From the IMG/VR virus record IMGVR_UViG_3300007734_000495, positions 1-23,599 of that record: a stretch of 23,599 nt of DNA, one strand, 5' to 3'. Source of the stretch: a virus. Of this stretch, positions 1 to 23,599 are shown one piece after another (position 1 is the first letter of the stretch; each line of letters starts with the position of its first letter). A program made the translations under genes and the position numbers. The notes below the pieces were generated by a model, which saw nothing but the letters and a program-made list of their open reading frames with translations, did not search any database and had not been told where the DNA came from.

Positions 1-201
1 TCTTCGTTACCAAGAAGCATTCCCCAGGACCTGATAATGCGATTCGCCGGCCCCGCTACTCAGACTGATCCCGCCTCGATGCCTTACGTGACTCAGCGTA
101 TGGCTGGCGAACTGCCCAAGCGTAACCCTGGGTTGGTAGAGCGGATTACTGAGGCTATTATTCCTGGGTCAAAAGTAATCAAACACGGTGGCGAGCAGTA
201 A
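1..201 (+). CDS. 3' end of an unrecognised gene upstream of thyX (partial)
   Basis: Frame 1 is open from the first base of the window to a TAA at 199-201 (66 codons), so this is the C-terminal end of a gene that starts outside. The visible part is proline-rich at first (SLPRSIPQDL) and ends in a basic, helical-looking tail (KVIKHGGEQ). I recognise no domain. Its stop overlaps the GTG of thyX by 14 bases, which suggests the two genes are translationally coupled in one + strand operon. A short ORF on the other strand here is a shadow. Confidence 0.6.
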   Translation, partial: SSLPRSIPQDLIMRFAGPATQTDPASMPYVTQRMAGELPKRNPGLVERITEAIIPGSKVIKHGGEQ

Positions 202-895
202 GCTCCATTCGGCTTCTTTAGATTGGATAACCCCTGAAGCTGAGCGGATTGTTGCCGCCCACGCTCGGGTTTCGACAAAAGATCCAGACCGTGGGGAGGC
301 AGTACGTCTCCTTAAATACTGTATCAAACACGGACACTGGAGCGTGTTTGAGCAGGTGTGTGCGTCGTTTGAGATCCTTACGACTCGGGCAATCTCTCCG
401 CAGATCCTGCGTCACCGCAGCTTTACGTTTCAGGAAACAAGTCAGCGTTATTGTGATCCGTCTGACGTACTTGAGCAAGTCGTTGAAGATGCGCCGCTAT
501 TTGAGCTGCGCGCACAGGATCTGAAAAATCGTCAAAACAGTTTTGCGTTTGACGATGACCGTATTGAGCAGGGCTTTCGGCAGCGAATCCTCGATTTGTT
601 TGAGGAGTCTCAGGATTTATACGCTGAAATGGTTAACGCCGGCGTGGCCAAAGAATGTGCTCGAAACATCCTTTTGATGTGTGTTCCCACCCGTCTGCAC
701 ATGATGGGAACTTTGCGTAGCTGGATTTTTTATGTCGGGTTACGGAATGCTCCCGGCACGCAGCAGGAGCATCGTTTAATCGCGCAGGAGATCGGCCAAA
801 TAATCGGCGATCAAGTCCCGGTGATTCGAGATGCTCTTCTTGAGGCGGCTTCGCAGGATAACAACTCTGGGTTATCTGGCTGGAACTACCTCTAA
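188..895 (+). CDS. thyX: Flavin-dependent thymidylate synthase ThyX
   Basis: ThyX makes dTMP from dUMP using FAD, NADPH and methylenetetrahydrofolate, and is a homotetramer in known members. The 235-aa length is normal. The signature is clear: RHRSFTFQETSQRY at residues 75-88 corresponds to the family motif RHRxxSxxxxSxRY, with R75, H76, R77, S85 and R87 in place. Upstream, GHWSVFE (49-55) matches the conserved GHxSxFE segment. Near the C terminus, the LRSW and LRNAPGTQQEH segments match the substrate-binding helix region. The start is GTG at 188; no good Shine-Dalgarno is visible, so expression may depend on coupling to the overlapping upstream gene. A phage-borne ThyX would supply thymidine for viral DNA synthesis independently of the host enzyme. 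The gene ends just before a bidirectional hairpin. Confidence 0.96.
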   Translation: MASSKLHSASLDWITPEAERIVAAHARVSTKDPDRGEAVRLLKYCIKHGHWSVFEQVCASFEILTTRAISPQILRHRSFTFQETSQRYCDPSDVLEQVVEDAPLFELRAQDLKNRQNSFAFDDDRIEQGFRQRILDLFEESQDLYAEMVNAGVAKECARNILLMCVPTRLHMMGTLRSWIFYVGLRNAPGTQQEHRLIAQEIGQIIGDQVPVIRDALLEAASQDNNSGLSGWNYL

Positions 896-901
896 AGCGA
901 A

Positions 902-925
902 AGCCGGGCTTGATTAGGCCCGGCT
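902..925. terminator. Bidirectional hairpin terminator between convergent genes
   Basis: A perfect 8-bp stem (AGCCGGGC at 902-909 with GCCCGGCT at 918-925) encloses an 8-base loop. It lies 6 bases after the thyX stop and 26 bases before the end of the minus-strand gene, so it can serve both. Read on the minus strand, a short T-rich stretch (TTTCGCTTT) follows the stem. On the + strand there is no T run, so termination there may be weaker. Confidence 0.75.
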
Positions 926-951
926 CATACTCGCCTTCGCGCGTTCCCTTA

Positions 952-1518
952 TCATAAAAGTTTGTTCCAGGGATCAGGTTGTTCTTCAGAATTATTTAAT
1001 GGTTTTGGTTGTATCTGAGACGGTTGGCGACTCAGAACTGCATTAAGGCGCAACACTTCGGTTTTAAGGGTCGCGTTTTCCTGCAGCAACGGGTCGGTTT
1101 GGCTCTTGACCCACGCCTGTGCGTTTGCCGTTAACTGATCCAGCACGCTGGCAGGGTGCGGGAAATTAAAGACTTCTCCCCGTTCAGTCGGTATGTGTTT
1201 ACCGCCCTGCTGTTCGCAGAGAGCTTTCAGGAAAATAGTGGTCTTTTGTATAGGCACACCGCACATGAAGCTGAGCTGCTGTGGACTAACGAGACCTTTA
1301 TTAATTTCGTAAAGACCATTAAACGCAGCTGCGACTCGCGTTGCTTCTACAACGTTTTGCTCTCGGCGGCGTCGTGATTCGTTTACAACGGCAGCGCCGC
1401 CTAGGGCACCACCCATAGCAGCCATGCTTGCGGGATACAAAGACGGCGCAAAAACTAACGCTGTGATGCTTGAGGCTGCACCAAGGCCGATAATGGCACC
1501 AAATGTTTTGCCGATCAT
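952..1518 (-). CDS. Membrane-anchored protein with a winged-helix-like domain
   Basis: Unrecognised 188-aa protein in three parts. Residues about 1-45 are hydrophobic and rich in Gly/Ala, enough for one or two membrane segments, and end in a basic ESRRRREQ stop-transfer-like patch. Residues about 62-125 look like a small winged helix (INKGLVSPQQLSFMCGVP, then a helix and a short beta hairpin ending EVFNFPHP). From memory this resembles small cyanobacterial proteins in which a short wHTH follows membrane helices. The C terminus (about 130-188) is a helix followed by a Q/P-rich tail. It starts one base after the primase-helicase stop, as the last gene of block A. A membrane-tethered DNA-binding role is an inference from this layout. 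Confidence 0.7.
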   Translation of the reverse strand: MIGKTFGAIIGLGAASSITALVFAPSLYPASMAAMGGALGGAAVVNESRRRREQNVVEATRVAAAFNGLYEINKGLVSPQQLSFMCGVPIQKTTIFLKALCEQQGGKHIPTERGEVFNFPHPASVLDQLTANAQAWVKSQTDPLLQENATLKTEVLRLNAVLSRQPSQIQPKPLNNSEEQPDPWNKLL

Positions 1519-1519
1519 T

Positions 1520-4273
1520 TTAAATACTGGTGTCGTCTTCTTTTGGTGTATCGTGAGCTGCGAAAGCAGCGTCCCAAAGGGAAGGATTCGAGGCGTATTC
1601 TATAGGTGATGGCAGACGCGTGTCACCGCAGGAAGCTCGATCTGTCGTGATGTCATAAGGTTTCAGTCGCAGACCTTTAACTACAGCGCGACCGTTTACA
1701 AATTTGGGTTCAACACCGGGAATCTTTAAGACGTTATTAACTGTTTCTTTAAGACGATCTACAAAACGAGGTTTGGCTGCAGCCTTGTATCCATTTGATT
1801 TAGCGAAGTTTGCGTAGGATGCGTAAATTTCTTGATACGCGTTCTTGATATACAACCCGCGTTCCTGTTCATCGATGCTGGGCCGGAAAGCACCTCCACC
1901 GAGCGTGGTGTGACTATTGGGCGCGTATAGGCAGCACTCGGCCAACCAGGCACAGATAGGGTTGTTGAAGACGAGAGCCTCAAGGTTGGTAGCGTTCAGG
2001 TGCGGGCAGAACTTAACAGGGTTGGCCAGCACTTCGCGCATCTCGTCCACAGGCATATTGAGTGCCCAGGCGGCTATTCCCGGTAGTTCGGGGGCAAGCT
2101 CACCCTCAACGCGATCGTTGTAAACACTGATCAGATCGCGTCGCTGTGAAGGCGGCACGACGTTATTCATAACGATGGTGAGGCGCCGGCGCTCAAGACC
2201 ACTACTGATATCTGAAGAGCTGATGTGCTCGTTACTTGCAATCGAAACTAGAAGCTCAGGCTTGAAGTTGATGACCTGAGTTCCATATTTCCGTTCTGCA
2301 CGCAGCGTATCAGAGGCTGACGTAAGTTTTTTAAGGGTGTCAAGACGCTTGCTAAACGAAGCTTCGTCCGTCAGAAGGAGCAACCGTTTACCAATCAAGC
2401 TGTGAGCTTCGAATCGGTTTGTCTCGATGGTTTCAAGATCACTGGTATGCGTACCGCTAAATCCAGCAAGCGCAATCAGAACCTGCTGCAGCGTGGATTT
2501 ACCCGAGCCGCCCGCACCGATCAAATGCAGGAATTTTTCCCCGGTCGTGTACCCAGTTAGCACCGCACGGCAGAACGCCCGGATCAAAATAACTTTGTCT
2601 GTTCCGACTGCCCAGTTAAGCCACTTTAAAAACTCGGGGCACTTGGCTTTGAGATCAAAATCGTAAGCAAGCTTAGTTTGGAAGAACAGATCTTTCTGAT
2701 TGCCGTCTTTAAAAGACTGATCTTTGGTATCGAAAACGCCGTTTCTGAAAGCAATCTTGCCGCGTCCGGCCTTCCAGATCGAACTACGCCCACCGTCGAT
2801 GGACTTCAGAAGTTTTGCTTTAAGAATATGAAATACCGAGCTCACAGTTGCCGAGTTGTATTTCGGCAAAACCCCTGCGGTAACAAAGGTGTCTAAAGTT
2901 TTTACGATACGTCGTTTAATGTGGTGCTCATCGTTTATGTACCAGATACCTTCGTCTTCGTCGTACGCGAAGAATTCATCCAGGCTTGAATCGAACAGAA
3001 ACTTATCGCCGTAATTGTTGACAATTACGTCGGCGATGTCGTTTTCTGAGAACTGCTTGTTGTTCGATTGAAGCTGAACAAGTTGAGCAGGTGAAGAAGG
3101 AGTCGGCGTGGGAGCCATAGGAGTGCCTGTTGTTTTTGTTGATGTAATTTGAGGTGTTGATGTCGGATCTTCAAACGTCAAAATTGAGTTTGAAGGCTTC
3201 GGCTTTTGGCTTTTGAGTTGAGCTTTAACCGGGTCTGGGCAAACAGCATCGAATAAAGCACGGTCTTGAGACTTTATCTTTTTCCAGATTGCTGCTTCTC
3301 CCGAGTCTGATGCGATCGAAATCGCTGGCTTGAGGGACGCAACATCCGTGATGCTGCCTAGGATCCGGTCAAATTTTCCGTCAAGTTGAGGGTCGTACTC
3401 ATAGATATTCTCGAACACTTGGTTCGCTATGTCAAGGGGGTGCTTATGGATCGCAACACCGGCTTCGTTCAGCCAGTTGCACCACCCAATAATCTCTTTG
3501 AGAGCTGCCGCCATGGCGAACGAGCGATCCTCTACCTCTTCGCCGTCGAGGATGCCGCGAACGCTTGCGGCCAGAAGCTGTTCGAGGTTTATGCCCGTCT
3601 GATCGACCCGAGCATCGAGAGCAGTGTGGGCACCCCCGCGATCCGACGCCTCCTTTGGTAAGGATAAGTATTTTTGATTTGCTTCATCAATCTTGCTAGC
3701 AGGGATGTAGTTTTCGCTTATGTAAATAAGCTTGGTGTTTTCTTTGGCGCCGTAGAACAGGTTCGGTACTTGAGTTGCCCGGATATCAGACCCGGGTATT
3801 TGCTTCGATATTTCCCGAGTGAGCCACTGATAAAAACCGGTGTCGATAATTTCTTTTTCTAAACCAAAAACTAACCTGAACCGGGGCCAACCTTTTTCAT
3901 TACTAGGCGAATAGTAAGCAAAGCTCAGGTATTTTTTGCAAATGTCTAATTCGAGCGCTTGTGATTCATCTAGTTGCTGATCTTGTATTTTATTTCCGTC
4001 TTTGTCTTTACCATCAGCTTGATTATCTACATCGATAATTAGTAAGCCGGCTTTTACACAACCTGTTTCGTTTTTTGATCTTTTACCGTCAATCAGGTGC
4101 CACGCACACAGGCCATAGCCTTGCGTGACGTTATCGGCAATAGCTTGGACTGTATCGGTCTGAGGCTCCCAATTCTCATTGAAGGCTCTAAAGTTACCGC
4201 CAGCCGAGATTTTGCCTGTCCGAGGATTGACGTGATTCCGGACTTCTTTATTTCGGCTGTAATGAAACTTCAT
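1520..4273 (-). CDS. Primase-helicase: AEP-like primase plus D5/P4-type SF3 helicase
   Basis: 917 aa, the size of fused phage/plasmid replicative primase-helicases. The N-terminal part (about 70-190) resembles archaeo-eukaryotic primases of the P4/D5 type: motif I LLIIDVDN with D81 and D83, then SPSNEKGWPRFRLVFGL (122-138), then a VPNLFYG segment (169-175). The usual His of the second motif (SxH) is Asn125 here. A Pro/Thr/Ser-rich linker spans about 353-400. A D5_N-like region (about 500-580) leads into an SF3 AAA+ helicase: Walker A GAGGSGKST (586-594), Walker B LLLLTDEA (631-638), motif C ending SNEH (680-683) and the arginine cluster at 695-697. It should unwind and prime the phage origin or fork. 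The gene follows the nuclease by 60 bases that contain a hairpin. Confidence 0.9.
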   Translation of the reverse strand: MKFHYSRNKEVRNHVNPRTGKISAGGNFRAFNENWEPQTDTVQAIADNVTQGYGLCAWHLIDGKRSKNETGCVKAGLLIIDVDNQADGKDKDGNKIQDQQLDESQALELDICKKYLSFAYYSPSNEKGWPRFRLVFGLEKEIIDTGFYQWLTREISKQIPGSDIRATQVPNLFYGAKENTKLIYISENYIPASKIDEANQKYLSLPKEASDRGGAHTALDARVDQTGINLEQLLAASVRGILDGEEVEDRSFAMAAALKEIIGWCNWLNEAGVAIHKHPLDIANQVFENIYEYDPQLDGKFDRILGSITDVASLKPAISIASDSGEAAIWKKIKSQDRALFDAVCPDPVKAQLKSQKPKPSNSILTFEDPTSTPQITSTKTTGTPMAPTPTPSSPAQLVQLQSNNKQFSENDIADVIVNNYGDKFLFDSSLDEFFAYDEDEGIWYINDEHHIKRRIVKTLDTFVTAGVLPKYNSATVSSVFHILKAKLLKSIDGGRSSIWKAGRGKIAFRNGVFDTKDQSFKDGNQKDLFFQTKLAYDFDLKAKCPEFLKWLNWAVGTDKVILIRAFCRAVLTGYTTGEKFLHLIGAGGSGKSTLQQVLIALAGFSGTHTSDLETIETNRFEAHSLIGKRLLLLTDEASFSKRLDTLKKLTSASDTLRAERKYGTQVINFKPELLVSIASNEHISSSDISSGLERRRLTIVMNNVVPPSQRRDLISVYNDRVEGELAPELPGIAAWALNMPVDEMREVLANPVKFCPHLNATNLEALVFNNPICAWLAECCLYAPNSHTTLGGGAFRPSIDEQERGLYIKNAYQEIYASYANFAKSNGYKAAAKPRFVDRLKETVNNVLKIPGVEPKFVNGRAVVKGLRLKPYDITTDRASCGDTRLPSPIEYASNPSLWDAAFAAHDTPKEDDTSI

Positions 4274-4294
4274 CGCTTGATCCCGCCCAGCTAT

Positions 4295-4323
4295 TGTGGC
4301 ACGCCCGACCCCGCGTGGCCACA
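4295..4323 (-). other. Hairpin in the nuclease/primase intergenic gap
   Basis: A 10-bp stem with one bulged G (4295-4304 pairs with 4313-4323) and an 8-base loop fills half of the 60-base gap before the primase start at 4273. There is no T run on the minus side, so it is not a standard terminator. It could be an mRNA processing or stability element, or could modulate primase translation. Confidence 0.5.
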
Positions 4324-4333
4324 GAAGAAACCC

Positions 4334-5113
4334 TTAAGCCGTCTTTTGTAGATTGTAAAACTGCTTGATTACTTCCATCCATTGAGCTTCGTGTTTTTCA
4401 ATATCGTTCTTACCAAAAGTGAAGACCTGGACGGAATATTCAGGAGAGGGTGTCGACACAATAATTTGGGTTTTATCAATTTTTATACCTAAGCAACTTT
4501 CAGCAGCGATCTTATAAGCAGCTAACTGAAGCTGGGTTTTTTTGAGCTTGAAGACACCCGAAATCAAGGCTTTGCGGGTTTTGTCATCGAGACCAGAGTC
4601 AGCCCGTGGAAACCTATAACTATAAGGACCCGCTGAAGTCTTGAAGTCTCCCAAGATTATTTCATTGTTGCTGTCGACGTAAATAATGTCACAGCAACCC
4701 GCGTATCCGTACCCCGTAACCTCGTCGTAATAATGGATTCGACCGACGCCATCCTCGCCGGTATATCGAGACCACTGCGGTTGGTTGTAAGGTTTTTCCG
4801 ACCACAGCACTTTGCCGTCGCTCAGAAGCTCTTCGAGCTTTGCAGGCATCCCGTCCCAATAAGGCAGATACTCACGCGGCGGTTCGACCCGAAGTCCACG
4901 GATCCAGTTTTCAACCGCGTTGTGGATAAATGTTCCTCGTGCGGCAGCATTTTCAAGCGCACCTGGATTCATGATGTTCCAGTGCGCAAGTTTTTTGCGA
5001 GTATCTTCCGATTGGGTGGCGGATAAAACGCTTGTTACCGAAGGTAGCGGTTTTGGAACACCAGCACAATTGTAGTGACGTAAACCGTTGAGAGTTAGTC
5101 GTGTTTGAGACAC
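4334..5113 (-). CDS. PD-(D/E)XK (RecB/Cas4-type) nuclease
   Basis: 259 aa. The RecB-nuclease motif set is visible in order: an upstream His in RGTFIHNAVENW (H64), a Glu region near residue 106, GCCDIIY with D142, the DxK core GDFKTS (D156, K158), and the QxxxY helix QLQLAAYK (Q196, Y200). This is typical of phage exonucleases that act in recombination or process replication ends. The four Fe-S cysteines of Cas4 proteins are not evident. The start is taken as GTG at 5113 because no ATG precedes the first nuclease motif; the next in-frame Met is at residue 48. That GTG lies inside a 16-bp perfect palindrome. The primase-helicase follows directly, so the product probably works at the same replication or recombination intermediates. 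Confidence 0.88.
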   Translation of the reverse strand: MSQTRLTLNGLRHYNCAGVPKPLPSVTSVLSATQSEDTRKKLAHWNIMNPGALENAAARGTFIHNAVENWIRGLRVEPPREYLPYWDGMPAKLEELLSDGKVLWSEKPYNQPQWSRYTGEDGVGRIHYYDEVTGYGYAGCCDIIYVDSNNEIILGDFKTSAGPYSYRFPRADSGLDDKTRKALISGVFKLKKTQLQLAAYKIAAESCLGIKIDKTQIIVSTPSPEYSVQVFTFGKNDIEKHEAQWMEVIKQFYNLQKTA

Positions 5114-5124
5114 AAATTTGTGTC
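5109..5124. promoter_or_regulatory. Perfect 16-bp palindrome over the nuclease start codon
   Basis: GACACAAATTTGTGTC reads identically on both strands and covers the GTG at 5111-5113. It could be an operator for a dimeric repressor or a hairpin that occludes translation initiation. The 39-base gap to the upstream gene is AT-rich and could hold a promoter, but no convincing -35/-10 pair is visible. Confidence 0.55.
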
Positions 5125-5152
5125 GAATTAAACCGATACTAACTCTTTTTTA

Positions 5153-5515
5153 TTAAAAAGTCAGAGATGGGTGTCTCGGCGGAGAATAATCATCGTCGTC
5201 ATCATCTTCTTCATTGTCTTCTTCAATCTCTTCCTCTTCATCTGAGTCTACAAAGAATTCAGATTTCTGATATTCGAACTCTTTGCTGCGAGAGTTCAGG
5301 TCTTCGGAGAGGCACATGCCTGCGCAAAAACTTTCAGTAACAATTTCCGCGCAGTCAACGGCAGATCGAGCTTCGCCTTCAGGGGATACGCACTCTTGCA
5401 GGAGCTGATTGGATACCAGTAGAGCACAGATCTTGTCGAGTTTGGCATTGGAAACCATCAGTTGATCGAGGATTGACTTCTGAAACGCCTCGAATTTATG
5501 TGATCTGGATGACAT
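5153..5515 (-). CDS. Small protein with a long acidic C-terminal tail
   Basis: Unrecognised, 120 aa. Residues about 5-45 look helical with a heptad-like pattern (FEAFQKSILDQLMVSNAKLD). The C terminus is extremely acidic (EEEEIEEDNEEDDDDDDY, about 93-111) and ends in a short tail with terminal Phe (PSLTF). Acidic tails ending in an aromatic residue occur on phage and bacterial ssDNA-binding proteins, where they recruit partners. No OB fold is seen here, so an adaptor or DNA-mimic role is only a guess. Its ATG overlaps the stop of the upstream methyltransferase-like gene by one base (TAATG), giving translational coupling. Confidence 0.75.
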   Translation of the reverse strand: MSSRSHKFEAFQKSILDQLMVSNAKLDKICALLVSNQLLQECVSPEGEARSAVDCAEIVTESFCAGMCLSEDLNSRSKEFEYQKSEFFVDSDEEEEIEEDNEEDDDDDDYSPPRHPSLTF

Positions 5516-6054
5516 TACTCTAACGGCGGCAACGGATCAACGCGGTCCCAATCTAAGCCGAATGTCACTTGAGTGCCATCGCGCCAGGTTTCTGGGGTTT
5601 GGAATAAGAACCAGCAACTTGTTACTGAATCTCTAGTGCTACCCATTGCCCTAAACTTCGGGCGTGGGTTAAGAACAATCATATTGCTCAGTTTGTTCTT
5701 GAGTAAGAAAGTCTTTCGACGAGCCACGGGCTCAATGAACGAAAGGCGATCTAAAACTGCGATACCTTGAGTCGCAATTTGGATTCCGTATTCGAGAATG
5801 TATTCACTGTATTGAGGAAGCCCCATCGTGCAGGCAACCACCCAGTCGTATCCTTTTTGTTTTTCTGATACCCACCAAATAGGGTCGGTCAGGTTGCTTT
5901 CGTTTTCGTTTCGGATCACTGTGTAATTGTGAGACCGAAGCTGGTCGCTTAAGACGCCCAAAGGATCGTGCGGTACAAGAATTTTTCCTGTGATGTAACT
6001 GTGTTTTATCAACGCGTGAGTCACGCCGTTGGGGATGCTGTAAAAGTCGTCCAC
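5515..6054 (-). CDS. Degenerate adenine-methyltransferase-like protein
   Basis: 179 aa with the architecture of phage/cyanobacterial class I SAM DNA-methyltransferase-like proteins. KILVPHDPLGVLSDQL (24-39) sits where motif I should be, DWVVACTMGLPQYSEYI (70-86) where the catalytic (D/N)PPY should be, followed by VLDRLSFIEPVARR (100-113), NPRPKF (129-134) and SVTSCWFLFQ (143-152). The last three fit the family well. But the Gly-rich SAM loop is lost (HDPLG) and NPPY reads GLPQY, so methylation activity is doubtful. It may be a decoy or a structural or binding remnant kept by selection. The start is GTG at 6054, as the frame has a stop 10 codons upstream. It is the first gene of block A, divergent from nblA. 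Confidence 0.65.
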   Translation of the reverse strand: MDDFYSIPNGVTHALIKHSYITGKILVPHDPLGVLSDQLRSHNYTVIRNENESNLTDPIWWVSEKQKGYDWVVACTMGLPQYSEYILEYGIQIATQGIAVLDRLSFIEPVARRKTFLLKNKLSNMIVLNPRPKFRAMGSTRDSVTSCWFLFQTPETWRDGTQVTFGLDWDRVDPLPPLE

Positions 6055-6129
6055 TACCCGGGAGATCAGGGTTCGCTGAGCTTAGCCAGTCCCGACGGGC
6101 GCGTCCAGTAAATAGTGATTAGAGTAAAC

Positions 6130-6387
6130 ATGCACGCTCTAAAGATTATGTTAAATCTTGAGTGGTCTACGCCGGAGCAGAGTTTTATGCACCAGCGTGT
6201 AATGATGGATGCCAGAAAGCTCGATAAAGATGACCTGTTAGAGATTTTTGAAGCGATTCACCAGCAATATCAGCTCAAGGGTCATTTGTTTTCTCAGCTA
6301 GTTAAATGGTGCGTAAAGACTGGCGTAGAACTTCCGCCCTTTTCTGAGCTGTTAACACCCAAACAAGCTGATCACCCTTTGGAATAG
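6130..6387 (+). CDS. nblA: NblA-like phycobilisome degradation protein
   Basis: NblA is a small helical adaptor that binds phycobiliproteins and brings them to Clp protease, bleaching the antenna. Residues from TPEQSF through LFSQLVK align without gaps, over about 45 residues, to the NblA two-helix core as I remember it from Synechococcus and filamentous cyanobacteria. Matched positions include EQ.F, a Q then R/K, (V/A)R(K/D)(L/I), acidic residues then DL.(E/D).F, a central Q, and (L/I)F.. (L/M)(V/I)(K/R). A 23-25-residue tail (VELPPFSELL and beyond) is longer than usual for NblA. Starts are possible at GTG 6115, ATG 6130 (chosen, weak AGAG upstream) and ATG 6148; the last gives the most NblA-like N terminus. 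It is the only confident + strand gene amid minus-strand replication genes. Cyanophage nblA is known from Microcystis and Planktothrix phages. Confidence 0.75.
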   Translation: MHALKIMLNLEWSTPEQSFMHQRVMMDARKLDKDDLLEIFEAIHQQYQLKGHLFSQLVKWCVKTGVELPPFSELLTPKQADHPLE

Positions 6388-6715
6388 GTGTAAATCCAAA
6401 ACGCTCTACGTATTTAGAAAGGGCCCGAGCTTTAATAAAATCATTAATGATGACCGCGTGGGCATCAGCAGGCAACTGACTGAGCAAAATCAAAAGATTA
6501 TCAACGCAGACTTTAAATTGCCTGAGTGATTTACGTTTACGCTCACTTGCAGCTCTTCTGCAGCGTCTGTTTTTCCGACGCTCGAACCAATCGTTACTCG
6601 CTCGTTTGGATTTGTTGATGATCAAACCTATATTCCAAACGTCTGCATCAATCTGGTTTGCGTAGAGCGAACACCAGTACCTTTCAGCTTTTGATCGCAC
6701 AAGTTTTCTGTTCAT
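6302..6715 (-). CDS. Unknown basic protein convergent with nblA
   Basis: 137 aa from the ATG at 6715; a TTG directly upstream gives one more codon. The middle is very basic (ERRKNRRCRRAASERKRK), suggesting nucleic-acid contact. The C-terminal half (VERFGFTPIPKGDQLVWVL) looks weakly like the end of a GNAT-fold domain, but this is not enough to name it. Its last 86 bases overlap the nblA C-terminal tail on the other strand. The start codon sits right against the T run of a terminator, so transcription must read through that hairpin or come from an unseen promoter. Confidence 0.55.
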   Translation of the reverse strand: MNRKLVRSKAERYWCSLYANQIDADVWNIGLIINKSKRASNDWFERRKNRRCRRAASERKRKSLRQFKVCVDNLLILLSQLPADAHAVIINDFIKARALSKYVERFGFTPIPKGDQLVWVLTAQKRAEVLRQSLRTI

Positions 6716-6716
6716 C

Positions 6717-6741
6717 AAAAAAGGGGGTCTTTGCGACCCCC
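6717..6741 (-). terminator. Rho-independent terminator
   Basis: A perfect 7-bp stem GGGGGTC/GACCCCC (6723-6729 with 6735-6741) with a 5-base loop is followed on the minus strand by TTTTTT (6722-6717). It ends the block that contains polA, ssb and the 273-aa gene, whose stop is at 6761. On the + strand a weaker T run (6746-6752) also follows. Confidence 0.85.
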
Positions 6742-6760
6742 AGTAATTTTTTATAAAGAA

Positions 6761-7582
6761 TCAGAACTCAAGACCAAGTGCTTTAGCTTGTTCTTCAGTG
6801 AGCTCCACTGCTTTCTTAGTTTTTGGCGAAGGCGGAGGGTTGTCCTCAGAATCATCAGCCACATCAGCAGCCTTAAGACTCTTGCTAGGAACATTAGCTG
6901 AAGGTAAAGACCGCTCAGCCGGCGTCCCACGCGTCGCAGCAAACTGGGCCTTGATCTCCGTGTGATCTGACCCAAGAGGTAGCTCAACCAAATCCGATCC
7001 AGGAATGTGAGACTTGAGTGCCGCTGTGATGAGCGTCGCGCCTTTGTCGGAAAGCCAAGCATTCACATCCTCGATTAAGTTGGTTTCTTCGTCGTTCGCT
7101 GCAGGGCGATCGGCGAATTCAAGTGCGTTGAAGTTGATCTTTGCTCCGTCTGCCCCAGTTATGGGGTCGCGCTCGTTAAAGCTGCGGGTCACAAACTTAG
7201 ACGCTGTGATCACGGAAGCACAGTTAATCCTGTTGTTGAACAGGGTTTGGAAGTAACTGATGAAATTCTTTTGGGATGATTTCCCGGAGATCATCGAAGT
7301 CGTCACACACCGAGGAGGAAGCAGCCTGTGGTTAGGGCTGACACCTACATAAGCGATGCGTAAAAACTCTTCTTGATTACGGAGTCCCAGGTTACCAAAG
7401 TAGGGGGTGAAACCTAAAAGGATAAACTCAATGGGTATACCGTTATCGTTTTTGTCTACAATTGCGCTGTCAGGATCCACATCGGATTTCCAACGGCGAG
7501 CTTGAAGATCGATACGTAGCGTGTGCGGCGGAACATTACAGAGAATTTCGTCCGCAGAAAATTGGCCGGCGATAAAAACCAT
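6761..7582 (-). CDS. Unknown protein downstream of ssb
   Basis: 273 aa, not recognised. The first two thirds look like a folded domain (segments IPIEFILLGFTPYFGNLGL, SYFQTLFNNRI). Residues about 215-260 are low complexity and acidic (DVADDSEDNPPPSP), and the protein ends in a helix with terminal Phe (EQAKALGLEF). It lies 9 bases after the SSB stop, in the same operon. The tail composition and position suggest a DNA-binding or recombination-mediator partner of SSB, which is inference only. A 103-aa ORF in another frame here is a shadow. Confidence 0.75.
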   Translation of the reverse strand: MVFIAGQFSADEILCNVPPHTLRIDLQARRWKSDVDPDSAIVDKNDNGIPIEFILLGFTPYFGNLGLRNQEEFLRIAYVGVSPNHRLLPPRCVTTSMISGKSSQKNFISYFQTLFNNRINCASVITASKFVTRSFNERDPITGADGAKINFNALEFADRPAANDEETNLIEDVNAWLSDKGATLITAALKSHIPGSDLVELPLGSDHTEIKAQFAATRGTPAERSLPSANVPSKSLKAADVADDSEDNPPPSPKTKKAVELTEEQAKALGLEF

Positions 7583-7591
7583 GGTCGTAAA

Positions 7592-8236
7592 TCAGAGCGA
7601 GAAATCAATCGAACCGATAGCAGCGGCAGCTACTTTACCCTTCTCAGGGTCTGCAGCTTTTTTAGGTGTAGATTTAGTCGATTTGGGTAAATACAGAATT
7701 TTGTCAACGTTGTAGTTGAGATAAAGCTTTTCGTCTTTTTCGCTGGTAGAAACTTTGCCAACAGCAATCGTCGGGGTTCCCGGAGCCAGTTCTGCGAGTT
7801 GCTTCGAAAGCTCTGCCCATCCAGTCAGTTTGAACCAATTGGTTTCGGAGTTTTCGCTTTGCCAAGCAAGGGAACGGTTGGTGACTGTAGTGTCGCCCAG
7901 CTCCACCTCGTCTGCCTTAGGACCTAAGCCCCCCGTGGCCATGAAGAGGTTGATCGCCAGCATGTCGTCAAAGTTTTCCTGAGTCACAACCAGCATTGGT
8001 TGCATCTGCAGTACACCATCGGGCGTAGGCCGAGTAGGGCCAATCGCCAGGACAGTATTTTCGACCTTTAAATTCTTGAGAAGTTTGCCAACGTAGTGAT
8101 TTTTTTGTTGGATTAGTTGGACTTTGGTTGCGACTCGTTTGTCGTTGGATGGCAGCGCTTCAGCTAATACGTTGAGGGCGCCGTCATCTTCTTGAGCCTC
8201 AGCTGTGATTCGAAGCCCCAGTAGGAAGACATTCAT
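7592..8236 (-). CDS. ssb: Single-stranded DNA-binding protein with two OB-like domains
   Basis: 214 aa from the ATG at 8236; the same frame is open to 8287 but that would add 17 residues before the first beta strand. The C-terminal OB fold is clear: INLFMATGGLGPK (95-107) corresponds to the usual SSB N terminus, TNWFKLTGWAEL (132-143) to the central W-F strand, and TIAVGKVSTSEKDEKLYL (156-173) to the next strands. Residues 1-85 repeat the pattern in weaker form (MNVFLLGLRI, then VGKLLKNLKVENTVLAIG, then LQMQPMLVV), so this may be a tandem-OB SSB like those of Thermus/Deinococcus. The tail is short and ends SIDFSL, resembling the DDIPF-type tip. It coats ssDNA at the fork beside the phage polymerase. 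It overlaps the upstream gene by 38 bases. Confidence 0.82.
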   Translation of the reverse strand: MNVFLLGLRITAEAQEDDGALNVLAEALPSNDKRVATKVQLIQQKNHYVGKLLKNLKVENTVLAIGPTRPTPDGVLQMQPMLVVTQENFDDMLAINLFMATGGLGPKADEVELGDTTVTNRSLAWQSENSETNWFKLTGWAELSKQLAELAPGTPTIAVGKVSTSEKDEKLYLNYNVDKILYLPKSTKSTPKKAADPEKGKVAAAAIGSIDFSL

Positions 8237-8765
8237 GCTTGAGTTTGCGGTAAACAGTCGAACGGTGGACGTTAAGGGCCTTGGCAATCTGGTCGACCCG
8301 GACGCCTTGGCTTCGGTACGCTAGGAGCAGTTTCGTGTCCCCGCAAGTAAGTTTGGAATTTTGGTTCTCGTGATATTCAAAGTGATACGGATTTATACAG
8401 TTTTTACTTTTGCACTTTAATTTTGCTGTAAGTGTATCTTTTGGTATATTTAAGTATTTGAGGATAACATCTTTAATATAAAATCGTTTTCGAAATGCGT
8501 AGATACAGGGACATCCGTTTGTAAATTTATCGGTCCAGACGTAGCAACTATCGTGCTCGAAGGTGTTGTACGCTAAATCTTTAAATAGTTTTGAAAGAGC
8601 GGTTCTCTCAACAACCTCATAAATTAAGTCAAATTTATCCGCGTCAAATGCTCTGAGAATATCAGACGCTTGCGCCTGTGCGTGATTTGTATCCAAAGCA
8701 CACACATCAATATTAAATTGTGTGCTGTTTTTAGAGAGAATTAATGTATATCTGTTTGAATTCAA
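8199..8765 (-). CDS. Degenerate HNH endonuclease fused to a helix-turn-helix
   Basis: 188 aa. Residues 74-136 follow the phage HNH homing-nuclease pattern: CYVW (74-77), then CKSKNCINPYHFEYHENQN (118-136) matching CDNPxCVNPxH...N. C118, C123, N125, P126, H128 and the later Asn are kept, but the first catalytic His, two residues before C118, is Leu. Residues 145-177 form a helix-turn-helix (VDQIAKALNVHRSTVYRKLK), the usual DNA-recognition tail of these enzymes. Loss of the catalytic His suggests a DNA-binding protein domesticated from a selfish nuclease. The start is a TTG overlapping the DUF4214 gene stop by four bases. The 3' end overlaps ssb, which fits translational coupling and perhaps local autoregulation. 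Confidence 0.7.
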   Translation of the reverse strand: MNSNRYTLILSKNSTQFNIDVCALDTNHAQAQASDILRAFDADKFDLIYEVVERTALSKLFKDLAYNTFEHDSCYVWTDKFTNGCPCIYAFRKRFYIKDVILKYLNIPKDTLTAKLKCKSKNCINPYHFEYHENQNSKLTCGDTKLLLAYRSQGVRVDQIAKALNVHRSTVYRKLKHECLPTGASNHS

Positions 8766-9667
8766 GGGTTCTTGGCTTTATACTCTGCGCTACTAAGGAG
8801 GGTTTGTTTAAGGGATTCTAATTCTTCCTTAGTGAAACCACCTTCAGCCCGTGGATCTTCCCGCGTATACGTTTGTATTCCGGAGGGATCAGCTTCGCGC
8901 CCTAAAACTTCGCGATAAAGAGCATTAAGCTGCTGTTCTTTACGTTCGGGCGACTGTTCGATATCTTTGCGAATATCTTCAACTTTCATCGACGATCCGG
9001 CGTAGTGCTGAAGACCGCCGACATCGGCTTGCCTCCCTAAAACATCTTTATAGATGTTTTGAATTTCAGATTCTCTGGCGGAAACCGGAGGAGCCTGAGG
9101 TGCCTGCGGCGTGGAGGGCTGCTGATATCCTGTAAGCACATTACCTGCCATTATTTGATCGTATAAGCCTCCCTTACCTTTCACATTACTAGATTCTGGG
9201 TTTAACAATTGCTGATTTTGTTGAATGTACTCCTTAAGTTCAGCAGGTGAGTAACCAGCTTCTAAATTACGAAAATAATCCTCGTGCCCAAAGTATTTTT
9301 CGCTTGCTCCGAAACTTGTTGAGATCGGAGCACGTTGCGGTTTGGGGGGCTGTTGAATAACCGTAGGCGCAGCAGGTGCTTGAGGCGAATAAGTATTAGT
9401 AAAGGTAGGAGATATTGTAACAGGGCCACCACCGCCTAAGGTTGCAGCTTCTTTTTGACGCATCGTGACTTCGGGAGTCATCTGCGTAGCGGCTCGACCT
9501 AAGCGTCCGCCCCGTTGAGTCTTCGAACCGAAGGAAAATTTGAGTTCCGGAAAGTAATCGGCCAGGACAGACTCCGTACTTGATTCGCCGTTCTCTTCCG
9601 TCACCGTGGGGAGATCGAAGCCAAACGATTGCCCAGCGAAATCAAAGTTATAGCGACGGCGAGCCAT
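8762..9667 (-). CDS. DUF4214-repeat protein
   Basis: 301 aa. Two DUF4214-type repeats are visible at about 203-241 (IYKDVLGRQADVGGLQHY) and 247-297 (LYREVLGREADPSGIQTY); this repeat is frequent in cyanobacterial surface proteins and cyanophage virion proteins. Residues 121-155 (KYFGHEDYFRNLEAGYSPAE) carry another motif I associate with cyanophage structural proteins. The N terminus (RRRYNFDFAGQSFGFDLP) and a long Pro/Gln/Ala-rich linker (90-115, 180-198) complete it. No signal peptide is seen. A virion or host-attachment role is the family expectation, but it is unusual to find it between polA and ssb. A TATAAT lies about 25 bases upstream of the start. Confidence 0.8.
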   Translation of the reverse strand: MARRRYNFDFAGQSFGFDLPTVTEENGESSTESVLADYFPELKFSFGSKTQRGGRLGRAATQMTPEVTMRQKEAATLGGGGPVTISPTFTNTYSPQAPAAPTVIQQPPKPQRAPISTSFGASEKYFGHEDYFRNLEAGYSPAELKEYIQQNQQLLNPESSNVKGKGGLYDQIMAGNVLTGYQQPSTPQAPQAPPVSARESEIQNIYKDVLGRQADVGGLQHYAGSSMKVEDIRKDIEQSPERKEQQLNALYREVLGREADPSGIQTYTREDPRAEGGFTKEELESLKQTLLSSAEYKAKNP

Positions 9668-9691
9668 TAATTTGAAGCCGAATCTTTACTG

Positions 9692-9697
9692 ATTATA
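9692..9697 (-). promoter_or_regulatory. Candidate -10 element for the DUF4214 gene
   Basis: The minus strand reads TATAAT here, 24 bases before the ATG at 9667, inside a 57-base gap. The -35 region 17 bases upstream (AAGAAA) is a poor match, so this may be an activator-dependent promoter or chance. Confidence 0.35.
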
Positions 9698-9724
9698 CTG
9701 CTTTACTTTAGCTGTTTCTTGCCC

Positions 9725-10222
9725 TCAATCTTTTCGTTCGAAAAAACGCTGCAATTTGTGCCCGCGTTTCACCACCATATCCAGAGTTTTTAGCTGCAAT
9801 ATTGCTTCCTCGTAACTGCCAAATCGTTGTGCGCTCTCTTTATCGGAAGCGTACTCCACTACAGTGTTATTCTTTATAATAGTTTTGGCAAAGCGACCCC
9901 ATGGGTCGAGGATAATCCAGACCTCACGAAACTTCAGCTGTGTTTCCGAGGCCATTTCGGCTTCAGTGTAGAGTTTATTTTTCCTAGGTATTTTAGTCGT
10001 ATTATTTAATACCTTAGTTTTTTGGTCTTTTTTAATCTTTACGTCGATCTTGTGTTGGCGTTTGATGGAGCGCGCGTGGTTACTAGCCTTTAAAGGCGAA
10101 TCAAATACTTCTGGGCTTACATAGAGCACGTCGTCCCCTGTAACCACCGCATAATAATTACCGTTGTGCTTCACAGTGAACACTTCCTTTTCAGGATTTT
10201 TTGGGATTTGCAATAAGTCCAT
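9725..10222 (-). CDS. Unknown protein downstream of polA
   Basis: 165 aa, not recognised. Two segments share a layout of beta strands followed by a helix ending in basic residues: YYAVVTGDDVLYVSPEVF...ARSIKRQHK (23-57) and WIILDPWGRFAKTII...AILQLKTL (102-148), separated by a Lys/Asn-rich linker. This could be a duplicated small alpha-beta domain. It starts 2 bases after the polA stop, so it is almost certainly co-transcribed and coupled. A polymerase-associated role is possible by position only. Confidence 0.72.
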   Translation of the reverse strand: MDLLQIPKNPEKEVFTVKHNGNYYAVVTGDDVLYVSPEVFDSPLKASNHARSIKRQHKIDVKIKKDQKTKVLNNTTKIPRKNKLYTEAEMASETQLKFREVWIILDPWGRFAKTIIKNNTVVEYASDKESAQRFGSYEEAILQLKTLDMVVKRGHKLQRFFERKD

Positions 10223-10224
10223 TT

Positions 10225-12117
10225 TTATTTAGCGGCCCAGGAGTCGCCGACGCTTGCATCTGCTGATGCTGGAACCGATGTTAATACATTTTCTGCGGCT
10301 TGGATCATGATCGATTCCAGTATTTTTTTATACTCTTCCGCAAGGTCTTCACGTACTTCAAGGACCAGTTCATCGTGTACACACGCCACTAAATATGCGT
10401 TTTCATTAAGGTGCTCACTAAGTTGCGCGATAGCTATTTTTAAAATATCAGCACCGGAACCTTGGATTAGCGTGTTTGCGCTGCACATCATGGTCGCATC
10501 GTCGTAGCTCAGTAGGCGGCGGCGCCCACATGCTGTTCGAGTGAACGTCCATCCATCAGCCACTAAAGCTGCTCTCTCCTGATGCCACACCCGCAAGCGC
10601 GGATACGCTGCGTGGAAACCGGTGTGCGCAACCTTAGCCTCTGATAAAGAGATTATCTTTCCGCTTTGCGCAGCGTATGTCTTGTACTTTCTGTAGCCCA
10701 TGCCGTATAACAGTGCGAAGTTAAGTGTCTTACCATCCTGACGCTCATCTTTTGTTACTGCATTAATGTCTTTCTTATAAATCAAACTTGCTGTCAAGGT
10801 GTGTAAATCAATGTCTTCGATAAAAGCTTTTTTCATCTGAGGGATATTGATCAACTCAGCGCCTAACCGGAGTTCGATCTGAGCCCAGTCGCAGATAACA
10901 AGCTTGAATCCTGGTGCCGCTACAAAGGTTTCTCGGAAGTCTCTTGATCGAGGAACTTGTTGTATGTTTACACCAAAGATAGTTTTGGTTTTTGTTTTAG
11001 ATGTTTTTGGGGCGCCACTACTGGTAAATCTCCCAGAGTTTGCGCCGACTTGATTGTACCCTGAGTGCAGCCTATGTGATACAGGATTTACATTATCAAG
11101 TAATTTATTTACGTGTTCTAACTGCGTTTCAATTTTTGCTCGCTCGCGATAAACCATCAGCGTGGGATCTTCGCTATCGAATTCAGCAAGCGCTACTTGA
11201 TTTAAAGTAGTTTTCTCAGTTTTTTGATCAACCGGTAGCTCGATGCCGCAGTTATTAAATGCTGCGATCAACTGTGCTGGGCTACTAGGGTTGAACTCTT
11301 TAATTCGTTTTTTACCGATAGCTATTGAACCGTCTTCTCTCCTAGGAAGCTTCCTATCATCAGGCAAACGGGAATCCAGCTGCGTTACAAACTCTGCAGT
11401 CTTGATATTTAATTCGTTTTCTATTTTAATTTTTAATTTCTTTAATTTAGCAATATCTACACTGAATCCTCTCCTGCACATTTGGGCCACGGGGCGTATG
11501 CACTTACTTTCTATTGAGTAAAGCCCTAAAAGATTTTCTTCCTTAAGTTCTTCAAATTGTTGCTTAGCAATAAGCGGCAAAATTTTTACATCTTTAGCCG
11601 CATACTCCAGCTGACTTTCAGTAAGGGTTTCCGCTCCCCAATTACTTACTTGCTCTTCTTTCGAAATTTCCAGTTCGAGCCGACGCTCAGCTACCGCTTT
11701 CAGGCCGCAAGAAACGTCAGCAAAATAAGGTTTCTTTGTCTGCGGCGCGATTCGCTTCTCCTTAAAACCAGCGCGGAGAATTCGTTCGGCAATGTAGGTG
11801 CAAAAAACATTGCCTCTAAAATCACAACCAACAGAGTATAAAAACTGTAAGTCGAAGTTTGCATTATGAATTACTAAAGTCTTACGTGATTCTATATATC
11901 TACATACAGGCTCTATGTTAACTTTAAACGCATCAAAAACATAAACAGGTTTAGACAAATCGTCGACAGATGCTGAACAGATCTGAATCAGACGAAGTTT
12001 TGCTATCCAACTGTCGAGCCCAGTGGTTTCCGTATCTAGAACAATTTTTTCGAACCCAGCCAAATCCTTCAGAGCCTGCTGGCATTTGATGTCGGTGTCG
12101 ACGTAGACGAAATCCAT
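10225..12117 (-). CDS. polA: Family A DNA polymerase with 3'-5' exonuclease
   Basis: 630 aa from the ATG at 12117. An in-frame GTG at 12153 is rejected because it lies inside a terminator hairpin. Exonuclease motifs: Exo I LDTETTG (D28, E30), Exo II HNANFD (N85, D89), Exo III YAAKD (Y172, D176). Polymerase motifs: A ICDWAQIELRL (D410), B RQDGKTLNFALLYG (R459, K463, F467, Y471), C CVHDELVLEV (H581, D582, E583). There is no 5'-3' exonuclease domain, as is normal for phage PolA. The position equivalent to E. coli Phe762 is Phe467, whereas T7 has Tyr; this residue has been linked to replication style in viral PolA. It is the replicative polymerase of the phage. Confidence 0.95.
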   Translation of the reverse strand: MDFVYVDTDIKCQQALKDLAGFEKIVLDTETTGLDSWIAKLRLIQICSASVDDLSKPVYVFDAFKVNIEPVCRYIESRKTLVIHNANFDLQFLYSVGCDFRGNVFCTYIAERILRAGFKEKRIAPQTKKPYFADVSCGLKAVAERRLELEISKEEQVSNWGAETLTESQLEYAAKDVKILPLIAKQQFEELKEENLLGLYSIESKCIRPVAQMCRRGFSVDIAKLKKLKIKIENELNIKTAEFVTQLDSRLPDDRKLPRREDGSIAIGKKRIKEFNPSSPAQLIAAFNNCGIELPVDQKTEKTTLNQVALAEFDSEDPTLMVYRERAKIETQLEHVNKLLDNVNPVSHRLHSGYNQVGANSGRFTSSGAPKTSKTKTKTIFGVNIQQVPRSRDFRETFVAAPGFKLVICDWAQIELRLGAELINIPQMKKAFIEDIDLHTLTASLIYKKDINAVTKDERQDGKTLNFALLYGMGYRKYKTYAAQSGKIISLSEAKVAHTGFHAAYPRLRVWHQERAALVADGWTFTRTACGRRRLLSYDDATMMCSANTLIQGSGADILKIAIAQLSEHLNENAYLVACVHDELVLEVREDLAEEYKKILESIMIQAAENVLTSVPASADASVGDSWAAK

Positions 12118-12123
12118 AAGAAG

Positions 12124-12153
12124 AAAAAAAGTGCGCCACCTCAGGCAGCGCAC
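12124..12153 (-). terminator. Rho-independent terminator just before polA
   Basis: The minus strand forms a 10-bp stem (12144-12153 with 12131-12140, including two G-T wobbles) with a 3-base loop, followed directly by TTTTTTT (12130-12124). It follows the stop at 12164 of the upstream small gene. The polA ATG comes only 6 bases after the T run, leaving no room for a promoter in between. Confidence 0.85.
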
Positions 12154-12163
12154 GTGGGTAGGA

Positions 12164-12358
12164 TCAGATTCCAGCTATTGAGTTTTTTACTGATGTAAAA
12201 ATCTCAAGTTGGCTGCTGTGATTCTCGATGTTGGAATCAAGAGCTGCTTTGATGCAACGAATAATTGCTTCAGCATCTATAACTTCTGCTGCGACACAGA
12301 AGCATTCCGCTAAAGCCTCGATGAGTTCGTTCTCATACAGAAGTTGTGATGAATCCAT
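12164..12358 (-). CDS. Unknown small acidic helical protein
   Basis: 64 aa, no recognised family. It is predicted to be almost all helix (ENELIEALAECFCVAAEVID, then AEAIIRCIKAALDSN). Its ATG overlaps the TGA of the preceding wHTH-like gene by one base, so it is coupled to it and probably works with that protein. A terminator follows immediately. Confidence 0.7.
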   Translation of the reverse strand: MDSSQLLYENELIEALAECFCVAAEVIDAEAIIRCIKAALDSNIENHSSQLEIFTSVKNSIAGI

Positions 12359-13137
12359 CAGCTTGCTGCCTGCAGCTCAAGATTTTTCTCAATATAGCGA
12401 TCCATGTCAGCCCACATTTCGACGAGCTGGCGACCGCGATCAGAGGTCTTGATCTTGTAGTAGATCCGACGGGTGCTCTCAATCTGAGGGGAGCTGTTCT
12501 TGGAGTAAGGCGCGCCCATAGACAGCATCTTTTTCTGCTCCACGAGACCGTGCTTCTTGCAGTACACCAGCCCCTCACGCAATGCGATGTACATAGGCGA
12601 CACGTGGAACGTGTACTTACGCTCAATGCCGCTGCTCAGATCGATGGGATTCGGCTTGCCGTCTACCATATCGAAACCACGCAGGAATTTAGAGGTTGCA
12701 AAACCAAGCTTCCTGTTAACGATTTCACAGGCAAACTGAGTCGCAGTTTCGCGAAGGGTTACCCACTCATCCGAGCTAGCTGCTTTTAGCAGCATGGCAG
12801 TCCCCAGCGCACAGTATGAGTTAGTGCGGTTGAGCTGCTCAATGATCTCTTCGAGTGCTGGCTCCTTTGCACTAGAGACCACCTTGAGCTTTGGAGTAGT
12901 GAACGAAGACGGCTGCTTTTGTTGCAGCGAGATTTTCCACGCCAGAGAGGCGAGATCTTGGTTCTGCTTCGACACAGCCAATTCAAAAAGCTTGGAAGCG
13001 TTTAGGTTCCTTGTGTCGATCAGGGTGCTGATCTCAATAACTGGAGCGGAGTGTCCTTTGTGACCGGCGACCTCAAGGAGGGCAACGGCTTCGTGGGGCT
13101 CAATGGGAGTTCCTGCAAGACAGAATTGGAAGTTCAT
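12358..13137 (-). CDS. Unknown protein with a C-terminal winged-helix-like region
   Basis: 259 aa from the ATG at 13137; a GTG at 13146 would add three residues. The C-terminal part resembles a winged helix: IALREGLVYCKKHGLVE (187-203) as helix plus recognition region, then IYYKIKTSDRGRQLVEMW (228-245) as wing and final helix. The middle contains a helical segment (LEEIIEQLNRTNSYCALGTA). No family name can be given. The 80-91 bases upstream are AT-rich with a small hairpin (13192-13205) followed by a pyrimidine-rich stretch, perhaps a weak terminator for the block to its right. It may be a replication or transcription regulator, being the first gene before polA. Confidence 0.72.
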   Translation of the reverse strand: MNFQFCLAGTPIEPHEAVALLEVAGHKGHSAPVIEISTLIDTRNLNASKLFELAVSKQNQDLASLAWKISLQQKQPSSFTTPKLKVVSSAKEPALEEIIEQLNRTNSYCALGTAMLLKAASSDEWVTLRETATQFACEIVNRKLGFATSKFLRGFDMVDGKPNPIDLSSGIERKYTFHVSPMYIALREGLVYCKKHGLVEQKKMLSMGAPYSKNSSPQIESTRRIYYKIKTSDRGRQLVEMWADMDRYIEKNLELQAAS

Positions 13138-13228
13138 GTCAAACACTGTGAATGACTGGATCAGCGTAGAAAGGAAAGACAGGAAAGCAAGCCCGGTCTA
13201 CCGAGGTTTAATATTCTCTTTAGATTTT

Positions 13229-13678
13229 TTAACTTGTGTGTCCTAGGCCACTAAACACGAGTGCCACGTTTTCCGACCAGTCGTGGATGTCGCCTGCGAG
13301 CTTTGAGCTTATTTCTTCGATGTCTTCTGCCAGCAGGGACACTGCCGCCTTTAAGACTGGTATACGATCAGTCCCAAAAAAATCATATAAATACGGTTTT
13401 AAGCTAATAGCTATGTCGTAAGACACCCCTGTAAAAAAACCGTCATCAGTCTCATTCTTAATTACGGAGAACAGTAAGCAGTTATATAAAAATTCGATGC
13501 TGCAGTTGTTGTAGTTAATTTTATTTTTTCTATCCGGTGAATCTTCATAGATGGAGTTAAATATACAATCGCTTACCCACTGCTGTAATTCGTCTGCAGA
13601 AGTTTCACGAACACAATACGCTTCCTGTATCTCTAATAATTTTTCTAAAGTATCTAGCAGTGGTGTCGGGCCGCTCAT
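13229..13678 (-). CDS. Unknown acidic helical protein, end of the AAA+/VWA operon
   Basis: 149 aa, unrecognised, acidic and mainly helical, with three Cys in the first half and a segment VLKAAVSLLAEDIEEISSKL (107-126). Its ATG overlaps the stop of the 75-aa gene by four bases (ATGA). It is the last gene in the block containing the VWA and MoxR-like genes and may be an accessory factor or substrate adaptor; nothing in the sequence proves this. Confidence 0.7.
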   Translation of the reverse strand: MSGPTPLLDTLEKLLEIQEAYCVRETSADELQQWVSDCIFNSIYEDSPDRKNKINYNNCSIEFLYNCLLFSVIKNETDDGFFTGVSYDIAISLKPYLYDFFGTDRIPVLKAAVSLLAEDIEEISSKLAGDIHDWSENVALVFSGLGHTS

Positions 13679-13902
13679 TCTATTTTTTCCGCGCCGTCAA
13701 CCTTAGACCAGATCGGCTCTCCCTTGATTATTCCGTGACAAATATACAATTCATTTGTTTCTGTGTTGTACCAAAAATCACCAATAGCTATCTTCCGCTT
13801 TAAACCGTTAACTATTTCAACAGCTTCTTGGTATTTTTCTCTATTACTATATTCTTCAATAATTTTATTTAGATCATCAGCGGGCTCTTGTACGTTTTTC
13901 AT
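13675..13902 (-). CDS. Unknown 75-aa protein in the AAA+/VWA operon
   Basis: The N-terminal half is a charged helix (DLNKIIEEYSNREKYQEAVE). The C-terminal half, IGDFWYNTETNELYICHG followed by PIWSKVD, resembles the short beta motif (GDLWYNT...LY..DG..W) often found in phage proteins. A good Shine-Dalgarno (GAGGT, 7 bases before the ATG) is present, unlike most genes here. It starts 4 bases after the VWA gene stop. Confidence 0.72.
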   Translation of the reverse strand: MKNVQEPADDLNKIIEEYSNREKYQEAVEIVNGLKRKIAIGDFWYNTETNELYICHGIIKGEPIWSKVDGAEKIE

Positions 13903-13906
13903 GTTC

Positions 13907-15457
13907 TTACCTCAAGCATCTCTGAATCGCATCTACGGTTACGTCAGGGTTATATAGATTGACCGAGTAGAGTTCGTCACTAAACGTCCGGCAAACATCG
14001 GGGATGTCGGTGTTGATGCAGACTGTGCTCCACTGCACGCCATTTGTTTGCTTGAATGAATTTAAACGCCTAATGAAGTTATCATGAACATCGCTGTGCC
14101 CATCTGTGATCATCAATACATCAGCTCGCTCTGAAATTTTAGCCTTGTCTAAGGCGTGGGCTAACACTGCGTTAAAACTCGTGCCGCCTCCGAGAGTCCA
14201 CGTGCAAACAAAATCAATCAGTTGTGCGTTGTCCTTACGATCTTTCTGGAGTTTTACAGACCCGTTTATTTGAGTGTCGAAGAGGTGAATCTGAATCTCG
14301 CGGTTTTGTTTGAGGGCTTCTTCAGCGATCACAAAAGCAATCGCCTTGCTCCACACCTCAGTCTCCCCGTGCATCGAACCGGATACGTCCACATACATCA
14401 CGATGGGTCCTTTGCCGATGTCGCGCCGCGTGGACGTGTAATCCTTTGTCAGCAGAGTTTTCTGTGAGTACTTGAGTGCAAATAGTGCGCTTCCTTCTGG
14501 GCTTGCTGCCAACGCAACTTCAGCAGGGAATGCTTTAGTTACGTCATCGCCGAACCGGGCGCCAGTGATTGATTCGTACGTGTCGCGGGTTTTCCGAGCT
14601 TTCTTACGCTCGTGCCAAATCTTACGGAGCGCTCCAAGTTTCTGTGTGAGTTTCTTTAACTCTTTGTTCTTACGAAGTTTCTCCGCGAGTTTCTTCTTAG
14701 CTTCGAGATCGGCAGCGTGTTTGCCTGCTCCAGAACTATCCCCGTGGAGATTACTGATAGCTTCGTTTACCTCATCGTTTTCCTCAAGAGCTTTATCGAC
14801 AATTTTGTGTGACTGACTTTGAATTTTGTTCTTCGCTTCCTGAATAGCTTCGTTGATTGCTTGCCCTAGTCTCTTACCTTCTGCTCGAATCTTTTCGGCT
14901 TGTTGTTTGTCTCCGTTTTCTACTGCTTTTTGATACTGCTCACGTAACTCCTGCAGCTTTTGATCTGCCGAAGTTAAAAGCTGTACGTCAAACTGTCCGC
15001 TTTCGATTGCCTGCTCAATAACTTTCGACAGTTCGTTGATGATGTTTACCGCATTATTACCTGCGTTGAATTGATCGCCGACTGATCTGCGAATGAGCTC
15101 AGGCCACGCAGCAGCTTGGCTCATGTCGCTCATGATTGAATACCAAATGCCGTTCTCGGGTTTGTAACCCTCAGGCAGTGCAGCCGAATCTCCGTCGCAA
15201 ACTTTACGAAAGTAATCTTCGTATGCGTCTTCAGTCACCAACCACTGCACATTGTCAGCACTATAAAGACGCTCGAAGATCTCCTTGCCAAAACGCGAAA
15301 GTTGTTTGATGTTGTAGTGGTCGATTAAATACGTGACAATCGGACGCGCGTCGCGAATAAAATCCTGCCATAGAAAATCTGCAAGAGCTGAGCAAGCGAG
15401 TGTCAGGGGCTCGTTGTCTACAATCCGGATAATCTCAGAATGCGTTGTCGTGTTCAT
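13907..15457 (-). CDS. VWA (MIDAS) protein, ViaA/CoxE-like
   Basis: 516 aa. The C-terminal third is a von Willebrand A domain with a complete metal-ion site: DVSGS (D357, S359, S361), GGTSFN (T426) and ITDG (D452), surrounded by typical strands (PIVMYVD, IQIHLFDT, ADVLMIT). The N-terminal 150 residues are helical, and residues about 160-295 form long charged coiled coil (QKLQELREQYQKAVENGDKQ and the lysine-rich ELKKLTQKL region). This order, helical N terminus, coil, C-terminal VWA, matches ViaA and related partners of MoxR ATPases. Such VWA proteins bind the AAA+ ring and a target through the MIDAS. It follows the 77-aa and MoxR-like genes with overlapping ends. A CobT-like identity is possible but less likely given the partner. 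Confidence 0.85.
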   Translation of the reverse strand: MNTTTHSEIIRIVDNEPLTLACSALADFLWQDFIRDARPIVTYLIDHYNIKQLSRFGKEIFERLYSADNVQWLVTEDAYEDYFRKVCDGDSAALPEGYKPENGIWYSIMSDMSQAAAWPELIRRSVGDQFNAGNNAVNIINELSKVIEQAIESGQFDVQLLTSADQKLQELREQYQKAVENGDKQQAEKIRAEGKRLGQAINEAIQEAKNKIQSQSHKIVDKALEENDEVNEAISNLHGDSSGAGKHAADLEAKKKLAEKLRKNKELKKLTQKLGALRKIWHERKKARKTRDTYESITGARFGDDVTKAFPAEVALAASPEGSALFALKYSQKTLLTKDYTSTRRDIGKGPIVMYVDVSGSMHGETEVWSKAIAFVIAEEALKQNREIQIHLFDTQINGSVKLQKDRKDNAQLIDFVCTWTLGGGTSFNAVLAHALDKAKISERADVLMITDGHSDVHDNFIRRLNSFKQTNGVQWSTVCINTDIPDVCRTFSDELYSVNLYNPDVTVDAIQRCLR

Positions 15458-15668
15458 GTTGATTTATAGGGTAGAAACGAAGTAATTGAATCTTTTTCTC
15501 CTCCACAAGATGCGCGGAGGAGACCGTGGCAACAATACCTGACTTCAGGATCACATGATAACAATCGTTACCGTTGTGATCCTGTTCGTACTTAACTGCT
15601 ACACCGTCGGCGTCGAAGTCTGTTTCAGTGAGTTCGAAACGGTCAGCTACTAATGTCGCTGATTGCAC
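15435..15668 (-). CDS. Unknown 77-aa protein between the ATPase and VWA genes
   Basis: It starts at GTG 15668, overlapping the ATPase by 26 bases, and ends 23 bases inside the VWA gene. The sequence suggests a small beta barrel (VAVKYEQDHNGNDCYHVILK, then GIVATVSSAHLV). No family is recognised. Double overlap with both partners suggests a dedicated subunit or expression coupler of the machine. The long overlaps argue that the frame is real, but the GTG start is uncertain. Confidence 0.62.
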   Translation of the reverse strand: MQSATLVADRFELTETDFDADGVAVKYEQDHNGNDCYHVILKSGIVATVSSAHLVEEKKIQLLRFYPINQHEHDNAF

Positions 15669-16830
15669 GGGCCAAGGTGTCGCAGTGGTTTTGTAGATTC
15701 TGCTGGAGTTTCACACCTGATGCCCGTGTTGTCACGGACATTCGGAATCGAGTGCCATCCAGAATCTCCCCTACTTTATCGCGAACAGTCTGCATGTCTT
15801 TGTGATACTTGCGGAGATTAACCACAAAATCATTTAAATCGCCCAGACCTTTGGCTTTGTATTTGTGGGAGTGAGCCGTGTACTCCGCCATAATTCCAGC
15901 AGCAGCTCGCTTGGCATCGTTAAATACCCGATCCGCTGTGGGAATTTCCTGCTCAAGAACCTCTTTAATAGTGTCTTGATCTTCCCGAGTCTGGTACACG
16001 ATGTGAATCAGACTGTTATGGAGATGCTCTGCATACAGTTCGTCATCACCTTGCACCAAAGCCCAGGCTTTGAGGAATTTTAGAATCTGTACTCGACGAC
16101 GATCACTGATCGTGATGTTGCGACTGGCCAACATCTCCCAGACATTGCTAAAGCGATCTAGAAACTCTTCCGATACGGTTATGTCGTTCGCTGCTTGCTG
16201 CAGTTGCTGCAGTTCTTTCAGCGTTAGGTGGTCACCTACTTCAGGGCGCACAACCAAACCTAAAGCCCACTCATCGAGCTTACGTTTGGATACTGGTTTC
16301 TTTAGAACATCAACCGTGGGTCGGAACAGGAATCGATCCGCAAATGCTTGCAACGATTCTTCGTCGGGCCAACTGTTTGTCGCAGCAACAATGGATTGAA
16401 TAGGCGTTTCGACAACAGTTTTACCGTTGTTAAAGGTGCGTTCGTTCAGCAGCGTTAGCAGAGAGTTCAGGATTGCCGAACTACCTCTAAAGAGCTCATC
16501 CAGGAAACCAATGTGAGCGTCTGGCAGGTAACCAGTAATGTCTCTCGTGTATTCATCTTTCAGCAGTTTGGTAACTGCTACGGGACCGAACACCTCAGAG
16601 GGATCCGTTGTCGGTGTCAGCAAATAACCGAAATAATTCGCACCGTTAATACCTCTGCAGATATTACGGACTAAATCAGATTTGCCGGTGCCAGGAACCC
16701 CAAGCAAAAAAGCGTTTTGCTTGCTTAGAAGTGTCGCTAACAAACCGTCGATAACAAACTCACGCTCCAACGTGGAGGCGTTAAGTGCGCCACGAAAGTT
16801 TTGTAGCTTGGTGAACAAGGTGTCGTTCAT
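15643..16830 (-). CDS. MoxR/RavA-like AAA+ ATPase
   Basis: 395 aa. Walker A GVPGTGKSDL (44-53), the MoxR-type segment LLTPTTDPSEVFGPVAV (70-86) and GYLPDAHIGFLDELFRGSS (100-118, with Walker B D111/E112), then ILNSLLTLLNERTFNNG (120-136), sensor 1 AATNSWP (149-155), the DR of an arginine region (165-166) and sensor 2 ISDRRRVQILKFLKAWAL (241-258). The spacing closely follows E. coli RavA, including the STPEEVFGP-like motif. A helical C-terminal region (270-395) is extra. MoxR proteins act as chaperone-like remodelling machines with VWA partners, and a VWA gene follows two positions downstream. CobS is the main alternative, but the RavA-specific segments favour RavA-like. Confidence 0.88.
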   Translation of the reverse strand: MNDTLFTKLQNFRGALNASTLEREFVIDGLLATLLSKQNAFLLGVPGTGKSDLVRNICRGINGANYFGYLLTPTTDPSEVFGPVAVTKLLKDEYTRDITGYLPDAHIGFLDELFRGSSAILNSLLTLLNERTFNNGKTVVETPIQSIVAATNSWPDEESLQAFADRFLFRPTVDVLKKPVSKRKLDEWALGLVVRPEVGDHLTLKELQQLQQAANDITVSEEFLDRFSNVWEMLASRNITISDRRRVQILKFLKAWALVQGDDELYAEHLHNSLIHIVYQTREDQDTIKEVLEQEIPTADRVFNDAKRAAAGIMAEYTAHSHKYKAKGLGDLNDFVVNLRKYHKDMQTVRDKVGEILDGTRFRMSVTTRASGVKLQQNLQNHCDTLARAISDISS

Positions 16831-16857
16831 GGTTTTTAGAGAGGAGTGTGAAAAGAT

Positions 16858-17085
16858 TTATTGAAGCGTCTCACTGAGCAGCGGCACTGCTCGTGGACGA
16901 GGAAACGGAATGTACACCGCACTGATCCAACATTCTGTCGACAGAAGGTTGTTTACCACCGCAAGGCGTTCGCAAGCGAATTCGAATGTTGTAAACGTCA
17001 CCGCCTCCAGAACATCGTTGGTATAAGTCTCGATGTCTTTTAGAAAACCGTGTGCGGATTCGATTGTGTACGAAAGACGTTTCAT
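16858..17085 (-). CDS. Unknown 75-aa protein coupled to the DUF3150-like gene
   Basis: Helical N-terminal half (AHGFLKDIETYTNDVLEAVT) and a Pro-rich C terminus (IPFPRPRAVP). Not recognised. Its ATG overlaps the preceding stop by one base (TAATG), and a strong Shine-Dalgarno AGGAGG lies 10 bases before it, within the end of the preceding gene. The ATPase gene starts 27 bases further on. A 74-aa ORF in another frame here is a shadow. Confidence 0.7.
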   Translation of the reverse strand: MKRLSYTIESAHGFLKDIETYTNDVLEAVTFTTFEFACERLAVVNNLLSTECWISAVYIPFPRPRAVPLLSETLQ

Positions 17086-18284
17086 TAAAAGTCAACCTCC
17101 TCGGTCTTGGTTTCGGGTTCTGTTAAATCAGAGAGCAGTTGATCCAGATTTTCTCCTGCAGCTCCAATCAATTCTTTACGTTGTTCGATCAGTTTGTTCA
17201 GATGTTTCGACCGCTGTGCATACACATCGATCTCCACGTTTGCGTCCTTGATCAGAAGATTTAAAACATTAGAGTTTTCTGCGTTCTTGATTCGATCGCA
17301 GAGCGATTTATAAGTTGATGAAAGTGCAAGAGATTGCTTAAGTGTTTCCAAACCTTTAGAGCTGTCACGTGACTCACAGATCTGAGATAATTCGGCACGA
17401 ATTTCATCTTGAACAGCATAGAAATCCTCTGTTCCTTTCTGTCGAACAGCACGGTCCGTGGCTTGAATGTCGTTCCCTGCTTGAAGAAGTCGATCCGCGA
17501 GCACAGAAAGTTCTTCGAAGCCAGACACACTATCGCTAATGAGTTTCAGCTTTTGCGCTGTGATCTGCCAACTGCCGCGTTTCTTATCGCCGCCAGTTTG
17601 TTGGCGTCCGATCTTCGTTATTGAGCGAACGTCAAGGTCATCAAGCAGCTCGGCGCCAAGCAATAGTGCTCTGTCTGCCGCATTTTTACGGGCTGCTTCA
17701 AGGACTTGCTGCGTATTGATTTGATTCTCATAAGCGACGAGTGATTGAAAGTCGCCCTCAATCGGTTTGCTTACACGCTCCATGGAAACAGGCAAAGGAC
17801 CCAAGACCGATACGCGAATCGGCGCTTTATACTCTTCCTTTGTGGGGAAGAACTTCATGTAGGCGTCGAAAGCCAGTTTGAATTCGTCTGAGTCTTCAAA
17901 CAACGGTTTCAAGATACCTTCAGCAGTTTGCTGCCAAGACTCATATTCTTGCTCCCACAGGTCTTTAAGTCTGTCGTTCGCATCTTGAGCGGCTTTACGA
18001 ATATCTTTTATGAGTTCATTAGCCAAATAAAAGTAGGAAGAAGTGACAAAGTGAGCGTCACCACTATGAATGCAGTAGCTGTCATAAAGATCACGCTGCA
18101 TGACGCGAAGTGAATCAAGCTCTGCTTTAAGCGCATTTGAAAGATTGGGGCGAAGGCTGACGGTATTATTACGTTGAAGAGTTTCAACTACCGTTTTCGG
18201 AAGTTTGAGGTCATCAAACTTGATCTGAACCGATTGCCGAACGTCTGCCGAAATAGAGCAGGTCAGCAAGTAATGGGTGGTCAT
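17085..18284 (-). CDS. DUF3150-like helical protein, first gene of the AAA+/VWA operon
   Basis: 399 aa, mostly helix. The N terminus has two short strands (HYLLTCSISADVRQ) followed by SLRPNLSNALKAELDSLRVM (47-66) and a long helix ending LWEQEYESWQQTAEG. This layout (strand, then an RxxL helix, then a Y...W segment) is what I remember of DUF3150 proteins, which in phages and proteobacteria sit beside MoxR and VWA genes. A Lys/Gly-rich break (GRQQTGGDKKRGSW, about 235-248) and a coiled-coil C terminus (LNKLIEQRKELIGAAGENL) follow; the tail is acidic (EPETKTEEVDF). The family call is moderate; the operon context supports it. It may be a scaffold or substrate recognised by the ATPase/VWA pair. 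Confidence 0.68.
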   Translation of the reverse strand: MTTHYLLTCSISADVRQSVQIKFDDLKLPKTVVETLQRNNTVSLRPNLSNALKAELDSLRVMQRDLYDSYCIHSGDAHFVTSSYFYLANELIKDIRKAAQDANDRLKDLWEQEYESWQQTAEGILKPLFEDSDEFKLAFDAYMKFFPTKEEYKAPIRVSVLGPLPVSMERVSKPIEGDFQSLVAYENQINTQQVLEAARKNAADRALLLGAELLDDLDVRSITKIGRQQTGGDKKRGSWQITAQKLKLISDSVSGFEELSVLADRLLQAGNDIQATDRAVRQKGTEDFYAVQDEIRAELSQICESRDSSKGLETLKQSLALSSTYKSLCDRIKNAENSNVLNLLIKDANVEIDVYAQRSKHLNKLIEQRKELIGAAGENLDQLLSDLTEPETKTEEVDF

Positions 18285-18325
18285 TTGGGTTAGTTAAACA
18301 AATTGTTGTGGTGAGCGTAAGTAAA

Positions 18326-18349
18326 GAACCCTCTCGATGGAGAGGGCTC
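18326..18349 (-). terminator. Terminator-like hairpin before the AAA+/VWA operon
   Basis: A 10-bp stem (18326-18335 with 18340-18349, one wobble) with a 4-base loop. On the minus strand a moderately T-rich TTTACTT follows. It ends the small-gene unit to its right and precedes the DUF3150-like gene by 41 bases of A/C-rich leader. Confidence 0.6.
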
Positions 18350-18356
18350 GTGTACT

Positions 18357-18388
18357 CCTCTGCTCAGGGGCTGACCCCTCAGGAGAGG
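18357..18388. other. Long imperfect hairpin directly after the 53-aa gene
   Basis: A stem of 12 pairs with two single mismatches (18357-18370 with 18375-18388) closes a 4-base CTGA loop. It abuts the TAA at 18389 and lies 7 bases from the next hairpin. There is no T run, so it may block 3' exonucleases or act together with the neighbouring terminator. Confidence 0.55.
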
Positions 18389-18550
18389 TTAGCGGGTTTT
18401 ACAGGAAATGTCACCTGCTTCATGGTTTTTACAGGATTGACTTGTAGTGCTTGATACATTAGGGTCGGCGCCCAGTAAACCCATGAAGGTAATGGCACAA
18501 GCGAATGTGGCGATTCCGTAGCAGATGACGTTGTTCAGGGTATTCAGCAT
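18389..18550 (-). CDS. Small membrane protein (53 aa)
   Basis: ATG at 18548-18550, TAA at 18389-18391. The N-terminal half is hydrophobic (VICYGIATFACAITFMGLLG, residues 8-27), enough for one transmembrane helix or an uncleaved signal; the C-terminal half is polar with three Cys-containing turns (QSCKNHEAGDISCKTR). It starts 5 bases after the stop of the preceding gene, and two hairpins follow its stop. This position supports a real gene. Function unknown; a holin-like or membrane-effector role cannot be distinguished. Confidence 0.6.
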   Translation of the reverse strand: MLNTLNNVICYGIATFACAITFMGLLGADPNVSSTTSQSCKNHEAGDISCKTR

Positions 18551-18555
18551 GAGTC

Positions 18556-18978
18556 CTATTTGATTCGCGTGAACGCAAGAACGATTTTATCGGTAAGCTC
18601 ATCGCAAGCTCCTGAAGCAACAAGCTGCTCTGCCTCATGTTTGAGGCACATCTTCGCCAACTTTAAGTCGCCTTCAAGTTTGGCTACCTTTGCAGCAAGT
18701 TTTTCAAGCTTCGTATGCTGCGTGGGCTTGCGGTGAATACGCACAACGATGTTGGTGTTGAAAGCAGGAAATCTGAACCTGCTTTCTTCTCCTGCAAATA
18801 AGCGCAGATCGATACCTTCCGACTCTGCAATAGTTACGTCTCTCAGGAGATTGTCTTTGGCGGCGTTGTACGGAACACCAAAGGAATCGTTTAGTTGCTT
18901 CTGTGCGCCGTCGAACTCATCAAAAGCTTCGGCGGCAACGGCACCTAATGAAACAAGCTCAGAGGTTTTAATGGTCAT
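18556..18978 (-). CDS. Unknown protein with a C-terminal coiled coil
   Basis: 140 aa from the ATG at 18978; the frame is open to 19044, but the candidate promoter at 19040-19068 and the leader argue for the shorter form. The N-terminal part is acidic (AEAFDEFDGAQKQLNDSF); the C-terminal part is coiled coil (KLEKLAAKVAKLEGDLKLAK, about 90-109). No family is recognised. The leader before the ATG (TACATTCACATCA) resembles the leader of the repeated cassettes further right. Confidence 0.7.
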   Translation of the reverse strand: MTIKTSELVSLGAVAAEAFDEFDGAQKQLNDSFGVPYNAAKDNLLRDVTIAESEGIDLRLFAGEESRFRFPAFNTNIVVRIHRKPTQHTKLEKLAAKVAKLEGDLKLAKMCLKHEAEQLVASGACDELTDKIVLAFTRIK

Positions 18979-19039
18979 AGGAGTTTGATGTGAATGTAGG
19001 CGCGCCACGTTGGTTCGGGTCGGTGCCACCCGTATGCGC

Positions 19040-19068
19040 AGCATAGCAGTTTGGGAGTTTTATGTAAA
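19040..19068 (-). promoter_or_regulatory. Sigma-70-like promoter for the 18978 gene
   Basis: The minus strand reads TTTACA (19068-19063), a 17-base spacer and TATGCT (19045-19040). This matches the -35 at five of six positions and the -10 at four of six. It gives a leader of about 55 bases to the ATG at 18978 and lies downstream of a terminator for the preceding gene. Confidence 0.45.
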
Positions 19069-19123
19069 TGGATGAGTCGGGACCGGGGGAATCAAACCCC
19101 ACTCATGCCGCGATCAAACTCCC
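19053..19123. other. Nested inverted repeats (tRNA-like T-arm, not a full tRNA)
   Basis: An outer 8-bp repeat (19053-19060 with 19116-19123) encloses a 6-bp repeat ATGAGT/ACTCAT (19072-19077 with 19101-19106), which in turn encloses GGGG/CCCC (19085-19088 with 19097-19100). On the minus strand the inner part GGGGTTTGATTCCCC looks like a tRNA T-arm. No matching D-arm or anticodon arm is seen. It could be a structured leader or a tRNA remnant. Confidence 0.4.
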
Positions 19124-19125
19124 AT

Positions 19126-19153
19126 AAAAACGCGACAGCCTTCAGGCGTCCCG
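19126..19153 (-). terminator. Rho-independent terminator after the 80-aa gene
   Basis: On the minus strand GACGCC-TGAA-GGC(T)GTC forms a 6-bp stem with one bulge and a tetraloop, with further pairing of flanking CG bases, followed by TTTTT (19130-19126). It lies 33 bases after the stop at 19186. Confidence 0.6.
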
Positions 19154-19185
19154 CCGCACTCTATTACTTTACCAAAGGTAAATAG

Positions 19186-19428
19186 TCAGCGTTTAGGGTA
19201 AACCGCAAGCTGATGTTTCTGTAAATCCACGTGCTCTTTAAGCACAAGTTCTTTCGCGTGGGCCTCAGTCTTAGCCTCGATTGTGCACTTGTAAGACCAG
19301 CCAGTCTTGCCCTTACGAGCGAAAACGTCAAACTTACGGGTCTTGTTAATGGTGTGTTGAAACGACACGGGTTGGAAATAACCGCTCGTGAGTTTAACCA
19401 GTTTAGCTGTCTTCCATGTTCGAAACAA
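19186..19428 (-). CDS. Unknown 80-aa basic protein
   Basis: The core KFDVFARKGKTGWSYKCTIE, followed by EAHAKELVLKEH (residues 32-65), suggests a small beta-hairpin plus helix domain. The start is TTG at 19428, or GTG at 19368 (residue 21); no ATG exists in frame. It follows the AT-rich control region and has its own terminator, so it may be a single-gene unit. No family is recognised. Confidence 0.6.
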   Translation of the reverse strand: MFRTWKTAKLVKLTSGYFQPVSFQHTINKTRKFDVFARKGKTGWSYKCTIEAKTEAHAKELVLKEHVDLQKHQLAVYPKR

Positions 19429-19440
19429 ATGATCGTTTAA

Positions 19441-19681
19441 GATTTAGTTCTGAGATAATCTGAGTACTTTACAGATCACATACTAGATAGCTTGGAGGTC
19501 AGAGAATTAAGAAAAACTTTTAATTACCTAGAAAAATTTAACGTGATTTTCTAGATCTTTAAATAGTTATAGTTTTGTGTGATCTAGATAACATTTTAGA
19601 TCAAAGCTTTGGTTTAGTGTAACGGAATGAACTACAAGGGTTTGTGTTCGGTTTTACTGTATAAACAGATACAGCAAGTTC
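19441..19681. promoter_or_regulatory. AT-rich non-coding region with inverted repeats
   Basis: Together with the flank to 19789 this is the longest stretch without a confident gene. It holds two clear inverted repeats: CTAGAAAA/TTTTCTAG (19528-19535 with 19547-19554) and TGATCTA/TAGATCA (19580-19586 with 19597-19603). There are also further scattered CTAGAT or AGATC words. It lies upstream of the minus-strand 19428 gene and of the possible + strand ORF at 19682, so it may be a divergent control region with operators. A replication origin is an alternative. No DnaA box of the TTATCCACA type is seen. Confidence 0.5.
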
Positions 19682-19813
19682 ATGAAACCGGCTTACTTGG
19701 TTTATTTGGCAAACGTGCGTAAGGAATTAGCACGCAAGCACGCTGAGAATGTTCGGCAATTTAAGTGTGATCTGGGCAGCTCTGCTCCCTCAAAAGCTCC
19801 TATCATCGTTTAG
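19682..19813 (+). CDS. Possible 43-aa + strand ORF
   Basis: ATG at 19682-19684, TAG at 19811-19813. The product is basic and helical at first (YLVYLANVRKELARKHAENV) with a Ser/Pro-rich end. It overlaps the end of the convergent minus-strand gene by 24 bases. Upstream lies the AT-rich control region and a TATAAA at 19659-19664. Without homologues this may be chance. Confidence 0.35.
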   Translation: MKPAYLVYLANVRKELARKHAENVRQFKCDLGSSAPSKAPIIV

Positions 19814-19987
19814 TTTTTCGATCTGTTTCTCTAGAACAGATCCTTGATGCGCCATGGCGAAACCATCGGCGAATCCGCTCGCGAAGATAAAAACATCTTT
19901 ATCCGTGACAAAGTTGCGCTGTGTCTCCATCACAAGGTGTTCTCCTTGTTCGGATTCGATCTGAACCTTAACTTTGTAGTAATTCAT
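19790..19987 (-). CDS. Unknown 65-aa protein
   Basis: The start is taken at ATG 19987 because the longer frame runs through the repeated hairpin cassette. A beta-rich first part (YYKVKVQIESEQGEHLVMET) and a helical end (VLEKQIEKLND) are visible. No family is recognised. It is the gene served by cassette copy 1 and ends its cluster. Confidence 0.65.
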   Translation of the reverse strand: MNYYKVKVQIESEQGEHLVMETQRNFVTDKDVFIFASGFADGFAMAHQGSVLEKQIEKLNDDRSF

Positions 19988-20029
19988 GATCTGAGGATGT
20001 TGTATGAAGGCGGCCCCGCGAAGCGGGAG
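19988..20029 (-). repeat. Hairpin-leader cassette, copy 1
   Basis: The conserved 18-mer GGCCCCGCGAAGCGGGAG (+ strand, 20012-20029; one base change from the other copies, in the loop) forms CCCGC/GCGGG. It starts 4 bases after the stop of the upstream gene. The leader to the ATG is CT- and A-rich and diverges from copies 2-4. Confidence 0.8.
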
Positions 20030-20033
20030 GAGA

Positions 20034-20264
20034 TCAAACTGGCTGCTCCCGTTGAATGAACGCAACTTGCGCCATGCCGCGTGGGCGTAATTCTATGTAA
20101 TCGCCACAGTCGTAACGGTCGCACCGGACACCATTCCAACCAATCTCACGTTTGGCTCGCCGCACCGCTGTTACATCCGTAGCTTCGATGCAGTACTTTT
20201 CGACCCAGCTGTAGTTAGCTTGGCCGCCAAATGTGTCGGTGACTTCGATGAAGTAAAAAGCCAT
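20034..20264 (-). CDS. Unknown 76-aa phage protein
   Basis: Contains DTFGGQANYSWVEKYCIE (10-27), a motif I associate with a widespread family of small phage proteins of unknown function, then a helix (VTAVRRAKREIG) and a beta end. It starts 12 bases after the preceding stop, with a short ATCATC leader. Confidence 0.75.
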   Translation of the reverse strand: MAFYFIEVTDTFGGQANYSWVEKYCIEATDVTAVRRAKREIGWNGVRCDRYDCGDYIELRPRGMAQVAFIQREQPV

Positions 20265-20276
20265 GATGATTACAAG

Positions 20277-20507
20277 TTAAATGGATTGAAAAACAGGGTG
20301 TTCATAATTAGGTCGAACCAACCACATGTCGTAGGCTCGGTCAACACGAATCACGCCACGAAGTTCAAGTGATGATGCAACTCGGCGCGAGTCACGATCA
20401 CACTGAATGTGAAACGCTCGGTCAATCGCAGGCCCATAAAGTTCAATTTGTCGCCGCATGAATCCGATCATCTGCCGCTGCAGATAACCAAATGGTTGTG
20501 TCTTCAT
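20277..20507 (-). CDS. Small winged-helix-like protein
   Basis: 76 aa from the ATG at 20507; the longer frame overlaps the upstream gene and is rejected. RDSRRVASSLELRGVIRVDR (38-57) followed by YDMWLVRPN resembles the recognition helix and wing of a small wHTH protein. This fits an early phage transcriptional regulator, but the domain is too short to name. Confidence 0.66.
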   Translation of the reverse strand: MKTQPFGYLQRQMIGFMRRQIELYGPAIDRAFHIQCDRDSRRVASSLELRGVIRVDRAYDMWLVRPNYEHPVFQSI

Positions 20508-20523
20508 AATTAGTTTGTTGAAA

Positions 20524-20850
20524 TTACTGTTGGAAAGACGGAAGCTCGGGCTGCGTGGATACCTTTGTAACCTTGCCGGGTTCAAATGATTGCCACCGAT
20601 TAAATTCAGAGACAGTTACATTCACTCGGACAGAGTGTCGGTTTGTCCAGCTGGCGAAGTCTTTATCGAGTTGATAAAGCCCACCCCAATCACATCCTTC
20701 GTTGAAAGATGCAACGATGTGACCATAAGATCCCAGACACACAATTAGTCTGCGGGGCTTACCATTTGCATCATTGGATGTGCAGATGTGCAGCACGTTA
20801 TTAACGCGCCGGACGTTGAGATCATCCTCGTAATGTACAAAGTAAGTCAT
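20524..20850 (-). CDS. Unknown 108-aa protein
   Basis: Mainly beta at the start (TYFVHYEDDLNVRRVNNVLH, RLIVCLGSYGHIVASF) with a C-terminal polar tail. No family is recognised. Its ATG overlaps the stop of the zinc-ribbon gene by four bases, so translation is coupled. Confidence 0.72.
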   Translation of the reverse strand: MTYFVHYEDDLNVRRVNNVLHICTSNDANGKPRRLIVCLGSYGHIVASFNEGCDWGGLYQLDKDFASWTNRHSVRVNVTVSEFNRWQSFEPGKVTKVSTQPELPSFQQ

Positions 20851-21059
20851 GAGAGTGTGAGTCGATTGAGAAAGTAAGTGTAATCAGATTTCTTCGATTC
20901 AAGTAGAAGATCGTATTTATCGACCATTTTGTCGCACCCACGGCAACCTAAGGCACTAAAGCTGAAGTGAAACAGACGCAGTTCAGCGTTGCAGTGGGGA
21001 CAATAAACAACCTTGCCCGCTGCAGATGCACGAGTGTGCTTAGTTACAGTCTTAGTCAT
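20847..21059 (-). CDS. Small zinc-ribbon protein
   Basis: 70 aa. Two Cys pairs, CPHC (20-23) and CRGC (39-42), 15 residues apart, make a classic zinc ribbon. The N terminus is basic (TKTVTKHTR) and the C terminus helical. It overlaps both neighbours by four bases. Such small ribbons in phages often bind nucleic acid or host polymerase; no specific target is evident. Confidence 0.75.
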   Translation of the reverse strand: MTKTVTKHTRASAAGKVVYCPHCNAELRLFHFSFSALGCRGCDKMVDKYDLLLESKKSDYTYFLNRLTLS

Positions 21060-21307
21060 TTGATTTCAGGAGTAAGGAATTCGATAATTTCTTCAGTTGT
21101 GTAAAACTGTTTGCCCATAGCGGAGGGCTCTTTGTGTTCTTCTAGTTTCTCAACCCAAAACTCACGTTCGTGTTGATAAAACTGGATACCCTCGTGAAGC
21201 AGAATTTGCAGCATGTGTTCAACTGTGCGAAACTCTTTAGCTGCAAGTTGTTCCAGACAGTAACCTCCCATTTCAGTAAGGCTGACGGAATACTCTTTGC
21301 GTTTCAT
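21056..21307 (-). CDS. Ribbon-helix-helix-like small protein
   Basis: 83 aa. KEYSVSLTEMGGYCLEQLAA (4-23) followed by FRTVEHMLQILLHEGIQFY (26-44) has the strand-helix-helix pattern of CopG/RHH proteins. The C terminus is helical (TTEEIIEFLTPEI). The ATG overlaps the preceding stop by one base, with a GGAG about 9 bases upstream. RHH proteins are dimeric repressors, so it could control the cassettes or palindromes in this region; this is inference. Confidence 0.65.
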   Translation of the reverse strand: MKRKEYSVSLTEMGGYCLEQLAAKEFRTVEHMLQILLHEGIQFYQHEREFWVEKLEEHKEPSAMGKQFYTTEEIIEFLTPEIK

Positions 21308-21540
21308 TAGTTGTCTCCGTAAAGATTGAGTTTGGTGCGAAGTTTGTCGCAGTATTTAGCGAGTTGTTTGGGATACATAAGCTCGCTGTAATTACATAAG
21401 TATTCAGCAGCGAGGAGATGACGTTGTTCCCAATCGTCTTCGGTTTCGTTGAGATTTAGTTGGTGTTCGATGGCCTCCTGTATTTGAGAAACGGTGAACA
21501 GATCCAGTAGAGATTCTACTGTATGAGGTAGGTGTGTCAT
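21307..21540 (-). CDS. Unknown 77-aa helical protein
   Basis: Helical throughout (TVSQIQEAIEHQLNLNETED, LLAAEYLCNYSELM). Not recognised. It is the first gene of a five-gene coupled cluster and begins directly after cassette copy 2. Confidence 0.72.
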   Translation of the reverse strand: MTHLPHTVESLLDLFTVSQIQEAIEHQLNLNETEDDWEQRHLLAAEYLCNYSELMYPKQLAKYCDKLRTKLNLYGDN

Positions 21541-21584
21541 GTGATGAGAATGTAATTGTGTAATTTGGCCCCGCGTAGCGGGAG
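21541..21584 (-). repeat. Hairpin-leader cassette, copy 2
   Basis: GGCCCCGCGTAGCGGGAG on the + strand at 21567-21584 forms a CCCGC/GCGGG stem with a GTA loop. On the minus strand it is followed by TTACACAATTACATTCTCAT and then CAC before the ATG at 21540. The leader is nearly free of G, so it should be unstructured. Confidence 0.88.
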
Positions 21585-21607
21585 AGATACACAGCGTGGG
21601 AGCAAAC

Positions 21608-21778
21608 CTAATCGTCGATAGTTACATACTTTTCGATTTCGTCGATTGTTTTAGTTACACATTCCCAGGGGTCTGGTTCGATTGTTGACACCGGGATTCG
21701 ATCCACAGTCTCTTTGAGGTGAAACAAAAGCCCGGTCAGAGTGTCTTCATCGAGTGTGATTGTGTACTGTTTAGCCAT
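21608..21778 (-). CDS. Unknown 56-aa acidic protein
   Basis: ATG at 21776-21778, TAG at 21608-21610. A beta start (KQYTITLDEDTL) is followed by a helix (LLFHLKETVDR), then a Pro/Trp turn and a final helix (TKTIDEIEKYV). It starts 9 bases after the stop of the 132-aa gene. Not recognised, but the close packing and typical composition support it. Confidence 0.66.
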   Translation of the reverse strand: MAKQYTITLDEDTLTGLLFHLKETVDRIPVSTIEPDPWECVTKTIDEIEKYVTIDD

Positions 21779-21787
21779 AGTTACAGA

Positions 21788-22186
21788 TCACTTAGTTGCG
21801 GTTGCGATACAGCCGTCGGGGAGCCCACCTTGTTTGAGGACTTCATAATCCTCGGGAAGCATAATACCTAAACCAGGATCTTCCATACGTTTCAGTACGG
21901 TAAGTGTATCTAGGTTGACTTTGAGGTGATTGGTGAAGAACTTAAGGAGACTGTTGTAGACATCCTCCGGCAGATCTTCGGCTGTGTCGTAATGTTCGCG
22001 TGCGTTACTGTTTGCGCTAGGTGCGTAATAATGCACAGAGCGGGATCCGCAGGAATCTACCCACCAAAGCCCATAACCCTTAGGTTCAAGATGTTTGGTG
22101 CTGTAATGTTGCACAAACTGATCCATGTCGCGGTCAATAACAAGAACGATGGGCAGTTTGCCGTCATCGGAAGTGTTACCAGTCAT
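21788..22186 (-). CDS. Unknown 132-aa protein
   Basis: Segments PIVLVIDRDMDQFVQHY (12-28) and GYGLWWVDSCGSRSVHYY (37-54), then acidic helices (EDLPEDVYNSLLKFF) and a Gly/Pro-rich C terminus (PGLGIMLPEDYEVL). No family is recognised. It is the gene directly after cassette copy 3. Confidence 0.72.
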   Translation of the reverse strand: MTGNTSDDGKLPIVLVIDRDMDQFVQHYSTKHLEPKGYGLWWVDSCGSRSVHYYAPSANSNAREHYDTAEDLPEDVYNSLLKFFTNHLKVNLDTLTVLKRMEDPGLGIMLPEDYEVLKQGGLPDGCIATATK

Positions 22187-22237
22187 GATGTTAGTGATGA
22201 TGGTGTAAATGTGTGAGGCGGCCCCGCGTAGCGGGAG
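22187..22237 (-). repeat. Hairpin-leader cassette, copy 3
   Basis: The conserved 18-mer lies at 22220-22237, 3 bases from the preceding stop. The minus-strand leader CTCACACATTTACACCATCA continues to the ATG at 22186. The longest copy (51 bases). Confidence 0.85.
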
Positions 22238-22240
22238 AGG

Positions 22241-22408
22241 CTAAATAATGCGGCCCTCCGTTATGTCATCCAGCAATTCCTCGCACACGCTGTCATCCAC
22301 GCGCAGCAATAATGCCCGCGCAATAAACAACTCGTGCCCGTGGAGATCAATTAGCTCGCGCAGTTTGTCACGCGCTGATTGTCCATGTACGCGTTTGTAG
22401 ATGTCCAT
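22241..22408 (-). CDS. Unknown 55-aa helical protein
   Basis: ATG at 22406-22408, TAG at 22241-22243. Helical: SARDKLRELIDLHGHELFIA, then RALLLRVDDSVCEELLDDIT. Its local G+C is higher than its neighbours. It starts 20 bases after the preceding stop and ends just before cassette copy 3. Not recognised. Confidence 0.66.
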   Translation of the reverse strand: MDIYKRVHGQSARDKLRELIDLHGHELFIARALLLRVDDSVCEELLDDITEGRII

Positions 22409-22428
22409 GGTTGGGAAATCGGTAAAGG

Positions 22429-22638
22429 TTACACAAGAGCGTGACGATAATCGAGAGATTTAATACACCAACCTGTAGCGGCGGTGATCTCCTCTACTAA
22501 GTCATCTTCATCATCTGCTTCCCAGATTTGACCGATTGTTTCTTCGGTCACTTCTTGCTGATAATCGGGGTCTACATCACCCCAAGTATCATCATCAGAA
22601 GAAAAGTCAAAGTCGATGTAGGTTACTAAAAACTTCAT
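22429..22638 (-). CDS. Unknown 69-aa acidic protein
   Basis: The start is ATG 22638 (MKFLVTYIDFDF); an upstream in-frame ATG at 22656 is less likely. Very acidic middle (EADDEDDLVEEI) and a conserved-looking end TGWCIKSLDY (54-63), a pattern I associate with small phage proteins of unknown function. Confidence 0.7.
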   Translation of the reverse strand: MKFLVTYIDFDFSSDDDTWGDVDPDYQQEVTEETIGQIWEADDEDDLVEEITAATGWCIKSLDYRHALV

Positions 22639-22661
22639 GGCGGTAAAAGTGCTCACGTTAG

Positions 22662-23081
22662 TTAAATAGTGGACTTTGGTTGGCTTTTGAGTAGTTTCTC
22701 AACGTCAATCATTTCGCCCTGTTTGTCGTAATAAGTGCAGTCTGCGGACAATCCACTTCTGCTGTCGTAACTAACCCACACGACTTTCATAAAGTCGCTG
22801 CTCATCAGGTGAGCGTAATGGTCGGTAAGAAAGTCGAATACTTCACCGTCAGAGTTAGATTCCTCTGTGTCCATGTTGATGGTTAGTGTATTGTCTGCGA
22901 CGCTCACATAGGCTTCGAGAATGTCCGAAAACTCATCGAAAGAGTCGCAATTAAGCAGATCAGTAGGAGCCTCACTTTCGTGGTTAGTTAGGTAATCGTA
23001 GACCTGTGAAATTAGATCACTTGTGTCAATGACATTTGTAATCTGGCAAGTAGCTGTAGCGGCGTGTTGTGTGTAAGACAT
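22662..23081 (-). CDS. Unknown 139-aa acidic protein
   Basis: A helical N-terminal half (SDLISQVYDYLTNH, FDEFSDILEAYV) and a C-terminal part FMKVVWVSYDSRSGLSADCT (97-116) that resembles a motif of small phage proteins. No function is known to me. It is the first gene after cassette copy 4. Confidence 0.72.
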   Translation of the reverse strand: MSYTQHAATATCQITNVIDTSDLISQVYDYLTNHESEAPTDLLNCDSFDEFSDILEAYVSVADNTLTINMDTEESNSDGEVFDFLTDHYAHLMSSDFMKVVWVSYDSRSGLSADCTYYDKQGEMIDVEKLLKSQPKSTI

Positions 23082-23126
23082 TGTGATGTTGATGTAATTG
23101 TGTGAGTTGGCCCCGCGTAGCGGGAG
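23082..23126 (-). repeat. Hairpin-leader cassette, copy 4
   Basis: The conserved 18-mer lies at 23109-23126, 3 bases after the preceding stop. The minus-strand leader is AACTCACACAATTACATCAA followed by CATCACA, then ATG at 23081. Shares ACACAATTACAT with copy 2. Confidence 0.88.
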
Positions 23127-23129
23127 GGT

Positions 23130-23303
23130 TTAACTGTGTTTGGTTTTGTACGCTTTACAGGGATAGCGTTTTACATAATACTGCGCAGATTTATCTGCAG
23201 TGTTGTACTCTGCAGCCAGCCTGTGCGCCTCTCTCCTATCATCAGCTTCGTCCACAGTTTCGATGAAGCCTCTCTCACTGCGACGCTGAATGTACCAAGG
23301 CAT
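23130..23303 (-). CDS. Unknown 57-aa phage protein
   Basis: The start is ATG 23303, because the longer frame overlaps the upstream gene. WYIQRRSERGFIETVDEADD (3-22), then REAHRLAAEY and AQYYVKRYPCKAY, fits a common small phage/cyanobacterial family (Y.Q..G..ETVDE ... EA ... EY ... YY) of unknown function. Confidence 0.74.
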   Translation of the reverse strand: MPWYIQRRSERGFIETVDEADDRREAHRLAAEYNTADKSAQYYVKRYPCKAYKTKHS

Positions 23304-23307
23304 TGTG

Positions 23308-23583
23308 TTACCCACGCACAAAGATGTGCTGGCTACCAAGTTCAATCTCCCAATCAGTTTCTTCGATTGCTGTACCGTACCAAATGTGGTTCTTCTGATA
23401 AATACCAGCGCCACATAGTTCATGCAGGATTGCATTTAGGCGAGACTTTGTAGTCGGTGTCTGCCAACCACAGTCACAGATGCGCACACTATCGGGCGTG
23501 ATCTGCGCGATGTTGTTGTCGTGCAGGTACACATTGATGCGTTCGATCGGTTTATCCGCGTGGGCAAAGTACGTTACAGCCAC
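23308..23583 (-). CDS. Unknown protein at the window edge (start uncertain)
   Basis: 91 aa from GTG 23583, but the frame stays open to the last base of the window, so the true start may lie outside. CGWQTPTTKSRLNAILHELC (38-57) is a motif I associate with small phage proteins; the rest is beta-rich. It ends 4 bases before the next start, so it shares its operon. Confidence 0.7.
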   Translation of the reverse strand: MAVTYFAHADKPIERINVYLHDNNIAQITPDSVRICDCGWQTPTTKSRLNAILHELCGAGIYQKNHIWYGTAIEETDWEIELGSQHIFVRG

Positions 23584-23599
23584 ACGGGTGTTGTCACAC

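Follow-up and report, generated by a model that had tools for sequence, protein, structure and literature searches.

A putative divergent NblA homologue is a core gene of S-EIV1-like cyanophages

Introduction

In cyanobacteria, the protein NblA causes cells to break down their light-harvesting antennae. Antenna breakdown through a phage-encoded NblA is known from a few phage groups, and the gene is usually viewed as an optional auxiliary one. A stretch of 23,599 nucleotides of viral DNA (IMG/VR record IMGVR_UViG_3300007734_000495, positions 1 to 23,599; hereafter the window) contains a small open reading frame for which an initial annotation, made from the letters alone, proposed such a gene: an nblA with an extended C terminus, acquired as a moron. 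Is the encoded protein related to NblA, how did its gene come to stand where it does and what may it do to the host?

Results

A small gene on the plus strand, conserved across relatives

The open frame extends on the plus strand from a GTG at 6115 to 6387, with ATG codons at 6130 and 6148. Relatives gathered from IMG/VR by three routes (the protein itself, its alignment, and a gene next to it that served as neutral bait) yielded 48 distinct variants of the family. In one relative (L093) a stop codon immediately precedes the ATG equivalent to 6148, in another (L010) an in-frame TAA lies shortly upstream of the residues ALKIM, and the close upstream region of a third (L090) is devoid of any start codon. 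Because of these stops and the missing start, we rejected the GTG at 6115 and the ATG at 6130, from which the gene had previously been taken to begin. The coding sequence most likely runs from 6148 to 6387 and encodes the 79-residue protein MLNLEWSTPEQSFMHQRVMMDARKLDKDDLLEIFEAIHQQYQLKGHLFSQLVKWCVKTGVELPPFSELLTPKQADHPLE. The conservation of the frame in 48 distinct variants, together with a whole-gene dN/dS of 0.03-0.16 (variants with unsaturated synonymous sites), identifies it as a genuine coding gene and not a chance open frame. As initially described, it is the sole plus-strand gene between two minus-strand blocks. The features of the locus are as follows.

5515..6054, minus strand: upstream divergent neighbour, in part DNA methyltransferase-like (phrog_799, E 2.5e-6, over residues 83-157); the same neighbour occurs in relatives
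6055..6147, no strand assigned: divergent intergenic region that contains a conserved GAGCTTAGC block (6078-6086), present ahead of the gene in most sublineages
6148..6387, plus strand: nblA-like coding sequence, its start placed by the relatives' upstream stops or missing start
6166..6306, plus strand: NblA core, residues 7-53, with helix 1 (9-22), a turn and helix 2 (27-58, extending beyond the core), delimited by gap-free profile alignment, AlphaFold and E10/Q11/F13/Q40
6307..6384, plus strand: conserved C-terminal extension, residues 54-79 (WC...LPxFxELL...HP), with invariant residues
6302..6718, minus strand: convergent neighbour with no function assigned and no Pfam match, conserved in many relatives and undetected in others
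6761..7582, minus strand: conserved neighbour of 273 residues with no Pfam or PHROGs match, used as presence/absence bait

The GAGCTTAGC block, placed at 6078-6086 or more broadly at 6070-6087, may be a promoter, an operator or another regulatory site. Since the window holds a single exact copy, we discarded the idea of a phage-wide promoter, and the block would at most be specific to this gene. At the nblA-like gene, a search for sigma-70 sites gave nothing better than chance. The product of the divergent neighbour at 5515-6054 has 179 residues and covers only residues 296-370 of the 458-residue phrog_799 phage DNA methyltransferase profile; it is possibly a reduced or repurposed methyltransferase fragment. 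Elsewhere in the window (13907-16830, minus strand), a gene for a MoxR-type AAA+ ATPase (bpMoxR 182.7 bits) adjoins a gene for a VWA-domain protein, which matches just four entries of the cultured-phage collection.

Distant homology to NblA emerges at the level of the family

The similarity to NblA had been presented as a gap-free match of this one protein. Searched alone, the window protein has no match to the Pfam NblA model (PF04485), nor did this one sequence give a usable match in Pfam, in PHROGs or in a tblastn search of phages. Since the single sequence has no Pfam match, the relationship is significant at the family level only. Scanned singly, 26 of 44 family members match PF04485 at E<=1, although these members are related and so do not count as independent tests. 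The best of them, L152 (1.3e-5, 26.0 bits), is the one among the eight best members rescanned that exceeds the curated cut-off of 25 bits.

When the family profile was compared with 177,635 PDB sequences, ranks 1 and 2 were taken by two NblA crystal structures, 3cs5 (E 0.0095) and 1ojh (E 0.38); both alignments are gap-free. A profile of ten members retrieved 3cs5 alone among NblA structures, at E 0.49. Aligned by hhalign to a profile of 33 cyanobacterial NblA-profile hits, the family scores 31.9, against 18.1 for the best of 300 column-shuffled decoys, and this score grew from 26.4 as more members were added to the family. Over residues 6-53 the alignment to NblA is free of gaps, at 19% identity, so the gap-free part of the original claim holds. 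At zero offset, E10, Q11, F13 and Q40 occupy positions that both families keep invariant or almost invariant; any other offset between -12 and +12 yields at most two such coincidences. The family profile also recovers a genuine host NblA in contig G042 (E 6e-4), at the place where PF04485 gives about 2e-17. Two other similarities, to DUF4158 (best 0.0029) and to Tn3 transposase (best 0.016), are weaker than that to NblA and were taken as chance. Taken together, distant homology to NblA is well supported by profile comparison of the family.

A predicted two-helix fold

The NblA dimer is an open four-helix bundle. AlphaFold modelled the window protein weakly from a 21-member alignment (pLDDT 63); a 44-member alignment gave a mean pLDDT of 85, with helices at residues 9-22 and 27-58 and a short one at 65-68. 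The protein is thus predicted to form a helix-turn-helix, as had been anticipated, in agreement with the helix-loop-helix fold of NblA (PMC7966870). A Foldseek search of the PDB with this very small hairpin, run without a positive control, returned no match and no NblA structure, and a search of BFVD returned nothing useful.

The C-terminal extension is conserved and NblA positions are lost

The protein was originally credited with about 25 extra C-terminal residues. A conserved extension is indeed present: W54, C55, L62, P63 and L68 are invariant in the family and H76-P77 occurs in about 92% of it. The net gain is smaller, about 15 residues, since 26 residues follow the core here and about 10-13 follow it in canonical and host NblA. 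Matches of the WCaRngviLPxF segment to R2D2 in the PDB (about 13 bits over 18 residues) were taken as chance.

The last 86 bp of the coding sequence are shared with the 3' end of the convergent gene, and the extension might be read as mere overprinting of that end. However, sublineages in which a homologue of the convergent gene was not detected also have the extension; we therefore rejected that reading, and the extension is probably under selection of its own. Residues typical of host NblA are missing from the same region. Lysine 53 is found in 97% of host NblA proteins and its column is unconserved in the phage family, the window protein having K53 by chance of sequence; the W-G pair equivalent to host W56-G57 is absent, and its positions too are unconserved in the phage family. 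The C-terminus of NblA reportedly makes its contact with the phycobilisome (PMC7760959), so this end of the protein is where function could differ.

An old gene fixed at one site

The initial annotation took the gene for a moron-type auxiliary gene that runs counter to the replication genes. A lone gene whose strand differs from that of its neighbours does fit a recent acquisition of nblA from a host. All 53 contigs found through the nblA-like gene agree in its neighbours and in its orientation. As these contigs had been chosen for carrying the gene, we repeated the presence test with the neighbour at 6761-7582 as bait. This gene is a good marker of the lineage, with 418 relatives in IMG/VR. 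Among the best 80 of the 418, 72 contigs extend as far as the site and the nblA-like gene is present in all 72; the other 8 stop before it. Identical site and strand in every relative reaching the site speak against a recent insertion, as do an ordinary G+C content (0.438 versus 0.466; 25th percentile of the window) and the searches of 386 and 292 cyanobacterial genomes, in which no close copy was found.

Phylogeny argues in the same direction. When 90 sequences were placed in one tree, the 48 phage variants grouped together as a single clade with support 98/97, and the stem leading to it measured 3.1 changes per site. This clade stands apart from the host, Ma-LMM01 and late-module NblA sequences, in place of the nesting among cyanophage copies that had been foreseen; the all-NblA tree rests on 50 columns, which leave the deep order unsettled. 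We consider a recent moron highly improbable. Judged from its site, composition and phylogeny, the gene is an old, fixed core gene of the S-EIV1-like cyanophage lineage.

Kinship to S-EIV1 and the likely host

There is no terminase gene within the 23.6-kb window. The terminase encoded by an 87-kb relative (G005) is, across its entire length, 52% identical to its counterpart in Synechococcus phage S-EIV1. Window proteins also resemble those of S-EIV1 (ThyX 42%, exonuclease 38% and primase 29% identity), and the window DNA polymerase has its best matches in Pseudanabaena phages, at 27%. S-EIV1 itself has no member of the window's nblA-like family, and the host markers psbA and high-light-inducible genes were not found in 14 relatives. 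By its gene similarities, the window phage belongs with the S-EIV1-like cyanophages. The earlier expectation of a phycobilisome-bearing host thus gains support from kinship, which makes such a host likely.

A second NblA-like gene in the late module

Larger relatives have a second NblA-like open reading frame, in the late module (contigs G002, G005, G401-G406 and G409). It adjoins a conserved open reading frame of 82 residues and, in most contigs, also a transglycosylase/M23 gene. Each copy below matches NblA weakly.

L015 1459-1710, plus strand: late NblA-like open reading frame (LTLEDEFVLTRIRTKAHSL..., very conserved)
L016 1432-1683, minus strand: late NblA-like open reading frame
Loci L228, L231, L232, L234, L236, L237 and L238, strand not stated: late NblA-like open reading frame

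The late proteins score 14.5-18.9 bits with Pfam NblA, under the cut-off. Both NblA-like genes are present in all seven contigs of at least 75 kb, the one in the replication module being counted by the family profile. Since the 23.6-kb window ends without a late module, the second gene is known for relatives and not for the window. Against host NblA the late profile reaches 24.8, with its decoys at 18.7 or less; against the window family it reaches 11.9, a value lower than that of decoys. The two families could not be aligned and are therefore not recent duplicates.

S-EIV1 has a gene of this kind as well (KJ410740.1 73902-74222; L219 33902-34222). Its product, AHV82245.1, is annotated as hypothetical and scores 16.3 bits with Pfam NblA; the gene lies downstream of a relative of the 82-residue open reading frame and adjoins a lysozyme gene. 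A 2017 survey did not list nblA for the S-EIV1 group (PMC5332604).

Discussion

We consider the gene, with fair confidence, to be a divergent NblA homologue that encodes a small two-helix protein, belongs to the core genes of S-EIV1-like Synechococcus phages and would act as a ClpC adaptor in phycobilisome breakdown. NblA bridges the phycobilisome and ClpC, delivering phycobilisome proteins to ClpC (PMC7966870), and expression of phage NblAs of other groups in cyanobacteria leads to phycobilin loss (PMC9602691). By analogy, a ClpC adaptor that triggers phycobilisome breakdown is the most likely function, and antenna breakdown by the phage protein is plausible. During infection the protein would dimerise, and the dimer would bind phycobilisome subunits and the host ClpC chaperone so that antenna proteins could be passed to the Clp protease. 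During phage replication, their breakdown would free amino acids and lower light input. The extension may supply or adjust one of these contacts, replacing the K53/W56-G57 end of cyanobacterial NblA.

The main rival reading keeps the NblA ancestry and changes the target: the core would still be a Clp adaptor, and the WC...LPxFxELL...HP module would recruit another host or phage protein for degradation. The loss of host K53 and W56-G57, with a strongly conserved new module instead, fits such a change, and in the large relatives the second NblA-like gene could handle the antennae. Nevertheless, other divergent phage NblAs still cause phycobilin loss (PMC9602691) and no alternative target is known, so that we regard retargeting as unlikely. 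Still less probable is that an unrelated small helical-hairpin protein of the phage came to resemble NblA by convergence. The weak single-sequence match, the weak DUF4158 and Tn3 transposase matches (0.0029 and 0.016) and the lack of an NblA structure among the Foldseek results would all suit convergence. Against it, NblA outscores all other families in both Pfam and the PDB, the signal rises with the breadth of the family, and decoys fail to match.

Returning to the reading of the gene as an NblA-type adaptor, its occurrence in large relatives together with a late-module counterpart invites a further, speculative suggestion. The title of reference 38 in PMC7966870 describes Synechocystis NblA1/NblA2 as a heterodimer, which makes a phage pair of NblA-like proteins conceivable. 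Two adaptors that are not recent duplicates, one from the replication module and one from the late module, might act as a heterodimer or as an early/late relay in which the extended one, with a new targeting module, directs the host Clp protease towards a further substrate, in place of phycobilisomes or besides them. We offer this as a tentative idea, somewhat doubtful as it stands.

An NblA relative is present in every tested member of a widespread S-EIV1-like lineage, whose neighbour gene at 6761-7582 is encoded by the 418 IMG/VR contigs. Its presence in all relatives tested, together with the second companion in 7/7 contigs of at least 75 kb, suggests that hijack of Clp-dependent proteolysis may be basic to the replication of these phages. 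Core status and the second NblA-like gene add to the interest of the system, and part of it is directly testable since S-EIV1 is an isolated phage with an unannotated late-module NblA-like gene.

One of the closest known systems is cyanobacterial NblA itself (PF04485; 3cs5, 1ojh), with which the window family shares an ungapped two-helix core that has E10, Q11, F13 and Q40 in register. It differs from cyanobacterial NblA in being about 19% identical, in not keeping K53 and W56-G57, and in its roughly 15 extra C-terminal residues. The late-module genes (L015, L016) and S-EIV1 AHV82245.1 are likewise weak NblA matches from the same or related genomes, whereas their family is a separate clade at another locus and has no WC...LP extension. 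In the freshwater cyanophages Ma-LMM01 and MaMV-DC, NblA is likewise phage-encoded; unlike the window protein, the Ma-LMM01 protein is of the canonical type, with 51.8 bits in Pfam and 40.7% identity to a host NblA, and it lacks the extension. The marine cyanophage NblAs called by remote homology, S-SCSM1 ORF237 and the group of Nadel et al. (PMC9602691), are also divergent and recognised only by sensitive profile methods. The S-SCSM1 NblA has 54 residues and no extension; with the host profile it reaches 0.2 bits, whereas the window family reaches up to 17.4.

Follow-up and report, generated by a model that had tools for sequence, protein, structure and literature searches.

Organization and conservation of the MoxR-VWA locus

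The window analyzed here, the entire 23,599-nucleotide stretch of a 23.6-kb virus record, carries on its minus strand a cluster of seven open reading frames (ORFs) that the original prediction had described as a RavA/ViaA-like machine with a DUF3150-like partner and small subunits. All seven ORFs are present and, in the order of decreasing coordinates, encode a 399-aa protein denoted H399 (17085..18284), a 75-aa protein (16858..17085), a 395-aa MoxR AAA+ ATPase (15643..16830), a 77-aa protein (15435..15668), a 516-aa VWA protein (13907..15457), and proteins of 75 aa (13675..13902) and 149 aa (13229..13678). The predicted tight packing holds, but the spacing is mixed, with overlaps of 1, 26, 23 and 4 bases along with short gaps at two places, 27 bases before the MoxR gene and 4 bases after the VWA gene.

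The RavA-like ATPase matches the bpMoxR family of Pfam (PF20030; 6e-54, 182.7 bits against a cut-off of 27); RavA is its only match in NCBIfam (7e-40), and the RavA structure in the PDB is matched over residues 8-324 (2e-57). The Walker A motif (G44-S51), Walker B (D111, E112), sensor 1 (N152), D165 and R166, and R244 and R245 are invariant in all 73 distinct sequences. The score against the RavA equivalog, 137.5 bits, does not reach the cut-off of 681. The alignment ends at about RavA residue 331, the phage protein being about 100 residues shorter, which leaves too little space for a LARA domain of the size found in RavA. In the scan of cellular genomes, relatives of the phage MoxR showed only 30-42% identity. 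The VWA protein is ViaA-like (1.6e-18); it matches ViaA of Escherichia coli in both hhalign (99.1%) and BLASTP (9e-15) comparisons, scores 67 bits against the ViaA equivalog cut-off of 500, and also matches the VWA_CoxE profile. Its MIDAS is complete, with D357, S359, S361, T426 and D452 invariant in 71 of the 71 distinct sequences. The assignment of a MoxR/RavA-like ATPase with intact motifs and a VWA protein with a full MIDAS is thereby borne out, with RavA and ViaA as the nearest named families, and, judged from sequence, the pair is very probably a remodeller of the RavA/ViaA type.

Scans of viral contigs yielded 39 loci for MoxR and 110 for H399, the latter reduced to the best 80; locus counts include only those loci whose contig reaches far enough to see the gene in question. 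Among the best 80 of 110, MoxR and VWA lie downstream of H399 in 75 of 75 loci, a gene denoted up162 lies upstream of H399 in 74 of 74, and dn262 (12358..13146, minus strand; no convincing match in family profiles) together with a family-A DNA polymerase (10225..12153, minus strand; phrog_17, 2.5e-100) lies downstream of the module in 71 of 75. The product of up162 (18556..18978, minus strand) is a 140-aa helical or coiled-coil protein; the listed ORF starts at 19044, the conserved start being at 18978. It matched none of the families searched, and its AlphaFold model (pLDDT 70.5, pTM 0.32) is too poor for a fold search.

The small ORFs are distributed differently. The 75-aa ORF next to H399, conserved in the alignment where present, was detected in 52 of 75 loci, and the 77-aa ORF between MoxR and VWA is lineage-specific (5 of 75 loci; both counts among the best 80 of 110). 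The ORFs at 13675..13902 (mostly 26-47% identity) and 13229..13678 (22-74%) show a partial distribution; they are not fixed subunits, because they evolve fast and were not detected in divergent relatives. The suggestion that the small ORFs encode new subunits is therefore not sustained by their patchy presence or fast evolution, and a role as stoichiometric subunits was rejected for lack of conservation. Nor do the overlaps imply fixed stoichiometry, as had been proposed: the 1-base overlap between H399 and the 75-aa ORF is kept in nearly all loci, but other spacings and insertions vary widely. In other lineages (L006, L015, L017, L022, L028, L034 and L057), an unrelated-looking gene for a protein of about 230 aa, of no known family, precedes MoxR; it sits between MoxR and either the 75-aa ORF or H399, and its product has an apparently conserved C-terminal (I/L)LxxY-like end.

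Given these presence counts, the small ORFs are accessory and the core consists of up162, H399, MoxR and VWA. The notion of a conserved unit thus stands as far as linkage is concerned, whereas the unit comprises four genes rather than seven, and one of these, up162, lies outside the originally predicted span. Unlinking of the genes in related phages, which the original prediction had named as grounds for its own rejection, was looked for, and the order H399-MoxR-VWA was found to be kept throughout. In the comparison with the nearest relative, pN is 0.03-0.06 against pS of 0.67-0.78 for H399, MoxR and VWA; with synonymous sites near saturation, these ratios mean only 'well below 1'. The low pN relative to pS, together with linkage in all 75 loci, puts the observation beyond chance. 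The core genes are identifiable, intact, linked and under purifying selection. Pairwise distances of H399, MoxR and VWA co-vary (rho 0.88-0.91, compared with 0.41-0.48 against the polymerase; all above permutations), and the median identity of MoxR (0.67) is close to that of the polymerase (0.64), marking the module as a slow-evolving core. A DNA-level search with the module found no match in named phages. Separately, the MoxR and VWA matches in the INPHARED entries AFYI01000003, AGRM01000003, OR845595 and OR850905 look like bacterial chromosomal ravA-viaA; these are apparently whole-genome or contaminated records, and the genes seem not to be phage genes.

The virus appears to be a cyanophage. 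The primase is most similar to that of Synechococcus phage S-EIV1 (29% identity across half of the protein), and the best matches of the polymerase are from Pseudanabaena phages (27%). NblA matches were found in 14 of 21 long relatives, in 4 of these above the Pfam cut-off, and among the control genomes in Synechococcus elongatus only. In the window, a 90-aa ORF on the plus strand (6115-6387) has no match of its own to Pfam NblA and is a homologue of an NblA-family protein encoded at the corresponding position of a related record (34% identity, 4e-15); this phycobilisome-degradation-like gene, located on the strand opposite to the module, points to a cyanobacterial host. No psbA, psbD, chlorophyll-binding or high-light-inducible families were detected in the 21 long relatives, so the cyanophage assignment, which agrees with the original prediction, rests on the NblA-like genes and the similarity to S-EIV1 and Pseudanabaena phages.

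H399 and its possible relationship to DUF3150

No convincing match to H399 was found in Pfam, PHROGs, NCBIfam or PADLOC. The AlphaFold model (pLDDT 82.6, pTM 0.66) is mainly helical: long helices accompany a short N-terminus of mixed beta and helical structure, and the tail is disordered. Foldseek comparison of this model with the PDB gave nothing below 1e-3, and comparison with viral protein models gave eight matches with E-values of 1e-3 or better and probability 1.00. Among these is A0A6J7WV52 (E-value 2e-6, probability 1.00, TM 0.44/0.56), the DUF3150 label of which is taken from annotation. The genomic place of H399, beside a MoxR-type ATPase and a VWA protein and near exonuclease and SSB genes, parallels that of DUF3150.

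At the sequence level, DUF3150 (PF11348) had no match in the 23 H399 family members scanned and none in the L002 record, compared with 6.8e-93 for pSN254. The H399 profile aligned collinearly with those of ten plasmid DUF3150 proteins over 240 columns, but 31 of 200 column shuffles scored as high; hhalign comparisons of H399 with single sequences of DUF3150, CL131 gp148, Moorella DUF6744 and Dylan gp94 were not significant. Because the profile score does not exceed the shuffles, we call H399 DUF3150-like by predicted fold and not a member of DUF3150. The original proposal of a DUF3150-like partner accordingly survives at the level of the modelled fold and is not significant at that of sequence, and the families searched gave no indication that the 399-aa product belongs to an unrelated known family, the other finding that had been named as counting against the prediction.

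H399 seems confined to a single group of viruses. A tblastn search found none in named phages; a genome scan covering 84,980 species of bacteria and archaea gave 407 pattern matches and no relative at the sensitivity of the scan; and a deeper search recovered essentially the same virus group again. Conversely, IncC DUF3150 was not found in viral contigs. One of the structural matches to H399 is as long as gp94 (275 aa) of Mycobacterium phage Dylan (gp94-gp95, L127:17932-20524). The gene for gp94 adjoins one for an AAA-family ATPase (PF00004, not MoxR), which hints that the H399 fold partners other AAA+ proteins as well.

C-terminal tips in phages and plasmids

The C-terminus of H399 is -DF in 117 of 117 complete sequences; some of these loci were fetched twice, and the set contains 67 distinct 20-residue tails and 70 distinct full-length proteins, including that of the window. 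The linker that precedes -DF is divergent, acidic and disordered, the last 20 residues containing on average 6.3 acidic and 0.8 basic residues. Similar tips are found on two products of the surrounding region, both encoded on the minus strand. The conserved protein p273 (6761..7582), present in 19 of 21 long relatives, ends in G(I/L)(D/E)F in 17 of those 19, and ssb231 (7592..8233), which is weakly SSB-like (PF00436, E-value 0.037, below the cut-off), ends in S(I/L)(D/N)FSL in 19 of 19. Also in this region, the product of 8199-8765, the gene for which overlaps the SSB-like gene, combines a helix-turn-helix with a part that weakly resembles an HNH endonuclease and shows about 50% identity in relatives. 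The window further encodes an exonuclease (4334-5113; phrog_298) and p120 (5153-5515), a protein with a strongly acidic tail and a terminal Phe in 9 of 10 relatives, similar to an SSB-type tail. The SSB of S-EIV1 likewise has an acidic tail ending with Phe.

A comparable arrangement exists in plasmids. The gene order in the IncC plasmid pSN254 is AAA, X, ssb, bet, exo, DUF3150, VWA; the other plasmids examined encode an AAA ATPase and DUF3150, with VWA annotated beside these in all but one, and most also carry exo along with ssb or recT/bet. The plasmid DUF3150 proteins end in an aromatic residue in 13 of 14 cases, compared with 11 of 120 other plasmid proteins (Fisher p 8e-11); against the same background, aromatic C-termini are also enriched in Exo (7 of 10; p 3e-5) and protein X (5 of 5; p 2e-5) and not enriched in Bet/RecT (2 of 8). 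In addition, the tips of Exo and DUF3150 are more alike within a plasmid than in shuffled pairings (p 0.0005-0.003). All these p values are optimistic because several of the plasmids are related to each other. In pVPH1, the pattern is seen in four proteins, with X ending in DSYF, Bet in GNYF, Exo in SAYF and DUF3150 in DCYF. The IncC SSB carries DDDIPF away from its C-terminus, unlike the DUF3150 and Exo tips; this different, internal motif led us to reject plain SSB-tip mimicry as the whole story in plasmids. The plasmid tips are aromatic and lack the Asp of the phage tips.

Possible function and relation to known systems

MoxR-like AAA+ proteins are remodellers that assemble into hexameric rings, to which VWA partners bind; the sixth ligand of the MIDAS metal comes from the target, which has been suggested as the final substrate (PMC13036017). 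In Rea1, this ligand is Glu or Asp, with a conserved Glu as the ligand residue (PMC6624252). By analogy, the phage MoxR would form an ATP-driven hexamer, the VWA protein would dock on its ring, and the MIDAS metal would hold the client. H399 would present a hydrophobic-Asp-Phe tip on a flexible tail, of the same kind as those of the neighbouring DNA-region proteins. Such a tip might serve as a docking tag for the machine, which would spend ATP on removing tagged proteins from single-stranded DNA or on passing them along at that site, with H399 acting as an adaptor or decoy. The tip could be received by VWA, by MoxR or by some other protein of the replisome. In the phage tips, the Asp would fit a MIDAS contact; because plasmid tips lack it, a single MIDAS-Asp contact cannot explain both phage and plasmid tips, and the more general version would be a terminal aromatic residue read by a groove or pore loop. 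The DNA roles of ssb231 and p273 are deduced from position, given that ssb231 is weakly SSB-like and p273 has no assigned function. The cyanophage S-EIV1, whose set of replication genes is similar, was in the collection searched with H399, MoxR and VWA and yielded no match, so the machine is not generally required.

That the machine acts in DNA replication or recombination appears fairly probable. The complete explanation, a cyanophage RavA/ViaA-type MoxR-VWA remodeller with a four-gene core that serves these processes and reads C-terminal tips, we hold to be a serious possibility that falls somewhat short of probable, and the idea that the tips are what the machine reads is the more tentative part; the tips could instead attach to a different protein of the replisome, in the manner of SSB tails. 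Such a reading has its own form: the tips of H399, p273, ssb231 and p120 would be SSB/gp2.5-like tails that attach to a replisome hub, which could be the polymerase, the primase or the helicase, H399 would thereby recruit MoxR-VWA to the fork, and the tips would be recruitment signals rather than tags. The acidic tail with a terminal Phe, as also in p120 and the S-EIV1 SSB, resembles SSB-type tails, whereas the tips persist in plasmids that have no polymerase genes of their own nearby and match within a plasmid, and the IncC SSB motif is internal and unlike those of DUF3150 and Exo; we consider this reading rather doubtful.

It is unlikely that the machine is instead a virion-assembly chaperone for folding or assembling a protein of the tail or capsid, with an incidental replication neighbourhood. 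Among viral MoxR-VWA pairs, experimental data exist only for ATV p618/p892, which functions in tail development (PMC4124505), and the same role has been proposed for jumbo phages (PMC7824862), but the phage module is strictly linked to polymerase and replication genes, shows no linkage to structural genes in the window or the fetched flanks, and has haloviral counterparts that are also located in a replication/accessory module (PMC7911831). Host takeover or anti-defence, whereby the machine would remodel a host protein or disarm a defence complex, for example, a MoxR-vWA ternary system of cyanobacteria, is suggested by the match to the bpMoxR model, which was built on conflict systems, and by the common occurrence of such systems in cyanobacteria (PMC7159879). 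We regard it as quite improbable: PADLOC recognized none of MoxR, H399 and up162, its matches to VWA were weak coiled-coil ones only, there are no effector domains, and the core evolves slowly, unlike typical anti-defence genes. Metal insertion, or cofactor chaperoning for a phage or host enzyme as in NorQD or CoxDE, would accord with the VWA_CoxE match and the several systems in which MoxR-VWA pairs insert metals (PMC13036017) but is highly improbable, with no metalloenzyme gene conserved in the module and RavA-ViaA as the nearest named pair.

The reading we prefer, a remodeller working in DNA replication or recombination, could extend to a wider class. The phage H399-MoxR-VWA and plasmid AAA-DUF3150-VWA modules would both read the short C-terminal tags that the element puts on its own exonuclease, its ssDNA-binding/annealing proteins and others that handle DNA, and would recycle these proteins on DNA; the third subunit, tagged itself, would be an adaptor or decoy, and the tags would diverge between elements and match within them. 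We offer this extension as speculation, with considerable doubt. The tip pattern is the interesting part, as it suggests a concrete idea of what the machine pulls on and names candidate clients: p273, ssb231, plasmid Exo and protein X. Were this borne out, an AAA+ machine that is so far an orphan would be tied to the replication and recombination of DNA, both in cyanophages and in the multidrug-resistance plasmids of the IncC group.

Viral MoxR-VWA pairs have been described in ATV (PMC4124505), 0305phi8-36 (PMC2147016), jumbo phages (PMC7824862) and haloviruses (PMC7911831), and CL131 also carries one; of the roles, that in the development of the ATV tail is known, and the others are proposals. 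Our literature search found no client for the MoxR-VWA of any bacterial virus, no paper that names DUF3150, and no assigned role for the IncC DUF3150 and VWA genes beside ssb/bet/exo; in full text, no paper was found that joins MoxR/vWA with phage, recombination, single-stranded DNA and exonuclease. Within the reach of the searches, the following are new: a core of four genes, two of them coding for unknown subunits, that was seen in this virus group only; the strict linkage of this core to replication genes; the predicted fold-level link to DUF3150; and C-terminal tips common to phage and plasmids.

Among the known systems, the MoxR-vWA ternary conflict systems share with the phage module the bpMoxR match and the combination of MoxR, vWA and a third component, but no beta-propeller (bpX), VMAP, iSTAND, FtsH or effectors, as defined in PMC7159879, were detected in the core. 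ATV p618-p892 is likewise a virus-encoded MoxR-VWA pair, with a MoxR that is a detectable distant relative (27.5% identity), but includes a virion protein with tail clients (PMC4124505) and has no H399 or up162 equivalent identified here. Bacillus phage 0305phi8-36 encodes adjacent MoxR and VWA (PMC2147016), as do Aphanizomenon phage vB_AphaS-CL131 and Moorella phage MTATph1, which match the same PHROGs, 19600 and 24053, as the window; in the latter two, the third, upstream gene encodes LPD29 (CL131) or DUF6744 (MTATph1), with no detectable similarity to H399. RavA-ViaA of E. coli resembles the phage pair in family, gene adjacency and the ViaA-like C-terminal VWA region, whereas the phage module has two further core genes, lacks room for a LARA domain and, at 137 and 67 bits, stays well short of the curated equivalog cut-offs of 681 and 500. 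The modules of IncC and related MOBH plasmids differ in the ATPase (CobS/CbbQ-like, with a CbbQ_C domain and a match to phrog_249), the VWA protein (CobT-like, with a HEAAH motif near the N-terminus), the lack of significant sequence similarity between H399 and DUF3150, and tips that are aromatic without Asp, but share with the phage module a MoxR-type ATPase and a VWA protein, a helical third component with a disordered tail and a C-terminal tip, and a location beside ssb, bet/recT and exo.

Follow-up and report, generated by a model that had tools for sequence, protein, structure and literature searches.

A short repeated element stands at the head of gene blocks in a group of uncultured freshwater cyanophages, where a 5-bp GC hairpin at the stop codon of one gene is followed by a G-free, A/C-rich leader of ~30 nt that ends at the ATG of the next. 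Tentatively, and at somewhat less than even confidence, we read the element from its sequence as a cis-acting RNA module within polycistronic transcripts, in which the hairpin would insulate a block from the gene before it and the leader would load ribosomes independently of a Shine-Dalgarno (SD) sequence. The position, orientation and pairing of the element, its depletion in G, its open starts and its exchange of gene partners are all directly observed.

Four copies in one viral window

The window, the whole 23,599-nt stretch of viral DNA that was analysed, contains four copies of the element, all on the minus strand and all located where a preliminary description had reported a recurring CCCGC/GCGGG stem. 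The hairpin of copy 1 (20015–20027, CCCGC-TTC-GCGGG) lies 6 nt beyond the TGA of the upstream gene, and its leader (19988–20014, GCCGCCTTCATACAACATCCTCAGATC) runs up to the ATG at 19985–19987 of a cassette consisting of a single 65-aa gene (19790–19987). The other three hairpins all read CCCGC-TAC-GCGGG. Copy 2 (21570–21582), for which the closest upstream stop is a TAG at 25 nt, continues through its leader (21541–21569, GCCAAATTACACAATTACATTCTCATCAC) to the ATG of a cassette of about six tightly packed genes encoding 77, 83, 70, 108, ~79 and 76 aa (20034–21540). Copy 3 (22223–22235) has a TAG 5 nt before the stem and a leader (22187–22222, GCCGCCTCACACATTTACACCATCATCACTAACATC) up to the ATG of a cassette with genes of 132 and 56 aa (21608–22186), for which an 86% identical orthologue, likewise behind an element, is found in a related 75-kb contig. 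Copy 4 (23112–23124) is preceded at 5 nt by a TAA and leads, via 23082–23111 (GCCAACTCACACAATTACATCAACATCACA) and an ATG, into genes of 139, 75 and 55 aa separated by gaps of at most ~20 nt (22241–23081). These distances to the stem (6, 25, 5 and 5 nt) bear out the earlier observation that three of the four copies sit close to a preceding stop.

In all four copies, the ATG is found 27–36 nt past the stem, with neither an SD word nor a T run. The shared SD-less leader had been described for copies 2–4 and is indeed present there; its restriction to those copies does not hold, as the leader of copy 1, CTTCATACAACATCC, is a diverged form of the same sequence. A search of the whole 23.6 kb for CCCGCN3GCGGG, perfect or with one mismatch, returned none beyond the four, which are also the only short hairpins in the window with an all-GC 5-bp stem.

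Distribution, pairing and leader composition across related phages

Extension of the search beyond the 23.6 kb, as the preliminary description had proposed, places the element in ~100 copies over 39 related viral contigs, detected with a covariance model run on pattern-retrieved carriers. The 88 exact copies occupy a single strand per contig in every contig but G003/L008, where the both-strand signal is a symmetric false match; pattern matches in L008 and L015 were discarded as symmetric and devoid of a leader or start. A reversed-pattern control gave 0 exact copies, and ~0.02 copies would be expected in the window by chance (4^-10 per site, our own arithmetic) against the four present, so a chance repeat was discarded. 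The carriers are uncultured freshwater cyanophages, distant kin of Synechococcus phage S-EIV1, and many of them contain NblA-like genes. S-EIV1 lacks the element, as does a phage isolate collection searched at the blastn level, and the window matched no Rfam family at gathering score. Exact matching against 84,980 cellular species genomes turned up zero copies, and a looser scan found 18 scattered matches, all in non-cyanobacterial genomes and approximately the number expected by chance on our own estimate; a host-derived element was discarded on both scans. The elements occupy one region of small genes and, in 11 of the 11 contigs checked, are 7.4–13.8 kb upstream of the DNA polymerase gene on the same strand, a genome position that would be consistent with early expression.

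The order of parts is stop codon, 5-bp GC hairpin, GC, leader and ATG, with a loop of 3 or 4 nt that on the coding strand is nearly always UNC or UNNC. Of 103 copies, 90 have the stop codon at −8 to 0 or within the loop. A blind search of 124 loci that ignored stem sequence and required full pairing yielded 64 hairpins that adjoin a stop and precede a G-poor leader, and 62 of these 64 belong to the element family. Their stems are CCCGC (55), CTCGC (3), TCCGC (2) and CCAGC (2), all fully paired as the search condition demands. The placement between genes in one orientation and the compensatory changes anticipated in the preliminary description are thus both seen across relatives: CCCGC/GCGGG is replaced by CTCGC/GCGAG, CCAGC/GCTGG or TCCGC/GCGGA, giving both-side changes at 3 of the 5 pairs, which 0 of 500 shuffles reach and slid controls never show. 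The covariance-model check, also suggested there, yields both-side changes at 2 of the 5 pairs in the model-derived set. These changes support a selected hairpin, which may act in RNA, and a DNA palindrome could be an alternative source of them. G-U pairing does occur in the stem: one contig (L024) has a U-G outer pair, which may recur in a handful of orthologous copies. The stem varies far less than stability by itself would demand, a hint of a binding partner or of recent spread. The hairpin is not always needed, because leaders without one (L028:1152 and L031:1399) and a broken stem (L036:9753) are also found.

G makes up 2.8% of element leaders compared with 14.7% of other leaders, and SD 4-mers are present in 0 of 64 element leaders compared with 11–13% of the others. 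Lack of an SD word is not special by itself, because such words are scarce in these phages anyway. Start regions (−25 to +25) are unusually open, with a minimum folding energy of −2.4 versus −5.3 kcal/mol (P<1e-6). The median gap is 47 nt at element junctions and 8.5 nt at other junctions, and the element therefore heads blocks of otherwise packed genes. The 32 gene families upstream and 29 downstream occur in many pairings, one gene having up to nine partners, in agreement with the earlier claim that the element is conserved apart from the genes it serves.

A proposed translation header weighed against other readings

The favored mechanism would operate on polycistronic transcripts of the non-structural, probably early, gene region, with transcription presumed to pass through the element. 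The hairpin, formed on or spanning the preceding gene's stop codon, would refold behind the terminating ribosome and thereby cut translational coupling to that gene, and the open, G-free leader would permit de novo ribosome loading at the first gene of the block without an SD sequence; later genes would follow the first at short gaps. With its own header, each block could then move between phages independently of its neighbours. Blocks contain 1–6 genes, and the 43 of 78 that are single-gene count against this explanation, as do the uniformity of the stem and the leaders found with no hairpin or a broken one. A rather unlikely alternative is that the element directs RNA processing, with RNase E or a similar endonuclease cutting close to the stop or within the single-stranded leader while the hairpin guards the new end, to give cassette-specific mRNA stability. 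The GC hairpin does adjoin a long single-stranded A/C/U stretch, its placement at the stop codon is that of 3′-protecting hairpins, and both CACACAAT and the GC that follows the stem show more conservation than pairing requires. A 5-bp stem is, however, too short a substrate for RNase III, and G depletion throughout a leader that reaches the ATG fits translation better. It is less probable that a pause hairpin, an attenuator or a roadblock in the form of a stoperator-type protein-bound DNA site tunes read-through between cassettes, even though the oriented intergenic placement near stops is stoperator-like (PMC9283540), the palindromic core fits a DNA site and the 75-kb relative encodes a Cro/C1-type HTH protein. 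The element lacks a U tract, its 3- or 4-nt loop gives a variable stem-to-stem spacing, seldom seen in a dimer site, and on the coding strand that loop is almost invariably UN(N)C. Only 1 of 17 contigs was found to have an integrase, and these phages therefore do not generally have a lysogeny repressor; such a role would also leave conservation of the leader up to the ATG unexplained.

A DNA-level shuffling site or selfish repeat, which would be retained for the short homology, or the single-stranded hairpin substrate, that it offers to cassette-swapping recombination, is improbable. Homology ends are tenfold denser in elements (16.3 per kb) than in genes (1.6 per kb), gene partners are widely exchanged, and a gene presence/absence difference between L010 and L042 has its junction within the CACACA of the leader. 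Other gene junctions are nearly as dense in ends, at 10.8 per kb, a conserved repeat by itself lengthens alignments, and presence of the element makes no difference to neighbour conservation (21% with, 25% without); its role as the main shuffling breakpoint is thus not clearly backed, and the strict stop-codon placement and G-free leader call for a further reason. The preliminary description had also argued that the element is no ordinary terminator or promoter, and both conclusions stand. An intrinsic terminator is a GC-rich stem with a U run immediately after it. The element resembles one in having a GC hairpin right after a stop codon, but in every copy the stem leads into GC and a C/A-rich leader with a start codon directly after, never into a U run. 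Conventional terminator-like sites occur elsewhere in these phages, such as the one at 18349–18326 on the minus strand of the window, and none was detected at elements on the coding strand. No −35/−10 pair at 16–18 nt spacing is found within the element, and a sigma-70-type promoter (TTGACT-N16-TATAGT) occurs elsewhere in these phages. Twice, in L026 and L042 (2 of ~103 copies), it lies directly downstream of the hairpin; in these two genomes the hairpin would not be in the promoter's RNA, because it is upstream of a separate promoter. The phage-specific promoter that had been offered instead, with the hairpin and CACACAAT as the recognition site for a phage or modified host polymerase, is very improbable. 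The conserved block does stop shortly before many ATGs, and small sigma-region-4-like HTH proteins are encoded in 13 of 17 contigs. Set against this, the proteins searched in the 75-kb relative yielded no RNA polymerase of the single-subunit or N4 type, and the position of the stop codon, on or within the conserved hairpin, suggests read-through RNA. N4-type hairpin promoters go with a giant (~3500 aa) virion RNA polymerase, and the largest ORF of that relative, a contig that may be incomplete, is a 917-aa primase.

Nearest analogues and a possible portable gene header

The nearest analogues are the SAS/ESAS of Cluster K mycobacteriophages and the PeSLs of T4-type phages, and the element lacks defining features of both. 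Like the element, SAS/ESAS, whose function is unproven, are short conserved repeats among non-structural genes, in one orientation, that stand before the start ATGs of numerous unrelated gene families at larger intergenic gaps, and ESAS adds an inverted repeat upstream. The element shares the orientation, region, range of gene families and gaps. Its consensus differs, however, from the SAS 13-mer GGGATAGGAGCCC, and the SD core that SAS carries 3–7 nt from the start is absent from all 64 of its SD-less, G-free leaders. ESAS repeats are imperfect 17-mers, whereas the hairpin here is of 5 bp and located at the upstream stop, and the hosts are cyanobacterial rather than mycobacterial. PeSL elements were reportedly described by Arbiol in 2010 and Comeau in 2014. 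As outlined in PMC4503421, a PeSL is an early promoter plus a stem-loop; as far as that outline goes, it resembles the element as an intergenic stem-loop in a hypervariable small-gene region that is tied to module shuffling, and differs in carrying its early promoter, since here just two copies have a sigma-70 promoter after the hairpin. The breakpoint excess of the element over ordinary junctions is, moreover, modest. The stoperators of Cluster A mycobacteriophages are likewise dispersed, oriented sites in short intergenic spaces, but each is an asymmetric 13-bp DNA site bound by a monomeric repressor (PMC9283540), in contrast to a palindromic hairpin with a variable loop in contigs that nearly all lack integrase.

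A bolder and more doubtful proposal is a portable gene header, representing a class of cis-acting phage RNA that would be new: a stop-codon hairpin would insulate translation and a G-free, SD-less leader would restart it, so that unrelated genes could be inserted into a single polycistronic transcript and expressed at once; the hairpin may have a dedicated binding protein. Small genes of unknown function are heavily exchanged among freshwater cyanophages, and a cassette that brings along both a hairpin on its stop side and a leader on its start side would go part of the way to explaining how a newly acquired gene can be expressed immediately within such a transcript. The element also offers a sequence tag with which to locate cassette boundaries in uncultured viruses, and it is a candidate compact, insulated, SD-less translation start for cyanobacteria.

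The element in the window and among viral contigs

Perfect matches to CCCGCN3GCGGG occur in the 23.6 kb of the window at only four positions, all on the minus strand (copies 1-4, at 20015-20027, 21570-21582, 22223-22235 and 23112-23124), and no other short hairpin there has a 5-bp stem made up of G-C pairs alone. On the coding strand every copy runs from a stop codon through a spacer (25 nt in copy 2, 5-6 nt in the others) to CCCGC-TWC-GCGGG and GCC, and then through a nearly G-free leader of ~25-35 nt to an ATG. The preliminary description of four hairpins, three of them close to a stop, with a G-poor leader up to an ATG in copies 2-4, was accurate; a leader is present in copy 1 as well, more diverged than the others. 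Taken in the direction of transcription, from copy 4 to copy 1, the four elements head 3, 2, ~6 and 1 genes, and blocks outside the window comprise one to six genes, most commonly one.

A pattern scan of viral contigs for the hairpin plus leader start returned 40 stretches, and CCCGCN3-5GCGGGGC has 88 exact copies across 39 contigs. The single orientation proposed in the preliminary description as support for the element is upheld by these copies, which share one strand within every contig except one with a symmetric false match; a reversed-pattern control on the 39 contigs gave zero matches. A covariance model finds ~100 copies in the carrier contigs. On longer contigs (55-88 kb) the copies are grouped within a few kilobases, and in 11 of 11 contigs checked, the window included, they sit 7.4-13.8 kb upstream of the DNA polymerase gene on the same strand. 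Among 75 DNA-polymerase-relative loci gathered independently of the element, many of them short fragments without the region, 10 contain it, as do 8 of the 15 longer contigs among these relatives. It is absent from the distant isolate relative S-EIV1, a Synechococcus phage, and was not found in isolate phages at blastn sensitivity. The exact pattern was not found in 84,980 cellular species genomes, and a looser scan of cellular genomes gave 18 scattered matches, none cyanobacterial. In a related subfamily (loci L162, L164, L165, L166 and L169; contigs G044, G045, G047 and G048) a longer hairpin (CTCGCTCGCTTCGCTCACTGCGGGCC), which could represent another version of the element, precedes a similar G-poor leader.

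Hairpin and leader

The upstream stop codon ends no more than 8 nt before the stem, at the stem edge or within the loop in 90 of 103 copies; CCCGC-TAA-C-GCGGG exemplifies a stop inside the loop. Among pattern-selected loci, CCGC stems alone are enriched at stops (90; none of the 15 other all-GC 4-mers exceeds 3). The commonest loops are TAAC, TTC, TAC and TAGC, and the hairpin in its common forms is predicted to fold at -7 to -8 kcal/mol. The GC after the stem is nearly invariant, even in copies not selected for it, and is usually followed by C or G and then a leader near RACTCACACAATYACAYCAACATCAC.

Wider sampling revealed stem replacements that keep pairing: TCCGC/GCGGA (L009, L034), CTCGC/GCGAG (L081, L096, L109) and CCAGC/GCTGG (L013, L036, L027). 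The compensatory changes anticipated in the preliminary description are indeed seen, with both-sided changes at 3 of 5 stem pairs in a set partly retrieved by demanding full pairing and at 2 of 5 in the model-derived set alone; no shuffle or slid control reaches the former. A search that started from the leader and ignored stem sequence recovered 81 leaders. A hairpin of five Watson-Crick pairs accompanies 51 of them, ~15 have either a four-pair core that is conserved or a wobble outer pair, and the remainder have no convincing hairpin. The pairing-preserving changes and the stem-blind search together support a selected hairpin, at the level of RNA or palindromic DNA, and the loop favours RNA, since on the coding strand it reads UN(N)C in almost every copy.

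G makes up 2.8% of element leaders versus 14.7% of other leaders in the same regions, and the lack of a Shine-Dalgarno sequence reported earlier holds across copies, with no Shine-Dalgarno 4-mers in element leaders versus 11-13% in other leaders. Mean folding in the 50 nt around the start is -2.4 kcal/mol for element genes versus -5.3 and -4.7 kcal/mol for other genes (P<1e-6). Shine-Dalgarno-independent initiation is common in cyanobacteria, and the leader properties are as would be expected of an open ribosome landing site there.

Gene blocks and candidate roles

The median gap is 47 nt at element junctions versus 8.5 nt at other junctions, where genes often overlap. The ~100 copies are flanked by 32 families upstream and 29 downstream in many combinations, nine different downstream families lying behind one single upstream gene, as expected from the earlier proposal that the element itself is conserved and the genes served are unrelated. 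The commonest gene behind it (L039 1419-1733 and 14 further copies, with 7 different upstream neighbours) encodes a small RlpA-like double-psi barrel protein (PF03330) that is probably secreted.

These features fit best an RNA element that would act in a read-through transcript to reset translation between gene blocks, a function we infer throughout from the tight stop-codon link, the stop possibly lying in the loop, and the G-free open leader before the ATG. The main rival is RNA processing at the element; a pausing site or protein-bound DNA site is less likely. A promoter, offered in phage-specific form in the preliminary description, is less likely too, a stop codon at or within the hairpin pointing to RNA that reads through it. 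In L042 and L026 a sigma-70 promoter directly follows the hairpin and CACACA, and in their relatives L010 and L039 an RlpA-like protein gene lies between element and promoter, a contrast that illustrates how a gene can be gained or lost inside the leader. A recombination site is likewise less likely. The element is retained with both its left and its right gene above chance; homology breakpoints favour elements over genes, but just 1.5-fold over other gene junctions, and a neighbour test of element against other junctions showed no difference. Given this modest excess and null test, shuffling seems to be a property of the region and is not clearly caused by the element.

Genomic setting, hosts and known systems

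A cloverleaf-like non-coding stretch (window 19168-19070, minus strand; L054 ~5380-5460) combines a GGGAC...GTCCC end stem, a GCC-TGAA-GGC arm, a long middle arm and a T-arm-like GGGG-TTTGATT-CCCC hairpin. This stretch resembles a degenerate tRNA or tRNA-like RNA; neither ARAGORN nor Rfam calls it, and its folding energy is unexceptional. A sigma-70-like promoter, TTTACA-N17-TATGAT or TATGCT followed by conserved GGGCGGCACCGGCCC or a close variant (window 19068-19040, minus strand; L054 5466-5517; also L021, L029, L037 and L038), probably marks the beginning of the following transcript, which heads toward the replication genes. Just ahead of that gene block lies a conserved, conventional intrinsic terminator, GAGCCCTCTCC..GGAGAGGGTTC with a T-rich tail (window 18349-18326, minus strand; L054 6185-6208).

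The window's DNA polymerase is found in 29 of 37 carriers at 56-92% identity, and most of the other eight are probably fragments. A structural protein of the virion, weakly similar to portal proteins, is common to 14 of 16 long contigs (78-100%), its sole isolate relative being in S-EIV1 (46%). NblA-like matches, of a protein of phycobilisome degradation, occur in 12 of 16 contigs (e.g., G020:18506-18646, G035:53901-54041 and G011:18231-18365), five exceeding the curated cut-off; such matches are characteristic of cyanobacteria that have phycobilisomes and of the phages infecting them. The S-EIV1-related virion protein and the NblA-like matches make cyanobacterial hosts very likely, and we infer picocyanobacteria. 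Small proteins with a sigma-70 region-4-like HTH (open frames of 112-179 aa) are found in 13 of 17 contigs (G002:37781-37873 and 12 others) and are candidate regulators or terminase-like DNA-binding proteins. Since a tyrosine integrase occurs in only 1 of 17 contigs (G002:35618-36073), that member of the lineage may be temperate and most others not.

In the open-access papers searched, no earlier description of the element was found. In where it sits and how it is distributed, the element comes closest to SAS/ESAS of Cluster K mycobacteriophages, which differ from it in sequence, Shine-Dalgarno core and inverted repeat (PMC3203893). PeSLs of T4-type phages share a stem-loop and shuffled setting but require an early promoter, which the element nearly always lacks (PMC4503421). 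Stoperators are likewise oriented and intergenic, but they serve as binding sites for the repressors of temperate phages (PMC9283540), whereas an integrase is confined here to that one contig. In defining features the element departs from SAS/ESAS and PeSLs, and stoperators do not appear to fit either; we place it, as a variant, among the dispersed intergenic expression elements of phages.
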